From: Terriglobia bacterium
Lineage (GTDB): Bacteria; Acidobacteriota; Terriglobia; Bryobacterales; Bryobacteraceae
Length of the DNA stretch: 64,000 nt
Direction of reading: 5' to 3'
NCBI GenBank assembly: GCA_021325235.1
Contig: JAJPHN010000006.1
Span: forward strand, 62,001 to 126,000
Notes under the pieces: generated by a model
The model's input: only the letters and a program-made list of their open reading frames with translations
The model's database searches: none
Told to the model about the DNA's origin: nothing
Shown here: positions 1-64,000 of the stretch, one piece after another
Numbering within the stretch: position 1 is the stretch's first letter
Layout: every line of letters starts with the position of its first letter
Made by a program: the position numbers and the translations under genes

Positions 1-1
1 T

Positions 2-2692
2 ACCTGCCTTTCCGTGCTGCTTTGCGCGATCAGCGCGCTTCCTGCCGCTACCATTTCGGGAACCGTGAAGGACTCCTCCGGCGCCGTTGTGCCCGGAGCT
101 ACGGTCGAGATTTCCGTCTCCGGTCAGGCGCCGATACAGCTGACCACCGACTCCAAAGGCAGCTTCGCGTCAGCCGATTTGCCCGCCGGCGCGTATCGCG
201 TCACCATTCGCGCCAAGGGTTTCGAGCAGCTGACGAAAGCGGTTGAGCTCGGATCGAGCGCAGTTGTGCTGGAACTTGAACTCGCGGTGGCCGGAGCGCG
301 CGAAGAAGTTACGGTCGGCGGTAAAGTTTCCAACTACGCCAATTCCGACCCGACGTACCAGGCGTTGCGGGCCAACCGGCTGGGACATTCCTTCGCGATG
401 AAAGCGAATGTCACGCTGAACTACGACGCGGGAAGTTTCGTATTCCGGCGCGGCACCATTACGTTTTTCGAACCGGTGCATGGCAAGACAGTGGGCGCGG
501 TGTTCACTGGCGAAGGACAGTTTACGCTGACTCCGCTGATGCCGATCGATAAAGCCGAGCTTCGCCGGCGCGCGGGAGCTGGGGCATTTGAGGAAGATTT
601 CACGCGCGTGGTGTTTCGTTTCAGCAACGGGCTGAGCCGGAATTTCCTGCTGCTGACAAGCGGGCCGGCGGAAACGCCGCGCGAGGCCCAGGCGGCGGTA
701 GCGGATTGGGAGAATACGCTGCGCCACCGTGAGGAAATACCGCGCAGTATGCTCGAGAGTTTTCTCGAAGGCGACGCCATCGATAACGTGGCGGCCGACA
801 CGCTGGCTGCGGTGTACAACCCGTCGCGTCCCGGCTTTTTCAGCGCCTACATTCAGGGCGTAAAGCATCACGATCTGCGCTTCCAGGCGCGGGCGCGGGG
901 CGGAGCCGTGCTGCAGCTGGATTCCCCGGAAGAAGTGGCGCTGCTCAATGTCGCGCCGATGAGTCTGGACGACGGGATCTGGTACATGGGCCACGCCAAA
1001 GAGGAGTATCAGAAGGGCGTGGCGAGTTCGAGCGAGGAGCGCCGCTACTTCGCCGCGAAACGGTTCAAGATGGAGACCGTGATCGGGAAGAATCGTCATC
1101 TCACGAGCCTCGCGACGATTGATCTGGAGCCGCTGGTGGCGGGCGAGCGCGTGCTGAAGTTCCATCTGCTGCCGAACCTGCGTGTGTCGCGCGTCACCGA
1201 TGCCGAGCGCAAGGAGCTGTACTTCATACAGGAATCAAGGAAAGCCGATGGTTCCTTTTACGTGATTTTCCCGGAGCCCTGCGCGCCGGGCAAACTGTAT
1301 CAGATCACGGTGGAGTACGCCGGCGATCACGTGATTCAGGACGCGGGCACGGGCAGCTTCTACATCGGCGCTCGTGAGTCCTGGTATCCGACGCCCAACA
1401 GCTTCGGCGAACGCTCGATCTACGAACTCACGTTTCGTGTGCCGAAACAATACACGCTGGTGAGCGTGGGTGCGCTGCAGAACTCGGGCGTGGAAGACGA
1501 AATGGCTGTGACGCGCTGGCTCACACCGAAGCCGGTGGCGATCGCCGGTTTCAATTACGGCGACTACAAGCGTACGGAGCTGCGCGATGAGCAGACACAT
1601 ACGACCTTTGAAGGTTACTATTTGCCGGAGCTGCCGGATTATCTGAAGCACAGGCAGGCGGTGGAGAGTCTTGCGCCGCACGCCATGACCGAATATGCGC
1701 TGAAGGTGAGCCGCGCCGAGGTGCAGCTCTGCAATTACTATTTCGGCCCGGACGGCTTCGAGCGGCTTTACATCACGGAGCAGCCGAATTTCAATTTTGG
1801 GCAGTCGTGGCCGAACCTGGTCTATTTGCCGATCTCCGCCTACACCGACGCCACACAGCGCTATTTATTGTTTGGCGAGATCAACAACAAGTTTTCGGCG
1901 TTCGTGGATGAAGTGACGCCGCACGAGGTATCGCATCAATGGTGGGGTCACGCGGTGGGCTGGGCTTCCTATCACGACCAGTGGCTTTCGGAAGGATTTG
2001 CCGAGTTTTCCGCCAGCCTCTTCGTCGAGCAGGGGCAGGGGCCAAACCACGATAAAGACTATCGCAAGTTCTGGGAGCGGCTGCACGACGAGATTTTGCA
2101 AAAGCAGCAGTTCGGAGCATCGCCGAACGATGCAGGCCCGTTGTGGCTTGGCATTCGCCTGGCGTCGCCGCGAAATGCGAGCGCGTATCAGATGGTGACA
2201 TATCCCAAAGGCGCCTATGTACTCGCCATGCTGCGCTCACTGATGCGGGACGAGAAGGGCGACAAGCGCTTCATCGAGATGATGCACGACTTCGTGGAAG
2301 CGCACCGGGACCGGCCGGCCTCGACGGAGTCTTTCAAAGCGATCGCGGAGAAGCACATGCCGCCGAACATCGATTTCAGTCACAACGGCACGCTCGATTG
2401 GTTCTTCAACGAATGGGTATACGGGACAGAAATTCCGCGCTACACGTTCACCTATGAAATTGCGCCGGCGGCCAACGGGCATGTCAAGGCGAAGCTGCAT
2501 TTGACGCAGAGCGAGGTCGGCCCTGAGTTTGCCATGGGCGTGCCGCTGTTTGCCGATTTCGGAAAAGGTCACCCGGTGCGGATCGGGCAGTTTCCGATTG
2601 TGGGCAGCACGACGAAAACCGCCGAGATCGAGCTGCCGCAGGCGCCTAAGAGTATCGATATCAACTGGTACCGCGAGATTCTGGCGCGCTGA
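2..2692 (+). CDS. Secreted M1-family metallopeptidase with N-terminal carboxypeptidase-regulatory-like domain (5' partial)
   Basis: The protein is a zinc aminopeptidase of the M1 (gluzincin) type that probably acts outside the cytoplasm. Numbering from the GTG at 14, a carboxypeptidase-regulatory-like beta domain spans about residues 10-95. The catalytic signature HEVSH is at 637-641 and the third zinc ligand E660 sits 18 residues later in WLSEGFAEF, the classical HExxH-x18-E arrangement. The reading frame is open to the left edge of the window (TCLSVLLCAISALPAA), and a GTG-14 start would leave a signal peptide without a basic N-region. The true start therefore probably lies upstream and the gene is truncated. 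Its 3' end overlaps the convergent DoxX-like gene by 32 bp. The catalytic assignment is firm; the substrate is unknown. Confidence 0.9.
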   Translation, partial: TCLSVLLCAISALPAATISGTVKDSSGAVVPGATVEISVSGQAPIQLTTDSKGSFASADLPAGAYRVTIRAKGFEQLTKAVELGSSAVVLELELAVAGAREEVTVGGKVSNYANSDPTYQALRANRLGHSFAMKANVTLNYDAGSFVFRRGTITFFEPVHGKTVGAVFTGEGQFTLTPLMPIDKAELRRRAGAGAFEEDFTRVVFRFSNGLSRNFLLLTSGPAETPREAQAAVADWENTLRHREEIPRSMLESFLEGDAIDNVAADTLAAVYNPSRPGFFSAYIQGVKHHDLRFQARARGGAVLQLDSPEEVALLNVAPMSLDDGIWYMGHAKEEYQKGVASSSEERRYFAAKRFKMETVIGKNRHLTSLATIDLEPLVAGERVLKFHLLPNLRVSRVTDAERKELYFIQESRKADGSFYVIFPEPCAPGKLYQITVEYAGDHVIQDAGTGSFYIGARESWYPTPNSFGERSIYELTFRVPKQYTLVSVGALQNSGVEDEMAVTRWLTPKPVAIAGFNYGDYKRTELRDEQTHTTFEGYYLPELPDYLKHRQAVESLAPHAMTEYALKVSRAEVQLCNYYFGPDGFERLYITEQPNFNFGQSWPNLVYLPISAYTDATQRYLLFGEINNKFSAFVDEVTPHEVSHQWWGHAVGWASYHDQWLSEGFAEFSASLFVEQGQGPNHDKDYRKFWERLHDEILQKQQFGASPNDAGPLWLGIRLASPRNASAYQMVTYPKGAYVLAMLRSLMRDEKGDKRFIEMMHDFVEAHRDRPASTESFKAIAEKHMPPNIDFSHNGTLDWFFNEWVYGTEIPRYTFTYEIAPAANGHVKAKLHLTQSEVGPEFAMGVPLFADFGKGHPVRIGQFPIVGSTTKTAEIELPQAPKSIDINWYREILAR

Positions 2693-3470
2693 GGACGAGG
2701 GGTGCGCGAGCTTCGGCTTGCCCAAAAAAGGGCGCGGTTTCGAGCGAGGCGGCTACCGCCCAGACGCAGGCAGCCATGGCCGAAGCGATAAACACCATAG
2801 TCCATTGCAGGCGTCCAAGAGGCGCGTGCACAACGGCGGGTACATGAACCAGCAGAACGAATAGCGTAATCATGGCCGCTTCGAGCGTGGCGGCCAAGCG
2901 CGGCAGAACACCGGCAATAATCGCGAGCCCGGCGGCGATATGGCAGGTTCCGGTGAACAGTGCGAAAAAGATGTGACCCGGGAGCCAGGCGGGGATCATG
3001 TCGGCCGTAACTCCAGCAAAACGGAAATGCGAAAGGCCACAGACAACGCATCCCAAACCTAAGAGGACGCGTGCAACGACAGGGAATGGCGGAGACATTC
3101 CGGCGAGGAGCCGGTACAGAACGTACGCGCCGCAAACCAGCAGCATGTTTTCCGCCAGGCCCAGCCATGAGCCGATATTGAAGGGATGTTCGACGGCGCG
3201 GATGAAGTGCATAACCCCCGCGCACAGCAGCCAGTAAGCAGAAACCGCCAGCGCCGAACGCGTTGCCAGACGCCTGATGAGCAGGCCGAAGCCGCCCGCC
3301 ACCAGCAACACTCCGGACAGGCGCGCCAGGATTTCGTGCAGCGGAAGTCCGTTTGGCACGGGCTGCCAGTTGAGCGCGAAGTCTCCCGATCCGAGACTGA
3401 GAACGCCCAAGCCGATCAGCCCGAAAGCCAGGAACGTCCGAGCGAACGTGAGCAGGGAAAAGCGCGGCAT
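2661..3470 (-). CDS. DoxX-like multi-span membrane protein
   Basis: This is an integral membrane protein of about 269 residues with at least six hydrophobic segments separated by short loops. The general layout recalls DoxX/DUF-type four-helix-repeat proteins. The start at 3470 is preferred because it opens directly into the first membrane segment and is preceded by a purine-rich AGAAGAAG. An upstream ATG at 3527 would add 19 mostly charged residues. The gene is divergent from a MocR-type regulator and shares its operator-bearing intergenic region, so it is a candidate target of that regulator. Its end overlaps the convergent peptidase gene. No enzymatic motif is visible and the function is unknown. 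Confidence 0.65.
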   Translation of the reverse strand: MPRFSLLTFARTFLAFGLIGLGVLSLGSGDFALNWQPVPNGLPLHEILARLSGVLLVAGGFGLLIRRLATRSALAVSAYWLLCAGVMHFIRAVEHPFNIGSWLGLAENMLLVCGAYVLYRLLAGMSPPFPVVARVLLGLGCVVCGLSHFRFAGVTADMIPAWLPGHIFFALFTGTCHIAAGLAIIAGVLPRLAATLEAAMITLFVLLVHVPAVVHAPLGRLQWTMVFIASAMAACVWAVAASLETAPFFGQAEARAPLVLSAPESRGTS

Positions 3471-3545
3471 CAATTCTTCTTCTGAACCGCGGGCGCGCCT
3501 GTCCGAGCCTTCAAAGACCCCTGTCATAGTTCCACTGTGTGCCGG

Positions 3546-3601
3546 AAACTGGTCGGGCGCAATAGCCAGTTCGAAGAGCTTTCATATAGCCAGTAAACTG
3601 G
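3546..3601. promoter_or_regulatory. Candidate MocR/PdxR operator with repeated half-sites
   Basis: The 81-bp divergent gap carries AAACTGG at 3546-3552, ATAGCCAGT at 3562-3570 and again at 3586-3594 (24 bp apart), and AAACTGG at 3595-3601. CCAGT and ACTGG are complementary, so the sites form both direct and inverted pairs. MocR-family proteins are known to bind mixed direct/inverted repeats in divergent promoters. The assignment to this regulator is inferred from position. Confidence 0.55.
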
Positions 3602-3608
3602 AAAAGCC

Positions 3609-5171
3609 ATGGGCCGGGTAGCGAGTGCATTTTCGCCCGTGATCAGGACCGAGCGCGGCTCCCGCACGCCGCTGCACAAGCAGATCTATGACACGTTTCG
3701 TGCGCTGATTGTGGAGGGCAAAGTGCGTCCGGGCGAGCCGGTTCCGTCGACTCGGGCGCTTGCGCAGGAACTGGCGATCTCGCGTATCCCGGTGCTCAAT
3801 GCCTACGCACAGCTGCTGGCGGAGGGGTATTTCGAAAGCCGCGCAGGCAGCGGCACATTTGTCTCGCTGGCTGTGCCGGAACAGATGATTTCGGTTCCGG
3901 CTAGAGGCAGGCGCGAGGGAACGGCGCGTTCGGGACCGCGACCCGTTTCGCAGCGATCGATTATGCTGCCTCCACACGATCCGAGCCGCGGGTTCGGGCC
4001 GGGTGCGTTTAGTGTGGGACAGCCGGCGCTCGATCACTTTCCGCTGCGTGTCTGGTCGAAACTGGTGGCGCGGCATACGTCGAATGCCGGACCCGCGGCG
4101 CTGCGTTATTCCGACCCCATGGGGCGGCCGGAGTTTCGTGAGGCGATTGCAAATTATCTGCGAACCGCGCGTGCAGTGGATTGCGACGCCAGTCAGGTTA
4201 TGGTGGTCAGCGGTTCGCAGCAGGCGCTCGAGATCTCCGCGCGCGTGCTGCTCGATCCCGATAGCCAGGTCTGGATCGAAGAGCCGGGTTACTGGCTTCT
4301 GCGGCATGCGCTGATACTGGCGGGCTGCCGCATGGTTCCCGTACCGGTGGACGCCGAAGGATTGGACGTAGCCGCCGGCATTCGCCTTTGCCGGCGCGCG
4401 CGAGCGGCTTTCGTCATACCATCCCACCAATTTCCCATGGGTGTGACCATGAGCGCTTCCCGCCGCCTTCAGCTGCTCGAATGGGCGCAGAGTTCGGGAG
4501 CCTGGATCATTGAAGACGATTACGACAGCGAGTACCGCTACGGCAGCCTGCCGGTCGCTTCGCTGCAGGGGCTCGACCGGCACGCGCGCGTAATCTATAT
4601 CGGAACTTTCAGCAAGACGTTGTTCCCGTCGCTCCGGCTGGGCTACGTCGTCATTCCACCGGATCTGGTGGAGCGGTTCAAGGCCGTGCGTTTCGCCACC
4701 GACATCTGCCCGCCTTATCTGCATCAGGCCGTGATGGCGGAGTTCATCAGCCAAGGTCATCTTTCGCGACACATTCGCAAAACGCGTATGCTGTATCGCG
4801 CGCGTCGCAGGGCATTGGTGGACGCGATCCGCAGCGAGTTTGGAGATGCGCTCGAGATTACCGGATGCGAGGCGGGCATGCACCTGGTTGTGCTGCTACC
4901 GCGCGGCGTTCCGGATAGAGAGATCGCGGCCCGGGCCGCGCAGGAGAAGCTCTGGCTTTGGCCGCTCTCGACAGCCTACGCCGGGAAGGCTGTCCGGCAA
5001 GGATTCATCCTGGGTTTCGCGAGTACGGCTGAAGAAGAGATGCTGCCGGCCGTGAGGCGACTCAAGGCGCTCATCGGAAAAGGGACGCCGAATCATGGTG
5101 TAAACGACGGAACCATGCGTGCCGAAGGTCCGCCCCGCGGGCGGAATCGGGTGAAAATGACCGGCTTGTAA
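3609..5171 (+). CDS. MocR/PdxR-type transcriptional regulator (GntR wHTH fused to aminotransferase domain)
   Basis: This is a DNA-binding regulator with a PLP-dependent aminotransferase-like sensor domain. Residues about 15-85 form a GntR winged helix (LHKQIYDTFRALIVEGKV, then VPSTRALAQELAISRIPV). The fold-type I domain follows, with the PLP-contacting EDDYD (302-306) and the Schiff-base lysine K336 in FSKTLFPSLRLGY. At 520 residues it is a little longer than the usual 470-500, because of a C-terminal tail. The gene starts 8 bp after a repeat-rich operator shared with the divergent DoxX-like gene. No vitamin B6 synthesis gene is nearby, so the regulated process is more likely the neighbouring membrane protein than PLP synthesis. 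The family call is firm; the target is inferred. Confidence 0.9.
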   Translation: MGRVASAFSPVIRTERGSRTPLHKQIYDTFRALIVEGKVRPGEPVPSTRALAQELAISRIPVLNAYAQLLAEGYFESRAGSGTFVSLAVPEQMISVPARGRREGTARSGPRPVSQRSIMLPPHDPSRGFGPGAFSVGQPALDHFPLRVWSKLVARHTSNAGPAALRYSDPMGRPEFREAIANYLRTARAVDCDASQVMVVSGSQQALEISARVLLDPDSQVWIEEPGYWLLRHALILAGCRMVPVPVDAEGLDVAAGIRLCRRARAAFVIPSHQFPMGVTMSASRRLQLLEWAQSSGAWIIEDDYDSEYRYGSLPVASLQGLDRHARVIYIGTFSKTLFPSLRLGYVVIPPDLVERFKAVRFATDICPPYLHQAVMAEFISQGHLSRHIRKTRMLYRARRRALVDAIRSEFGDALEITGCEAGMHLVVLLPRGVPDREIAARAAQEKLWLWPLSTAYAGKAVRQGFILGFASTAEEEMLPAVRRLKALIGKGTPNHGVNDGTMRAEGPPRGRNRVKMTGL

Positions 5172-5211
5172 ACCTTTTGCCGCTGGCGCACGTTAGGGAT
5201 AGCAGGTCGCT

Positions 5212-5808
5212 ATGATGATGAGCGCAATGGCCGACCAACTGGAGCGCGAGATCCAGCTTGGGCTCGATCTCCGCACCTTCAGCAGCTGGATGGCCGCCGA
5301 GCAGAAGCGCGTTTTTCTGCTGTGCCGGCGCATGCTGCAGGATGCGGACGAAGCGGATTCGGCTACCCAGGACGTGTTTCTTAAGGCGTACAAGGCGCTG
5401 AGCGGAAGGGGCACGGGCGAGGAACTGGATAATCCGGCAAAGTGGGTGACACGGATTGCGGTGAACACGTGTCTGGACCGGCTGCGCTCGAAATCCTGGA
5501 GGATCTGGCAGCGGAGGCCGGATCCTCGCGACGAAGAGCTTATTTTGGGAATGACAGCAGGCGAGGCTCCCGATGCGGAGCGCCAGCTGTTTTCAAAAGA
5601 AATCCAGCAAAGACTGGAGAAAGCACTGGCCCGCCTCTCGGACCGCCAGCGCGCCGTCTTTTCGCTGCGTCATTATGATGCGATGGCGCTTGAAGAGATC
5701 GCGGATGTGCTGAAACTGGATACCGGGACGGTAAAGGCGCACCTGTTTCGGGCGCTCGGGAAGTTGCGGCAAGAGCTAAAAGACCTGTACGTAACAAAGG
5801 CAGGCTGA
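5212..5808 (+). CDS. ECF-type RNA polymerase sigma factor
   Basis: This 198-residue protein has the two-domain layout of group 4 sigma factors. Region 2 (LCRRMLQDADEADSATQDVF, about 43-62) contacts the -10 element and core polymerase. Region 4 (LSDRQRAVFSLRHYDAMAL, EEIADVLKLDTGTVKAHLF) carries the -35 binding helix-turn-helix. Several in-frame ATGs open the gene (5212, 5215, 5218, 5227); 5212 follows AGCAGG at a suitable distance. Downstream and co-directional are a zinc-finger membrane protein and a Spy-like periplasmic protein, giving a sigma/anti-sigma/effector operon that probably responds to envelope conditions. Confidence 0.9.
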   Translation: MMMSAMADQLEREIQLGLDLRTFSSWMAAEQKRVFLLCRRMLQDADEADSATQDVFLKAYKALSGRGTGEELDNPAKWVTRIAVNTCLDRLRSKSWRIWQRRPDPRDEELILGMTAGEAPDAERQLFSKEIQQRLEKALARLSDRQRAVFSLRHYDAMALEEIADVLKLDTGTVKAHLFRALGKLRQELKDLYVTKAG

Positions 5809-5838
5809 AGAGCGTTGTAGTGATGAGAGGGAAAGAGA

Positions 5839-6327
5839 ATGAACGAGCGCAAACTGTCAGGGCGCTTGGATGATGCCGCCGCGCTGCAGCGGGAGAAGAC
5901 GTCGGGACACTGGACGGACGAGCAGCTGATTGCGCATCTGTATGGAGTCGGGCCGGAAGACGGGCATCTGAGCGCGTGCGCGGAGTGCCGGTCGCGCCTC
6001 TCGGCCATGGAGACACGGCGTGAGCAGGTGGCGGCGGGGGCAGAAGAGGTCCCTTCCGAGTACCTGATAGCCCAGCGGCGGCGTATCTATGCGGCGCTTT
6101 CCGAGCGTGGCAACGTGTGGTCGCGCTGGAACCTGCGTCGCTGGGCACCAGCGAGCGCGGCGGCTCTGGCGCTGGCGGCAAGTCTGTTCTTCTATGGCGA
6201 GCAACGGCGCGCACAGGAGCACCAGAACGCCATCTCCGACGCACAACTGGCGCAGGAAGTCAGCCAGCTGGCGCAAGGTTCGGAAGCACCGCAAACAGCG
6301 CCGCTCGAGGGACTGTTCGTCGAATGA
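5839..6327 (+). CDS. Putative zinc-finger anti-sigma factor, single membrane span
   Basis: The N-terminal half contains HLSACAEC (H-x3-C-x2-C), the core of the zinc-binding anti-sigma (ZAS/zf-HC2) motif, at about residues 44-51. One hydrophobic segment (about 105-120) would place the C-terminus in the periplasm. A strong purine-rich ribosome site (GAGAGGGAAAGAGA) precedes the ATG. It lies 30 bp after the ECF sigma gene and overlaps the next gene by four bases (ATGA). It probably sequesters the sigma factor at the membrane. The role follows from motif plus position and has no sequence-level proof. Confidence 0.75.
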   Translation: MNERKLSGRLDDAAALQREKTSGHWTDEQLIAHLYGVGPEDGHLSACAECRSRLSAMETRREQVAAGAEEVPSEYLIAQRRRIYAALSERGNVWSRWNLRRWAPASAAALALAASLFFYGEQRRAQEHQNAISDAQLAQEVSQLAQGSEAPQTAPLEGLFVE

Positions 6328-6746
6328 AGCTTCGTATCCTGCTGTTGGTGGCCGCCTGCGCGTTCTCCCTGCGCGCGCAGAATATCGAAAATTTCCCGTG
6401 GTGGAACCAACCGGTTCGCGATCAGATCGGTTTGACGAGCGAGCAGAGCGAGAAGATACGCCAGATCGTGCGCGCCCATCGCAATAAGCTGCTCGATGCC
6501 CGCAACAACACATTGAAAGCCGAAGGCGATCTGCAGGATGTGATGAACGGCCCGCAGGTCGATCCCGCTCAGGCCAAAGCGGTGATCGATCGACTGGCCG
6601 CTGCGCGCGCCGAATCGAGCCGGGTGTTTCTCGAGATGAGCGTGGAATTGCGCAGCGTGCTGACGCTCGATCAATGGCGCCAGCTGGTGCGGCGCTGGGA
6701 CCAGGAGCATCGCGCCAAAGCGAAGCAGGGTGAGGCGCTGCCGTAA
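6324..6746 (+). CDS. Spy/CpxP-like periplasmic helical protein
   Basis: The 140-residue product starts with a clear signal peptide (MKLRILLLVAACAFSLRAQ) followed by an all-helical region containing LTSEQSEKIRQIVRAHRNKL and LTLDQWRQLVRRW. This pattern of LT-x-EQ repeats is typical of Spy/CpxP/heavy-metal-resistance periplasmic proteins. The ATG overlaps the TGA of the anti-sigma gene, so translation is coupled. In the family such proteins act as chaperones or as stress sensors that bind the membrane regulator. Here it is likely either the sensor or a target of the sigma module. A longer in-frame opening from 6117 is rejected because it runs antiparallel in sense to the anti-sigma coding frame and lacks the signal peptide. 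Confidence 0.75.
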   Translation: MKLRILLLVAACAFSLRAQNIENFPWWNQPVRDQIGLTSEQSEKIRQIVRAHRNKLLDARNNTLKAEGDLQDVMNGPQVDPAQAKAVIDRLAAARAESSRVFLEMSVELRSVLTLDQWRQLVRRWDQEHRAKAKQGEALP

Positions 6747-6756
6747 CGGCGCGTGT

Positions 6757-8682
<1,926 letters not shown>

Positions 8683-8688
8683 CCGCTA

Positions 8689-8976
8689 CTATTTTCGCAG
8701 CGAGGGCGACGTCAGCGGCTCCGAGCGTATTATCGCGCCAGATATGCGAAGGCGGAGAGCAGAATGAGCGCGGTCCCAGCCAAGGTAAGCGGAGCCGGCG
8801 AATCCAGGCTCTGGCGCGCGGGGTTTTCGAACGGGCGAGCCTCCCAAGAGAAGAACGAACTCATCGGTCAGGTGTGTCGCTGATTCGACTACGTAATTCA
8901 GCAGACCGCGAACAGAGCCAAGCAGTATCAGAACCAGCGCCGTTGCTGCGGCGGCGGTGAACTGCTGCAGGTTCAT
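8689..8976 (-). CDS. Small hypothetical protein with one N-terminal hydrophobic segment
   Basis: A 95-codon frame starts with ATG seven bases after the stop of the upstream gene and ends six bases before the ABC-F start, so it fits a co-transcribed trio. The N-terminus (MNLQQFTAAAATALVLILLG) is a plausible signal anchor. The C-terminal half is arginine-rich with no recognisable domain. No clear ribosome site is visible. It may be genuine but could also be a chance frame; no function can be proposed. Confidence 0.4.
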   Translation of the reverse strand: MNLQQFTAAAATALVLILLGSVRGLLNYVVESATHLTDEFVLLLGGSPVRKPRAPEPGFAGSAYLGWDRAHSALRLRISGAIIRSEPLTSPSLRK

Positions 8977-8983
8977 GGTGCGG

Positions 8984-9637
8984 TTATTCGCTGGCGATGG
9001 ACCAGCTCTTCTCTAGCATCGAGCTGTATTCGCCCGAAGCGTAGAGGTCGAACTGAACTTCGTGCGCCGAGAGTTTCTCGAAAGAGGTGTCCCGCAGGCG
9101 CAGCTCGTACCATTGATCAAGATAGCGATGATAGCGGCGCAGGAATTCCGGCGAAAGCGCCTGCGAAGAAGGGAACTCCTGTAATACCGCATGCAGTCCA
9201 TACGAGCGGCGGAAGAGGGCGCAATGATCGAGCACGCCCCAGCTTTCGAGCTTGGCGCGCACGTGGGCCGGAATCTCGTGGACGAGCAGCATGATGAAGC
9301 TTTCCGGGCGCACGCGGCGTCCGCTGAATTCCTCGCTGGACTCAGCGGTTTCGGCGCACTGTTCGGCCCAGCGGGAAATATCCTTGCCGATGTAGAAAAG
9401 CATGCGCAACTCGGCGTAGCGTCCGCGTAGAAGCCGGCGATCGAGCTCTTCGAGTGGAGTCTTATCACGCGGCGCCAGGCCCTGGATCATCAGACTAGCG
9501 CGTGAACTTTCGAGCAGCAGCGATGTCTCCTCTGTGCTCGTAAAAGGGTGCAGAATCAGGGGCGGAAGCGGAAAGGCCTTGCTTGATGCGTTCCTGCCCG
9601 CGGGGCTTTTCATGTACTCGTTCTCGATTGCCAGCAC
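8984..9637 (-). CDS. Conserved-looking hypothetical protein, soluble, mostly helical
   Basis: The 217-residue product has no signal peptide or membrane segment. It is rich in E, R, L and S, with an alternating pattern that suggests a helical fold. Candidate starts are the GTG at 9637 and an ATG eight codons later. Codon use matches its neighbours and no overlapping frame competes, which supports a real gene. It lies upstream of the small 8689-8976 frame and the ABC-F gene, in the same direction. I do not recognise the family. Confidence 0.6.
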   Translation of the reverse strand: MLAIENEYMKSPAGRNASSKAFPLPPLILHPFTSTEETSLLLESSRASLMIQGLAPRDKTPLEELDRRLLRGRYAELRMLFYIGKDISRWAEQCAETAESSEEFSGRRVRPESFIMLLVHEIPAHVRAKLESWGVLDHCALFRRSYGLHAVLQEFPSSQALSPEFLRRYHRYLDQWYELRLRDTSFEKLSAHEVQFDLYASGEYSSMLEKSWSIASE

Positions 9638-9718
9638 TTAGAGTGTAAACCTGTTTTCGGTAGATTCGCGGCGAATTTTGCTGCCACGAGTACCATATCG
9701 GCAGCTTTCGAGAAAATC

Positions 9719-10615
9719 TTATTTCTGCGCCGACGCAGACGGAATAAAAGACGGCCGATGTAACTCCATCTGAATCAGCGTGTCGAGCGATTCCCAAGGC
9801 AGCGCGCCTGGTACTTTCCTGCCGTTCAGAAAAAACGTGGGCGTCTGATCGATGCCGAGCACTTTGCCCTCTTTGAGGCTGGCATCCACTTCGGAGGCTT
9901 TGGCGTGGCTGTCCAGACAAGCCCCCAGCGCATGCTCATCGATGCCATGCGATTTGCCGAATTCCACGACTTTGGCGCGCAGATTGTCCGGCTGAATCTC
10001 GCCCTGATGCTCGAAGATCCAGTCGTGAAACGCCCAGAAGAGGTCAGGTTTGCCGTCCCCGATGCAATGCGCAGCTTCGGCCGCGGCCGGTGCCCACGGA
10101 TGGATCGAGGCGATCGGAAAATCCTTAAATATCACCCGAACATCCTGGGGATATTTTTTCGGCAGTTCGTTACGAAGCGTGCTCGCGAATTTGCGGCAGT
10201 ACGGGCATTGGAAATCGTTGAAGACCACCAGGGTGATCTTGGCGCTGGCCGGGCCGAAGGAAGGCCCATCCGTCGGAATCAGCGCGGCTGTCACCACGAA
10301 CGGGCTTTGGGTGAGATCCCAGATTGGTTCGCCGAGCAGATGCTTGCCATCCGCTGTTACGAAATACGTTTTCTCTTCCTTCGTATCGCCAAGACTGAGA
10401 TGGACTACCAGCCGGAAGTAGCCGGCCAGCGGGGTCGGCTGCGGATCATCCACTGCGATTTTCACCGCGGGCGTGAAGCCTTCGGCATAGCTGAGATATG
10501 CGGCGATTTTCTGTTTGTCCACTGCGGGCGGCGCCTGGCCGAGGCCGCAGATCACCAGCAAACCAAATAGAAAAACTGCCCGGACACTTTGAATCACGCG
10601 TGCTTCAAGTGTCAC
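9719..10615 (-). CDS. DsbA-like secreted thioredoxin-fold protein (Thioredoxin_4 type)
   Basis: The protein has an N-terminal signal sequence (about 8-28), a poorly conserved leader domain to about 110, then a DsbA/DsbG-like thioredoxin domain with the redox pair CPYC at 137-140 in FNDFQCPYC. The cis-proline loop is QTPTFFLNG. Such proteins oxidise or isomerise disulfides in exported proteins. GTG at 10615 is the upstream start; a second GTG at codon 7 is possible and would leave more promoter space. Only 21 bp separate it from the divergent glycosyltransferase start. The substrate is unknown. Confidence 0.85.
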   Translation of the reverse strand: MTLEARVIQSVRAVFLFGLLVICGLGQAPPAVDKQKIAAYLSYAEGFTPAVKIAVDDPQPTPLAGYFRLVVHLSLGDTKEEKTYFVTADGKHLLGEPIWDLTQSPFVVTAALIPTDGPSFGPASAKITLVVFNDFQCPYCRKFASTLRNELPKKYPQDVRVIFKDFPIASIHPWAPAAAEAAHCIGDGKPDLFWAFHDWIFEHQGEIQPDNLRAKVVEFGKSHGIDEHALGACLDSHAKASEVDASLKEGKVLGIDQTPTFFLNGRKVPGALPWESLDTLIQMELHRPSFIPSASAQK

Positions 10616-10636
10616 ACACGGTTCCTATACTGAGGG

Positions 10637-12100
10637 TTGTCCTCGCTGCGCCGTTATGCCCCGTTGATCACGCTGGTGGTTGGGCTGGCGAGTCTTTATC
10701 TCTATAGATTGTCCGGAGTGGGTGTGCTCGATCCCGACGAGCCACGCTACCTGGCGATCGGGCGGGCAATGGCTGCGACCGGCGATTACGTGACCCCGCG
10801 GCTGTGGGGTTCGCCTTGGTTTGAAAAGCCGCCGCTGCTCTACTGGCTCACCGCGATAGGAACGAATGCGCGGCTGGGCATCGAGCTTTCGGGCCGTTTA
10901 CCGGTCGCGATCCTTAGCCTGTGTTTTCTGGCGGCGATGTTTGCTCTGGTGAAAGCCGAATATGGCGAAGAGCTCGCCGCGCTTGCGGTTGTCTTGCTCG
11001 GATCCTCTGCAGGCTGGCTCGTCTACAGCAGCCTTGCGCTTACCGATCTGCCGCTGGCCGTGTTTTATTCGCTCGCGGTTCTGCTCGCCGTGCCGCTCGC
11101 CGGGACCGTGAGAAACGAGGGCCAGTCTGGCCGTTTCCTTTTGATTGGCATCTCGCTCGGTCTGGCCACGCTGGCCAAAGGGCTTGTACCCCTGATGCTC
11201 GCCGTACCGTTTGCCTGGTTCCTGCGGGCCTGGTGGCGCAAATGGTGGATCGCCGCGGCAGGCCTGCTGGCCGTAGCCCTGCCCTGGTACGTCGCGATCA
11301 CGGCCCGGAACGGGCGAGCGTTTCTCGAGGACTTTTTCTGGAAGCATCACTTTGAGCGCGTGTACTCGTCCGCGCTGCAGCATGTGCAGCCCTGGTGGTA
11401 TTACCTTCCCGTGCTGGCGGGCGCACTGCTTCCCTGGACGCCGCTTGCTGGTCTGCTGCTCGCGCGCGGGCGCAAATGGGATGCGCGGCAGCGATTTCTG
11501 GCGGCCTGTGTGGCATTCGGCCTGGTAGTTTTCAGCGTCGTTCTGAACAAGCTGCCCGGATATCTTTTGCCGCTTGTGCCCTCGGCTTTCCTCCTGCTCG
11601 CGATCACAGCGGATTGGCGCGGCTGCCGACTGCGGCTCTGGCTGATTCCATGCGCACTGGCGATTGGATGCCTGCCCCTCCTCGCACAAATTCTGCCGGG
11701 CGTGCTGGCTGCCGGAAGGTTGTCGCTGTCCCAGCTGCCGCACATCTATCCCAGAGAAGCATTCTACATAGCCTTGCCTTTGGCCGTGCTGGCGCTGGCG
11801 CGCCGCAGCTGGCTCGTGCCGCTGCTGGTGCTGTGCCTCGTTGCGTGCGGTCTCTATCTGAAAATCACCGCTTATCCAGTGCTCGATCGGGAAGTATCGG
11901 CACGCGGAGCCTGGCAGCGTATCAAAGATGCGCACGGTGTGGTCTGCGATAACTGGGTATCGCGCAAGTGGGCTTACGGCCTGGCGTTGTATCGCGGAGA
12001 AGCCTATCCGCTTTGCGGCACGCCCGGAGTCAGATACGATTACAAGCTCCAGGCACACGGAAACGAGATGCCGGCGCTGGTTCCGGCCGACCCGCGCTGA
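10637..12100 (+). CDS. ArnT/PMT-like (GT39/GT83-type) membrane glycosyltransferase
   Basis: This 487-residue polytopic protein opens with a membrane helix followed by the first periplasmic loop DPDEPRYLAIGRAM, containing the acidic pair expected for catalysis in lipid-phosphate-sugar transferases. It continues with FEKPPLLYWLTA, a hallmark of the ArnT/PMT superfamily, and about ten more hydrophobic helices. The family transfers a sugar from a polyprenyl-phosphate donor to a lipid or protein acceptor outside the inner membrane. The TTG start lies five bases after TATACT, so the message may be leaderless. The next gene starts 25 bp after its stop. Donor and acceptor are not known. Confidence 0.85.
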   Translation: MSSLRRYAPLITLVVGLASLYLYRLSGVGVLDPDEPRYLAIGRAMAATGDYVTPRLWGSPWFEKPPLLYWLTAIGTNARLGIELSGRLPVAILSLCFLAAMFALVKAEYGEELAALAVVLLGSSAGWLVYSSLALTDLPLAVFYSLAVLLAVPLAGTVRNEGQSGRFLLIGISLGLATLAKGLVPLMLAVPFAWFLRAWWRKWWIAAAGLLAVALPWYVAITARNGRAFLEDFFWKHHFERVYSSALQHVQPWWYYLPVLAGALLPWTPLAGLLLARGRKWDARQRFLAACVAFGLVVFSVVLNKLPGYLLPLVPSAFLLLAITADWRGCRLRLWLIPCALAIGCLPLLAQILPGVLAAGRLSLSQLPHIYPREAFYIALPLAVLALARRSWLVPLLVLCLVACGLYLKITAYPVLDREVSARGAWQRIKDAHGVVCDNWVSRKWAYGLALYRGEAYPLCGTPGVRYDYKLQAHGNEMPALVPADPR

Positions 12101-12125
12101 ACGAGATTTTGGAAGGAGCCAAACG

Positions 12126-13883
12126 ATGACGCGGCGCGAACTGATGGGCGCGGGAGCAGCCTTGTTTTCCGCCGGCCTCGAAGCGGCCCGGACGCCTCCC
12201 GCGTTCGAACGGGTGCGGTCGGGCGGCGCGGCGTGGCCCGGCGAAGACGAATGGAGCGCCCTTTCAGGCGAGGTTGGGGGAAGACTCGAGCCCGTGCGCA
12301 TGCCGGCGCTCGATCCGGCCGAAGCGGCGAAGCTGCTGAAGAATCCCTTCTATCTCGGCGATCATCCGGCGCTTACGCAGTCTTCCGGCTGGATTGACGC
12401 GTGGCGCTCCGAACCGAGCGCTTACGTTGTGGCCGTCGAGAGCGCTTCCGATGTCTCCGCGGTAGTGCGCTTTGCAGCGAAACACAAGCTGCGCCTGGTG
12501 GTGAAGGGCGGCGGCCACAGCTACCTCGGCGCGTCGAATGCTCCCGATTCGCTCCTGATCTGGACGCGGCGCATGAATCAGATCAGGCTGCACGATGCAT
12601 TCGTGCCGAACGGGTCAAAGACCGACCCAGTTCCGGCGGTGTCGGTGGGAGCGGGATGTATCTGGCTGCATGTCTATGACGCCGTCACGACCAAAGCCGG
12701 CCGCTATGTGCAGGGCGGCGGCTGCACCACAGTCGGCGTTGCGGGACTGGTGCAGGGCGGCGGCTTCGGCAGCTTTTCGAAAGGCTTTGGCATGGCCGCG
12801 GCGAGTTTGCTGGAGGCCGAGATCGTGACCGCCGATGGCCAGGTGCGCGTAGTCAACGAAGGCCGCGATCCCGATCTGTTCTGGGCATTGAAAGGCGGCG
12901 GAGGCGGCACGTTTGGCGTCGTAACGCGCTTGACCCTGCGCACGCATATTTTGCCTGAGACGTTTGGGGTCGTGCTCTGGACCGTCAAAGCCGCTTCAGA
13001 CGAGGGCTTCCGCCGTCTGCTCGATCGTTTTCTCGCGCATTACGCGAAAGAACTGTTCAATCCGCACTGGGGCGAGCAGGCGCGCGCCACCCTTGATAAC
13101 CGCTTCGCCGTGCAGATGCTGTTTCAGGGCATTGATGTGCAGCAAGCCAGGCAGGCCTGGAGCGAGCTCGAGCAGTTTGTGTCGAGTAATACCGCCGAGT
13201 ACAGGATCGTTCAGCCCCTGACCGTGCTCGCGCTTCCCGCTCAGCGCATGTGGGATAGCGCGTTTCTCGAGCAGCATCTGCCCTCCGTGATCGCTTTCGA
13301 CAAGCGGCCCGAAGCAAGAGCCGGCGATTACTGGTGGGCCGGCAATACGGGCGAAGCCGGCACGTTCTGGCACGGGTACAGCTCCTTGTGGCTGCCCCAG
13401 CGCCTGCTCGAACCGGCACAGCGCGGGAAATTGACGGATGCCTGGTTTGCCGCCAGCCGCCACTGGTCCGTGACGCTGCATTTCAACAAAGGACTCGCAG
13501 GCGCCTCACCCGAGACAATTGCAGCATCGCGCAACACGGCCATCAATCCGCAGGTACTCGACTCCTTCGCGCTCGCCATTACCGCCGATGACGGCGCAAG
13601 CGCGTTCCCGGGACTGCCCGCACCGGATCTGGCCGCGGCAAGGCGCGACGCAGCAGCGATCTCAGCTGCGGCCGAAGCGCTCCGAAAAGCAGCTCCCCAG
13701 ACAGGCTGCTACGTCTCCGAGTCCGACTACTTTCTCGCAAATTGGCGCGAGGCGTACTGGGGCGACCACTGGCCGCGATTGTCGCAAATCAAACAGCGCT
13801 ACGATCCCGGCGGACTCTTCATCGTGCATCACGGCGTCGGCAGCGAACACTGGAGCCGGGACGGCTTCAAACGCCTCGCATGA
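12126..13883 (+). CDS. FAD-binding oxidoreductase of the berberine-bridge/GOOX type, putative bicovalent flavin
   Basis: The 585-residue protein begins with a twin-arginine-like leader (MTRRELMGAGAALFSAG). The VAO-type FAD domain follows: GGGHSYLG with H131 and GGGCTTVGVAG with C200, the two positions that anchor FAD covalently in bicovalent enzymes such as berberine bridge enzyme and GOOX. A substrate domain and a C-terminal BBE segment (YWGDHWPRLSQIKQRYDPGGLF) complete it. These oxidases act on sugars or alcohols using oxygen or another acceptor. The ATG at 12126 follows GGAAGGAG, a strong ribosome site; upstream in-frame codons would run into the glycosyltransferase gene. A terminator follows. 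The substrate is not predictable. Confidence 0.88.
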   Translation: MTRRELMGAGAALFSAGLEAARTPPAFERVRSGGAAWPGEDEWSALSGEVGGRLEPVRMPALDPAEAAKLLKNPFYLGDHPALTQSSGWIDAWRSEPSAYVVAVESASDVSAVVRFAAKHKLRLVVKGGGHSYLGASNAPDSLLIWTRRMNQIRLHDAFVPNGSKTDPVPAVSVGAGCIWLHVYDAVTTKAGRYVQGGGCTTVGVAGLVQGGGFGSFSKGFGMAAASLLEAEIVTADGQVRVVNEGRDPDLFWALKGGGGGTFGVVTRLTLRTHILPETFGVVLWTVKAASDEGFRRLLDRFLAHYAKELFNPHWGEQARATLDNRFAVQMLFQGIDVQQARQAWSELEQFVSSNTAEYRIVQPLTVLALPAQRMWDSAFLEQHLPSVIAFDKRPEARAGDYWWAGNTGEAGTFWHGYSSLWLPQRLLEPAQRGKLTDAWFAASRHWSVTLHFNKGLAGASPETIAASRNTAINPQVLDSFALAITADDGASAFPGLPAPDLAAARRDAAAISAAAEALRKAAPQTGCYVSESDYFLANWREAYWGDHWPRLSQIKQRYDPGGLFIVHHGVGSEHWSRDGFKRLA

Positions 13884-13970
13884 GACGGCGGAGTTGGGAG
13901 CTGTCTCCGGCGAGCGACACTCTGAAATTTCCTCTGCCAGTTACTTTTGGGCGAACCATCTGAGACCTCG

Positions 13971-14006
13971 GGCCGGGCTTTCCAAGTCCGGCCTTTTCTT
14001 TTTTTG
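13971..14006 (+). terminator. Rho-independent terminator after the FAD oxidoreductase
   Basis: A ten-base arm at 13971-13980 pairs with 13984-13993 (one G-T wobble) around a TCC loop, followed by TTTTCTTTTTTT. The T-run is on the plus strand, so it ends the glycosyltransferase/oxidoreductase unit. Confidence 0.85.
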
Positions 14007-14014
14007 AAAAGCCT

Positions 14015-14782
14015 CTAGCTGCGCGTTCCGACCTGGTTGCGCTCGGCGAAATCTTCCGCGACCAGCGGCATTCCCGGCAGCATTTTGGCCTTCGAGTTGA
14101 CGTTATAGCGCGAGCGTGCCGCAAACAGCTTTTCCACTTCTTCGCGGGGCAGCGCTTTGGCGCCTCCGGCCATTTCGGCCGCCAGCATGATGCGCGCGAA
14201 GTGCTCCACCATCTCCATCCGGAAGAACGCCTCCCAGACATCGCGCCCATACGCCGTGCAGCCGTGATTTTCGAGCAGCATGGCATCGTAGGTCGGAATA
14301 TAGGGCAGCATGCCGTCGCTCAAAGCGGGCGTGCCGGGCAGCCCATAAGCGGCCAGCGGAACGGCTCCGAGCTGGATTACGATCTCGGGCAGCAGCGCAA
14401 TGTCGAGCGCACGTCCGGCCGCGGCAAATCCGGTGGCGGTCGGCGGATGCGCATGCACCACCGAGCGCACGTCGGGGCGCAGCGAGTAAACCGTCAGATG
14501 CATTGCAATTTCGCTTGTGCTCTCGCGCCGGCCTTGAATCTTTTTCCCGGAGCAGTCGCAGACGATGAGGTCTTCGGCTTCGATGAAGCCTTTGCTGATG
14601 GCGGTGGGAGTGCAGAGAATGCGATCGTCCTCCAGCCGCACACTGATATTGCCATCGTTCATAGCCACCCAGCCCTTTTGGTAGACAAGGTGACAGATCC
14701 GGAGAAGATCCTCGCGGACCTTCGCCTCGCTCAGAGACGCGGGTTCGTTCCTGCGCTCCTGCTCGGTCTTGCTCATGCGCAT
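14015..14782 (-). CDS. Class II aldolase/adducin family protein
   Basis: This 255-residue soluble protein has the class II aldolase fold. Seen in order are the phosphate-loop region NDGNISVRL, TSEIAMHLTVY with the candidate catalytic glutamate, the zinc histidine pair VVHAHPPTATG, and the later histidine in LLENHGCTAYG. Relatives include L-fuculose-phosphate and L-ribulose-5-phosphate enzymes, which cleave or epimerise sugar phosphates using Zn2+. Two ATGs (14782 and 14776) are possible starts; neither has a strong ribosome site. It is divergent from the rhomboid gene with a 47-bp gap. The exact substrate cannot be assigned. Confidence 0.88.
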   Translation of the reverse strand: MRMSKTEQERRNEPASLSEAKVREDLLRICHLVYQKGWVAMNDGNISVRLEDDRILCTPTAISKGFIEAEDLIVCDCSGKKIQGRRESTSEIAMHLTVYSLRPDVRSVVHAHPPTATGFAAAGRALDIALLPEIVIQLGAVPLAAYGLPGTPALSDGMLPYIPTYDAMLLENHGCTAYGRDVWEAFFRMEMVEHFARIMLAAEMAGGAKALPREEVEKLFAARSRYNVNSKAKMLPGMPLVAEDFAERNQVGTRS

Positions 14783-14829
14783 CCGATTTTATCAAGGCGA
14801 CGGTCTCAGGCTCGCCGTTACAATGAGTC

Positions 14830-15645
14830 GTGGAAAAACGGCGGATGTGCCCGAACTGCCGGGCATTCATCACGATGGCGGATCGCGTGTGCCCTTACTG
14901 CGGGGTGCAGTTAGGGCCGCGCGCAGTGGACGTGCGTGCGAGTCAGCTGGCGGCCTCCTTCATTCCGCATGCAAACCTGACGGCCATCATCATTCTGGCG
15001 ATCAACGTCGCCTTTTACCTGCTGGAAGTTGCGCTGAGTAAAAGCACCAGCATCAGCGGGCAGGTAGCCGTGCTGCTCGGAGCGAAATATGCGCCGCTGA
15101 TTCATGCCGGGCAGCACTGGCGCCTGCTCACGGCCGGCTTCCTCCACGGCGGCTTCATCCACATCTTTATGAACTCCTGGTCCCTGTTCATTCTCGTCAC
15201 CGAAGTGGAGCAATTCTACGGGACCAGCCGCCTCATCGTTGCTTATATCTTTTCTACCGTGACTGGGTTTTATCTCAGCTATCTTTGGTCCCCGGGCGCG
15301 CTTTCGCTTGGCGCCTCGGCCGCGTGCTTCGGGCTGATTGGCATTATGCTTGCCATGGGAATGCGCAACCGGGCCGATCCGCTCACTCACGCCGTCCGTG
15401 CGCATTACGGTCAGTGGCTGATCATCGGCATCGTGCTCAGCCTTGTTCCCGGGATCGATATTGCTGCGCATATCGGTGGCTTCATCGGCGGATTCGTTGT
15501 CGGCTTTCTCGCCGGCCTGCCCGGCCTGCCCAACACCCCCAAGGAAACACTCTGGCGCGTACTCGCCGGAGTAGCGCTTGCGGTCACTGTCTACGCCTTC
15601 CTGCAGGATGCGCGCTCGTATCATGCTCTCGTCCGGTCGATATAG
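14830..15645 (+). CDS. Rhomboid-family intramembrane serine protease with N-terminal zinc ribbon
   Basis: The 271-residue protein starts with two CxxC pairs (CPNC and CPYC, residues 7-27) forming a likely zinc ribbon, then about six membrane helices. The catalytic serine is S163 in SLGASAAC (GxSx) and the catalytic histidine is H214 in AAHIGGFIGG. The HGGFIHIFMN segment supplies the oxyanion side residues. Rhomboids cleave membrane-anchored proteins within the bilayer. The GTG start sits five bases after TACAAT, again suggesting a leaderless message. Substrates are unknown. Confidence 0.88.
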   Translation: MEKRRMCPNCRAFITMADRVCPYCGVQLGPRAVDVRASQLAASFIPHANLTAIIILAINVAFYLLEVALSKSTSISGQVAVLLGAKYAPLIHAGQHWRLLTAGFLHGGFIHIFMNSWSLFILVTEVEQFYGTSRLIVAYIFSTVTGFYLSYLWSPGALSLGASAACFGLIGIMLAMGMRNRADPLTHAVRAHYGQWLIIGIVLSLVPGIDIAAHIGGFIGGFVVGFLAGLPGLPNTPKETLWRVLAGVALAVTVYAFLQDARSYHALVRSI

Positions 15646-15801
15646 GGCAGGTACGAAGTTGAGCTAGGTACGAAAGTCGTAGTACTTTGCCGGTATTCCG
15701 GGGCCTAAATCCAGCTCTCTTTTTCTGATAAAGTAGGGTATGTAGTACGTCCTGAGTGCAGTGTGCTCAGGTTCTAAGTCTCGTTTTCAGGATTCATAAA
15801 C

Positions 15802-16587
15802 ATGCGGCGAATTTCCTCTGCATTCCTTATTTCGGCGGCGCTGCTGTTCAGTAGTGCGGCCCTCGGCGATACCCTGGCCTGGGACGTAACCGGCCAGAAC
15901 ACATTCGGAACGCTCGATCTCAACACCGGCAATTTCAATCAGGTCGCGAACTTCGGATTTACTCCCGCCGGCATCGGCGAAGTGAACGGGGTTCTCTATA
16001 CCTCGCTTTCGGGCGGCACTCAACTGTACCAGGTAAACCCGGTCAATGGCGCCCTCTCCTTTATCGGCGATCTGAGCAACGGCACCTTCACTTACTACAC
16101 GCTTGGTTCGACCAACAGCGCACTGTACATGGTCGACAACATGGGTACGCTCTGGACCATCAACCCCAAGACCGGTACGCCCTCGATGGTCGGATCCACG
16201 CGCCTGAATCTGACCAACGTGCAGGCCATCACGCTGTCGGCTGGCTCCAACACGCTGTATCTCACGCTCAATAACAACATTTACACGATCAACACCACCA
16301 CCGGACTCGCCTCGTATGTCGGCACGAGCGGCTCTACGGATTTCGGCGCGCTGATCGATCTCGGTGGAAAAGTCTACGCCAACACGATCGTCTATCCGAA
16401 TTCGGTTTACATGTTCAATCCGGTGACCGGCGTTTCGAGCTTTGTGACACTTTCGAACGCGGGCGATTATTCGTGGGGTCTGGCGCCCATCGTGCCCGAG
16501 CCGGGTTCTTTCGGAATGCTGATGGTAGCGGCCGCCGCGCTCGGTGCATTCTTCTGGAAGCGCCGCCGCGCATTCGTCACCGAATAA
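15802..16587 (+). CDS. PEP-CTERM secreted protein with beta-propeller-like repeats
   Basis: The 261-residue product has a signal peptide (about 1-22) and a C-terminal sorting tag. The tag consists of [10 protein letters not shown], a hydrophobic helix and the basic cluster KRRR (residues 231-255), the full PEP-CTERM tripartite signal. Between them are repeats of the [15 protein letters not shown] and [15 protein letters not shown] type, resembling propeller blades. Such tags are processed by exosortase and associated with exopolysaccharide; no exosortase lies in this window. The ATG follows AGGATTCATAAAC. A 6-bp inverted repeat (15752-15757 with 15767-15772) lies in the upstream leader. Its end overlaps the convergent DUF255 gene by 11 bp. 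Confidence 0.88.
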
Positions 16588-18604
16588 CTTCCGGTAACGC
16601 GCAGCTGTAGTTCTCGCAACGGTAAATCGTAATCCGTCCCTTATTCTCCAGGTTTTCGCGAACCGGAGCATAGCTTGACCATTGCCGAGCCGAACGATCG
16701 TCGATCAGCAACACGACGGTGTTCGGCTCGAATTTTTTCCACTCGCTTCGAAGCAGCTCTTCGGCCTCGCTGTCTCGCTCGCGAGCGCGAATGATCACGT
16801 GCGCGGGCGGCGCCAGGTACCGGCCCAGCGCGGCCAGCATCTGGGGCTGGGCAGTCCCCTGCGCCCGGAGCGCTGCCGCGGAGGATTCGAGGGAACGGCG
16901 CGCGCGTATTTCAAAGTCTTCCTTGCCGGTCAGGCGGGCCAACCGGATCAGCACATCCGTCGCCACCGAATTACCGGAAGGCTCCGCGCCGTCGTAGTCG
17001 TCCTTCATGCGCACCAGCAGATCGGGCGCGTCCGCCGTCGTGCTGAAGAACCCGCCATTCTGCGTGTCCTCGAACAGACGAAAGCCGCGCGTGGCCAGAT
17101 CTTCGGCCAGCTCGAGATAGGTGAGGTCGAAGCGTATTTCGAAAACGTCCAGCAGCGCCTGCGCGAGGAAGGCGTAGTCGTCGAGGAAAGCTGGAATAGC
17201 AGCCTCACCGTTGCAGAAGCGGCGCAGCAGCCGTCCCGATTGCCGGTCGTACAAGCGGCTCAGCAAGAATTCCAGAGCGGAGGCCGCCCCGTCCCGGTAC
17301 TCCGTTTCGTTCAGCACGGCGTAGCCTTTCGCCAGAGCCGAAATCAGGAGAGCGTTCCAGGAGGTGAGGACCTTGTTATCGAGGTGCGGGCGCGGACGTT
17401 TCGAGCGCGCCTCTAAGAGGATCTGCTTTGCGCGGGTGAGCCGTTCGTCTTCGTTTGCGCCCGCCACGAAGAGGATGTTGCGGCCGACGAATTCGCCCTG
17501 CGGATCGGCTTCCACATTGCCGTTGCGCTCCACGCCGTAGCATTCCGCGAAAACCGGATAGAGTGCCGGGCCGAGAAGCTGTTCGATCTCCTGCGCGCTC
17601 CAGATATAAAACGCGCCCTCGCCCGAATGCGACGGGTCCTCGGGCTCGGGGCTGTCGGCGTCTTCGGCCGAATAGAACGCGCCGGAGGGATCGCGCAGAT
17701 CGCGCAGCACGTAAGCGAAAACATCCCGCGCCGTGTCGGCGAACAGCGATTCGCCGGTGAGCTGGAACGCCTCCAGATACGAGGTTGCCAGCTGCGCCTG
17801 ATCATAGAGCATCTTTTCGAAATGCGGCACGAACCAGCGCTCGTCGACCGAGTAGCGGTGGAACCCGCCGCCGAGCTGATCGTGCATGCCGCCGCGAGCC
17901 ATCTGGCGCAGCGTGGCGAAGACCATCTCGTTTGCCTCCGGGTTGCGCAAACGGAGAAGATAATTCAGCACCACCGGACGCGGAAACTTTGGCGCGTTAC
18001 CGAAACCGCCCCAGGTCGGATCGAACATCCGGCGGAATTGCCAGAAAGCCGTCTCAAACAGCTCGCGATCGAGCGTAGCGGCTCCTGCCGTGCGTGCCGG
18101 CTGAAGAGAGCGGAGTTGCTCGGCGACGTTCGCGCTTGATTGCTCGATGCGTTCGCGATCCTGCTGCCAAAGGCGCGCGAGTTGTTCGAGAATGTCTTTG
18201 AAACCCGGCCTTCCGTAGCGGGAATCCGGCGGAAAATATGTGCCCCCGAAGAACGGTTTCAGATCGGGCGTGAGCCAGACCGACATCGGCCACCCACCGC
18301 TACCGGTAGTCGCCTGCACGAACAGCATGTAAATGCGATCCACATCGGGCCGTTCCTCCCGATCGATCTTGATCGGAACGAAACCGGCGTTCAGCACGCG
18401 AGCAATCGCTTCGTTTTCAAACGATTCGTGCGCCATCACATGACACCAGTGGCACGTCGAGTAGCCGATCGAGAGGAAAATCGGCTTTTGCTCGTGGCGG
18501 GCCTTTTCAAATGCCGCTTCGCCCCACGGAAGCCAGTCGACCGGGTTGTGCGCATGTTGGCGAAGATATGGACTCTTCTCGTGGATAAGAGCGTTGGTGT
18601 GCAT
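16577..18604 (-). CDS. DUF255/YyaL-type protein: thioredoxin-like domain plus (alpha/alpha) barrel
   Basis: This is a 675-residue protein of the thioredoxin-domain/spermatogenesis-associated protein 20 family. The N-terminus carries [17 protein letters not shown] and a thioredoxin-like domain with CHWCH (C51, C54). It is followed by a long helical six-hairpin-type region with [12 protein letters not shown] and [13 protein letters not shown], typical of the family. Length matches full-length homologues. Biochemical function is not established; a redox or carbohydrate-linked role is often suggested. It has no signal peptide and so is probably cytoplasmic. Confidence 0.9.
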
Positions 18605-18765
18605 GAGCCGGCAATTTGATTGTCGCCTGACTCAGGTGGCATGGCGGGCGCGCGGAATTCGTCCCATATACGCACAGAAGCTTCCCAGCAACGCTCGATC
18701 TTGTGCGCCGAAGCGCTCAGGATTAACGCATTTAGCCTGGCGTCTGAATTGCTAGCCCAAGCAGC

Positions 18766-19203
18766 ATGGCGGAGCGAATGCGCGACATCGTGACCGGTGA
18801 ACTGACCCTCGATTATTTCGTGCGGCGAGCGTCAGAGGGGTGGCGTCTGGCCAGCATTGAGTGGGTCCGCGAACAGCCCGGTGTGGCGGAGAGCGAGTTC
18901 GCAGGCAAGACGCTCGAGACGCATTTGCCTTACGGTTTGCGCATTGCCGAAGGCGGCCAGATTCTCGAAGAGAACCCGATCGAATCGGCCGTGCTGCTGC
19001 TCATCCTCGATCAGATCGTGCACGAAAAGAGAGTCACCGAAATCGCGCACGAGCTCAACCTGCGCGGGTATCAGCAGCGGGGCGGGGGAGCCTGGAGCCC
19101 GGCCGCAGTTTTCGAGTTGTTGCCCAGGCTGATCGAAGCCGGTCCCGCGCTGCTCAAGAGCGCCGCCTGGCGTGAACGGAACGAAAAAGGGCGGGTGCAT
19201 TAG
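18766..19203 (+). CDS. Hypothetical protein resembling the recombinase-type DNA-binding domain
   Basis: The 145-residue product contains VTEIAHELNLRGYQQRGGGAWSP, which matches the shape of the recombinase domain helix-turn-helix of large serine recombinases (IA-x-LN-x-RG-x3-R-x-G-x-WS). There is no resolvase catalytic domain and no zinc-ribbon/coiled-coil region. It is therefore either a DNA-binding relic or a stand-alone regulator. The last codons form the left arm of the following terminator. No mobile-element genes surround it. The resemblance is by eye and the function is unassigned. Confidence 0.6.
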   Translation: MAERMRDIVTGELTLDYFVRRASEGWRLASIEWVREQPGVAESEFAGKTLETHLPYGLRIAEGGQILEENPIESAVLLLILDQIVHEKRVTEIAHELNLRGYQQRGGGAWSPAAVFELLPRLIEAGPALLKSAAWRERNEKGRVH

Positions 19204-19224
19204 TTTCGCGCACCCGCCCTTTTT
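19184..19224. terminator. Bidirectional Rho-independent terminator embedded in a gene end
   Basis: The arm GGGCGGGTGC at 19189-19198 pairs perfectly with 19210-19219; A5 precedes and T5 follows. The symmetry allows termination of the 18766 gene on the plus strand and of the FecR gene on the minus strand. The left arm encodes the last residues of the plus-strand protein. Confidence 0.88.
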
Positions 19225-19247
19225 ATGCTCAGCTTTGGTCACGCCGA

Positions 19248-20273
19248 TCAGCGATGCGGAGCCGAGAAGTGCGGCGCCGGCATCGAGAAGTGCGAAGGCG
19301 CCGAAAAGTGTGTTGGCGCCGAGAATCGCGGAGCAGCTACATGCGAAGCGCCACGCCTCGGGATGACCCGAGCTGCCGTTCCGCCCGGACGACCTTTCCA
19401 GTTATGTCCGTAGTAGCGGCCCGGATAGCGATAGTAGTTCCACGCCGGGCCGTAGAAACCGTAGTAGCCGAAGTAAGCGGGCGAGTAGAAGCCCCAGCCA
19501 AACGGGCTGTAAAGCGAGCCGGCCAGCGGCCAGAATCCGTACGCCTCAAAATACGGATCCCAGTACCAGCCCGGACCCGCCGCTACATAGGCTTCGGCAT
19601 TCTGCGACGATCGCAGACTGGCCTGCGCCTCATCCGCGCTGCGCGCCTTGCTCCAGACATAGAGCGGCTCCACTTTGGCCTGATCCTCGTTGAAGCTATG
19701 CTTCTTCAGAGGCTTGTCGCTCGCAAGCTGCAGCTCGTCGTGTCTGCCGAGCTCCACGCTCTTGCCGTCCTGAGTAACTTTGAGTTTGCCGTCAAAGGTC
19801 TGAATCGTCTGGTTGGCTGCATCGAAGCTATACAGTCCTTGCTTCTCAACCTGCGCCGACGTTCCGTTCATCTGGATTGCGAGATTGGTTCCATTGATCA
19901 GCTGATCGACTTCGAGCATCGCCGAGCCCTGCCGGAGTTGAACCTGGGCACCGGCCAAACCAGCCGTCGGCAGCTGTACCTGGCTGTCGTGCCCGACCCG
20001 CAGGAAAGTGCCCGGTGTAAGAAGCAGCTCCACGTAGCCGTTATGTGTTTCGAGCGTTTCGCCCGGATGCAGAACAGCGGAGCCGACCGAGTCGCGCGAG
20101 AGATTCTGCCCATTGAGCAGCACCTCGCCTTCGACGTAATTAACGGTACCCGGACCAGCCGGAACCGGTGAATTCTCAGAGCCGGACAAGCTGCTCGATT
20201 GTGCCCACGCCATCGCGGCGGATGCGAGCAGGACGGCCACTGCTTTCCATGCCGTCTTCTGTTGTCCTTTCAT
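19248..20273 (-). CDS. Secreted FecR-domain protein with aromatic and HFSAP repeat tail
   Basis: The 341-residue product has a signal peptide (MKGQQKTAWKAVAVLLASAAMAWA), a FecR-like beta domain (about 35-170; LHPGETLETHNGYVELLL and similar), and a tyrosine/phenylalanine/glycine-rich low-complexity stretch (about 235-290). It ends in repeats of the HFSAP type. The ATG at 20273 is preceded by AGGA; an upstream start at 20330 would add a non-signal, basic extension. FecR domains normally sense iron transport or assemble at the cell surface. Here there is no membrane anchor or sigma partner, so a structural or surface role is more likely. It lies downstream of the TonB receptor. Confidence 0.75.
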   Translation of the reverse strand: MKGQQKTAWKAVAVLLASAAMAWAQSSSLSGSENSPVPAGPGTVNYVEGEVLLNGQNLSRDSVGSAVLHPGETLETHNGYVELLLTPGTFLRVGHDSQVQLPTAGLAGAQVQLRQGSAMLEVDQLINGTNLAIQMNGTSAQVEKQGLYSFDAANQTIQTFDGKLKVTQDGKSVELGRHDELQLASDKPLKKHSFNEDQAKVEPLYVWSKARSADEAQASLRSSQNAEAYVAAGPGWYWDPYFEAYGFWPLAGSLYSPFGWGFYSPAYFGYYGFYGPAWNYYRYPGRYYGHNWKGRPGGTAARVIPRRGASHVAAPRFSAPTHFSAPSHFSMPAPHFSAPHR

Positions 20274-20429
20274 TTTCTTTTTCCTACGTATTGGACGCGT
20301 GGCCTTCCAATAAGGTCGCAAAGCCCACACAGCTCGGAGGAATGATGGAAACGTGCTAGCGGTTGTGAAAACGCTACGGGGATGCTGCTCCGCTTCCTTG
20401 TTCGCGGCTCGGAGTCTCCATCCCGCAGT

Positions 20430-23400
20430 TTAGAAACTCAGGCGCAAGCTGGCCTGAGCGCGGCGCGCATTCGTTCCGTCCGGGAATCCAGCCGATGCCG
20501 TTGGCAAACCCAGACCCGCCGCCGGATAGATCACGCCGGACTTCGTCTTGGTATTCCACACAGCGTTGTAACCGGTGGTCGAAGCTGACGTGTACGTAAT
20601 CGTATTGGTCAGGTTGAACACTTCAAAACCGAGCGACATCCGGAAGCGTTCCGTAATCGGGAAATCTTTCGACAACCGCGCATCCACTCGCGTGGTGTCG
20701 TTCAGGCGCAGCGTGTTGATTCCGAGGAACGGCACCTGGTTCGAACCGCCGAAGCCGTTGAGCGTGCTCGGCACGAGCAAACCCGGATAAGCGGCGATGT
20801 TGCTGAGAGTCTCGGTATAGGGCAGGCCGGAGGCGATGGTGGTGATCGCCGTCAGACGCCAGCCGTTCACAACGTACTTCGCGAACCCGGAGTCGCTGTG
20901 GCTGAAAGTCGGCGCCCAGACCCAGTTGATCGCCAACCGTTGCCGCTGATCGAGACTCGAATCCCCACGCGCGCCCTGGTAATCGCCGTTGAACAGCGTG
21001 CTCGAAACGCCGCTCATATAGGTGAAGTTGCTGCTGCCGCCCAGATTGTTGTCGATGGCATGCGACCAGGTGTACGCCAGGCCCGCTTCAAAGCCGTGCT
21101 GCATGCGGCGCGTCAGCTGAACCGACAGACCGTTGTAGTAGCTGTTGCCGCCGTTGTCTACTTCCAGCACGCGATTGAAATGCGGGTTCACGCGATTGGC
21201 TCCGAGATAGACCGGCGTCGTAAACGTCCCGACCGGGACTCCGCCTTGCGCGTTGAGAATTGTGTACGTCACTAGAGTTGGCGGAATCACGGGCTGGTTG
21301 ATGTCGCGAACTGTGAAAATGCGCGCGCCTCGGTCCCACATGTAGCTGACCGTCAGACTCGTATTGGAGCCGAGTGCTTGCTGGATGCCGAAGTCCCCCT
21401 GCTCGGTGTACGGCGTGCGGAAATCCGGAGCGGCAAACTCGATATTCGCGCCGCCTGAAGCCGTGAGCCCGGTCGTGCTCGCAAGCACAGTTGGAAACGG
21501 CGGTAACAGATTCGTCGGGGTCACTCCGCGCGTGAGCGTATAGCTCTGAATGTAATTGTTGTTTGACGAGAACAGCGTGTTGATCAGCGCCGCTGAATAG
21601 CGCCCGTACATGATGCCGTAGCCGGCGCGAATCACCGTCTTATTATTGTTGAGACTCCAGGCCAGGCCAACGCGCGGAGCGAGGTCCAGGTTGTCCTGCG
21701 CGATATGTCCCGTTTGCGGGTAAGCCGCATTTACATAATTCGCCGGCGGCTGGGGCAGAAAACTCTTCTCGTAACGCACGCCGTAGTAGAGCGTCAGATT
21801 GGGCCGGATGCGGTACTGATCCTGTGCATAAGCGGCCAGATCGTTGATGTAGCTGTCGACCACGGGATTGCCGAAAGCCTGCGCATAGCTCGAGTAAGCG
21901 AGCGGATTCACGCCCGCATAGGCCAGCGCAAAAGCGTTCGGACTGGTGAACGTATAACTGCCGTTGGAATTGTTCAGCTCGTTGTAATAATCTTCCGTGT
22001 TGAGGTAATCCACGCCGAATTTGAAGTTGTGCCTGCCTTTGGTGTAGCTGAGATTGTCGGCGAACTCATAGCGGTTCTCGCTCGGCGCGATGCGTGGCAA
22101 ATAATTGGGCGCGCCGATGCTCACGCCGTTGACGGAAATGGAAACTGCTCCGGTCGAGGGAAGAATCGCGTTGTTCAACGCATCCGCCTGCCGGTCCTTG
22201 AACCAGCCGAAACGCGCTTCGTTCACCAGCGAGCCGTTCGGAGTCAGCGTCCAGTCGGCCCGCCCCATGCGTACATTCACGTCATCGATACCGTTGCTGT
22301 TCAGCGCGCCGCCGTTCGTTACGACCGCGCCGGTCTGAATGCCGTTCGGCGAATTGAAGTGCATATAGTTCAGGCTCACACTGAAGGCGTTGCGCTCGTT
22401 CGGACGATAATCGATCTTGAGCAGCGCTGTTTGCTGGCTCTGTGTGCGCGGCAAAGTCGTAAAGAACTGCGGCAGCAGATTATTGATCGCCTGGCATTCG
22501 GAGGGCGTAGCTGGCGGCAGCCCGCCGATCGCCACCCCGCAGTTCTTCCACTTCGCATTCGTGCCCGAGCCGCTGATATTCGACGGACTGATCAGGCTCG
22601 AGACGAGCGGAAAATCGCGCAGGTGCTCTTCCGTGTTGCCGAAGAAGAACAGCTTGTTCTTCACGATGGGCCCGCTGACATTTCCGCCGAACTGATTGCG
22701 CACCTCGGGCGGATTGATGGCCGTGAACGGATCGCGCGCATCGAGCGTGCGATTGCGAAAGAACCAGAAGCCGGACGCGTGATAATCGTTCGTTCCGCTG
22801 CGTGTCACAGTGTTGATGACGCCGCCAATCGCGCGTCCGTATTCGGCCGAGTAGCCGTCGCTTAACACCTGAAATTCCTGCACCGCATCCTGCGAGATCT
22901 GTGTCTGAATACGCGTGCGGCCGGCGTTTTCCCCATAAAATTGATCCGTCGTATCGTTGCCGTCGATCAGAAACGTATTCCCGCCGGGTTTCCCGCGGAA
23001 GCTGACGTCGCCGAAGGTGCCGTCCGGTGTAACGCCCGGCGTCATCAGCACAAACTGATCGACGCGCCGTCCATTGATCGGAAGATTGTTGATCTGGTGT
23101 TCGTCAATCACCTGCGAGACGTCGGTCTTCACCTGATCGACCAGCGGCGCCTCATCCACTACGTCCACCTTGGTTGTGCTCGTTTTAAGCTGCATCTGCA
23201 CGTTGAGGCTGACATCCTGTCCCACGTGCAGCGTGATATCGCGATTCTGGAATTCGGCGAAGCCCGGCGCATCGACGGTTACGCTGTAGCCGGAGTGCGG
23301 CACCAGCGAGGGCGCATTGAAAAGGCCGCCTCCGGTGGTAATCAGGTCGCGCCGGATGCCGAGCTCGGAGTTTTCAACCGTGACGTGCGCGCCGGCCACG

Positions 23401-23537
23401 GTTGCACCATTCGGATCCGTGACGACGCCGCTGATCGCACCCACGCCGGCTGAGGTCTGGGCCAGCAGCGGATTCACACAAAAAGCAAGAAAAGCGAGAT
23501 GGGCCAGTACGGCACACTTCATTCGAGGCAGTCTCAT
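20430..23537 (-). CDS. Oar-like TonB-dependent outer-membrane receptor with carboxypeptidase-regulatory domain
   Basis: This 1035-residue outer-membrane protein has a signal peptide (about 1-26), a carboxypeptidase-regulatory-like domain (about 35-120; ISGVVTDPNGATVAGAHV), a plug domain (LPINGRRVDQFVLMTPG, FRGKPGGNTFLIDG), and a long beta-barrel ending in the aromatic residue F expected for BAM recognition (QASLRLSF). This architecture is abundant in Acidobacteriota and imports or binds large substrates. The gene is downstream of and co-directional with the GH36 and GH106 genes, so a glycan-derived ligand is plausible. ATG 23537 is used; a second ATG at 23522 is possible. Confidence 0.9.
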   Translation of the reverse strand: MRLPRMKCAVLAHLAFLAFCVNPLLAQTSAGVGAISGVVTDPNGATVAGAHVTVENSELGIRRDLITTGGGLFNAPSLVPHSGYSVTVDAPGFAEFQNRDITLHVGQDVSLNVQMQLKTSTTKVDVVDEAPLVDQVKTDVSQVIDEHQINNLPINGRRVDQFVLMTPGVTPDGTFGDVSFRGKPGGNTFLIDGNDTTDQFYGENAGRTRIQTQISQDAVQEFQVLSDGYSAEYGRAIGGVINTVTRSGTNDYHASGFWFFRNRTLDARDPFTAINPPEVRNQFGGNVSGPIVKNKLFFFGNTEEHLRDFPLVSSLISPSNISGSGTNAKWKNCGVAIGGLPPATPSECQAINNLLPQFFTTLPRTQSQQTALLKIDYRPNERNAFSVSLNYMHFNSPNGIQTGAVVTNGGALNSNGIDDVNVRMGRADWTLTPNGSLVNEARFGWFKDRQADALNNAILPSTGAVSISVNGVSIGAPNYLPRIAPSENRYEFADNLSYTKGRHNFKFGVDYLNTEDYYNELNNSNGSYTFTSPNAFALAYAGVNPLAYSSYAQAFGNPVVDSYINDLAAYAQDQYRIRPNLTLYYGVRYEKSFLPQPPANYVNAAYPQTGHIAQDNLDLAPRVGLAWSLNNNKTVIRAGYGIMYGRYSAALINTLFSSNNNYIQSYTLTRGVTPTNLLPPFPTVLASTTGLTASGGANIEFAAPDFRTPYTEQGDFGIQQALGSNTSLTVSYMWDRGARIFTVRDINQPVIPPTLVTYTILNAQGGVPVGTFTTPVYLGANRVNPHFNRVLEVDNGGNSYYNGLSVQLTRRMQHGFEAGLAYTWSHAIDNNLGGSSNFTYMSGVSSTLFNGDYQGARGDSSLDQRQRLAINWVWAPTFSHSDSGFAKYVVNGWRLTAITTIASGLPYTETLSNIAAYPGLLVPSTLNGFGGSNQVPFLGINTLRLNDTTRVDARLSKDFPITERFRMSLGFEVFNLTNTITYTSASTTGYNAVWNTKTKSGVIYPAAGLGLPTASAGFPDGTNARRAQASLRLSF

Positions 23538-23629
23538 AGAAAAACCGGTATGGAACCAAAAATAGCAGCTTTGTGTGACGATCCAGTTTCAAACGCGCAG
23601 GCGGGAATGGCGCCTGTTTGTCTGGGTCA

Positions 23630-23659
23630 ATCGGTCTCAGATCGGTCGTGAAATCGGGC
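23630..23659. promoter_or_regulatory. Triple direct repeat upstream of the TonB receptor
   Basis: ATCGGTC occurs at 23630-23636 and 23641-23647, and ATCGGGC at 23653-23659, so the repeats are 11 and 12 bp apart, about one helical turn. A TTGACC (minus strand, 23630-23625) abuts them, but no good -10 follows at normal spacing. The pattern fits a response-regulator or activator site. This is inference only. Confidence 0.35.
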
Positions 23660-23757
23660 GCGGGTTTGGCGCCCAGTTGTTTGCGAATGTATCTGGCGGC
23701 GGGCTTTGGCGAGACCACGCTGACACCGTGTTACATGCTCGCCAGAGATTGCCTCTG

Positions 23758-25860
23758 CTATTTTCGGTCGTTCGGGCCGCGAGTACCGTCGGCCTGCACG
23801 GCGATCAGCAGCGAACCCTTGAACGCTACCTGCAGCTTGCCATCGGGTCCGTTCACAAAGCCGAGTGGCTTGTTATCTACATAGTCAAAAACCGCGTAAC
23901 GCCCCGTGCCAAGCCCTCGCAGCTCAACCGTGCCCTTCCACTCCGGCGCAAAGAACGCGTAGTACATCACTCCGTTCTTGCGAATGCAGTGCGTCTCGGG
24001 TTTATCGAAACCGATATCGTACAGATTGCCGAGATATTCGCCTTCCGGAAGCATCTCCTTGCGGTAAATCCGCACCCATTTCGCCCACAGCGTTTCCTTT
24101 TCCGGCGTAAGAATCAGTTTGGCGGCATCTGCATCGCTTGGCGGGGCCGCTTTGTCGTTCGGCGGCCACCGGTATTCGGTTCCGATTACGCCGCCCACGC
24201 CCACTGTAGAAGCGAAGTCCATGCCGCCGTCGCTCAATTCGACATGATCGCCAAAGTACGGTAGTTTGTCGCCCATCAGCGCCTTTAACGTCTTGCCTTT
24301 CGAGCGCACCTGCCAGGAACTTTCGGGATCCGATGCAACGCTCATGTTGTAGTACGGCATCGCGAAGAACGAATACGCGGTTCCGCAGGGACAGAGCTCG
24401 ATCAATGCGCCTGGTTTGACGGCGTGCGCTGCATCCGATATCGCGCGGAAGAAGAACGGCAGCTCGCGCACGGAATCAAGCTCCGATGCATGGTGATGCG
24501 CCGGGTTTGTGCAGCGCGGGACTGCATTCAAGAATTGTCCATCAAGCTTCAGACCGTCGAATCCCCACGTTTTGAAGATCCGCTCGGCCAGCCTGCGATG
24601 ATACGCCACAACATCCGCATCCGCCGGACACAGATAGAAAGCGTTCCACCAGCTGATACGGCGGCGAGATCCGGAGGGATCGAGCAGCAGCCACTCCGGA
24701 TGCGCACGAATCAATTCGCTTTTCGGGCTGACCGACAGCGGCGCCCACCAAAGCTGCGCCTTCATCCCCGCGGCATGGATCCGGTCCACCAGCGCGCGCA
24801 CATCGGCATCACCGCGCGGAAACTTTCTTGGATTCGGCTCCCAGTCTCCTTCCGCTGTTTGCCAGCCGTCATCCATCGTCACCCATCCGAAGCCCAGTCT
24901 TTTCGCCTCGGGTATTGCGTTTTCGATCTGCTCCGGTTGAAAATTGCGGCCGAAACCCCAGGCGCACCAGATCGGCTCGAATGCGCCAGCGGCGGGCGTT
25001 TCGAATTGCACTCCGCGGTCGATCATCATGCGGCGGTAATCGCGCAACACGTCGAAGTAATCGCCCTGATGAACCGCAACGAAGGTTTCGGGCGTCCGGA
25101 ACACCGCGCCTGGCCGGAGCGTGACGTTCTCTTTCGCTTCGATCGCGAGCGTAGCGTGATCTGCGGACGGCATCGCCACAGGCTCCGACACCAGCTGAGG
25201 AGTGAGTTCATCGTGTCCCACCGCGAGGCCGACGTCCGGCCGCCACACATCGACTACTGGTGTTCCCCCGCCGTAATCGTCCGCATTCATCCCCAGGTAG
25301 TTTTCCTGCGCGAATCCCGGCTTGAGCGGCACAACCCAGTCCGGCCGCTTCTCATATGAGCCGCTCTGCAGCGACCAGAAAGCAGTACCGTTCTTTCGAT
25401 CGCCTGCCGAGATGGTGTATGCGGCATTGCGCCAGCTGCTGATATGAACCGCATGCCCCGATCGATTGAGATAACGAACATTGATGACGAGCATGCGGCC
25501 GTATCGCTCAAAAGCATCCACCGTTTCCTGCTTTTCGATTTCGCCCGATCGTTCGATGAGAACGAGCCGCTGAGCGGCGCCTCGCTGGTCGGAATAGCTG
25601 GTGGATTCGCTCTTCTCTACGCGCCAGCTCTCCAGCCTGTGTCCGTCCACGACCACGGATTCCGGGATCTCCGCCCGTCCGATGGAAATGCTCTTCGTGC
25701 CGAAATGAGCGATCAGAACCGTCCGGCCGCTGGCGTCGAATCGCATCTCGAGATTCGCAGATCGAGCAACAGCCGCGGCTTGCACATCCGCTTTCGACGG
25801 AAGAGTGCCCGCACACAGCAGGAGCATAATCGTCGAGGCGGCACTTCGCACGATTCCCAT
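23758..25860 (-). CDS. Secreted GH36-like alpha-galactosidase
   Basis: This is a retaining glycoside hydrolase with a TIM barrel of the alpha-galactosidase superfamily. From the preferred ATG at 25860 the product is 700 residues, beginning with a signal peptide (MGIVRSAASTIMLLLCAG). A beta-sandwich N-terminal domain is followed by the barrel with LGFGWVTMDDGWQ, the nucleophile segment GFDGLKLDGQF and the candidate acid/base region SVASDPESSW. An upstream GTG at 25890 is an alternative start. The gene follows the GH106 gene by a short gap, consistent with joint action on a plant polysaccharide such as rhamnogalacturonan side chains. The precise linkage is not known. Confidence 0.82.
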   Translation of the reverse strand: MGIVRSAASTIMLLLCAGTLPSKADVQAAAVARSANLEMRFDASGRTVLIAHFGTKSISIGRAEIPESVVVDGHRLESWRVEKSESTSYSDQRGAAQRLVLIERSGEIEKQETVDAFERYGRMLVINVRYLNRSGHAVHISSWRNAAYTISAGDRKNGTAFWSLQSGSYEKRPDWVVPLKPGFAQENYLGMNADDYGGGTPVVDVWRPDVGLAVGHDELTPQLVSEPVAMPSADHATLAIEAKENVTLRPGAVFRTPETFVAVHQGDYFDVLRDYRRMMIDRGVQFETPAAGAFEPIWCAWGFGRNFQPEQIENAIPEAKRLGFGWVTMDDGWQTAEGDWEPNPRKFPRGDADVRALVDRIHAAGMKAQLWWAPLSVSPKSELIRAHPEWLLLDPSGSRRRISWWNAFYLCPADADVVAYHRRLAERIFKTWGFDGLKLDGQFLNAVPRCTNPAHHHASELDSVRELPFFFRAISDAAHAVKPGALIELCPCGTAYSFFAMPYYNMSVASDPESSWQVRSKGKTLKALMGDKLPYFGDHVELSDGGMDFASTVGVGGVIGTEYRWPPNDKAAPPSDADAAKLILTPEKETLWAKWVRIYRKEMLPEGEYLGNLYDIGFDKPETHCIRKNGVMYYAFFAPEWKGTVELRGLGTGRYAVFDYVDNKPLGFVNGPDGKLQVAFKGSLLIAVQADGTRGPNDRK

Positions 25861-25916
25861 TGTCGCGTGGTCAGGCTCAGTATTTCGCACCGCCGCTCGC
25901 GCACCTGCTGTAGAGT

Positions 25917-28900
25917 TTATTGATCGGCCACTGTTTTTTCAGTGCGTAACGTAACCGGACCCAGCAGCCCGGATGGCCGCAGCGGCGCGTCTGCCCGATA
26001 GGTCGGCATGGCCGTGAAGGTGTACTTGGTCGCACCCGGCTGCTGATCTCCGATCAGCCGGTTCACCCATAAATTCGTCACTTTGATTTCGACAACATTG
26101 TTGCCGCGCTTCAAAGCATCGCTGATGTCGATCCGATAGGGAGGATGCCACACAATGCCGAGCGAACGGCCATTCACCGATACTTCCGCCAGTTCGCGAA
26201 CGTCGCCCAGATCCAGCACCACACGTTGACCCTTCTTCAGCCAATCGCTCGACGCGTCGATTTGCTTGACATACGCAGCAGTGCCCGAGAAATACTTCAC
26301 GCCTGCGTCGGAATTTTCGCTCCAGGAAGCGAGATGATCGAGACTGATCTTCTCCGGGGCGCCCAGATTCGGTGCAAAATGAATCTCCCATGGCCCCTCA
26401 ACTGACGCCAGCGTTGTTTCCTCCGCCACGGGTACCTTGCGCGCTTTCGTCGCAGTCGCACGCCGGAAGACAACGAACACCGATTCATTCGGCGCTAGCA
26501 AAAGCGGCACGTTTGTGCGGCCGCCTTCTATCCGATACGAGGCCGCCTCTCTGGCGCCCGTATCGGCGTGCCAGAGTTCGGGTGCTTTGCCGCTAATCCG
26601 GAATGAACTCGATAGCGCCAGCGGCTGGTCCGTCTTATTCAGAACGAAGTAGAGATCGCCATCGCTCAAATGGCGGTGGATAAAAGCCGTATGTTTCTGA
26701 CCGCCGGAGTCCTCGTAATCGAAATCGCGTTCCACTCCAAGCGAGCGAAGCGCCGCGTTCACATCCTTCCCGGGGATAACCTTGCCTGCTCCTGTGTTGC
26801 CGCTCCAGAGCTCATCCGCGATTTTCGAGAACTCGTTCGCATTATCCGCCAGGCTCGGAGAACCAACCGGCCGATCGCCTACGATTACCGCCCCGGCGTT
26901 CACAAACTCGCGGAGTTTGCGCAGCACGGCAACCGTCATTCTGCTGCTGCTGCCGCCCAGATAGAGAGCGCGATAACGCATTCCGCTGCGAGTCTCGAGA
27001 CACCCGTTCGCCACCGAGAACTGATTGAGCACTGCATCGGAATTGACGAAATCAAAGCCATATCCAACCGGCAGATCCTGCGGCAGCAGCCGTCCTTCTC
27101 CATAGAGCCCCGCGAGCGGCGCCTCCTCGCCATAGAAATAGGCCACGTCCGCCACAAACTTCCCTTGCTGCAGCAGGTACGCGTTGCGGCTGATATAGGT
27201 GACCCATGGCTTTGCCTGCTCGGCCCAGGTTTCATTGCGATTGAAGTACTGGCCGAAGATCATCAGCGATAGTCCCGGCTTCTTGTCGACTAGCGGTTGA
27301 TGAACCGAAGTATGTATCACGGGCCGGTTCACTCCGAGCGCAAATTCTTCATCGATAATGGGCTTCAGAATTCTCGGCGAGAAGCCCCATGGCACCAGCG
27401 CCGAGGTCATCGACTCCGCCGCCACTAAGTTCTGCCCGTAGACGTGCGCGACCGATGCTGCGCCTCGAATGTCGATTACGTAGTTCGATCGCGGTCCCCG
27501 CTTGGGCGTGTACGTCCACATGGCAGCCATTGGAATATCGGCGTGCTGGCGCATCTCCAGGTCATCCCCGATTGAGACGCGCGTGCCCTCGAGCGATTCC
27601 CCGTAGTAGGTCAGTCCGTGCTCGTGCGCGCTCTTGGCAATCTGGCCATAGTGGCTTTCCGCAGTTAGCTGGGCCAGCGTGCGGCGGAAGTCCCAAAGAA
27701 ACTTGTCGCTCTGCTCGGCGCTGCCCACGACAATACCGGTCAGCGCAGGCAGATACGGTGTGGCATCGTATCCGCGCAGACGCTTGAACTCCTGCAGCAG
27801 AGCGGGCGTCCAGTTGTAAGCGCCGACTTCGATGCTGTCGGTCAGCAGCGCGCGTACGCCGTGCCGGCCCATCAGCTGCGGGCCAACCGTGTCGGCATAG
27901 GTTCCGAGATAGGTGTCGATGTACGACTTCACAGCATCGCGGTCGAGCTTATCCACTTCGAGTCCGGTGGCCTCGGCAGTCGCCGGATGGTTGGTTGTAC
28001 CGGTGAGCGAGTACCCGAGACGCAGAATGACCCATTCGCCCTGCGGCGGCGTCCACTCGAGAGATCCATCCGCCTTCATTTGCCTGGTCAGATCCACCAC
28101 CTCAGCCGGGCGAACCGCCTGCTTCTCATCGATCGACGGACTCGCCACGGCATAGTAATCCGGAACCAGACCGAAGCCCGCCTTTTCTTCGAAGCGATTG
28201 ATGCGCGGTGTCGTATGCAGAACAAACTCGTTTATTTCGGCGACTGGCGCACCTGGCTTCATGAAGGCTGAGAACACTCCGAGATCAACGCCCGGAGCCG
28301 GCTCGAAGCCACCCATGATTTCTGCCGGAGGCGGAGCGCTCCCGATCTTCAGCTGGAAAAAGCGGGCCGTAACAGGCGCAAACGAGACCGTCTCCTGCGG
28401 GACATGCGTCGGCGGCAGATCGGCAATTTGCCGGAAGGTCTGACCATCCTCGCTGCACTCGAGATGAAAAACGAGCGGTGGCGCAGCCGAAAACATTGCT
28501 GTCGCCGGCCGGGCGATCGTAACCGCGGAGATCGTGCGCGGTGTTTTGTACTCGTATCGCAGCCAGCCGCCCTCCGCAGCAACGGGAATCTTCACGCCAT
28601 TGTTGTAATCGCCGTCGTCGAGCACCTTGGGATCGATAACGCCCGCGCTCGATGTCACGGTCGCTGGCTCACCAGCACCCGATGTGTTGGCCGGCAGCTT
28701 ATAAGCGACCACCACCGCATCGCTGTAAAATTGCGGAGGCGTAACCGGCTTTGCGCCCGGCAGCGGCAGCTCCTCTTTGAACGGAACCGATTGGAATGGA
28801 CCCGTGATGGACGGCGGTTTGGGAAGCGTTCCCTTGAATGGCGTTCCGCCCGCGACCCGCAGTTCGCTCCAGACCAGCTTTTTCATGCCTTGTTCGGGCT

Positions 28901-29288
28901 TCACCCACGGCCCGCCTGTTTCGCTCCATCCAGGTGATGAGGCGATGGCCATCTCGAGGCCGGATTGGTCCGCCAGTTCCGCTGCGTAGCGAAACGCATC
29001 CTTCCATTCCGGTGTCATGTAGGGCAGCCGCTTTGGTACAACCTGCGGCGTGGCGAGCGATGCATCGAAGTTCTGCAGACCGCCGATGCCGACCCGCTTC
29101 ATCCATTCAAGGTCGAGCCGGATGCCTTCTTTGGTGACGTTTCCGTTCATCCAGTGCCACCAAACGCGCGGTTTCGCCGCGGCGGGCGGATTTTGGAAAT
29201 TGTGCTCGAGATCGGTGCCGGGTGCCTGCGCCAGCGCGCACCATCCCACAGCCAGTACAAGAAACAGAAAGGCTTTGCAACGCGACAT
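25917..29288 (-). CDS. Secreted GH106-like alpha-L-rhamnosidase
   Basis: This 1123-residue exported enzyme has a signal peptide (MSRCKAFLFLVLAVGWCALAQ), then NPPAAAKPRVWWHWMNGNVT and GIRLDLEWMKRVGIGGLQNF, the hallmark opening of GH106. A large barrel and a C-terminal galactose-binding-like domain follow (about 960-1090, with LGIVWHPPYRIDISDAL). GH106 enzymes remove terminal alpha-L-rhamnose by inversion using calcium. The ATG at 29288 is preceded by GGGAGG; a TTG five codons upstream overlaps that ribosome site and is rejected. It is the first gene of the GH106-GH36-receptor set. Confidence 0.87.
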   Translation of the reverse strand: MSRCKAFLFLVLAVGWCALAQAPGTDLEHNFQNPPAAAKPRVWWHWMNGNVTKEGIRLDLEWMKRVGIGGLQNFDASLATPQVVPKRLPYMTPEWKDAFRYAAELADQSGLEMAIASSPGWSETGGPWVKPEQGMKKLVWSELRVAGGTPFKGTLPKPPSITGPFQSVPFKEELPLPGAKPVTPPQFYSDAVVVAYKLPANTSGAGEPATVTSSAGVIDPKVLDDGDYNNGVKIPVAAEGGWLRYEYKTPRTISAVTIARPATAMFSAAPPLVFHLECSEDGQTFRQIADLPPTHVPQETVSFAPVTARFFQLKIGSAPPPAEIMGGFEPAPGVDLGVFSAFMKPGAPVAEINEFVLHTTPRINRFEEKAGFGLVPDYYAVASPSIDEKQAVRPAEVVDLTRQMKADGSLEWTPPQGEWVILRLGYSLTGTTNHPATAEATGLEVDKLDRDAVKSYIDTYLGTYADTVGPQLMGRHGVRALLTDSIEVGAYNWTPALLQEFKRLRGYDATPYLPALTGIVVGSAEQSDKFLWDFRRTLAQLTAESHYGQIAKSAHEHGLTYYGESLEGTRVSIGDDLEMRQHADIPMAAMWTYTPKRGPRSNYVIDIRGAASVAHVYGQNLVAAESMTSALVPWGFSPRILKPIIDEEFALGVNRPVIHTSVHQPLVDKKPGLSLMIFGQYFNRNETWAEQAKPWVTYISRNAYLLQQGKFVADVAYFYGEEAPLAGLYGEGRLLPQDLPVGYGFDFVNSDAVLNQFSVANGCLETRSGMRYRALYLGGSSSRMTVAVLRKLREFVNAGAVIVGDRPVGSPSLADNANEFSKIADELWSGNTGAGKVIPGKDVNAALRSLGVERDFDYEDSGGQKHTAFIHRHLSDGDLYFVLNKTDQPLALSSSFRISGKAPELWHADTGAREAASYRIEGGRTNVPLLLAPNESVFVVFRRATATKARKVPVAEETTLASVEGPWEIHFAPNLGAPEKISLDHLASWSENSDAGVKYFSGTAAYVKQIDASSDWLKKGQRVVLDLGDVRELAEVSVNGRSLGIVWHPPYRIDISDALKRGNNVVEIKVTNLWVNRLIGDQQPGATKYTFTAMPTYRADAPLRPSGLLGPVTLRTEKTVADQ

Positions 29289-29435
29289 CCTGACCTCCCG
29301 CAAGCGCTACGCCGCTCGAAACGGCCGGTCGCAACGATGTGCGTTTATTATGCGCCAGGAACGAAGAATGTTTCGTCAGTATTTCGAGCCGCGAAACGCT
29401 GGCTCGGCGCCCGGTGATTCAACAGAGAGCGGGAG

Positions 29436-30440
29436 TTAGTGATTTAGCCTTTCGGTGATCGTTACCGGATCCGATAATTGGAAATTCAGCAGCGACTCGC
29501 TCGGAAGCACAGCCGGTTTGCCGCGCGTCGCGAGCACGATGCCCGTACCCGCAGCACCGCCTGCTCCGGCCCCGATTGCGGCGCCCTTTCCGCCGCCTCC
29601 GAGTGCTCCGATGATTGCGCCGATCGCGGCACCGCCGGCGATCTTGGCTGCGTCGGATCCCGTTGTGGCCGTACCCCGCTTCTCGACGGCGTTCGTATTC
29701 ACCCGAACACGCTGCCCATCAGTCGTGTTGATCTCCGTGAGCGTCAGGCTGAGATTCGAAACTCCCCGCACACGGCCCGCCGGTGTCGCATCGACGATCC
29801 GCCCGAGCACTTTCGAGCCTTTATCGGCAATGATGAACCCATCGCGCACGATTGGCTGCGCCAGCGTGCCGCGAAATGTATCGCCCGCGTAGTTATGCTC
29901 GGTCGAAAGCGTTTCGCCAAGCCGAATCGAAACCGCAGTACCTGCGCCGAGCGTGACCTGATGCGGCTGCGGCTGCGGTTGCGGCTCCGGAGCTACGGCA
30001 GCTGGGTTCGCAACCGGCTGCTCGGCAACCGGCTCGGGTTGCGCGATCGGCGGGTAAACGGGGACACTGTTCGCCGGAGTGTTCTCGACCACTTGTACCG
30101 GCGGTGGTGGATCAGGCGCCGCCACGATTCGAGGCCGCAGCGCAGGCGTTCGTTTGAAATGCTTCGGAGGCGAAACCTTGCTCACCGCTACCGGATGCGT
30201 GGAGGCTGGCCTGGACACGGCGGCTGCTGGTACAGCAGCAGGCGCAGGCTCCGAAGCGGGCGGTGTTTCGGGGTTGGCGGCGGGCGCTGGCGGAATCGCT
30301 TGCTCCACCCTCGCTACAGCCGTGGTGTCCCGGTCCTGCGTGCGCACATAGAGCAGCGCACTGCCGAGCGCGACCACTAGCCCGGCCAGAAATGCGCCCG
30401 AAATTTTAAGAACGCCTGTGCGGAGCACAAATCCCCTCAA
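29436..30440 (-). CDS. Membrane-anchored proline-rich protein with C-terminal glycine zipper
   Basis: The 334-residue product has a single N-terminal membrane helix (about 14-32), a long proline/alanine linker (about 48-160, with PEPQPQPQPH), and a compact beta domain (VSIRLGETLSTEHNYAGDTF to about 255). A glycine-zipper segment (KIAGGAAIGAIIGALGGGGK, about 265-300) follows. The linker could span the periplasm much as TonB does, but no TonB C-terminal motif is present. Glycine zippers are common in outer-membrane lipoproteins. The role is unknown; it is a cell-envelope protein by layout. It is divergent from dusB. Confidence 0.65.
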   Translation of the reverse strand: MRGFVLRTGVLKISGAFLAGLVVALGSALLYVRTQDRDTTAVARVEQAIPPAPAANPETPPASEPAPAAVPAAAVSRPASTHPVAVSKVSPPKHFKRTPALRPRIVAAPDPPPPVQVVENTPANSVPVYPPIAQPEPVAEQPVANPAAVAPEPQPQPQPHQVTLGAGTAVSIRLGETLSTEHNYAGDTFRGTLAQPIVRDGFIIADKGSKVLGRIVDATPAGRVRGVSNLSLTLTEINTTDGQRVRVNTNAVEKRGTATTGSDAAKIAGGAAIGAIIGALGGGGKGAAIGAGAGGAAGTGIVLATRGKPAVLPSESLLNFQLSDPVTITERLNH

Positions 30441-30537
30441 TCCTTTGAACGTACAACTTCTGACGAACGTTGCGCACCGCGAACGTTAAAATAGGGTCAT
30501 CCACTGCGCCCGCAGTTTTGCCGGGCTGTTTTGTTCC

Positions 30538-31575
30538 ATGCCGGATCTCGCCTCCATTCCGTTTCCGCCCGCCTATCAAGTCGGTCCCGTTTCAATCCAG
30601 CCCGCAACCGTGCTGGCGCCCATGGCCGGGGTGACCGACACTGTTTTTCGCCGGCTCATTCGGAATCAGGGTGGCTGCGGTCTCATTATGACCGAGTTCA
30701 CCAGTTCGCACGGCGTCGTCAGTACCCGTAAGGCAAAGAAACCAAACAGAAATTTCCGCTACCTTTTCTTTGAACCGGAAGAACACCCGATCGCCTGCCA
30801 GCTCTTCGGTTCTGATCCCGAGGTGATGGCCGAGGCAGCGCGCGTTTGCGAAGAACGCGGCTTCGATATCGTCGATCTGAACTTCGGATGTCCCGTCAAT
30901 AAGGTCGTCAAATGCAACGGCGGCTCGGGTCTGCTGCGCGATCTGCCGCTGCTCGAATCCATCCTGCGCAAAGTTCGTTCGGCAATTTCCATCCCCCTGA
31001 CCTGCAAATTCCGGGCCGGCTGGAACGATCGCGAACTGGTGGCAGTTCGTTTGGCAAAAATCGCGCAAGATTGTGGATTGGCGGCAGTTGCGCTGCATCC
31101 GCGCACTCGCGAACAGGGTTACAGCGGACGTGCGGACTGGACCCGTATCGCCGAAGTGAAAGCTGCCGTCCAGATTCCGGTCATCGGCAACGGCGACATC
31201 CTCACACCCGAGGATGCTGTCCGTATGCAGCGCGAAACCGGCTGCGATGCGGTGATGATCGGCCGTGCCGCCTCACACAATCCCTGGATCTTCCGTCAGA
31301 TCGCTGAATATCTCCAATTGGGGTCGTATTTTCAACCGAGCGAGCGCGACCGCTACGAGATCATGAGGACCTACTACCTGATGCTTGAAGAGCACGGCGA
31401 ACCGGATGCGATCGGCAAGATGAAGCAGTTCGCGACTTACTTCACGCACGGTGTCCGCAACGGCGCGAAATTGCGCACCGAGATCTATCGCGCAACCGAA
31501 GTCCCGCAGATTCTCGACATCGTCGATTCCTTCTTTACGGCGGAACTCGAGCCGGCGCGGCTGGAAGTCGCTTGA
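30538..31575 (+). CDS. dusB: tRNA-dihydrouridine synthase, DusB type
   Basis: This FMN-dependent enzyme reduces uridine to dihydrouridine in the D-loop of tRNA. The FMN barrel opens with VLAPMAGVTDTVFRRL, the catalytic cysteine is in NFGCPVNKVVKCNGG, and VIGNGDI and MIGRAASHNPWIF complete the FMN/phosphate site. Its 345 residues match the family. An extended -10 (TTAAAAT, about 30484-30490) lies upstream. The stop codon overlaps the TTG start of rnhA, so the genes are co-translated. The DusB versus other Dus subtype is inferred from overall resemblance. Confidence 0.9.
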   Translation: MPDLASIPFPPAYQVGPVSIQPATVLAPMAGVTDTVFRRLIRNQGGCGLIMTEFTSSHGVVSTRKAKKPNRNFRYLFFEPEEHPIACQLFGSDPEVMAEAARVCEERGFDIVDLNFGCPVNKVVKCNGGSGLLRDLPLLESILRKVRSAISIPLTCKFRAGWNDRELVAVRLAKIAQDCGLAAVALHPRTREQGYSGRADWTRIAEVKAAVQIPVIGNGDILTPEDAVRMQRETGCDAVMIGRAASHNPWIFRQIAEYLQLGSYFQPSERDRYEIMRTYYLMLEEHGEPDAIGKMKQFATYFTHGVRNGAKLRTEIYRATEVPQILDIVDSFFTAELEPARLEVA

Positions 31576-32063
31576 AGCAGGTTCGACTGATTACAGACGG
31601 CGCCTGCAAGGGCAATCCGGGGCGCGGCGGCTGGGCCTGCATTCTGCGCTTCGGCGAAATCAAGAAAGAGGTGTACGGCTGTAGCCCGCATACGACCAAC
31701 AATCGCATGGAACTTGCCGCCGCGATCGAGGGCCTTAGGCGGCTCAAGGAACAATGCGCGGTTGAAATCATCACCGACTCCGAATACGTGAAGAACGGCA
31801 TCACGCAGTGGATTCACGGCTGGAAACGGAACAACTGGCGCAAGGCCGATAAGCAGCCGGTGAATAATCAGGATCTCTGGATGGAGCTCGACCGGCTCGT
31901 CAACCAGCATCAGACGCAGTGGAAGTGGACCAAGGGCCACGCCTTCCACGAAGATAACAATCGCTGTGACGAGCTCGCCAGCCGCGCCGCCGAAGAGCAG
32001 ATTGCAAGCGCTCCGCGCACCGGACTCGACCCTTACGCGCTCCATGCCGCTGCCAAAGTCTGA
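31572..32063 (+). CDS. rnhA: Ribonuclease HI
   Basis: This 163-residue RNase H-fold enzyme removes RNA from RNA/DNA hybrids. The four acidic catalytic residues are visible: ITDGACKGNPG (D), NRMELAAAI (E), ITDSEYVKNGI (D) and DNNRCDELA (D), with H in the HEDNN loop. The TTG start overlaps the dusB TGA (TTGA). Its end overlaps nadD by 20 bases. The catalytic assignment is firm. Confidence 0.95.
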   Translation: MKQVRLITDGACKGNPGRGGWACILRFGEIKKEVYGCSPHTTNNRMELAAAIEGLRRLKEQCAVEIITDSEYVKNGITQWIHGWKRNNWRKADKQPVNNQDLWMELDRLVNQHQTQWKWTKGHAFHEDNNRCDELASRAAEEQIASAPRTGLDPYALHAAAKV

Positions 32064-32634
32064 AGGGCAGCGGGTCTGCCTGTTTGGCGGAACATTCGAT
32101 CCCATTCATTGTGCTCATCTGCGCATAGCCGATGAAGCTGTGAAGCGTTTCGCGCTGGATCGCGTGCTGTTTGTCCCTGCCGGAACGCCGCCCCACAAAG
32201 CATCGCAGGTGGTCGCGCCATACGAGGACCGTTTGGAGATGGTGCGGCTCGCTTGCCAGGGTCATCCCAGGTTCGAAGCTTCACGCCTCGAAGAGAACGC
32301 CGGCCGTAGCTACACGATCGACACGGTGCATCGCTTTCGCAGCTCAATCCCGGCAACGGAAGATCTGTTCTTCCTGATCGGGGCCGACGCCTTCGACGAA
32401 ATCGAGACCTGGAAAAGCTGGCGCGAACTCATTCAGTTGGTTACGTTCATCGTGGTCACGCGTCCCGGCGGCTCTTATAAGGTTCCACCGGAGGCGAACG
32501 TACTGACACTCACGGGTATCGAAATTCCCGTATCGAGCTCCGGCATTCGTGTGCGTTTAGCACAGGGCGAACCCACGCCCGAATTGCCGGCAACCGTACG
32601 TGCCTACATCGATGCGCACCGGCTGTACAAATAG
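32044..32634 (+). CDS. nadD: Nicotinate-nucleotide adenylyltransferase
   Basis: This 196-residue enzyme joins nicotinate mononucleotide and ATP to make deamido-NAD, a step of NAD synthesis. The nucleotidyltransferase signature GGTFDPIHCAHL is near the N-terminus and SSSGIRVRL (the ISSTxIR equivalent) near the C-terminus. The ATG at 32044 gives a normal N-terminus; an upstream in-frame opening would run through the rnhA gene. It is the third gene of the overlapping dusB-rnhA-nadD unit and is convergent with the next gene. Confidence 0.93.
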   Translation: MPLPKSEGQRVCLFGGTFDPIHCAHLRIADEAVKRFALDRVLFVPAGTPPHKASQVVAPYEDRLEMVRLACQGHPRFEASRLEENAGRSYTIDTVHRFRSSIPATEDLFFLIGADAFDEIETWKSWRELIQLVTFIVVTRPGGSYKVPPEANVLTLTGIEIPVSSSGIRVRLAQGEPTPELPATVRAYIDAHRLYK

Positions 32635-32689
32635 CTGCAACTCCGTCGTGTTGATGATGCGGCTGAGGCGAAATCGCGGATCACACCTG

Positions 32690-32932
32690 CTATTCAGAAA
32701 CACCATCCCATCCGGTCCGTTTCCAAACAGCTTGCACCCGTAACCAGATATCGTCAGACATGGTGTCCTTCCAAACTCCTCCTAACAAGTGAGCGAAACT
32801 CGGATCCATTCGGGCCTGCTCCTCGACCCGATCGATAAACTCGGGACTGTACCGACCAAGTAAATCTTCCAAGGGACCAGCCGACAATACCTCTTGAATC
32901 CTTGGCGATTGATCTTTCGCGTGAATAGCCAA
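32690..32932 (-). pseudogene. C-terminal part of a DUF6869-like protein, cut off by a frameshift
   Basis: The 80-codon frame (TTG at 32932) encodes GPLEDLLGRYSPEFIDRVEE and ARMDPSFAHLLGGVW, which I recognise as the core of DUF6869-type proteins. It lacks a normal N-terminus. Reading upstream in the same frame gives AVVAH, which joins smoothly to the EAPDK end of the neighbouring frame if a single -1 shift is made at about 32947. The piece therefore looks like the rear half of one gene and is not independent. A sequencing error would give the same picture. Confidence 0.6.
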
Positions 32933-32940
32933 ATGAGCGA

Positions 32941-33414
32941 CTACAGCTTGTCTGGAGCTTCCTCGAGAAGATCAAGTTGGAGGCTTATAACCCATTCCAA
33001 TTCTGCGCGTTCAGGCGAACTCAACTGCAGTCGTGAGCAATTTAGCCAGGCATCGGCGAGCGAGTTTATATCCCCCTCACAGACGCTACTCACGTCCACC
33101 CGTGACCACACATCCCGATGCTGCTGGGATTGAGCAACGCTAACCTGCGACTGGCGGATTGAGGCGAATAACTCATCGGGGATATCAGCCGGAGTCGATG
33201 CGATAGCCCCAAGACTCAGCGCGCACTGAACGAAACTGTTCGCGTCTTCAGCCGTACCGAAGTAAAGATCGACAGGTTGCCCAGCGAGGATCTGGTCGAC
33301 AATACCCTTTGCCTCGCGGACCCTCAGGTTCTGTACTCCGGATTCCCGAAGTAACTTTATGAACGAGATTGGCCGAAATTGTGGCTGCCAACCGCTCACA
33401 GTAAGGCGCTTCAT
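32941..33414 (-). CDS. N-terminal part of the same DUF6869-like protein, with an L7/L12-like front domain
   Basis: The frame runs from ATG 33414 to a TAG at 32941-32943 (157 residues). Residues about 15-70 (LLRESGVQNLRVREAKGIVD, then AGQPVDLYF and ALSLGA) resemble the C-terminal domain of ribosomal protein L7/L12. The segment from about 118 (LADAWLNCSRLQLS, ELEWVISLQLDLLEEAPDK) looks like the start of DUF6869. With the frameshift repaired the product would be about 241 residues. Proteins of this make-up may be immunity-type proteins, but no toxin is recognisable beside it, so that remains speculation. GC content in lines I counted (47-57%) overlaps that of neighbours. Confidence 0.6.
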   Translation of the reverse strand: MKRLTVSGWQPQFRPISFIKLLRESGVQNLRVREAKGIVDQILAGQPVDLYFGTAEDANSFVQCALSLGAIASTPADIPDELFASIRQSQVSVAQSQQHRDVWSRVDVSSVCEGDINSLADAWLNCSRLQLSSPERAELEWVISLQLDLLEEAPDKL

Positions 33415-33576
33415 AGGATTTGCCGTTCAGAAGTTCTCGCCGCGACCGTGGCGTTTCACCGGAAGCGAAATCTGTCCGGGTGCCTTCGATGATCCAGCAT
33501 CCGAGTAGTTGGTCCGGCATAGCCGGACATCTGCAAATCGAGGCGCGATCAATGCTTCGATGAGCCGGTGCCCGCC

Positions 33577-33918
33577 CTAGCGGCTTAACCCGTGCGCCGG
33601 ATTGTTCGCCCAGGGCTGAGCCTGATACGTCCAGTTACGAGTCTTGTAGTCGCTCGCGGTGAGCAGGATCATGATGAACAACCACACCAGTCCCGCTACC
33701 ACGAACAGCCGCGTCAAGGTCGTGACATGACGCACGCCCATGAAAATCCAGACCACGAGCGACGCTTTCGTCACGGCGATCAGCAGCGCGATCACGATGT
33801 TCCATTCGCCGAATTCGAACGAGGCCACCCACGTTGTGAGTGCGGTGAAGCAGATCAGCGCTGCCCAGACCAGCACCAGCGTTTTAACTTTCGGAATAGC
33901 TACTTCATGCGCGCTCAT
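33577..33918 (-). CDS. ctaF: Cytochrome c oxidase subunit IV
   Basis: This 113-residue membrane protein has three hydrophobic segments ([56 protein letters not shown]). It matches the small prokaryotic subunit IV of caa3-type oxidases. Its ATG overlaps the ctaE stop by four bases (ATGA) and it is the last gene of the act-cta unit. It probably stabilises the oxidase core. After its TAG the same frame stays open for 48 codons without a recognisable protein. Confidence 0.85.
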
Positions 33919-34619
33919 CGCTTGTGTCCAATCAGGTAAAGTAACGGGAACAGGAAAATCCAGACGATATCGACGAAGTGCCAGTACAGGCCGATCATTT
34001 CAACCGGCGCAAAATATCTCGCATGGAAAATGCCGCGCCAGGCCTGAATCACAAGATACGTCAGCAATCCGAGGCCGACGACCATGTGGATCGCGTGCAT
34101 ACCGGTCATGTAGAAGTAGAGCGAAAAGAGAATCTGCGCGTGATGGAAATAGTAGGACGGCTCGTAGGTAAATCGGAAGCCAGGTACTTTGTACTCCACC
34201 CACTTGGCGTGATATTCGATGCCCTTGATGACCAGGAACACCGTGCCGAAGATCATGGTCAGTATCAGAAAACGGATCAGATCCTTACGCCTGCTCAACT
34301 GCGCAGCGCGGACGGCGAGTGCCATGGTAAGCGAGCTGCAAATCAGCACCGCCGTATTCGCTCCGCCAAGCCGGACGTCCATGAATTCGCTGGTTGATGC
34401 GAAGGCGCCCGGATACATCGTGCGGTAGATCGCGTACGCCGTGAACATTCCGCCGAAGAACAGCACTTCGGTGATGAGGAACGTCCACATCCCGAGCGTG
34501 GCGGCGTCGGTCTGCTGCTCCGGCGTGGCGAAGTGGTGCCGAAGGTGCGTTTCCTGTGCTTCTAGTTCTTCCTGCCCGGCAGGTACGAGTGTTTCAGCCA
34601 ACGACTTCCTCCAACTCAC
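33915..34619 (-). CDS. ctaE: Cytochrome c oxidase subunit III
   Basis: This 234-residue protein has the seven-helix layout of heme-copper oxidase subunit III. It includes [20 protein letters not shown], a candidate proton- and lipid-binding region, and [13 protein letters not shown] plus [18 protein letters not shown] near the end, all family hallmarks. It overlaps ctaD by 26 bases at its start and ctaF by four at its end. Confidence 0.93.
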
Positions 34620-36231
34620 CGTAATCGTACGCTTCCTGCGTGACGACCGGCGTGGTATCGAAATTGAACGTGGTCGGCGGGGAGGGAATCGTCCACTCCA
34701 GCCCGCGCGCGTCGTACGGATTCATCCCGGCGCGCTTACCGTACTTGAGCGACCACAGGAAATAGATCATCGGGATCACGTACCCGACGCCCAGAATCGA
34801 AGCGCCCGCGCTCGAAAGCACATTCAGCGCCTGGAACTCTGGCGGATAGGCATGATAACGGCGCGGCATACCGAGATAACCCAATATGAACTGCGGGAAA
34901 AACGTCAGGTTGAAGCCGAGGAAGATGATCAGCGCGGCAAATTTCGCCCACGCTTCCGGATACATGCGCCCGGTCATCTTCGGCCACCAGAAGTGCAGCC
35001 CGCCCACAAACGCCATCACCATGCCGCCGACCATCACGTAGTGAAAATGCGCCACGATGAAATACGTTCCGTGCGTGGCAACGTCGGTGCCGAGCGCGGC
35101 CAGATAGAGTCCAGTTAAACCGCCAATCGTGAACAGGCCGATGAAACCGAAGGCGTAGAGCATCGGCGTATCAAACGAGATCGAACCCTTATACATGGTG
35201 GCCGTCCAGTTGAAAACCTTGATGGCGGAGGGAACCGCGACCATGAAGCTCAGGAACGAAAACGCGAGGCTGGTATACATGCTCTCGCCGGTGATGAACA
35301 TGTGATGGCCCCAGACCACAAAGCTCAGCACCGCAATCGCCATGCTCGAGAACGCGACGAAGTTGTAGCCGAATACGCGCTTATGCGAGAAGCAGGAGAC
35401 GATCTCGCTGATCACGCCCATGCCCGGCAGAATCATGATGTACACGGCCGGATGCGAATAGAACCAGAAAAGATGCTGAAAGAGAATCGGATCGCCTCCG
35501 ATATTCGGATCGAAGATGCCGACGTGCGCGATGCGCTCGAACGCCAGCAGCAGCAGGGTAATCGCGAGCACCGGGGTGCCGAGCACCTGGATCAGCCCGG
35601 TGGCATAGTTTGACCACACGAACAGCGGCAGGCGTGACCAGGTCATCCCCGGCGCGCGCATCTTGTGTACCGTAACGATGAAATTGAGGCCGGTGAGAAT
35701 CGATGAGAAGCCGGCGGTGAAGACGCCGAACGCAGCCGCCAGCACGTACGAGTTGGAGTAGGTGCTGCTATAAGGCGCGTAGAACGTCCAGCCCGTATCG
35801 ACGCCGCCGCGGATCACCGCATACAAAGTGAGCAGCGCGCCGACGACGTAGATGTACCAACTCAATAGATTGACTCGCGGAAAGGCCAGATCCTTGGCGC
35901 CCACCATGATCGGAATCAGGAAGTTGGCCAGCGTAGCCGGAATGGACGGCACCAGGAAGAAGAAGACCATGATGATGCCGTGCGCGGAGAAGAGACGGTT
36001 GTACGTCTCAGGCGCGAAGATGCCCTCCGGCTCGAGCAGATTGATGCGGAAAAGCACCGCCATCAGGCCGCCCACAAAGAACATCAGCGTAATCGAGATC
36101 AGATACAGGATCGCGATGCGCTTGTGGTCGGTGGTGAACAGCCAGCTCTTCCAGCCGTGCTCCACGTTCAGATAATTCACGCGACGCTCGGAGAGTTCCG
36201 GAGTGCCGTGGATGGGTGCAATGGTTGCCAT
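34594..36231 (-). CDS. ctaD: Cytochrome c oxidase subunit I, A2-type heme-copper oxidase
   Basis: This 545-residue catalytic subunit has twelve or more membrane helices and reduces oxygen to water while pumping protons. Heme a ligation is indicated by [12 protein letters not shown]. The CuB segment reads [18 protein letters not shown], and [11 protein letters not shown] supplies the CuB histidine pair. The YSHPAVY motif replaces the glutamate of A1 oxidases by Tyr-Ser and defines the A2 subfamily seen in Rhodothermus-like caa3 enzymes. The ATG at 36231 follows GAAGG and begins MATIAPIHG; longer upstream readings enter the ctaC gene. Confidence 0.95.
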
Positions 36232-36247
36232 TGTTGCCTTCTCTTTA

Positions 36248-37309
36248 CTACCTTTGGGCCGGTACAATCGGCGAAGCGCCGGTCTTGATGGCGCCATTCT
36301 TACCTTGCGGCGCGAGCACAACCGGCCGCTGCAAGCGTTCGCCCTGCTGAGACGCCGGCGTGGTCGGCGAGAGCGACTTGATGTATGCAATTAACTGAAT
36401 CACATTCTCCTCGCTCAGCTGGCCTTTGAAAACCGGCATGATGTTCGGTTCGAAACCAGCCGTAATCTTTGCATTCGGATCGAGTATTGATTCGCGGATG
36501 TAAGCATCGTCGGCGAGGACCGTACGTCCATCGGCAAGCTGCACGGGATGGTTGTACAGGCCGCGCAGGTTCGGGCAGCGCCCCTGCGAATCGAGCAGAT
36601 GGCAGGTCGAGCAGCCATTCTGCTGAAAGAGTTGTTGGCCCTGCGTGACCAGGTCTCCGCCGCCGCCGCCGCCGGATGCCCAGTTGGCGTATTCACGCGG
36701 CTCCATCGCATCCACCCAGCCGATCATGTTGGCGTGCTCGTTCCCGCAATACTCGGTGCAGAAGAGATGATAGTGGCCCGCCTTGGTCGCCGTGAACCAG
36801 ATCGTGTCGTAATGGCCAGGCACGACGTCGTGCCGCACGCGAAACGCCGGAATCGAGAAGCTGTGGATCACGTCTTCAGAAGCCATGGTCAGCTTCACCG
36901 GCTGGCCAACCGGAACGTGCAGCGCGTTGATCTCGCGGCTGCCATCGGGATACTGTATCTTCCACATCCACTGCTTGCCGGTAACGAAGACTTCCATCGC
37001 GTTTTTCGGCGGATTCTGCGCAGCGTAGTAGATCTTCGCTCCCCACCAGAAGAAGCTCAGCATGACGAAGAAGGGAAGTATCGACCAGGTCAGCTCGAGC
37101 TTCGTCGATCCCTCGATCTGCGTCGCTTTGACTCCGGGCTTGCGCTGGTATTTCCAGGCGAAGATGACGATGAAAAGAAAAATCAGGAACGTCATCACGC
37201 CGGAGACGATCGTCAGCCACCAGTAGAGACCGTCGATCGAGCCCGCCTGCGCGGAAGCCGCTACCGGAAACAGTTGCAGGTCGCTCAGCAAAGAGAGGTT
37301 AGCCCACAT
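36248..37309 (-). CDS. ctaC: Cytochrome c oxidase subunit II fused to cytochrome c (caa3 type)
   Basis: The 353-residue protein has two N-terminal membrane helices, a cupredoxin domain with the binuclear CuA ligands in [13 protein letters not shown], and a C-terminal cytochrome c domain with heme motif CSTCH and a later methionine ligand candidate in NIMPVFKG. The fused cytochrome accepts electrons from the partner complex without a soluble carrier. A glycine linker (SGGGGGG) joins the domains. Its start overlaps the sco stop by 11 bases. Confidence 0.95.
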
Positions 37310-38135
37310 GATGCGCCTCTTTCCACGCAGCGGCGCGCGATTTTTTATTCTTGTCGTCTCGCATGAGGAAATAGATCAGGATCACCAGGCCAAGCAGAGT
37401 AGCGATGCCAGCCGCTTTCAGAAGATTGACGATCGCGAGCGTGTATTTGCCTTGCGCCGCGTCGTAGTGAAAACAAAAGAGCAGCACATAATCAACCGGC
37501 GAGCCGATCTTATGCTGCGAAGCATCGACCAGCGCCATCCGCAGATCGCTCGGCGCGTAATCAATGCCGTAGAAATACCGCGAGAGCTTGCCGTCTGGCG
37601 TGGCAACCATAATGCCGCCGGCGTGGACGAACTGTTTGGTGCCGTCGTCCCAGCGATACCGGAACCCGACCGCATCCGCCAGCCGCGCGATGTTCTGCTG
37701 GTCCCCAGTCAAAAAATGGAATCCTTCGTCGTAGCCCGGGCGCGCACCGAACTGCGCCTTGTATTTGGTTTTCGTGAGCTGCGCGTCGTGCGGCGTGTCC
37801 TTCGGATCGAAGCTGACCACCACCACGTTGTAGTCTTTTCCGGGCACCAGCGCCACACGATGCAGACTTGTCACGGTTTCATGCAGGCTCATCGGACACA
37901 GGCTCGGGCAGTTGAAGTACACGAGCGAAATAACGACCGGCTTGTCTCGGAAATATTTCCAGAGCGGTACATTTTGCCCCGCTTCGTCGTGAAAAACCAG
38001 ATCGAGCGGGACCGGCTTATTCAACTTCTGCTCGATCGTGACACCGTTTGCAAGTTTCGGACGCGCGTACTGTGCCGGCGACAACAGCGCACCGGCGAGC
38101 AGCATTCCGAAAGCAGCAAACGTACTACTGCGCAT
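37299..38135 (-). CDS. SCO1/SenC copper chaperone for the CuA site
   Basis: The 278-residue product has a signal peptide (MRSSTFAAFGMLLAGALLS), a thioredoxin-like SCO domain with the copper-binding NCPSLCP (CxxxC) and the distal histidine in FVHAGG, and a C-terminal membrane helix (about 240-262). SCO proteins load or reduce the CuA centre of subunit II, which is encoded immediately downstream. ATG 38135 is chosen because it opens the signal peptide; it overlaps the previous gene by 11 bases. Confidence 0.92.
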   Translation of the reverse strand: MRSSTFAAFGMLLAGALLSPAQYARPKLANGVTIEQKLNKPVPLDLVFHDEAGQNVPLWKYFRDKPVVISLVYFNCPSLCPMSLHETVTSLHRVALVPGKDYNVVVVSFDPKDTPHDAQLTKTKYKAQFGARPGYDEGFHFLTGDQQNIARLADAVGFRYRWDDGTKQFVHAGGIMVATPDGKLSRYFYGIDYAPSDLRMALVDASQHKIGSPVDYVLLFCFHYDAAQGKYTLAIVNLLKAAGIATLLGLVILIYFLMRDDKNKKSRAAAWKEAHHVG

Positions 38136-38694
38136 TCTTACGAATCTCTCCTTGAATCGAAGGACGTTGATATTGTGGCGGCATATCCTGCACACTGCCC
38201 GCGAAGCGCCGACCCTCACCGCCCGGAGTGGTCAGCCCAACCGGAGCATTCGGCTCGACCTTGAGCCGCGGCACTACTGCTTCCATCGCATTCGCGATCG
38301 GAATGTGATAATGCCCCTGCTCGTCCTTGCCGGTCATGTTCAGGATCTTGTCTTCCTGCGCGCGCATCTGCGGCAGATCTTCCCAGGGCTGCACCTGAAG
38401 CTGCGGAGCGGGTGGTACGACGCGCTCGGGCGCCAGTGGGCTCGGCAGTTGCCCGAGCGGATGGCCGGCTTTGATATACGACTGAATGCCGATCGTCAGT
38501 GCGAAAACGATGACCAGTGTCAGACCGATGATGGCGAGCGAGCCAACCACCATTCCGGCGCTCGCATCCGTACCTTCGTAGCTGGTGCCTTCATGGCCGA
38601 CGTGCGGTTCAATGTGCTTCGGTCCTTCCGAATGCACCAGTTCGTTCACCTTCTTGCGTTCGAACTGCGTCCTTTGATCGGTTGGCTGATTCAT
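38125..38694 (-). CDS. Unnamed membrane protein in the ACIII-caa3 operon
   Basis: The 189-residue product has a charged N-terminus (1-45), one membrane helix (about 48-70), a proline-rich stretch, and a periplasmic-side segment DLPQMRAQEDKILNMTGKD followed by HIPIANAMEAVV. The L-x-x-MR-x-x-ED-x-x-L and IPI-x2-AM pattern recalls unnamed proteins that accompany cytochrome oxidase genes in several phyla. This is from memory and was not searched. Its ATG shares one base with the actF TAA, so it is translated in step with the complex. It may be an assembly factor or small subunit linking ACIII and the oxidase. Confidence 0.8.
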   Translation of the reverse strand: MNQPTDQRTQFERKKVNELVHSEGPKHIEPHVGHEGTSYEGTDASAGMVVGSLAIIGLTLVIVFALTIGIQSYIKAGHPLGQLPSPLAPERVVPPAPQLQVQPWEDLPQMRAQEDKILNMTGKDEQGHYHIPIANAMEAVVPRLKVEPNAPVGLTTPGGEGRRFAGSVQDMPPQYQRPSIQGEIRKNAQ

Positions 38695-39935
38695 TAGAGT
38701 ACGGCCGCCTCCGGCACCGGCGGGCTCACACGCGGATCATGCAGCGGCAGCAGCGGACGCCGGCGCAGCTGACGCATATAGGCGAATACCCAGATGCCGC
38801 CCAGCCCGATGAAGGCGGCGAAATCCGTCCAGTACAGTGCAAAGCCCGGCGCGGTATGGAGCGGATTGCTGTGGCTCGCGTTGCGGAACGTCGGAGCGAC
38901 GATCCAGAAGATATCGACGATGCGCGCCAGCAGCAGCCAGATGCAGATCTTGATTAATCTGCGCGGATCGCGCTTGCGAGCCTGCGAAAGCAGCGCGAGG
39001 AAGGGAACCAGGAACATGGTCAGCGCCACAACCAGCGCGAACCACTTCCACGGGCCGGCCACACGGTCCAGGTACCACACCAGTTCCTGCGGCAGGTTTG
39101 CCGGCCAGACGATAATCAACTGCGAGGCCGTCAGATATGTCCAGAATATCGTGAAGGCGAACATCATGTTGCCCAGATCATGCAGAATCTTGGGGTTGAT
39201 GCGGCCACCGAAGCGATCTTCTTTGGAAGCCAGTATGATCGCCATGTTGACCAGCGCGAAGGTTTGCAGAACGTCGCCGATCAGGATCATGGCGCCGTAC
39301 ACGGTCGAGAAGAACTGCGTGTCGGTCGAGAGAATCCAGTCGATATAGGCGAAGGTCATCACCATGGTGAAGACCAGCACACCCGGTGCGGCGAAGGCCC
39401 GCATCCGCTCTCGCAGCGTGGGGTCGCCCGTGCGGTCCTGTTCATCGGACCAGCGGTTCATGCGCCAGCCCCAGAACGCCATGATCACGAAGTAGCCGAT
39501 CATGCGTACGATGAAAAACGGCACGTTCAGGTACGGCTGTTTGTGACGCAGTACGGCGTCATTGGCAACGATGTCCGGGTGCGTCCACGGATACAGGTAC
39601 TTCATGCCGAGCAGCAGCACGAGGGTGTAGAGAAAGACCAGCGGCAGCGTGCGCATTGCTGCTTCGAGAAATCGCCGCGCCGTCACTTGCCAGCGGCCGC
39701 CTACCGTATTGCCCATCAGCAGCACGCCCAGCCCGCCGAACGCGAATCCGCTCCAGTAGATGTAGGCGAACAGGTACGACTGGAAAAAATGCGCGGCGTT
39801 GCTGAAGTAGCCGGCGGCGCAAAGCAATAGCCCCAGCACGCCGACGACACCCGATACATTCTCGACCGTTGCGGCCTTAGCCGGAAGCCGGAAGTCCGGT
39901 ACCGGAAAGTCTTCCGCGTGTAAATGTTGACTCAC
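38694..39935 (-). CDS. actF: Alternative complex III subunit ActF (NrfD/PsrC-like quinone-site protein)
   Basis: This 413-residue polytopic protein has about ten membrane helices and is paralogous to ActC. In ACIII the ActC/ActF pair forms the membrane quinol-oxidation unit. A GTG at 39935 overlapping the actE TGA (GTGA) fixes the start at MSQHLHAEDF. Upstream readings in this frame would overlap actE extensively and are arginine-rich shadow sequence. Helices include GVVGVLGLLLCAAGYF and FLVPFLALLSQ. Confidence 0.9.
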   Translation of the reverse strand: MSQHLHAEDFPVPDFRLPAKAATVENVSGVVGVLGLLLCAAGYFSNAAHFFQSYLFAYIYWSGFAFGGLGVLLMGNTVGGRWQVTARRFLEAAMRTLPLVFLYTLVLLLGMKYLYPWTHPDIVANDAVLRHKQPYLNVPFFIVRMIGYFVIMAFWGWRMNRWSDEQDRTGDPTLRERMRAFAAPGVLVFTMVMTFAYIDWILSTDTQFFSTVYGAMILIGDVLQTFALVNMAIILASKEDRFGGRINPKILHDLGNMMFAFTIFWTYLTASQLIIVWPANLPQELVWYLDRVAGPWKWFALVVALTMFLVPFLALLSQARKRDPRRLIKICIWLLLARIVDIFWIVAPTFRNASHSNPLHTAPGFALYWTDFAAFIGLGGIWVFAYMRQLRRRPLLPLHDPRVSPPVPEAAVL

Positions 39936-40519
39936 TTCATTCCTCCAGCCGGGCCGCCGCCCACCTTGGCGCCGTACTGTTCGGCCACCTGGGGCGGAGC
40001 ATCCTGGCTCAACTGTAGTGCGCGAATATACGCCGCGATGCGCCAGCGATCGTCGGGCGCCACGCGCGAAGCGTAGCTGTACATCGCGCCAAAACCGTTC
40101 GTCATCACGTCGAAAAAGTGTCCGATCGGTGCATTCACCAACCGCGGATCCAAATAATTCGGCGGCTGACGCAAACCGCGGCTGACGACCATGCCGTGGC
40201 CGTTGCCAAGCCTTCCATGGCAGGGCGAGCAATAGATATTGAAGCGCTCCTGCCCACGTTTGACATCCGCCTGCGTGATCTGAATCGGGAAATAATCGAT
40301 GTCTTTACCGTTCACCTTGCCGGTGAAGCGCGCTTCATCAATACGAAGCTGACCGCGGGCCACCGTATCGCGAATGGTCGGCCGCTCCGATCGGCCATCA
40401 CCGAAGAAATCGGTCGCAGCAAACGGCTTGTAGCGCGGTTGATTGTGCATGTCCTGCCGGCAGGCTGTGGTCACGAGCGTTGCGCCAAGCAGAACCAGGC
40501 CGAGTTTATGCCGGAACAA
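39932..40519 (-). CDS. actE: Alternative complex III subunit ActE, mono-heme cytochrome c lipoprotein
   Basis: The 195-residue exported protein has a lipobox-like leader ending in TTAC (C20), one heme motif CSPCH in RFNIYCSPCHG, and a late methionine candidate in AMYSYAS. ActE carries electrons from the ActB/ActA side to the acceptor cytochrome. It overlaps actD by 14 bases and actF by four. Confidence 0.92.
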   Translation of the reverse strand: MFRHKLGLVLLGATLVTTACRQDMHNQPRYKPFAATDFFGDGRSERPTIRDTVARGQLRIDEARFTGKVNGKDIDYFPIQITQADVKRGQERFNIYCSPCHGRLGNGHGMVVSRGLRQPPNYLDPRLVNAPIGHFFDVMTNGFGAMYSYASRVAPDDRWRIAAYIRALQLSQDAPPQVAEQYGAKVGGGPAGGMK

Positions 40520-41060
40520 GCGTCACCTCTTTTCCACCGAGCCCGCGCAGGAAATCGAGCGTACCGTCGGGTGTAAACTTCGGATCGCGTGACTCGATGC
40601 ACAGAAAAAACTTATCGATTGAGGCGCGCTCAAATTCCGGGATGTTGAACACCGGATGATACGGCTTCGGCAGCCCGTTCATGGCGAACATACTGATCAT
40701 CGCCGTCAGCGCCGAAAGAAGGATCATGCACTCGAAGGTGATCGGAATGTATGCCGGCCAGCTATTGAGCGGGCGTCCGCCGACGTTGTGCGGATAGGCG
40801 ATCACCGTGATCCATTCGAGCAAAGCGAAGCCGCCGATAGCGCCGCAGATGCCGCCGATCAGTACACAGAAAGCCACTTTGTTCCGCTTAAAGCCGATTG
40901 CCTCGGCCAGCCCTTCCACCGGCAGCGGAGCATAAGCGTCCATCTTCCGGAAACCCTCGGCATAGGCCTTTTCGCAGGCCGCAATCAGCTCCTCCGGCGT
41001 ATCGAATTCAGCCATGGCGCCGTGAATATCCTCAAGCGGGCTGAGTTCCAACTGACTCAT
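40506..41060 (-). CDS. actD: Alternative complex III subunit ActD (DUF3341)
   Basis: This 184-residue protein has a soluble N-terminal domain (FDTPEELIAACEKAYAEGF) and two membrane helices (about 65-90 and 103-128), the DUF3341 layout of ActD. It is a structural membrane subunit of ACIII. The start overlaps the actC stop by four bases. Confidence 0.92.
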   Translation of the reverse strand: MSQLELSPLEDIHGAMAEFDTPEELIAACEKAYAEGFRKMDAYAPLPVEGLAEAIGFKRNKVAFCVLIGGICGAIGGFALLEWITVIAYPHNVGGRPLNSWPAYIPITFECMILLSALTAMISMFAMNGLPKPYHPVFNIPEFERASIDKFFLCIESRDPKFTPDGTLDFLRGLGGKEVTLVPA

Positions 41061-42472
41061 TGCGCCTCCAACAATTCCTGCCGCTCGTGCGCCTCATGAT
41101 GCACCACCTCGCGCACTTCGAAGATCGAAATCGAAGGAAGCATGCGCACAAACAGGAACATCAGTAACAGGAAAAATCCAATCGTGCCGGCGTAGGTGCC
41201 CCAGTCGTACTTGGTCGGGATGTACATGCCCCAGGACGATGGCAGGAAGTCGCGATGCAGGCTCGTGACCACGATGACGAAGCGCTCCAGCCACATGCCG
41301 ATGTTGATGATGATCGACAGCACCCATACCGCCCAGATCGTCTGCCGCACCTTCTTGATCCAGAGCAGCTGCGGAATCGCGATATTGCAGGCGATCAGCA
41401 TGGCGTAAGTAAAGCCGTATGGGCCCGTCATGCGGTTCCAGTACATGAAGCTCTCGTACTTATCGCCGCTGTACCAGGAGAAGAACGCCTCCATCGAATA
41501 CCCGTAGGCGACGATCAGGCCGGTGCCGAGCATCAGCTTGGCGGCTGATTCGATATGCCGCAGCGTGACCAGATCGCGCATGTTGTACCAGGCGCGCATC
41601 GGAATGATCAGCGTGAGCACCATCGCAAAGCCGGAATAGATCGCGCCGGCGACGAAGTAGGGCGGGAAGATCGTCGTGTGCCAGCCGGGGATGATCGAAA
41701 TCGCGAAGTCGAAGCTGACGACCGTGTGCACGGAAAGCACGAGCGGCGTTGCCAGGCCGGCGAGCAGCAGATACGCTTTCTGATACCGGTGCCAGTGGAT
41801 CGCAGAACCGCGCCAGCCCAGCGCCAGCACCGCATATATCTTCTTCTGCCACATCTTGGGCGCGATGTCGCGCATCGTGGCAAGATCCGGAACAAGGCCG
41901 ATGTACCAGAACACCAGCGAAACCGTTCCGTACGTTGAGACCGCGAAGACGTCCCATTCGAGCGGGCTGCGCGGCTGCGGCCAGAGCCACATCGAATTGG
42001 GGTAGGGAAACAACCAGTACGCGAGCCATGGCCGTCCCAGGTGCAGGATCGGGAACATGCCGGCGCAAGCGACTGCGAAGAGCGTCATTGCTTCCGAGAA
42101 GCGGTTAATCGATGTTCGCCAGTCTTGTTTTAAGAGGAAAAGAATCGCCGAGATCAGCGTGCCCGCGTGGCCGATACCGATCCACCACACAAAGTTAACG
42201 ATCGCGAATCCCCAGCCGATCGGAATGTTGACGCCCCACGTGCCGATCCCGCGAAAGAACAGCACGTACATGCAGAACATCAGGATGTTGACAAAGATGA
42301 ACGAGATGAACGCGCCGACCAGCCACTTCTTGGGCGAATTCACCAGCGGCAGCAGTACCACGCCGCCAATGCGCTCGCTGACCGATTGATAGTCGTGTCC
42401 GGGGCTCAGGATCCGATTGGGCCCCGGATCCGGAATCTGCTCTGGCGGCAGCTCGATCTTTTCAGTTATCAC
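41057..42472 (-). CDS. actC: Alternative complex III subunit ActC (NrfD/PsrC family)
   Basis: This 471-residue integral membrane protein has about ten helices and is the NrfD-family quinol-binding subunit next to the Fe-S subunit ActB. Characteristic segments include WGFAIVNFVWWIGIGHAGT and ILHLGRPWLAYWLFPYPN. It donates quinol electrons toward the Fe-S chain of ActB. It overlaps its neighbours by four bases on each side. Confidence 0.94.
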   Translation of the reverse strand: MITEKIELPPEQIPDPGPNRILSPGHDYQSVSERIGGVVLLPLVNSPKKWLVGAFISFIFVNILMFCMYVLFFRGIGTWGVNIPIGWGFAIVNFVWWIGIGHAGTLISAILFLLKQDWRTSINRFSEAMTLFAVACAGMFPILHLGRPWLAYWLFPYPNSMWLWPQPRSPLEWDVFAVSTYGTVSLVFWYIGLVPDLATMRDIAPKMWQKKIYAVLALGWRGSAIHWHRYQKAYLLLAGLATPLVLSVHTVVSFDFAISIIPGWHTTIFPPYFVAGAIYSGFAMVLTLIIPMRAWYNMRDLVTLRHIESAAKLMLGTGLIVAYGYSMEAFFSWYSGDKYESFMYWNRMTGPYGFTYAMLIACNIAIPQLLWIKKVRQTIWAVWVLSIIINIGMWLERFVIVVTSLHRDFLPSSWGMYIPTKYDWGTYAGTIGFFLLLMFLFVRMLPSISIFEVREVVHHEAHERQELLEAQ

Positions 42473-45400
42473 GCTGACCTCTTGTTGCTCTTTAGCGCTT
42501 CATTCGAATTGCGAACATAACCCAGATACTGTGTCCGCGGATGCGTATTCAGATCGTCGAGCAGTCCGTACTTGCGCGGCAGCTGCTGCGATTTTGCGAC
42601 CTTGCTGCCTTTGTCGTTCAGATCGCCGAATGTGATCGCCTCCGTCGGGCAGACCTGCTGGCATGCTGTGAGAATTTCGCCGTCTCGCACCCGCCGCCCT
42701 TCTTTGTCGCTGGTGATCTTGGCTTCCTGAATACGCTGCACGCAGTAAGAGCACTTCTCCATCACGCCGCGGCTGCGCACCGTCACATCCGGATTACGAA
42801 CGCCGTACAAGCTCTCCGTGTTCCAGTCCGAGTAGAGATAGAAGTTGAACCGTCGCACTTTATAGGGGCAGTTATTCGAGCAGTACCGGGTGCCCACGCA
42901 GCGGTTGTAGACCATCTCGTTCAGTCCCTCGTTGCTGTGGACCGTTGCTGCCACCGGACAGACCACTTCGCACGGCGCATCTTCGCAGTGCATGCACGGA
43001 ATCGGCTGGTTGTACATCTCGGGCTGATCGAGGTCGCCCGAGTAATAGCGATCCACGCGAATCCAGTGCATGTGACGTCCACGCGCGACCTGATCCTTGC
43101 CGACCACCGCGATGTTGTTCTCCGCCTGGCACGCGATGATGCAGGCGCTGCAGCCGGTGCAGACGTTCAGATCGATTGTCATGCCCCACTTGTAGCCTTC
43201 GTACGGCCACTTCACGTCTTTGTACAGGCTTTCCGAATAAGGCTGCGGCTTTTCGAAGCGCGTCGGGAAGTTCGGATGTTCGCGGTATTCCGCCAGCTCC
43301 GCGTCACGCACCGGCTCACGTCCGGCCATAGTCTGCGTTTCCTGCGTATTCGCGATCCGGTACTGTTCGCCGGTCTTGGCAACCGAGCCCGCGGCCACAT
43401 ACGGCGTCGACGCATCCTGGATCAGGTAAGCGTTGTAACCGATCTTGTTTCCGACGCGGCCTGAGCCTTCCCGTCCATAACCGAAATAGACCGTGATCGA
43501 ATCTTCGGCGTGTCCCGGGAGCACCCAGGTCGGCCCCACCACGCTCTTGCCGTTTACCGTCACGCGCAGCATGTCGCCCTTGTCGACCTTCAGCTGCCCC
43601 GCCTGCTTCGGGCTGATCGCGACGATGTTGTCCCAGGTCATCTTGGTCTGCGGCTTGGGACATTCCTGCAGCCATCCATTATTCGAGTACTTGCCATCGG
43701 CAATCGTCGGGTCGGGCCGGTAGACCACCTCGAGCCCATTCACCGGCTGCTGATCCAGCGCGGGCAGCGCGACTGCGTTGCCTTTGATCGTGCCGATCGC
43801 CGTGTTTGCCAGCCAGCCATCGTGCAGCGAAATCTGCCAGAAGTCGTCGAAATTGCCGCCTTTGTAGCGGTTCTGCCAGTACCCTTTTACGATCTCGTGG
43901 CTGTTCTGGTCCGGCTTTCCGAGCAGAATCGAAATTACTTCATGCGCCGACTTGCCGTTGTAAAGCGGCTCAATCAGCGGCTGCTGTATGGTGATCGTGC
44001 CGTCGAAGGCGCGCGCATCCGACCACGTTTCCAGATAATGCGCTTCGGGAATGTGCCAGTGGCTCCAGCGCGAGGTCTCGTCGAAAAACTGCCCGAGCCT
44101 GACCACCATGCGCGCCTTGCGCATCGCCTGCTGGAAATTGAGCGTCACGGGCGCGGTATACACCGGATTCTGGCCGAGGATCACGAGCGTCTCCACATGC
44201 CCGTTGTTCAGATCGTTGACCAGTTCCTCGAGCGAATGCGTGTTCTCGGGCTCTACGCCCTCCAGTACATTCACCGTGCTGCCGATGTTTCCGAGCGCGG
44301 CATTGATAGCGTATGCGGCAAGATGCACGCTCTCGGGCTGCCACTCGCCGGGGATCACTACCGAGCGGCCTTTATTCTTCTGCAGGTCCTGCGCGACGAT
44401 GTTCACCCAGTCTGGCGCGCCGCCCGGTGCCGAAGCCGATACGCCGCAGGCTGCCGCGAGCTGATACGCAATCGAGGGAACAGCGCTGCTCTTCACCGGA
44501 AAGCGGTGATCGGCCAGCGAGCCACTCACCGACGGCGACGATTCGATGGCGTACAAACGTACCGGTGTCTCGCCATTATCAATCGCGCGCTTCTTTGCAA
44601 ACTGCCGCGCATATCGCAGCGCCGCCGGACCACAGTTTAGGAAATCGGCCTCGAGCGAGACCACCACGTCCGCTTTCGACAGATCGTATGAGACGAATGC
44701 GTTTCGGCCTGCAATCTTTTTGGCCGCGCTCGCAATGGCCGGATTGACGGTTGGATCCGAAACGTACCACTTGCTCGAGGGAAATTGCTGCGCCAGCGAC
44801 TGCATCTGGTCAAGAAACGTCGGCGAAGTCATCGGGCCGCTCAGAATCGCGAGCCCTTCGCCTTTACGCGTTGCCAGTTCCTGTGCCTCTGTGCTGAATT
44901 TGCCCGTGAATTCGCCCCAGGTGCTCAGCCGTCCTTCGTTCAGCACGTTTTCCGATCGGTCCGGATCGTAAACATCGAGCACCGAAGCCTGCTCGAAATA
45001 CGTCGTGGCGCCAAGGCTCGCCGGATGATCCGGATTGCCTTCCACTTTCGTCGGCCGATTCAGATGGCTTTCCACCAGCAGACCGCGCGCATACCCGCCG
45101 GTGGTCATCGCGGTGGCATAAAACAGCGGTACGCCCGGAATCACGTTTTCCGGCTGCCGTACATAGGGAACGATCAGCTCTTTCGGCTGCTTGGTACAAG
45201 CCGCTGCGCCCGCCATCGCGAGCGAGGCCGCCATTACCTTCAGCAAACTGCGCCGGTCAACCCCCTGCGGGATCTGTCCCGATAGCCCGGGGAACTCCTG
45301 CTCCACGTACTCGCGCATCTCTTCGCTTTCGGCAGCTTCGTCGAGCGTGCGCCAGAACTGCGGCCCGCGTCCTTCGGCCAGTTTCTTCCGGAGCTCTTCG

Positions 45401-45495
45401 ATATCGATCCGCTTGCTCGGCTTCTCTACCAGCGCTTCCAGCGGGATCAGTCCGCCGTTCCGCGAGTGTCCATTGTGAGAATGCATGTCGCTCAT
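42469..45495 (-). CDS. actB: Alternative complex III subunit ActB (fused molybdopterin-like and Fe-S subunit)
   Basis: This 1008-residue exported protein has a twin-arginine-like signal near 80 (DRRSLLKVMAASLAMAG). An N-terminal domain homologous to molybdopterin oxidoreductases follows, which in ActB is thought to lack the cofactor. The C-terminal half is a four-cluster ferredoxin-like domain: CTGCSACIIAC, CMHCEDAPCEVVCP, CVGTRYCSNNCP, CSYCVQRI and CQQVCP. It relays electrons from the membrane subunits to the heme subunits. It overlaps actA and actC by four bases each. Confidence 0.95.
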   Translation of the reverse strand: MSDMHSHNGHSRNGGLIPLEALVEKPSKRIDIEELRKKLAEGRGPQFWRTLDEAAESEEMREYVEQEFPGLSGQIPQGVDRRSLLKVMAASLAMAGAAACTKQPKELIVPYVRQPENVIPGVPLFYATAMTTGGYARGLLVESHLNRPTKVEGNPDHPASLGATTYFEQASVLDVYDPDRSENVLNEGRLSTWGEFTGKFSTEAQELATRKGEGLAILSGPMTSPTFLDQMQSLAQQFPSSKWYVSDPTVNPAIASAAKKIAGRNAFVSYDLSKADVVVSLEADFLNCGPAALRYARQFAKKRAIDNGETPVRLYAIESSPSVSGSLADHRFPVKSSAVPSIAYQLAAACGVSASAPGGAPDWVNIVAQDLQKNKGRSVVIPGEWQPESVHLAAYAINAALGNIGSTVNVLEGVEPENTHSLEELVNDLNNGHVETLVILGQNPVYTAPVTLNFQQAMRKARMVVRLGQFFDETSRWSHWHIPEAHYLETWSDARAFDGTITIQQPLIEPLYNGKSAHEVISILLGKPDQNSHEIVKGYWQNRYKGGNFDDFWQISLHDGWLANTAIGTIKGNAVALPALDQQPVNGLEVVYRPDPTIADGKYSNNGWLQECPKPQTKMTWDNIVAISPKQAGQLKVDKGDMLRVTVNGKSVVGPTWVLPGHAEDSITVYFGYGREGSGRVGNKIGYNAYLIQDASTPYVAAGSVAKTGEQYRIANTQETQTMAGREPVRDAELAEYREHPNFPTRFEKPQPYSESLYKDVKWPYEGYKWGMTIDLNVCTGCSACIIACQAENNIAVVGKDQVARGRHMHWIRVDRYYSGDLDQPEMYNQPIPCMHCEDAPCEVVCPVAATVHSNEGLNEMVYNRCVGTRYCSNNCPYKVRRFNFYLYSDWNTESLYGVRNPDVTVRSRGVMEKCSYCVQRIQEAKITSDKEGRRVRDGEILTACQQVCPTEAITFGDLNDKGSKVAKSQQLPRKYGLLDDLNTHPRTQYLGYVRNSNEALKSNKRSA

Positions 45496-46142
45496 CGATG
45501 GCAGGTCACGCAGTCCGTCAAAGACTGTACGTGGTACTCCTTCACAAGCTGGCGGCCCAGTTCCGCCTGATTCGATGGGTAAACGTAGTCGATGTTGAAC
45601 ACTTCCGATTTCGGCCGGATGTAACGCGAGGGGTCGCGATGGCAGTTAATGCACCAGTTCATGTTCAGCGTGTTGACCTTGAACATCAGCGGCATCTCGT
45701 CCACCTGACCGTGGCAGGTCGAGCAGCCGATGCCTTTGTTGATGTGAATGCTGTGGTTGAAATAAACGAAGTCGGGCAGATCGTGCACCCGCGTCCAGGC
45801 GATCGATTTGCCGCTCGACCAGGAATCGCGAATGGGCTGCGTAATGTTGACGTTGTTCCAGATCTGCGAATGGCACGTCATGCAGGTCTCAGTCGGCGGC
45901 AGCCCGGCGTAGTGCGAAGTTTCGACGCCGGTATGGCAGTAGCGGCAGTCGATCCCGTCGTCCTTGACATGGTGTTTATGGCTGAACATGATCGGCTGCT
46001 CGGGCGCTTGCTGGACCCCCGTGGTCCAGTGGCCGCGGTCCATGATGTAGGCCACCGCGAGCGTTGAGCCGAGGAGCAGGACGATCGCGGCGAGCGACAC
46101 CTTCGCGATCGTATTCGAAGCGGGTCGGAACAGTTGTGCCAT
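45492..46142 (-). CDS. actA: Alternative complex III subunit ActA, pentaheme cytochrome c
   Basis: This 216-residue membrane-anchored cytochrome has one N-terminal helix (about 15-32) and five CxxCH heme motifs (66-70, 87-91, 140-144, 164-168 and 211-215), the pentaheme count known for ActA. It is the first gene of the twelve-gene operon and its ATG at 46142 lies 23 bp from the nearer tandem palindrome. No strong ribosome site is visible. The longer reading to 46184 would translate through the palindromes and is not favoured. Confidence 0.95.
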   Translation of the reverse strand: MAQLFRPASNTIAKVSLAAIVLLLGSTLAVAYIMDRGHWTTGVQQAPEQPIMFSHKHHVKDDGIDCRYCHTGVETSHYAGLPPTETCMTCHSQIWNNVNITQPIRDSWSSGKSIAWTRVHDLPDFVYFNHSIHINKGIGCSTCHGQVDEMPLMFKVNTLNMNWCINCHRDPSRYIRPKSEVFNIDYVYPSNQAELGRQLVKEYHVQSLTDCVTCHR

Positions 46143-46164
46143 AGGCGCTGAAAGACTACTCCCT

Positions 46165-46215
46165 GGATGCGACCTCGCACCCACGAAAAGGGATGCGACC
46201 TCGCATCCACCAAAA
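46165..46215. promoter_or_regulatory. Tandem palindrome (two 18-bp dyads, 26 bp apart) in the actA leader
   Basis: The 25-base unit at 46165-46189 is repeated at 46191-46215 with two mismatches. Each contains an 8-bp inverted repeat around two bases; the copy at 46191-46208 is perfect (GGATGCGA / TCGCATCC), the other has one change. On the transcript that change becomes a G-U pair, so two short hairpins are also possible. The dyads sit just downstream of the predicted -10 element, the usual place for a repressor operator. No regulator gene was linked to them. Confidence 0.65.
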
Positions 46216-46219
46216 GCGG

Positions 46220-46250
46220 ATTATATACCCGACCAATGGAAAATTTGCAA
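46220..46250 (-). promoter_or_regulatory. Predicted sigma-70-like promoter of the act-cta operon
   Basis: On the minus strand TTGCAA (46250-46245) is followed by TATATAAT (46227-46220). The spacer is 17 bp to TATATA or 19 bp to TATAAT. It points at actA and lies between tsaB and the tandem palindromes. Confidence 0.6.
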
Positions 46251-46282
46251 CGTCGCAATAACTTTTCTTGTTTTGCGAGAAA

Positions 46283-46891
46283 TCACGCCTCGCGCCAGTG
46301 CAACTCGGCGTCGCTGCGCCGCACATAATTCGCATCGAGTACAGCGGGGTCGAGCCACTTGCCCTGTCCATCCAGTTCGGCGCAGAGAGCAACAGCCGGT
46401 GCAAGCGGCTGATTGGTTCCGTGAATGATTTCGTGCTGGCGCGCAGAACCGAGCGCGGCAAGAAATTCCTCGAGAGGTCCTACGGTTTCTTCAGTGGCGA
46501 GCCGCAACCCCGCATCGTAGACCGCCGTATAGACCTCCGAGCGGCGCGCATCGAGAATGACCGCGCGCAAGCCGGCATTTTTGCCAAACGAAGCCAAAGC
46601 CCTCAGATTCGAGATTCCGCTCACTGGTTTTGCCAAAGCTTCGCCCAGTCCTTTCACCGCGGTTAGCCCGACCCGCACTCCGGTGAACGAGCCCGGTCCG
46701 GCGGCCGCCGCAAAGCAGTCGACCTCTTCGAGGTCAATTTTGGCTTCGTTCCTGCATTTTCCGATCAGACCGAAGAGCAAATGAGCAAAACCACCGGCCG
46801 ATTCGAGCGTGACTGTCGAGACGGTTTCGCCTTTTCTGCGGATTGCCACGCTGGCGAGATTGGATGTTGTATCAACGGCGAGAATGGTCAC
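46283..46891 (-). CDS. tsaB: tRNA threonylcarbamoyladenosine biosynthesis protein TsaB
   Basis: This 202-residue protein of the ASKHA fold partners TsaD in making t6A37 in tRNA. ILAVDTTSNLASVAI opens the fold and AAAAGPGSFTGVRVGLTAVKG is the strongly conserved TsaB motif. The GTG start at 46891 overlaps the TGA of the upstream glycosidase gene (GTGA), so the two are translationally coupled. TsaD and TsaE are not in the window. Confidence 0.93.
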   Translation of the reverse strand: MTILAVDTTSNLASVAIRRKGETVSTVTLESAGGFAHLLFGLIGKCRNEAKIDLEEVDCFAAAAGPGSFTGVRVGLTAVKGLGEALAKPVSGISNLRALASFGKNAGLRAVILDARRSEVYTAVYDAGLRLATEETVGPLEEFLAALGSARQHEIIHGTNQPLAPAVALCAELDGQGKWLDPAVLDANYVRRSDAELHWREA

Positions 46892-48615
46892 GGCTGAAGC
46901 TGATACACGCGATTCAGCTCGGATGCCTTGCCGAGAGCGTTGATGGCGAGCAAACGCACATGCAGGGCCGCTCCGGGCACTTTGAGGAATTCTGGCGGGA
47001 TCGAAAACGTGCCATGCGACCCGAGTCCCAGTAGCCGCAACCCCTGACCACTGGCGACCACTTCGCCCCACCAGACATACTGCATTTGCCGGCTGGCGCG
47101 ATTGGCGCGCGTGATCTTTGTCGAATACTCAACCGGCTTGCCGGCGCTGATCGCATCCCCATTTGGGTTTGAAATTTCAAACGGCACGTGCGCCGTATCG
47201 CTCTCCGGCTCCTGCACGGGCGCTTCCTCCGTTTCGAAATAAACGTACTTGCGGAGCTTCTCTTTTTCGCCGTCGCGCGGAACCTGCAGAACCCAGTCAC
47301 GCGAGTTGTCCGGCGTCGGCCGGCTGAACACTTCTCCTTTGTAATCTTTGAGTTCCTGCTCTTCGCCGGTCGCAGGATTCACCCACACCGGATTGTATTT
47401 GTGTTTCGGCAGGGTAATCTCGATGATTCCCGGCTTGGCGGCATACGCCAGGTACTCGACTTGGTTCAGGCCCACGGCCCGCGCGCCGTCCACATCGAAA
47501 TAGGGCTCGAACTCCCAATAACGCGTGCCAGAGAGAATGCGCGTCCAGGCCTGCACCGCGCGCACATTGGCTTCATTTTGCAAACTTTTGTACGAGACGG
47601 TCGGATATTCGCCGTTGGTGGTAGCGTCCCACAATTCGCGGCGGAAAGCGTCGGGCTCGGTCGCCTGGACCATGTGGATCTCAGGCTGTTGAGTGAACTG
47701 GTGTTCAACCGCCCCGAGCTGGGGATTGGAAGATGCTTCGATCAGGTAATTCATCCAGCCGTCGTTGACCAGCGGGAAACCCGAGTTGCGCGCATCGGTT
47801 GTGCGGGGATGATCGAAGCCGTCGTATTTCTGGAGAAGAGTGTTCAGATTTCTGAGAAGCGCCCGCGAATTCGGTATGTCCTCAAAGTCTTCGATTCCTT
47901 GCCAGGTGACGTTCAGGCCGGCGTAGCGCGCGCAGAGATAGCGAATCAGATTGTCCGGATCGCTGAAATTTGTGAAGGCGTTATCGGCCAGCAGAAGGTC
48001 CATAGTAAAACCGCGCTCAGCAGCGGCGAGTATGCGGTCGTCAAGCGCGGCGAAATAGGCGGCGTTCGGATTGCCGCCAGCCTCAAGAGGTTTGAGAGGC
48101 GCGCTGTTGCTGAGAAGCACGCAACGAATGTGAGTAAATCCGTCGTGTTTACGCGAATCGAGCCAGGCGCTCCACTCGCTCGGCCCGAGCGCGAGCAGCG
48201 GCGCCGTAACGCCGATCCAGAGATGCGGCTGCTTGTTAGTCGTCCACCAGTGCCGTAAATTCGCCACGCTGATCATGCCGGGAAGACCGGAATCGGCGAC
48301 GGTAAAGGTGTCCTCTTTGTCGTTGTAGCGAGCGATTTCGCTCAGCACGTGATACGTCCACTGACCCGGTTCGGTCGGACTGAAGCGCACGCGCAACGGA
48401 CCGCCGTCGGAAAACGAATGCATCATGTATGTCTTGTGCGAAGGCGAACGAAATTCGACACGCAACAGATCGTTCGTGTAAGGCGAGCCGTCGTTGACCC
48501 GCAGATCGAAACGTAATTCACACGGCAGGAACGTCCGCGCACCAGAGGAACAGGGCGGCGGAGCAGCCATCAGCGGAATGGAAAGGGCTGCAAACAGCAC
48601 GCCCGCGCGATGCAT
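46888..48615 (-). CDS. Secreted DUF5060/DUF4038-type putative glycoside hydrolase
   Basis: This 575-residue exported protein has a signal peptide (about 1-18), a DUF5060-like beta-sandwich (about 30-105, RVEFRSPSHKTYMMHSF), and a TIM-barrel domain (HLWIGVTAPLLALGPSEWSA; GFTHIRCVLLSN; DFEDIPNSRALL). A C-terminal domain (PVWVNPATGEEQEL) is of the kind seen after DUF4038 barrels. Such proteins are glycosidases of the apiosidase/GH140-like superfamily. Acidic catalytic residues cannot be fixed by eye. It overlaps tsaB by four bases, an unexpected partner. Confidence 0.7.
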   Translation of the reverse strand: MHRAGVLFAALSIPLMAAPPPCSSGARTFLPCELRFDLRVNDGSPYTNDLLRVEFRSPSHKTYMMHSFSDGGPLRVRFSPTEPGQWTYHVLSEIARYNDKEDTFTVADSGLPGMISVANLRHWWTTNKQPHLWIGVTAPLLALGPSEWSAWLDSRKHDGFTHIRCVLLSNSAPLKPLEAGGNPNAAYFAALDDRILAAAERGFTMDLLLADNAFTNFSDPDNLIRYLCARYAGLNVTWQGIEDFEDIPNSRALLRNLNTLLQKYDGFDHPRTTDARNSGFPLVNDGWMNYLIEASSNPQLGAVEHQFTQQPEIHMVQATEPDAFRRELWDATTNGEYPTVSYKSLQNEANVRAVQAWTRILSGTRYWEFEPYFDVDGARAVGLNQVEYLAYAAKPGIIEITLPKHKYNPVWVNPATGEEQELKDYKGEVFSRPTPDNSRDWVLQVPRDGEKEKLRKYVYFETEEAPVQEPESDTAHVPFEISNPNGDAISAGKPVEYSTKITRANRASRQMQYVWWGEVVASGQGLRLLGLGSHGTFSIPPEFLKVPGAALHVRLLAINALGKASELNRVYQLQP

Positions 48616-48644
48616 ATGGCTTCAGAATAGCGAGGGAAAGAGTG

Positions 48645-49325
48645 TCAATTTACGAGAATCGTTTCCGCCAGAAGCAGCGCCAGTGCCGTGAAGACTACAT
48701 CGAAAACCACCAGCACGCGGCCCCAAAGCCACTGACTTTCGCTGATCGGCTGGTTGGTGAAGAGCGCGTTGGTCAACTCGATCGCGGCAATCAAGAGCGG
48801 GATCAACAACGGATAGATGATGACGGGCAGCATCAGCTCGCGTAGCCGCAGATTGACCGTCAGCGCTCCAAACACCCCGCCGAGCACGGCAATGCCCCAG
48901 GTCGTCAGCACGAAGAAGAGTATCAGCAGACCCGGCTGAAGCCACCAGCGAATGTTGTAAAAGATGCCAAACACAAAAAGCGATACGATCTCAACGGCCA
49001 GCAGCGTCACAAAATTCGAAATCGCTTTGCCGATCAGCAGACTCGGCGCCGAAAGGGAAGAGGACAGCAGGGCATCCAGGCATTCATTCGGCAGCTCCCG
49101 CGCAAAGCCGCGATTGAAAACCAGCGCTCCCGCAAATGCGAAAACGAGCCACAAGAGACCACCGGCGAACTCGCGTGTCTCGGCGGAATTTACATCCAGA
49201 GCGAAGCTGAAGAGCAGCAGAATCGCAATCGCAAAAGCGCCGGCTGCGTTCAGCGATTCTTTGGTGCGCAGCTCGAGCGCCAGATCCTTGCGCGCGATGA
49301 GCCACGCCTGCCGCAGCGTATTCAA
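48645..49325 (-). CDS. ccmB: Heme exporter membrane subunit CcmB
   Basis: This 226-residue protein has six membrane helices. It fits CcmB, the permease of the CcmAB ABC unit that supplies energy for releasing heme from CcmE during cytochrome c maturation. The N-terminal AWLIARKDLALELRTKESL is typical. It overlaps ccmA by four bases. System I maturation is consistent with the many CxxCH proteins encoded upstream; ccmC, E and F are not in the window. Confidence 0.9.
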   Translation of the reverse strand: MNTLRQAWLIARKDLALELRTKESLNAAGAFAIAILLLFSFALDVNSAETREFAGGLLWLVFAFAGALVFNRGFARELPNECLDALLSSSLSAPSLLIGKAISNFVTLLAVEIVSLFVFGIFYNIRWWLQPGLLILFFVLTTWGIAVLGGVFGALTVNLRLRELMLPVIIYPLLIPLLIAAIELTNALFTNQPISESQWLWGRVLVVFDVVFTALALLLAETILVN

Positions 49326-50032
49326 GCGGCGCCGAGCTCCGTGTATAGCCGGTACAGGTACGCCGGGTCGTCAAGCATCTCAGCCGTACGCTCGCCCGAG
49401 TAGCGCAAACGGCCGTTCTCAACCAGCGCCACATGTGAAGCAATCGACAGCGCTTCCCGCAACTGGTGCGTGGAGAGAATGATCGTCGCACCGCTGCGGC
49501 GAGCCTCCTCCAGTAATTCGCTGAGCATGGCGATGGCGCGATCGTCGAGTGAGGTAAACGGTTCGTCGAGCAGCAGCAAGCGCGGATTATGCAGGAACGT
49601 GCGTGCCAGTGCGAGGCGCTGTCGCATTCCGCGTGAAAACTGCCGCACCGGCATCTGTGCGACCTTCTCGAGACCGACCCGAGCAAGCCAGCGCGCGCTT
49701 GTATCTTCCGCATTCCCAGCGCCGGCAATTCGCGCGAAAAACAGCAGGTTCTCGCGCGCCGATAAATCTTCGTAGACGCCGATGCCGTGTCCCAGAAAGC
49801 CAGTGCGCCGCCGCGCCTCCTCGCTCCTTGGCTTTTCCCGAAAGAGGCGAATCTCACCACGCTGAAACGGAGAGAGTCCCGCCAGAATGCGCAGCAGCGT
49901 GGTTTTTCCCGCGCCGTTTCGCCCCAGCAGCGCGCAGCAGGCGCCCGCATTGATGGTGAGCGAGACGTCACGCAGAGCAGCGTAATCGCCGTAGAACTTC
50001 CAGACGCCTTCGAGCCGTATCTCGTCAGCCAT
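49322..50032 (-). CDS. ccmA: Heme exporter ATP-binding protein CcmA
   Basis: This 236-residue ABC ATPase has Walker A GRNGAGKTTLLR (about 37-48), signature FSRGMRQRLALAR and Walker B LLLLDEPFTSLD, with the H-loop in STHQL. Together with CcmB it powers heme handling for cytochrome c biogenesis. The preceding gene ends exactly one base before its ATG, and ccmB overlaps its end by four bases. Confidence 0.88.
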   Translation of the reverse strand: MADEIRLEGVWKFYGDYAALRDVSLTINAGACCALLGRNGAGKTTLLRILAGLSPFQRGEIRLFREKPRSEEARRRTGFLGHGIGVYEDLSARENLLFFARIAGAGNAEDTSARWLARVGLEKVAQMPVRQFSRGMRQRLALARTFLHNPRLLLLDEPFTSLDDRAIAMLSELLEEARRSGATIILSTHQLREALSIASHVALVENGRLRYSGERTAEMLDDPAYLYRLYTELGAA

Positions 50033-51046
50033 TCAGGAGCGCGGCCGGACAGGCGAGGTGCGATAGAGCACAGCCAGTCCGATCCCGAGAGTGGCGAATG
50101 CCAGACCCAGCAACCAGCCGAGATGCTGATAAACGCGCGGCATACCCTGCGTGACCTGCGGCTGATCGTTGGTGTCCGGTTCTGTGGCTTCCGCTTCGGG
50201 CTGATGCAGCGCGCCGGTGCCTGTAATCTGCGCCGAATAGTTCCCCGCCGCAAGCACCGTGTAGATCGTCGCCTGCGTTTTCGGCTCTACCCCGACTCGT
50301 TGCAGATCGCTCCCGGACAGCGACACGCCCGAAGGCGCAATCAGCCGTAGCGGTCCGGCCGCCATTCCTTTCACGCTTACCACGCGGCTCCGAAACGTAA
50401 ACGGGCTTCCTGCCGGCAGCACGTAAGAAACTTCGAATTCCGTCTGGCCCGGCTTGATCGGAAAATCGACTTTGTACACGTCCTTTTCGCCGGTCCGTTC
50501 CGCGGCGCGCGGCAGCGGCATGCCTTGCGGTCCCTGCACGTTCACCCGAACCTGACCGTTGGCTGCGGGAGGCAAAAAGAACAGGAGTCCGCCCAGTGAA
50601 CTGTTGTTGTAGGTGGTCTTGGAATTGTTTTCCACGATCACGGTCTCGCTCACAGCGATCTGGCTCGTGGATGGCTCGATGAGCAGCATTCGTTCAGCGA
50701 TGCGCGCCACCGCGGTCGATTGCGTTGAACCGTAAACATCGAGCTCTACGTTCGAGGTCGGCACATTGGGCGTGAGCAGTTTGTTGTAGTTCACACCCTC
50801 GAAGCTCGCCTGCAGCAGCTGCGGTCCGCCGCCGGGCTGGTCGCGTTCAAAGACGAAGTGGCCCGCTGCGTCGGTAGTGGTGCTGCCGAGCGGCTGCATG
50901 CCGTTCTGCCCCGGTTTCAACAGCGAAACGCTCACGCCGCCTGCCGGTTTCCCGGCCGTCGCATTCACCACCGTGCCGTCGATCGCGCCAAATACAGCGA
51001 GCGAGGAAGAAAGCACAAGGAAACCGAGACGAGTCAAAAACTTCAT
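50033..51046 (-). CDS. Exported carboxypeptidase-regulatory-like protein abutting ccmAB
   Basis: The 337-residue product has a signal peptide (about 1-20), a carboxypeptidase-regulatory-like beta domain (DGTVVNATAGKPAGGVSVSL; about 22-90), a second beta-rich domain (about 115-270, with VENNSKTTYNNSSLGGLLF), and a C-terminal membrane helix (about 307-328). Its stop is directly followed by the ccmA ATG with no gap, so it is in the same operon. It may hold a periplasmic partner or substrate near the heme exporter, but that is only inference from position. Confidence 0.7.
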   Translation of the reverse strand: MKFLTRLGFLVLSSSLAVFGAIDGTVVNATAGKPAGGVSVSLLKPGQNGMQPLGSTTTDAAGHFVFERDQPGGGPQLLQASFEGVNYNKLLTPNVPTSNVELDVYGSTQSTAVARIAERMLLIEPSTSQIAVSETVIVENNSKTTYNNSSLGGLLFFLPPAANGQVRVNVQGPQGMPLPRAAERTGEKDVYKVDFPIKPGQTEFEVSYVLPAGSPFTFRSRVVSVKGMAAGPLRLIAPSGVSLSGSDLQRVGVEPKTQATIYTVLAAGNYSAQITGTGALHQPEAEATEPDTNDQPQVTQGMPRVYQHLGWLLGLAFATLGIGLAVLYRTSPVRPRS

Positions 51047-51111
51047 CGAAAAAACCGCAGTCGCACTTCAATTCTATCTGCCGCAGCGTTGCCGTTGTTA
51101 ACGTTTCAGTT

Positions 51112-52017
51112 ATGCCGAACCCGCTCCTGACTCGCCGCGATGCGCTGCTGGCCGCCTCCGCAGCCGCGCTCCCGAGGCCCGTCGATGCCCGCCCGCCGCT
51201 TGGTCTGGTAGTTTCCGTGGGCTCCGGTCAGAATCCGGATCCGGTCGTAAGGCGCGTACGCGAGCTCGGCTTCGATACCTGCCAGATCGGCCTGCATGAT
51301 CTGACAACGGAAAACGCGGAACGCCTCCGGCGTGCGCTGGCGCAACATCGTGTGGAAGCGACAGCCATCATGGAACTCGGACCCGGGCGCATGGTCTGGG
51401 ACTTCTATCAGGGCCCGCTCACGATCGGTCTTGTTCCGCGCTCGACTCGTGCCGCACGCATCGCTGCACTCAAACGCGCCGCCGATTTCGCCGTGAGCGC
51501 GCAGGTTTCCGCCATTCACACCCACTGCGGATTTCTACCAGCCAATCCGAATGATCCGGAGTACAAAGAAGCGGTGGCGGCCATCAAAGACGTCGCGAGC
51601 TATTGCAAAGCCCGCAACCTGCTCTTTCTCTGCGAAACCGGACAGGAAGCGCCGGTGACGCTTTTGCGCGCGATAGAGGACGTGGGTCTCGACAATATGC
51701 GCGTTAATCTCGATACCGCCAATCTCATTCTGTACGGCAACGGCAACCCGGTGGATGCTCTCGACGTGCTTGGAAAATATGTCAGCGGCGTTCACGCCAA
51801 GGATGGCCTGTTCCCCACAGATCCCCGCAATCTCGGCCGCGAAGTCGCGATTGGCCAGGGCAAAGTCGATTTCCTGCGCGTCTTCCAGGGACTGAAGCGA
51901 TACAGCTATTCCGGCGCGATCACGATTGAGCGCGAAATCGAAGGTCCGGAACAAACCAAAGATATTCTGACTTCGAAGACCTATCTCACACGGCTGCTCG
52001 CCCAAGTCTACGGTTAA
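51112..52017 (+). CDS. Sugar phosphate isomerase/epimerase-like TIM-barrel protein
   Basis: This 301-residue protein of the xylose-isomerase-like (AP endonuclease 2) superfamily has an N-terminal leader containing TRRDALLAASAAAL, which resembles a twin-arginine signal. Metal-site segments include TAIMELGPGRMVW, IHTHCGF, FLCETGQE, VNLDTANL and YSGAITIEREI. Family members isomerise sugars or process inositol-type substrates. It starts 65 bp from the divergent regulatory-like protein gene. The substrate is unknown. Confidence 0.83.
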   Translation: MPNPLLTRRDALLAASAAALPRPVDARPPLGLVVSVGSGQNPDPVVRRVRELGFDTCQIGLHDLTTENAERLRRALAQHRVEATAIMELGPGRMVWDFYQGPLTIGLVPRSTRAARIAALKRAADFAVSAQVSAIHTHCGFLPANPNDPEYKEAVAAIKDVASYCKARNLLFLCETGQEAPVTLLRAIEDVGLDNMRVNLDTANLILYGNGNPVDALDVLGKYVSGVHAKDGLFPTDPRNLGREVAIGQGKVDFLRVFQGLKRYSYSGAITIEREIEGPEQTKDILTSKTYLTRLLAQVYG

Positions 52018-52028
52018 GGGTTGGGGGT

Positions 52029-52622
52029 CTAGATCTCGAGCACGAAGCCCTTCTTGCCGACATTGCGGCCGCGTGTCTTTCCGAGCATCGCTTCGGTACC
52101 CGCGGCCTCGTGAATATGTCCGCAGAAGAAATACTCGGGCTGCACCCGTTCGATGAAATCGCGCACCGCTGTGCTGCCCGCATGCGTGCCTTCTCGCACC
52201 TGATCGAGCGGCGTATCTTTGGGCGGACAGTGGCAGATCAGAATCAGCGGTGAAAACTTCGCAAACGGCTCCAGACCCCGCGCAATCTCGTCTTCGGAAT
52301 ACTCGCCCGGGGTATCGAACGGCGTTGGGTTGGAATAACCGGAACCCGCAACCTGAAAACCGCCCGCCTCAATGCGTCCGCCATGGAAATGATGCAGCTT
52401 GAACTCGCGGCATAGCTCCGCGGTCGTGTCTTCGGACTCGTGATTGCCTGGTATTACGTACATCTTGTCCGCACGCCGCGCGAGAATCGGCCCGATGCGG
52501 TCGAGATTTCGATTCCAGTTGACCAGGTCACCCGCCGCGAAGTACAGGTCGGCCTCGATTGCCATCAATTTCTCGAGCGCGGCATAATCGGCGTGGATAT
52601 CGGAAAAGATCAGCAGCCTCAT
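52029..52622 (-). CDS. Calcineurin-like metallophosphoesterase
   Basis: This 197-residue phosphoesterase has the dinuclear metal motifs in order: FSDIHADY (D-x-H), AAGDLVNWNRN (GDxxN-type), VIPGNHES (GNHE), ILICHCPP (H) and FCGHIHEA (GHxH). The ATG at 52622 opens directly into RLLIFSDIH; the longer opening to 52655 overlaps the VOC gene. It hydrolyses a phosphomono- or diester; the substrate is unknown. Confidence 0.9.
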   Translation of the reverse strand: MRLLIFSDIHADYAALEKLMAIEADLYFAAGDLVNWNRNLDRIGPILARRADKMYVIPGNHESEDTTAELCREFKLHHFHGGRIEAGGFQVAGSGYSNPTPFDTPGEYSEDEIARGLEPFAKFSPLILICHCPPKDTPLDQVREGTHAGSTAVRDFIERVQPEYFFCGHIHEAAGTEAMLGKTRGRNVGKKGFVLEI

Positions 52623-52654
52623 GCCTGGCATTCTAGGGCTCGCTCGGGCGGCCA

Positions 52655-53173
52655 CTACTGGTGTTTCGCTGCTGGTGGCTCCCAGAGCTCGATTTTATTG
52701 CCGTCCAGATCATAGATCCAGGCGAAGCGGCCGTAGGATTCATTCATGCGATTCGGGTCGATCTTGACTCCTTGCTGTTTTAAGCGATCGAGCAAAGCGT
52801 CCAGATAGTCCACGATGTAATTGATCATGAAGGGCGCTGGACTGGGATCGAAATAGTGGCTCGACGCGGGGAAAACAGTCCAGACCGTCACGTGCTCCTT
52901 TTGCGGATCGTCGTGTTCGCGCCAGGGAAGCATGGCGCCGTGGCCTTTGTCCGCCAGTCCGAGATGCTTCGCGTACCACTCCCGCATCTGGTCGCGATTG
53001 GCTGATTTGAAGAACACACCGCCGATACCGACAATGCGGCCGCGCTGCTCCGTGTTCGCGGCCGGCTTCGAGCTTTCCGTTTGCGAAGATTGCACTTCCT
53101 GTCCTCCTTTTAAGTAAGGCGAAAGGAGTAACAGCGAGGCGAGCCCGATGGTACCCCAGCGTATTGATGGCAT
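52655..53173 (-). CDS. Exported VOC-family (glyoxalase-like) protein
   Basis: The 172-residue product has a signal peptide or lipoprotein-like leader (about 1-22) followed by one vicinal-oxygen-chelate module (GIGGVFFKSANRDQMREWY; ending in YDLDGNKIELWEPP). The E of the final KIELWEP is a typical metal ligand. VOC proteins include glyoxalases and resistance proteins. Export is unusual for that fold. The ATG at 53173 is chosen because it opens the leader. The ligand is unknown. Confidence 0.75.
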   Translation of the reverse strand: MPSIRWGTIGLASLLLLSPYLKGGQEVQSSQTESSKPAANTEQRGRIVGIGGVFFKSANRDQMREWYAKHLGLADKGHGAMLPWREHDDPQKEHVTVWTVFPASSHYFDPSPAPFMINYIVDYLDALLDRLKQQGVKIDPNRMNESYGRFAWIYDLDGNKIELWEPPAAKHQ

Positions 53174-53284
53174 GTTGGATGATACAACGCGTCTGCGCGC
53201 CCGGTGCGGGGCGATCCACTTTCCGCGTCTCGATTTCGCTCGCCCCATGCGGGTCTACAATTGCAATAGCAAAGGCCCAGGTAG

Positions 53285-55075
53285 ATGCTTGTTCAATTTC
53301 CCGCTTCCAATTCCGAAGTCGATCTGAAGAAAACTTATGATGCGATCGTGGTCGGCTCCGGTGCCGCGGGAGGAATGGCCGCTCACGTCCTCACCTCGCA
53401 CGGTCTGAAAGTGCTGCTGCTCGAGGCTGGTTCTTATCAGGACACGAGCAAGATTCTGCATTCGATGGAGTGGCCCTACGATCATCCGCGCCGCGGAAAG
53501 ATGCCGCCCGATTATCACGCGCTCACGGCCGCTGAATACAAATTCCGCCCGCGTCCCTACGCACAGAATTCCAAATTCACCAAGGTGACTTCCTACGTCG
53601 AGCAGTGGGGCGGCTCCGATTACAGCAAGACGCTGGTCGTCGATGAAAAGAAAAATCCATATACCGGCACACCATACGCATGGGTGCGCTCACGCGTCGT
53701 GGGCGGAAAGACGAATATCTGGGGCCGGCTCGCACTGCGTCTCTCCGACTACGATTTCAAAGCTAAGGATCACGACGGTTACGGCGAGAACTGGCCCATT
53801 TCCTACGCCGATATCGAGCCCTATTACGATCGTGTCGACGAATATCTCGGGGTCTCCGGCTTCCCCGAAAACCTGCCCTGGTTACCGGACGGTAAGTTTC
53901 AGCGCCCGATCAAACTGACTTACTCGGAGCTGCATCTCCGCAACGTGCTCAAGGGCATGAACCGCACGCTGACGCCCTACCGCGCCGGCGTCACCACCGA
54001 CGGTCTGAAGCACAACAAATACCGCAGCCGCTGCTATGGGCGCGGCGCATGCAATCGCCACGTTGGCGGCTGCGACATTCACGCGGCCTTCGATTCGCCA
54101 ACCGGTCTCATCCGCCCCGCTTACGATACCGGGAATCTTACGATGCGCACCAACGCGACCGTGCGCGAGGTGACCGTAGACAAGAACACCGGAAAGGCAA
54201 CCGGGGTGGCGTTCGTGGATAGCGAAACACGCCAGGAGTACGAAGTCAAAGCGAAGACGGTTGTGCTCGCGGCCTCCACACTCGAATCCACCCGCCTGAT
54301 CCTGCTCTCGAAATCGACCGTCTATCCGAATGGCATTGGCAATTCCAGCGGCTGCGTCGGGCATTATTTCTGCGAGCATGTGATGGGTCCGTCGGTCGCG
54401 GGATTCATGCCCGAACTGGTCGGCAAGCCGCGCACGATTGACGATGGCAAACCAGGCGGCTTCTATGTCCCGCGCTTCCGCAATCTCGATAAGAAAGAAA
54501 ACCTTGGCTTCCTGCGCGGCTACGGTTTCGAAGGCGGCAGCGGCTGCGGCATGGTTCCGGCAAGCGTCTACAGCACGCCCGGGTTCGGGGAAGAGTTCAA
54601 GAAGAACGCGCGCCGCATGGCTGGCGCCACCATCGACATGGGTGCATTTGGCGAAGTTCTCGCGCGTTATGAGAACCAGATGGATCTGGACCCCGAAATA
54701 AAAGACGCCTGGGGAATTCCCGCCCTGCGCTTCCATTACAAATTCGCCGAAAACGAGCGCAAGATGTGCGAAGACATGGTCCGGACCGGCCGCGAAATGT
54801 TCGAAGCCGCGAAGTTCGAGATCGTGTCTTCTTCAAGCGAGGCGCTGCCGGAGGGCTGGTCCATTCACGAACTCGGCACCTCGCGTATGGGCAACGATCC
54901 GAAGACATCGGTCGTCAACCAGTTCCAGCAGTTTCATGATGTGAAGAACCTCTTCGTGGTCGACGGCAGCACGCATGTCAACGCCTCGTGCCAGAATCCG
55001 ACCTGGACCATCATGGCGCTCGCCTGGCGCTCCTGCGATTACCTCGCCGATCAACTGCAGAAAGGAGAGATCTAA
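53285..55075 (+). CDS. GMC family oxidoreductase
   Basis: This 596-residue FAD enzyme shows the dinucleotide motif VVGSGAAGGMAAHVL near residue 21, SYVEQWGGSDYSK in the substrate domain, and the C-terminal pair HELGTSRMG and STHVNASCQNPTWTIMAL, where the active-site histidine and asparagine lie. GMC enzymes oxidise alcohols or sugars. The ATG follows CCCAGG. The following small gene encodes the gluconate 2-dehydrogenase subunit 3-type partner, so the pair probably delivers electrons to a cytochrome or quinone. The substrate is unassigned. Confidence 0.92.
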   Translation: MLVQFPASNSEVDLKKTYDAIVVGSGAAGGMAAHVLTSHGLKVLLLEAGSYQDTSKILHSMEWPYDHPRRGKMPPDYHALTAAEYKFRPRPYAQNSKFTKVTSYVEQWGGSDYSKTLVVDEKKNPYTGTPYAWVRSRVVGGKTNIWGRLALRLSDYDFKAKDHDGYGENWPISYADIEPYYDRVDEYLGVSGFPENLPWLPDGKFQRPIKLTYSELHLRNVLKGMNRTLTPYRAGVTTDGLKHNKYRSRCYGRGACNRHVGGCDIHAAFDSPTGLIRPAYDTGNLTMRTNATVREVTVDKNTGKATGVAFVDSETRQEYEVKAKTVVLAASTLESTRLILLSKSTVYPNGIGNSSGCVGHYFCEHVMGPSVAGFMPELVGKPRTIDDGKPGGFYVPRFRNLDKKENLGFLRGYGFEGGSGCGMVPASVYSTPGFGEEFKKNARRMAGATIDMGAFGEVLARYENQMDLDPEIKDAWGIPALRFHYKFAENERKMCEDMVRTGREMFEAAKFEIVSSSSEALPEGWSIHELGTSRMGNDPKTSVVNQFQQFHDVKNLFVVDGSTHVNASCQNPTWTIMALAWRSCDYLADQLQKGEI

Positions 55076-55078
55076 GCC

Positions 55079-55669
55079 ATGGCGCAATTGAATCGCCGCG
55101 AATTGCTGCAGCTCTTCACGGTCGCGAGCCTGAGCGCACCGCTTGCTCTCGCTGCGCCCGACCCCGGCGCTCCGCTCTACTTCAGCAAGGACGAATTCGC
55201 GCTGCTCGATACGCTTACCGAACTGATTATTCCGGCCGATGATCACTCACCCGGAGCGCATGCCGCCGGGGTCGCCGCGTACATCGATAAGAGCGTTGCG
55301 GAGGCTTTTCTGCCGGAAGAAAAGACGTCGTGGCGGAAAGGGTTGGCCGAAGTCAACCGGCTCTCGCACTCCATGCACGGGAAAACATTTCTCGCGGCAA
55401 GCCAGGAGCAGCAGTCCGCGGTGCTGAAGCGAATGTCCACGCATGAAGACACGGCCGAGAGCGATGACGCCGATTCGCACGGGCGCAAACGTAATCTCTC
55501 ACAAGCTTTCTTCGGCCAGCTGAAAGACACCGCCATCTTCGCCTACTACACGTCTTCCATCGGCATCCATCAGGACATCGAATACAAAGGAAACGTGATT
55601 CTGGAGCAGTTCGTCGGTTACATGCCGGACCAGCCACTGCCTCCGATCTCCAGCCTGGGCACGAGCTAA
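55079..55669 (+). CDS. Gluconate 2-dehydrogenase subunit 3-like small subunit
   Basis: This 196-residue product has a twin-arginine-like leader (LNRRELLQLFTVASLSAPLA) and the pattern FSKDEFALLDTLTELIIPAD found in the small subunit of membrane-bound sugar dehydrogenases. AAGGAGAG provides a strong ribosome site three bases after the GMC gene ends. It probably holds or exports the flavin subunit as a complex. Confidence 0.85.
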   Translation: MAQLNRRELLQLFTVASLSAPLALAAPDPGAPLYFSKDEFALLDTLTELIIPADDHSPGAHAAGVAAYIDKSVAEAFLPEEKTSWRKGLAEVNRLSHSMHGKTFLAASQEQQSAVLKRMSTHEDTAESDDADSHGRKRNLSQAFFGQLKDTAIFAYYTSSIGIHQDIEYKGNVILEQFVGYMPDQPLPPISSLGTS

Positions 55670-55675
55670 AATCCG

Positions 55676-57028
55676 TTGTCTCTTGGCCAGCTTCAACTGA
55701 CGCTCGAACCCGAACGGCGGGTATTCGCGGTTCATGAACTGAACGCCGCGATTCAAAATCTCTTCGAATCCGAGTTCCGCAGCATCTTCGTCTCGGGCGA
55801 AATCTCGGGTTGTCGCCAGGCCTCGAGCGGCCACTACTACTTCGCGTTGAAAGACGAGCAGAGCCAGATCAAGTGCGTACTCTTTCGGGGCGCGGCTCGT
55901 TTCGCGCGCTTCAAGCCCCAGGAGGGACTGGCCGTCATCGCGCGCGGCAATCTCGAGGTCTACCAGGCACGCGGCGAATACCAGCTCATCATCGAAACGC
56001 TCGCGCCGCAAGGGGCCGGCGCGCTTCAGATTGCCTTCGAACAGCTCAAGAAGAAGCTCGCGGCCGAAGGTCTTTTCGAACCCTCGCGAAAACGTGCCCT
56101 GCCCAAACTGCCGCGCCGCATCGGCATCATCACTTCACCCTCCGGCGCCGTGATCCGCGACATGCTGCATGTGCTCGAACGCCGTTTCCGCGGCTTGCAC
56201 ATTCGTCTTTTCCCGGCTCAGGTGCAAGGCGAAGGGGCCATCGAACAGGTCTGCGCCGGGCTGCATTATTTTAGCCGCACGGACTGGGCGGAAGTTCTCA
56301 TACTTGCCCGCGGCGGCGGCTCGCTCGAAGATCTGTGGACCTTCAATGAAGAAGCCGTTGCGCGCGCGATTGCGGCTTCGAGTGTGCCCATTATATCCGC
56401 TATTGGCCATGAGACTGATTTCACCATCGCCGACTTCGTCGCCGATCACCGCGCGCCGACTCCTTCCGCCGCGGCCGAGATCGTCATCTGCACCAGCGCG
56501 AGTCTCGCCGATCAGGTCTCCACGTGCCGCGGCAAGCTCGTGCAGGCCATGCGCTACCGCCTGCTCCGGGCTGCGCGCGATCTGAACCAGCGCGGCATTG
56601 AACGCGCCGAACGCCTCACGCTTCGCCATCTGCGCGAAGCTTCGCAGAAGACCGACGATCTCGATGCGCGCCTTCATGCCGCCCTGCGCACGCGCCTCGA
56701 ACAACACCGCCGAATTCTGAAGCACCTCGACGATCGCCTCCAACGCTCGAACCTGCAATTGCGTTTTGCCCAGATCCGGCATCGCGCTGAGTTACTGAAT
56801 GAACGGCTCCGGAAAGCAACCGAACGAAAACTGTGGAACGCGCGAGCCCGCGAACAGAAGGCCGGACTGCATCTCCAGCAACTGAGCCCGCTGGCGATCC
56901 TCGAGCGCGGCTATGCCATCGTCGAAAAGCCCGACGGCACCATCGTCCGTTCTTCTGCCCAGACCACTCCCGGCGACGAGATCCACGTGCGGGTGCATGA
57001 AGGCGACCTGCGCGCTGAGGTTCTGTAA
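55676..57028 (+). CDS. xseA: Exodeoxyribonuclease VII large subunit
   Basis: This 450-residue protein degrades single-stranded DNA bidirectionally with XseB. An N-terminal OB fold (IFVSGEISGCRQASSGHYYF) is followed by the catalytic domain with ILARGGGSLEDLWTFNEE and the SAIGHETDFTIADFVADHRAPTP-type segment, then a coiled-coil C-terminus and GYAIVEKPDGTIV. TTG 55676 is the first usable start after the previous gene; no better ribosome site was found. xseB is not in the window. Confidence 0.92.
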   Translation: MSLGQLQLTLEPERRVFAVHELNAAIQNLFESEFRSIFVSGEISGCRQASSGHYYFALKDEQSQIKCVLFRGAARFARFKPQEGLAVIARGNLEVYQARGEYQLIIETLAPQGAGALQIAFEQLKKKLAAEGLFEPSRKRALPKLPRRIGIITSPSGAVIRDMLHVLERRFRGLHIRLFPAQVQGEGAIEQVCAGLHYFSRTDWAEVLILARGGGSLEDLWTFNEEAVARAIAASSVPIISAIGHETDFTIADFVADHRAPTPSAAAEIVICTSASLADQVSTCRGKLVQAMRYRLLRAARDLNQRGIERAERLTLRHLREASQKTDDLDARLHAALRTRLEQHRRILKHLDDRLQRSNLQLRFAQIRHRAELLNERLRKATERKLWNARAREQKAGLHLQQLSPLAILERGYAIVEKPDGTIVRSSAQTTPGDEIHVRVHEGDLRAEVL

Positions 57029-57128
57029 CATCGCGCAGCCAGGGATTGCCACGCGCCTATGATGGAGGAACGGTATTCGCCGGCGGCAAACGCAGCGCCT
57101 CCGTCAGATGCCGCATTCAATAGAATCT

Positions 57129-57536
57129 ATGGTTACTATTCAGGCTGAATATCAGGGAGAGCTTCACTGCAAGGCAGTGCACGGACCTTCCGGCGCCGAA
57201 CTCAATACCGATGCTCCCGTCGATAATCAGGGGCGCGGCGAAACGTTTTCTCCTACCGACCTTGTTGCCACCGCGCTTGGCACCTGCATGCTGACGGTCA
57301 TGGGCATTCTGGCTCGAACGCTCGCAATCGATATCAGCGGCTCCCGCGTCAGCGTCGAAAAGGAGATGACCAGCAGAGCTCCGAGAAGGATTCAAAGTTT
57401 GAAAGTCAGGATTCATGTTCCCCACGCGCTCAGCCCGGAGAACAAGCAGAAGCTGGAGCGCGCCGCACATGCATGCCCGGTGCACAAAAGTCTGCACCCG
57501 GACATTCAGATGCCTGTGGAATTTACCTGGGGTTGA
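57129..57536 (+). CDS. OsmC/Ohr family protein
   Basis: This 135-residue protein has the OsmC fold: SPTDLVATALGTCMLTVMGI with the first reactive cysteine and ERAAHACPVHKSLHPDI with the second. The two cysteines reduce organic hydroperoxides. ATG 57129 (MVTIQAEYQGEL) matches the family N-terminus; a further ATG at 57108 is possible. A tRNA gene on the opposite strand follows. Confidence 0.88.
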   Translation: MVTIQAEYQGELHCKAVHGPSGAELNTDAPVDNQGRGETFSPTDLVATALGTCMLTVMGILARTLAIDISGSRVSVEKEMTSRAPRRIQSLKVRIHVPHALSPENKQKLERAAHACPVHKSLHPDIQMPVEFTWG

Positions 57537-57552
57537 ACAGGGCGGAATTAAC

Positions 57553-57626
57553 TGGCTGGGAGGCAGGGACTCGAACCCCGATACGCAGATCCAGAGTCTG
57601 CAGTCTTACCATTAGACGACCTCCCA
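57553..57626 (-). tRNA. tRNA-Gln (anticodon CUG), CCA encoded
   Basis: A cloverleaf reads 5'->3' on the minus strand: acceptor TGGGAGG (57626-57620) pairs with CCTCCCA, the anticodon stem is GCAGA/TCTGC with loop CTCTGGA (anticodon CTG), and the T-loop is GGTTCGAGTCC-like. The discriminator G is at 57556 and the 3' CCA at 57555-57553 is encoded. It decodes CAG. Confidence 0.95.
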
Positions 57627-57642
57627 GCAAGGTCCATAGGGC

Positions 57643-57670
57643 AGTATAACAAGCGGTCGAAAACGGCAAA
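57643..57670 (-). promoter_or_regulatory. Predicted promoter of tRNA-Gln
   Basis: TATACT (57648-57643, minus strand) lies 16 bases before the tRNA 5' end. TTTGCC (57670-57665) is 16 bp farther up as the -35-like element. The pair sits between the HD gene end and the tRNA. Confidence 0.6.
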
Positions 57671-57675
57671 ATCGA

Positions 57676-58980
57676 TCAACGCCGCCGTCCGGCAGCGGCG
57701 CCGAGCTGAGCCTGCACGGTATGCAGGTCGATATAACTCTGATCGCCGCCGATGCCGGAACTTTCGAGGGCGGCCACGCAGTCGGGGTCAAATTGCTCCG
57801 GCGTTTTTGACCGGATCAGCTGCAGCACGACCTCGCGCGCCATTCCCTCGCGGTAAGGGCGCTTGGCCATCAGAGCGTCGAACACATCAGCCACAATCAG
57901 AATGCGCGCTTCGATGGAAAGCTGATCTGCGGTCAGCCCGCGATAATAGCCGGTTCCGTTCAGTCTTTCATGATGCGATGCCGCGACCTCGCTTAATTCG
58001 CCGAAACCGCGAATGGAATTTAGAATGCGGTAGGTGTGAGCTGGATGCGCGTGAACAGTTTGCCATTCAGCTCGGGTTAATTCGGTCGATTTTTGCAGGA
58101 TTTCGTTCGGAATAGCCATTTTGCCGATGTCGTGCAGCAGGGCCGCATGCCGCACGAAGAGAACGCGGGAATTGTCGAGCCCGAGTTTCCGAGCGATCGC
58201 AACAGCTGCATTGGCCACGCCGTTCGAATGATAGAATGTGAAAGGCGACTTGGCATCGACGATTGTGGCGAACGCCTGGCAGATGGCGTCGAGGGTAGCG
58301 TCGCTGTCGGAAACCACCGTGGGATGCGGCTCCAGAGATACCGCCTGGGCGAGCAGCTTCGGTTCCTCAAGTCCTTTCCAGAGCCGGCCGCGTTTCTCAA
58401 GCGATCGGGCAGCCTTCACCACGGTGGGATCGAACCAGAGGCCGGTGTTTTCGACCAGAACGCGCATGGCGGGTTCGGGCCCGAACGTTATGGCGAACAT
58501 GTCCAGGGTCTGTGCGGCGAGAATAATGCGCGAGGCGATGGGGATTTGGTCCCGGGCGAGCCCCTGGGCGTTACCCTGGCCATTCCAGCGTTCTGAGATG
58601 CAGGCAATGCTCTGCGCCGTCTGTTCCGGCAACCGCATGAGGCGGGCCAGCGTACCGCCGCGCTCGCAGCGGATCGCGAAAATGTCCCGGCGGTTCTCTC
58701 CGGCGGGATTCACGGTCCAGCCGGCGTCTTTGAGCAGCAGCGCGTAGTAAAGATGATTCTGCTGCTCGGTCCCCAATCGCAGTTCTGCGGCAAGGCGCAT
58801 GCCTAGAATGCAGGTGCGGACAGAATGCCAGGGAGGCGATCCGGAGCCGAAATCGAGCGCCTGGGACAGAGCCGACACGATCTCGGCTACGCGCAAAGTC
58901 GGAGGGTCAGCGGGTTCCGGAGACTGGCTCGCCTTTCCCTTGTCTGAAGATCGGGAACGCTTGCCTTTTTCCGAGCTCAT
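57676..58980 (-). CDS. HD-GYP-like metal-dependent phosphohydrolase with a degenerate front domain
   Basis: The 434-residue protein has a basic N-terminus, a first HD-like domain lacking the HD pair (LLLKDAGWTVN, SERWNGQGNAQGL), and a second intact one with VRHAALLHDIGKMAIPN, HHERLNGTGYYRGLTADQL and IVADVFDALMAKRPYR. The family signature normally reads HHExxDGxGYP; here GYP is replaced by GYY. HD-GYP enzymes hydrolyse cyclic di-GMP. The variation leaves the substrate open. No signal peptide is present. Confidence 0.85.
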   Translation of the reverse strand: MSSEKGKRSRSSDKGKASQSPEPADPPTLRVAEIVSALSQALDFGSGSPPWHSVRTCILGMRLAAELRLGTEQQNHLYYALLLKDAGWTVNPAGENRRDIFAIRCERGGTLARLMRLPEQTAQSIACISERWNGQGNAQGLARDQIPIASRIILAAQTLDMFAITFGPEPAMRVLVENTGLWFDPTVVKAARSLEKRGRLWKGLEEPKLLAQAVSLEPHPTVVSDSDATLDAICQAFATIVDAKSPFTFYHSNGVANAAVAIARKLGLDNSRVLFVRHAALLHDIGKMAIPNEILQKSTELTRAEWQTVHAHPAHTYRILNSIRGFGELSEVAASHHERLNGTGYYRGLTADQLSIEARILIVADVFDALMAKRPYREGMAREVVLQLIRSKTPEQFDPDCVAALESSGIGGDQSYIDLHTVQAQLGAAAGRRR

Positions 58981-59046
58981 AAGTAAGCCTCAACAGACAC
59001 ACGTCGAGCGGGTGAGCGGGCGTGGTCGAAAAAACTGGTGGCCGGT

Positions 59047-59664
59047 TTACCTGTCCATACTCGGGAGCGCAATGGCTATGCCTTTGAGTCCCCGAATGTT
59101 GAGAAACAGGTGGAGGTCTTCGGCCGGGTTGTAGTCCAGACAGAATTCCCCGCTCGGAGCGGCTTCGGTCTTGCGGATCTGTTCCCCTCTACGCAGCAGA
59201 ACAACATCGATACCGTCGGCCATCTCCGAAGGATTTTCGTTATTGATGATCTGACCGGTCAGGTAAACGCATTTGCGCGCCGAATCCGGCTCAAGCCGGA
59301 GATCGATAGTGAACGGTCCCGATTGGTGGAGGAGCTGACGGGCGGTCTGAACAGCCGCTCGCACGGCAACCGGCGAGGGCTGCAGAAAACTGTCGAAAAC
59401 GAGCCGTGCCAGATCCGCCCACTCGAGCAGCCGTGATGCGGGCTTTTCTATCCGATACGCACTCTTGACCGCTGTTACCGCCTCTCCGGGCGGTTCAAAG
59501 CCGTTTTCGCGCCGGCCAACCTCGACCACGCCCCGCCAGAACGACGAACTCGTGGCGCACTGCTGACAACCGCTTTCAAGATGCTGCTCGATCGCGGTTT
59601 TTCGCTCAGACGACACGAGACCCCGGGCGAAATCAACCCAGTCGGCGGACGAAAAGTGCTGCAT
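59047..59664 (-). CDS. Putative zinc-finger anti-sigma-like protein without a sigma partner
   Basis: This 205-residue product has an N-terminal helical start (ADWVDFARGLVSSERKTAIE) and HLESGCQQC, a variant of the H-x3-C-x2-C zinc motif (here x4). A helical region and a C-terminal beta-rich domain (about 120-200) follow. No membrane helix is visible. ATG 59664 follows AGGA, whereas the TTG at 59706 lacks a site. The usual sigma gene is not adjacent. It may be a soluble regulator. Confidence 0.6.
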   Translation of the reverse strand: MQHFSSADWVDFARGLVSSERKTAIEQHLESGCQQCATSSSFWRGVVEVGRRENGFEPPGEAVTAVKSAYRIEKPASRLLEWADLARLVFDSFLQPSPVAVRAAVQTARQLLHQSGPFTIDLRLEPDSARKCVYLTGQIINNENPSEMADGIDVVLLRRGEQIRKTEAAPSGEFCLDYNPAEDLHLFLNIRGLKGIAIALPSMDR

Positions 59665-59769
59665 GAGAGATTCCTGGTCTTTCCGGTCGCTGCCCAGCGA
59701 CTTCAACTCATAAGGAAACGCCGGGAATCAAAAAATACAATTTCCCGATGCTTCAGGGGTAGCCCTGCC

Positions 59770-60519
59770 TCAGGCTGTTTGTCGTGATGCGGCGATATCG
59801 CTCTCCACATCGATCACGGGATTGTACGTCAAAATGCGGCCGCAGCTTTCGCATTGCATGATTTTGTCACCTTTTCGCAGGTCCTGAAAGAACTGCGGCC
59901 GGAGAGCAATCTGGCAGGCACCGCAGCGACCTTCGGTGGCATCCGCGATAGGGGTGTTTTTCGTTTTTTTTCGAATTCGCTCGTAGGTGTCGTAAAAGGA
60001 AGGCGTCATCTGGGCAGCGATGCCCTTGCGCTCCTCGCCTTTGGCGGCGAGTTCTGCCCGGTCAGCCGCGGTGCGCGAGCGGGCGCTTTCTTTCTCGCGC
60101 TCCACATGCTGCTGCTCTTCTTTCAGAGCATCCTGCGCGGCTTTCACATTCTTCTCCAGCGGTTCGGATTGCTCCATCAAGTCCAAAATGCGGTCTTCGG
60201 CCTTACGAACCTCGCCCTCGGCGTAGGCGATTTCATTCTGAAAAGCTTTGTATTGCTCGTTGGTTTTAGCGCCGAGCATCTGCTCTTTAAGCTTGGAGAC
60301 TTTCTGCTGGTGCACTTGGATGTCGCCTTCCAGCTTCTTGCGGTCGCGCTGGTTGGCGGCTAACGCGGCCTGGTCGGCTTCGAGCCGGCGCTTATGCGAT
60401 TCGAGTTTCCGTTCGATTTCCGCGATGTGTTTGGGAAGACGGGCGATTTCGTCTTCGAGGCTCGCGAGCTTACGGTCCAGCGCCTGAAGCCGCAGCGCGA
60501 GAGCGAGATCCTGCAGCAT
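59770..60519 (-). CDS. Coiled-coil protein with C4-type zinc ribbon (DUF164/CdsZ-like)
   Basis: This 249-residue soluble protein starts with about 180 residues of heptad-repeat coiled coil (LEDEIARLPKHIAEIERKLE and more) and ends in a zinc ribbon built from CGACQIALR and CESCGRILTY. The family is widespread in Gram-negative bacteria; a role in nucleic-acid binding is proposed but not proven. Length and domain order match the family. Confidence 0.85.
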   Translation of the reverse strand: MLQDLALALRLQALDRKLASLEDEIARLPKHIAEIERKLESHKRRLEADQAALAANQRDRKKLEGDIQVHQQKVSKLKEQMLGAKTNEQYKAFQNEIAYAEGEVRKAEDRILDLMEQSEPLEKNVKAAQDALKEEQQHVEREKESARSRTAADRAELAAKGEERKGIAAQMTPSFYDTYERIRKKTKNTPIADATEGRCGACQIALRPQFFQDLRKGDKIMQCESCGRILTYNPVIDVESDIAASRQTA

Positions 60520-60544
60520 GAATAACCGGATTCTAACACGCGTC

Positions 60545-61954
60545 TCAGCGCTGCCCGCCGCTTCCTCCGTAGCGCTCGAAGAAGTGGGCGATGGTGCGAA
60601 TGCCGTCGTAGAAATTGCTCAAACGATACTTTTCGTTGGGCGAGTGCAGCCCGTCGTCGGGCAGTCCAAAGCCCATCAGAACGGTCGGAATGCCGAGGTG
60701 TTTGGCAAATTCGCCCACAATTGGAATCGAGCCGCCGCTGCGAATGAAAACGGTCGGTTTGCCGAGCATCTCCTGGAAAGCCTGGGCAGCGACGTGGATG
60801 GCGGGGTGATCCGGATTCACGGAAATCGCGGGCCCGGCGCTCAGAACACGAATTTCGGTCGAAATCCCTCGCGGCGTGTTTTGGCGAACCCAATCCTTCA
60901 CCGAAGCAAGTATGCTGTCCGGATTCTGGTTGGGAACAAGGCGCAGGCTGACCTTGGCGACCGCTCTGGCCGGAATTACGGTTTTTGCGCCGGCTCCGGT
61001 AAAACCGCCCGCGATGCCATGGACTTCAAAGGTCGGCCGAGCCCAGATCCGTGCCAGGACTGGCTGCTCCGGTTCGCCCGTCAACGCACTGGAGCCGACT
61101 TCCTGCTTCAGAAATTCTTCTTCGGAGAACGGCAGCCGGCGCCAGCTTTCGAGTTCCGCCGCGGCGGGTGCAGCCACATCGTCGTATATGCCGGGAATCT
61201 GTATGTGGCCGTTTGCATCTTTGGCTTTGGCCAGCAGTTCAATCAAGCCATAGACAGCATTCGGAGCGGCACCCCCATACATGCCGGAATGCAGATCGCG
61301 AGCCGGGCCAGCCGCCTCGATTTCCAGATACATGAGGCCACGCAGGCCGATGCAGAGCGTGGGAACTCCATCTGCAAACAGCTCGGTATCGGAGACGAGC
61401 GCAACGTCGGCCGCGAGCTTCTCCTTGTGCGCTGGGACGTATTTCGAGATCGATTCGCCGCCCACCTCTTCTTCGCCCTCGATCAGAAATTTCACATTGA
61501 GCGGCAGTTTGCCGCCGTTTTCGGCGCGCAGAGCCTCGACCGCTTTGATGTGCATGTACATCTGGCCCTTGTCGTCGCAGGCGCCGCGCGCGTAGATGTT
61601 GCCGTCGCGAAGAGAAGGCTCAAACGGCGGAGTCTTCCAGAGTTCGAGCGGGTCCGGCGGTTGCACATCGTAGTGTCCATAGCAGAGCACAGTGGGCTTG
61701 CCGGGAGCATGCAGCCAGTCGGCATAGACGAGCGGATGCTTGTCCGTTTCAATCACTTCGACATGCTCCATCCCGGCACTTTCGAGAGCGCTTGCGACGA
61801 ACTGTGCCGCCCGCGCGACATCGGCCTTGTGCTCTGGAAGCGTGCTGATGCTCGGTATGCGAAGGAAATCAAAGAGCTCGTCGAGAAAGCGCGACTGATT
61901 TTCAGAAACGAAGCGATCGACTGTGGCGGGCAATGGTCCGAAACCTCGCTTCAA
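60545..61954 (-). CDS. M20-family metallodipeptidase
   Basis: This 469-residue zinc peptidase has its metal ligands in YGHYDVQPP (H and D), ARGACDDKGQM (D), EGEEEVGG (general base and metal glutamates) and VSDTEL (D). A lid/dimerisation domain lies between about 205 and 355. These enzymes hydrolyse dipeptides or short acylated amino acids. The TTG start at 61954 gives FLDELFDFLRIPSIST, the usual family N-terminus; no ribosome site is evident. It is 24 bp after metX in the same direction. Confidence 0.9.
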   Translation of the reverse strand: MKRGFGPLPATVDRFVSENQSRFLDELFDFLRIPSISTLPEHKADVARAAQFVASALESAGMEHVEVIETDKHPLVYADWLHAPGKPTVLCYGHYDVQPPDPLELWKTPPFEPSLRDGNIYARGACDDKGQMYMHIKAVEALRAENGGKLPLNVKFLIEGEEEVGGESISKYVPAHKEKLAADVALVSDTELFADGVPTLCIGLRGLMYLEIEAAGPARDLHSGMYGGAAPNAVYGLIELLAKAKDANGHIQIPGIYDDVAAPAAAELESWRRLPFSEEEFLKQEVGSSALTGEPEQPVLARIWARPTFEVHGIAGGFTGAGAKTVIPARAVAKVSLRLVPNQNPDSILASVKDWVRQNTPRGISTEIRVLSAGPAISVNPDHPAIHVAAQAFQEMLGKPTVFIRSGGSIPIVGEFAKHLGIPTVLMGFGLPDDGLHSPNEKYRLSNFYDGIRTIAHFFERYGGSGGQR

Positions 61955-61978
61955 GTATACGGAGCGATGCTGATCGGC

Positions 61979-63745
61979 TTAACGGCCGGCGCGAATCGAA
62001 AAAACAGCGACTTCGGCGAGCAGATTGGCTCCGCTGCGCACCTCGCGCTTACCGCGAAAGAACGCCTGTCGCTCAATAATCCAGTTCTCTTTGCGGCAGA
62101 GACCGATGAAGTCCTTAATGGTTAAGAAATGGAGGTTGGGCGATTCGTGCCACTCGTGCGGAAAAAGCCGGGTGCGCGGAGCACGGCCGCTGAGCAGATG
62201 AGAAACCCGCGTGGTCCAATGGCCGAAGTTCGGGAACGCGATGATGGCGCGCTTGCCTACCCGCAGCATTTCGCGGAGCACGGCAAGTGGATAGCGAGTC
62301 TCCTGCAGAGTCTGGCTCAGGATGACGAAATCAAAGGTCTGATCGGGGTAATCGGCTAGCCCGTGGTCAATATCGCTTTGATAGGCAGAGACGCCACGCG
62401 CAATGGCCCGGCCGACCTTAGCCGGATCGATCTCGACACCGCGTGCATCGACCTGCTTTTGGGCGCGCAACGCGGCCAGAAGCTCGCCTTCGCCACAACC
62501 CAGATCGAGCACACGCGAGCCCGGCTCGACCAGATCGGCGATCATGGCGTAGTCCGGGCGTGTGCTCAGGGCGAGATTCACCGGTTCAGACGCTTCGGGA
62601 CGCCGCGGCTGAGCCTGGTCCCTCTCCGAGCTGACTCTGGCCAGAAAGCCTGCGATCATTTCGCTCTGCTCTTTCGTCTCGAGCAGGAAGGCATCGTGTC
62701 CGTACTGCGAGGTGAGTTCGCAGAAAGCCACGTCGATGTTGCGGCTGCGCAGAGCGGCTACCGTTTCAAGCGACTGATACGTGGGGTACAGCCAATCGGA
62801 GGTGAAGCTCAGGACGAGAAAGCGCGTGTCGGGACAATTGAACGCCGACGCAAGCGAAGGACGGCCGGCCGAAAGATCGAAATAATCCATCGCCTTCGTG
62901 ATGTAGAGATACGAATTGGCATCGAAGCGATTGACGAACTGGCTGCCGCGATAGCGTAGATAACTCTCAACCTCGAAATCGACCGAAAAATCGAAGCCAA
63001 ACGCGTCCTTATCACGCAGACGGCGGCCGAATTTCTGGCGCATGGAGGCATCGCTCATGTAAGTGATGTGCCCGACCATGCGAGCGACCGCTAACCCACG
63101 CCGCGGCGGAGGACCGTCGTAATAGTTGCCTTCGTTCCAATCCGGGTCGGACATAACGGCCTGACGTCCGACTTCGTTGAAGGCGATTTGCTGGGCGCTG
63201 TGGCGCGAAGTGGCAGCAATCGGAATAGCGGCTGCGACCATCTCGGGATACGAAACCGTCCATTCGAGCGCCTGCATTCCGCCCATCGAACCACCCGCGA
63301 CGGCCAGCAGGCGGCTGATGCCCAGATGCTCGATCAGCAATTTTTGCAAGCGCACCATGTCGCTGATGGTGATCACCGGGAAATTCATCGCGTATGGCCT
63401 GCCGGTGGCGGGATCGAGCGAGCCCGGGCCGGTTGTTCCGCGGCAGCCGCCGAGCACGTTGCTCGAGATGACGAAGTAGCGATCCGTATCAAACGCGCGA
63501 CCAGGGCCGATCATCTCCGACCACCAACCGGGCTGCCCGTTTTCCTTGCTGACGCCCGCCGCATGCGCATCGCCCGAGAAAGCGTGCAACACCAGAATGG
63601 CGTTCGAAGCCGAGGCGTTTAACGTGCCGTATGTCTCATAGGCGACCTGCACGTCATGCAGCACCACACCGCAGTCGAGAGCAAGGGCGGGGAAGGCCGC
63701 AAACTGAGTTTCGACTAAGAATTCGGTCTCGGTCGAGGCAGGCAT
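61979..63745 (-). CDS. metX: MetX-MetW fusion: homoserine O-acyltransferase with C-terminal methyltransferase-like MetW domain
   Basis: This 588-residue protein is a fusion. Residues 1-372 form MetX, an alpha/beta-hydrolase that acylates homoserine for methionine synthesis, with the nucleophile S153 in GGSMGG, D317 in SDWLYP and H350 in YGHDAF. Residues 393-588 form MetW, a class I methyltransferase fold with [10 protein letters not shown] at 413-422. In other bacteria MetW is a separate gene next to metX and activates MetX. A short linker joins the two here. The ATG start lacks a clear ribosome site. Confidence 0.93.
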
Positions 63746-63792
63746 TTAGAAAGAAAAGAAAGCGGGACTAATTTGCACGATAACATGTAGCG

Positions 63793-64000
63793 GTGAATAG
63801 TCCCGTACGTCTCCGGTTCATTGCGTTATCGGCTTTGCTGGCCTTCTCAGCATTTTCCGCGGATTCTCCGTACGCTTCGCTCTGGCTATATAACGGCACC
63901 TGGCGCATCACACGCAAGGACCAGAAGCCGGAAGAGCTGGTGAATCGCTGTGCTCAGTTTTCCAAATACTTTAGCTGCGAGCAGACAGTGAACGGGACGG
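63793..64000 (+). CDS. Secreted hypothetical protein (3' partial)
   Basis: An open frame from GTG 63793 runs off the right edge of the window (69 complete codons, no stop). It starts with a signal peptide (about 1-27, FIALSALLAFSAFSA) followed by SLWLYNGTWRITRKDQ, which resembles small exported proteins with a lipocalin-like start. Too little is visible to name the family. A TAACAT lies six bases before the GTG. Confidence 0.6.
   Translation, partial: MNSPVRLRFIALSALLAFSAFSADSPYASLWLYNGTWRITRKDQKPEELVNRCAQFSKYFSCEQTVNGT

Follow-up and report, generated by a model that had tools for sequence, protein, structure and literature searches.

The question raised by this locus is whether a pair of tandem palindromes, lying between a predicted promoter and the first gene of a respiratory operon, is the place where that operon is regulated. 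The window, i.e. the whole stretch of 64,000 nucleotides of a Terriglobia bacterium (Bryobacteraceae) that was analysed, carries on its minus strand actA, identified by Pfam as the gene for the multihaem cytochrome c subunit of alternative complex III (ACIII; 45492..46142, with the ATG at 46142), followed on the same strand by the remaining operon genes (33915..45495): actB, an NrfD-like gene, actD, a cytochrome c gene, two ORFs that gave no Pfam match, SCO1/SenC, COX2, COX1 and COX3. The order by Pfam is one of ACIII genes and then caa3 oxidase genes, with Fe-S domains and weak molybdopterin domains found in actB, and the initial annotation, which had been made from the sequence letters and had placed an actA promoter and an ACIII-caa3 operon here, was right about this context. 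On the other side of the promoter region lies a tsaB-like gene (Pfam TsaD family; 46283..46891, minus strand, the same as actA). Slightly upstream of this cytochrome-rich operon, at window positions 48645-50032 and on the same strand, are genes for a CcmB-like permease and an ABC ATPase of the cytochrome c maturation type (Pfam).

The promoter itself consists of a good -10 hexamer and little else that is recognizable. TATAAT is found at 46220..46225 (minus strand, read from 46225 to 46220), as initially claimed, but the -35 that had been paired with it is poor: no sigma-70-type pair occurs at a spacing of 16-18 on the actA strand, and the candidate TTGCAA is 19 bp from TATAAT. The hexamer in the 14 genus sequences (window included) was chosen by the pattern TATAAT/TATACT/TATCAT, so that its conservation is by construction; the C directly after it, which was not chosen by any pattern, is present in 14 of 14. 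Judging from the spacing to the -10, the transcript is predicted to start at about 46211-46213, and the TTGG found there (46210..46213, minus strand) is partly conserved at that distance from the -10, its four bases being kept in 12, 12, 11 and 9 of the 14 genus sequences, respectively. Both palindromes fall between this predicted start and the actA ATG.

The palindromes exist as they were first described, 26 bp apart and each with a near-perfect 18-bp dyad, and they make up two adjacent 26-bp units. The promoter-proximal unit (46191..46216, minus strand) has a perfect 18-bp dyad at 46191-46208, with 8-bp arms and a 2-bp centre, while the dyad of the second unit (46165..46190, minus strand) is at 46165-46182 and has one A-to-G difference in the mRNA sense; since the actA mRNA is read from the minus strand, this change gives a G-U pair and the pairing is kept, again as first proposed. 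The units are identical at 24 of 26 positions and the dyads at 17 of 18. Among the tandem repeats that TRF gives for the window, this pair has the highest score (93); a further tandem repeat, of 24 bases in 2.1 copies, is internal to actB (44418-44469). A pattern derived from the site itself, with up to three mismatches allowed, matches the window four times, at each of the two sites on either strand; shuffled sequence gives 0.19 matches on average, and none of 100 shuffles reaches four. When single perfect dyads were counted (arms no shorter than 8 bp, spacers no longer than 6), there were 46 in 464 kb of the bacterium's own genome and five in the window; a single dyad with 8-bp arms is not rare, and what is unusual is the tandem repetition. 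The criteria of the scan for other tandem dyads were too strict to recover even this pair.

How widely do the palindromes occur? The exact dyad was found at one locus in one of 257 genomes of the order, and in none of the 256 other genomes. In the own genome (5.03 Mb), the 18-mer at zero or one mismatch returns the unit pair alone. A 16-base pattern with up to two mismatches gives 47 sites there, consisting of the pair, 44 sites in predicted genes (as assigned by a simple codon-usage caller) and one other noncoding site, with two mismatches; the search for other copies proposed in the initial annotation comes down to this lone site. The near-matches of the 16-base pattern are commoner than those of its backwards control, 47 vs 6, and we put this excess down to coding sequence because 44 of the 47 are in predicted genes. 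Five places of the own genome within three mismatches of the 18-mer (L003-L007), considered as further promoter copies, were rejected as they overlap long open frames. Across 121 genomes of the family, matches with up to two mismatches occur in 33, and matches to the backwards control in 12. The possibility of a scattered, dispersed (REP-like) palindromic repeat, which had also been raised at the outset, is ruled out, as the 18-mer at 0-1 mismatch finds only the pair and the exact dyad occupies one locus.

The comparison of actA upstream regions, which the initial annotation had proposed as a check, gave the outcome that it had named as refuting, and does not support an operator. The dyads are absent in all 14 of the genus relatives read, in which ActA is up to 86% identical, and in a 15th close relative from another genus (L009). 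When the entire 140-bp leader was searched as DNA against the genus's 16 other genomes, nothing matched at E<=0.001. All of these comparisons are between species, the nearest relative being already ~0.4 substitutions per site away, and a tree built from actA plus 900 bases, with L094 left out, resolves the radiation poorly; the end branches of its genus rows are 0.13 to 0.45 changes per column long.

The leader in which the palindromes sit is variable in both length and sequence. Measured from the end of the -10, it is 77 nt long in the window vs 50.9 +- 5.7 nt in 14 relatives, i.e. too long by about one 26-bp unit, so that the variable leader looks as if it had undergone a duplication. The 14 genus leaders were anchored at the -10 without gaps, which would blur a motif that shifts by indels; beginning 16 nt past the first -10 base, their columns hold between -0.14 and 0.25 bits each. 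The promoter-proximal unit by itself is predicted to form a 7-pair hairpin of -11.4 kcal/mol. When prefixes of the transcript are folded, the first 25 nt already give a predicted hairpin of -11.8 kcal/mol, and at 50 nt the two units are predicted to fuse into one of -29.4 kcal/mol, compared with a total of -22.9 kcal/mol for two separate hairpins. The fused hairpin is predicted to stop 21 nt before the ATG, with the start codon itself uncovered; in longer folds a separate, weaker predicted stem takes in the start region. Compared with shuffled sequence, the 73 nt of the window's leader fold more stably (z -3.53, 0/300), and the 123-nt stretch of leader and actA start does not do so significantly (z -1.35, 17/200 shuffles).

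A conserved leader structure was considered and did not reach significance across the relatives. Leader fold z values in 15 relatives range from -1.35 to 1.96, not better than shuffles as a group. A TGCG...CGCA hairpin is present in two of 14 relatives (L083 and L085), at 13 and 17 nt after the -10, where the window has it at 14; the hairpin of L085 gives p 0.007 alone, and Fisher's method over the 14 relatives gives p 0.099. Going by these sequences, a single hairpin could predate the duplication and have been kept. Relative L085 (genome G124) has GGGTGCGAAATGCCGCACC and then TTTTT directly after its actA promoter, which makes a better terminator-like hairpin than the one in the window.

The explanation we prefer, with a probability of roughly 0.6, is that the palindrome is a 26-bp tandem duplication in a fast-changing leader, private to the lineage among the genomes searched, that it would give a hairpin RNA, and that regulation is more likely to act through a separate element upstream of the promoter. 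According to this explanation, a tandem duplication of 26 bp would have arisen in the variable 5' leader of the ACIII-caa3 operon. As each unit holds a palindrome, the transcript would start with self-complementary RNA, in which a first hairpin would form by about nucleotide 25 and, once the second copy is made, would refold to give a single long hairpin with it. The likeliest effect, if there is any, would be a modest one, on the stability of the transcript's 5' end or on promoter escape. No dedicated regulator is indicated for the palindrome. Of the two functions first suggested for it, the leader hairpin may still hold: the predicted fused hairpin of about -29 kcal/mol speaks for it, and it would be a private and probably minor feature.

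Much of the same evidence would suit a purely neutral outcome of slippage that affects neither the RNA nor transcription, given the variable leader, the length difference of about one unit, the restriction to a single genome and the fact that such dyads are common (46 in 464 kb). We consider this unlikely, because a very stable hairpin at the 5' end of an mRNA would probably influence its stability at least to some degree, and the hairpin predicted here, at -29 kcal/mol, would stand at the 5' end of a long operon transcript. The other function first suggested, that of a repressor operator, would make the dyads twin operators of a lineage-private repressor that blocks RNA polymerase just downstream of the start. 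The geometry is what one would expect of such sites, as they are symmetric, 18 bp long and nearly identical (17/18), and follow each other at a distance of 26 bp immediately downstream of the predicted start. However, their absence at actA in 15 of 15 relatives, the absence of the exact dyad from the 256 other genomes of the order, the single other noncoding match in the own genome, with its two mismatches, and a Pfam scan of 20 neighbouring proteins, which found no regulator gene among them, all count against a repressor, and we regard twin operators as quite improbable.

We give still less credence to the leader as an attenuator or terminator, in which the first hairpin and the following CTTTTCG would stop transcription early or would shield actA from transcription that runs on from the tsaB-like gene. 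It is true that the first hairpin is terminator-like, with 7 pairs and the tail CTTTTCGTGG, and that the hairpin of L085, followed by TTTTT, is found at a similar place. Yet in the window there are only four T in a row, with no T run after the second copy, and a terminator within the operon's own leader would block the operon's own promoter too. In addition, positions 45900-46500 gave no Rfam match at E<=5 and the leaders of most relatives are without a significant hairpin. The tandem duplication in a changing leader is in our opinion the better account of the palindrome, and the regulation of the operon is probably to be sought elsewhere.

Just upstream of the promoter lies a 41-bp element (46242..46282, minus strand), at whose edge the tsaB-like gene ends. 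It had not been singled out in the initial annotation, yet unlike the palindrome it is kept in related species. Its core dyad, CAAGAAAAGTTATTG at 46256-46270, has the form CAAGAA-N3-TT(C/A)TTG and is centred ~50 bp upstream of the predicted start. The majority sequence of the block in 13 relatives is TTTATATC-N3-ACAAGAA-N-G-N-TTCTTGC-N-AAA-N-CG-N-AAAA-N, and, of the 15 sequences from the genus, the window's among them, all but L090 could be anchored on the block. The core occurs within two mismatches in 12 of 15 genus orthologs, the window again included, compared with none of six second actA copies and one of 97 distinct other upstream regions. Since the consensus of the element itself served as the anchor, in the range of 85-130 nt from the ATG, the weight is carried by the unanchored flanks and by the held-out window copy. 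The flanking columns are invariant, with TT upstream and A downstream in 14 of 14. When the window was left out and a matrix was built from the 13 relatives, the window copy scored 33.1 bits, compared with 14.3 bits for the second-best separate site in 464 kb; in leave-one-out runs, 13 of 13 copies rank first in their own locus, although a second-ranked site may simply be that near-palindrome read from the opposite strand. By these counts the element is kept at orthologous promoters.

The exceptions to this pattern are few. The element is missing in two of 16 loci (L090, and L009 of the other genus), neither of which contributed to the matrix, the model or the count of information, and it is weak in L086 and L091, with four core mismatches. 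A calibrated model, also built without the window, reports a single match in the own genome at E<=5, which is the window site, with an E of 0.025 and positions 1-30 of 41 covered. At that threshold no second site turned up at another promoter of the own genome among the 150 of 1123 first-look candidates that were scored. The 13 genus genomes with strong model matches are those that built the model, and the window's genome alone is independent. G101 has two equal model matches, one of them at the start of another contig, and two genomes of the genus that have no ActA match at E<=1e-40, G130 and G133, have no model match below E 0.09. Two matches away from actA in other genomes have a better E than the window copy (0.0033 and 0.011); the best of them, G123:C556 at 0.0033, overlaps a long open frame.

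The core by itself is not enriched over its backwards control in the own genome (13 vs 14 sites at one mismatch). In G000 and G050 the perfect core is found at actA and nowhere else; G124 has it four times, once at actA, and G125 and G127 have it once each, not at actA. A 17-base pattern likewise has 12 places vs 11 for the control in the 257 genomes, and four of its five matches in the genus are at actA. As the core alone is no commoner than the control, the claim rests on where it lies and on the longer block. Seven genomes of other genera, G156, G221 and G224 among them, also have matches to the 17-base pattern, in no case before a clear actA-like -10 as judged by eye. We also considered whether the element is a trace of the neighbouring tsaB-like gene. 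This is not supported: across 15 genus loci and five named records of genomes already among these, with flanks that mostly reach ~1.5 kb upstream (0.1 kb only in L010), tsaB is beside actA in the window's locus alone.

The symmetric conservation of the element and its position upstream of a poor -35 suggest a homodimeric activator, and the element resembles a candidate activator site of the ACIII-caa3 operon. Transcription of the operon would then more likely be regulated through 46242-46282, upstream of the weak -35, by a homodimeric activator. A broader version of this idea is that the 41-bp element is the target of an undescribed respiratory regulator that would switch the ACIII-caa3 operon in the genus and in some species would also act on the ATP synthase and on a second caa3 operon, with the palindrome as a local addition tuning the same transcript. 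Two sets of upstream regions bear on it. Upstream of atpF, the element matches in L303 (G132, 31.5 bits) and L304 (G131, 24.7 bits), starting ~120-130 bases before the gene for the ATP synthase b subunit. The other 15 of the 17 atpF-type upstream regions score -13.7 to 9.0 bits, and among them are five, at 4.9 to 9.0 bits, that score above 97% or more of their shuffles; the region of the window's genome is at -4.2 bits (p 0.50). G132 and G131 are sisters in the tree, and several atpF regions have a TTGACC...TTAGCGT or GCTAGCGT arrangement at the same place, so that the match in the two sisters may be coincidence. Separately from the atpF and COX2 regions, 30 stretches were fetched, of which 26 were used, all but L257-L260.

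In the case of coxB, the matches are in L320 (G134, 23.8 bits) and L330 (G126, 24.9 bits), in opposite orientations and ~60 bases before the guessed COX2 start, and the COX2 gene in both belongs to another oxidase operon. Thirty COX2 loci were fetched and 28 tested, one being without upstream DNA. The other 25 COX2 upstream regions score 6.5 bits or less, with L339 (6.5 bits, p 0.015) alone beating most shuffles; the tested COX2 copy of G000 does not (p 0.105). From sequence, then, a regulon of oxidative phosphorylation genes beyond actA is only a hint, to be taken as a lead, and the broader version as a whole seems unlikely to us.

The tandem palindrome is probably not the place to seek a regulator of this operon, and the conserved upstream element, which gives a defined bait, is the better lead. 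The matter is of some interest given the ACIII-A2 caa3 superoperon of Acidobacteria, for which PMC8407424 reports O2-dependent expression in opposite directions in two strains: expression in KBS 83 is lower at 0.001 than at 10 umol/l O2, and in T. roseus KBS 63 it is higher at 0.001 than at 10 umol/l O2. The window operon is like that superoperon in having the same kind of gene order, with ACIII before caa3. The words "promoter" and "binding site" are not mentioned in the main text of that paper, whereas the upstream element described here was found at actA in one genus. Among the papers covered, a full-text search found none joining alternative complex III and caa3 with a transcriptional regulator and a binding site.

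The palindrome can be set beside two general types of site. One is that of dimeric repressors which bind tandem operators placed downstream of the promoter, and the window is like it in having two symmetric 18-bp sites at a fixed spacing after the predicted start; it differs in that the dyads are not conserved, have one noncoding near-match and come with no candidate regulator found. The other type is that of the 5'-terminal stem-loops which, as in ompA, stabilise bacterial mRNAs. Unlike these, the predicted hairpin of the window shows no significant conservation and is made of a tandem palindromic duplication; like them, it is predicted to be stable, to lie near the 5' end and to stop 21 nt before the start codon.
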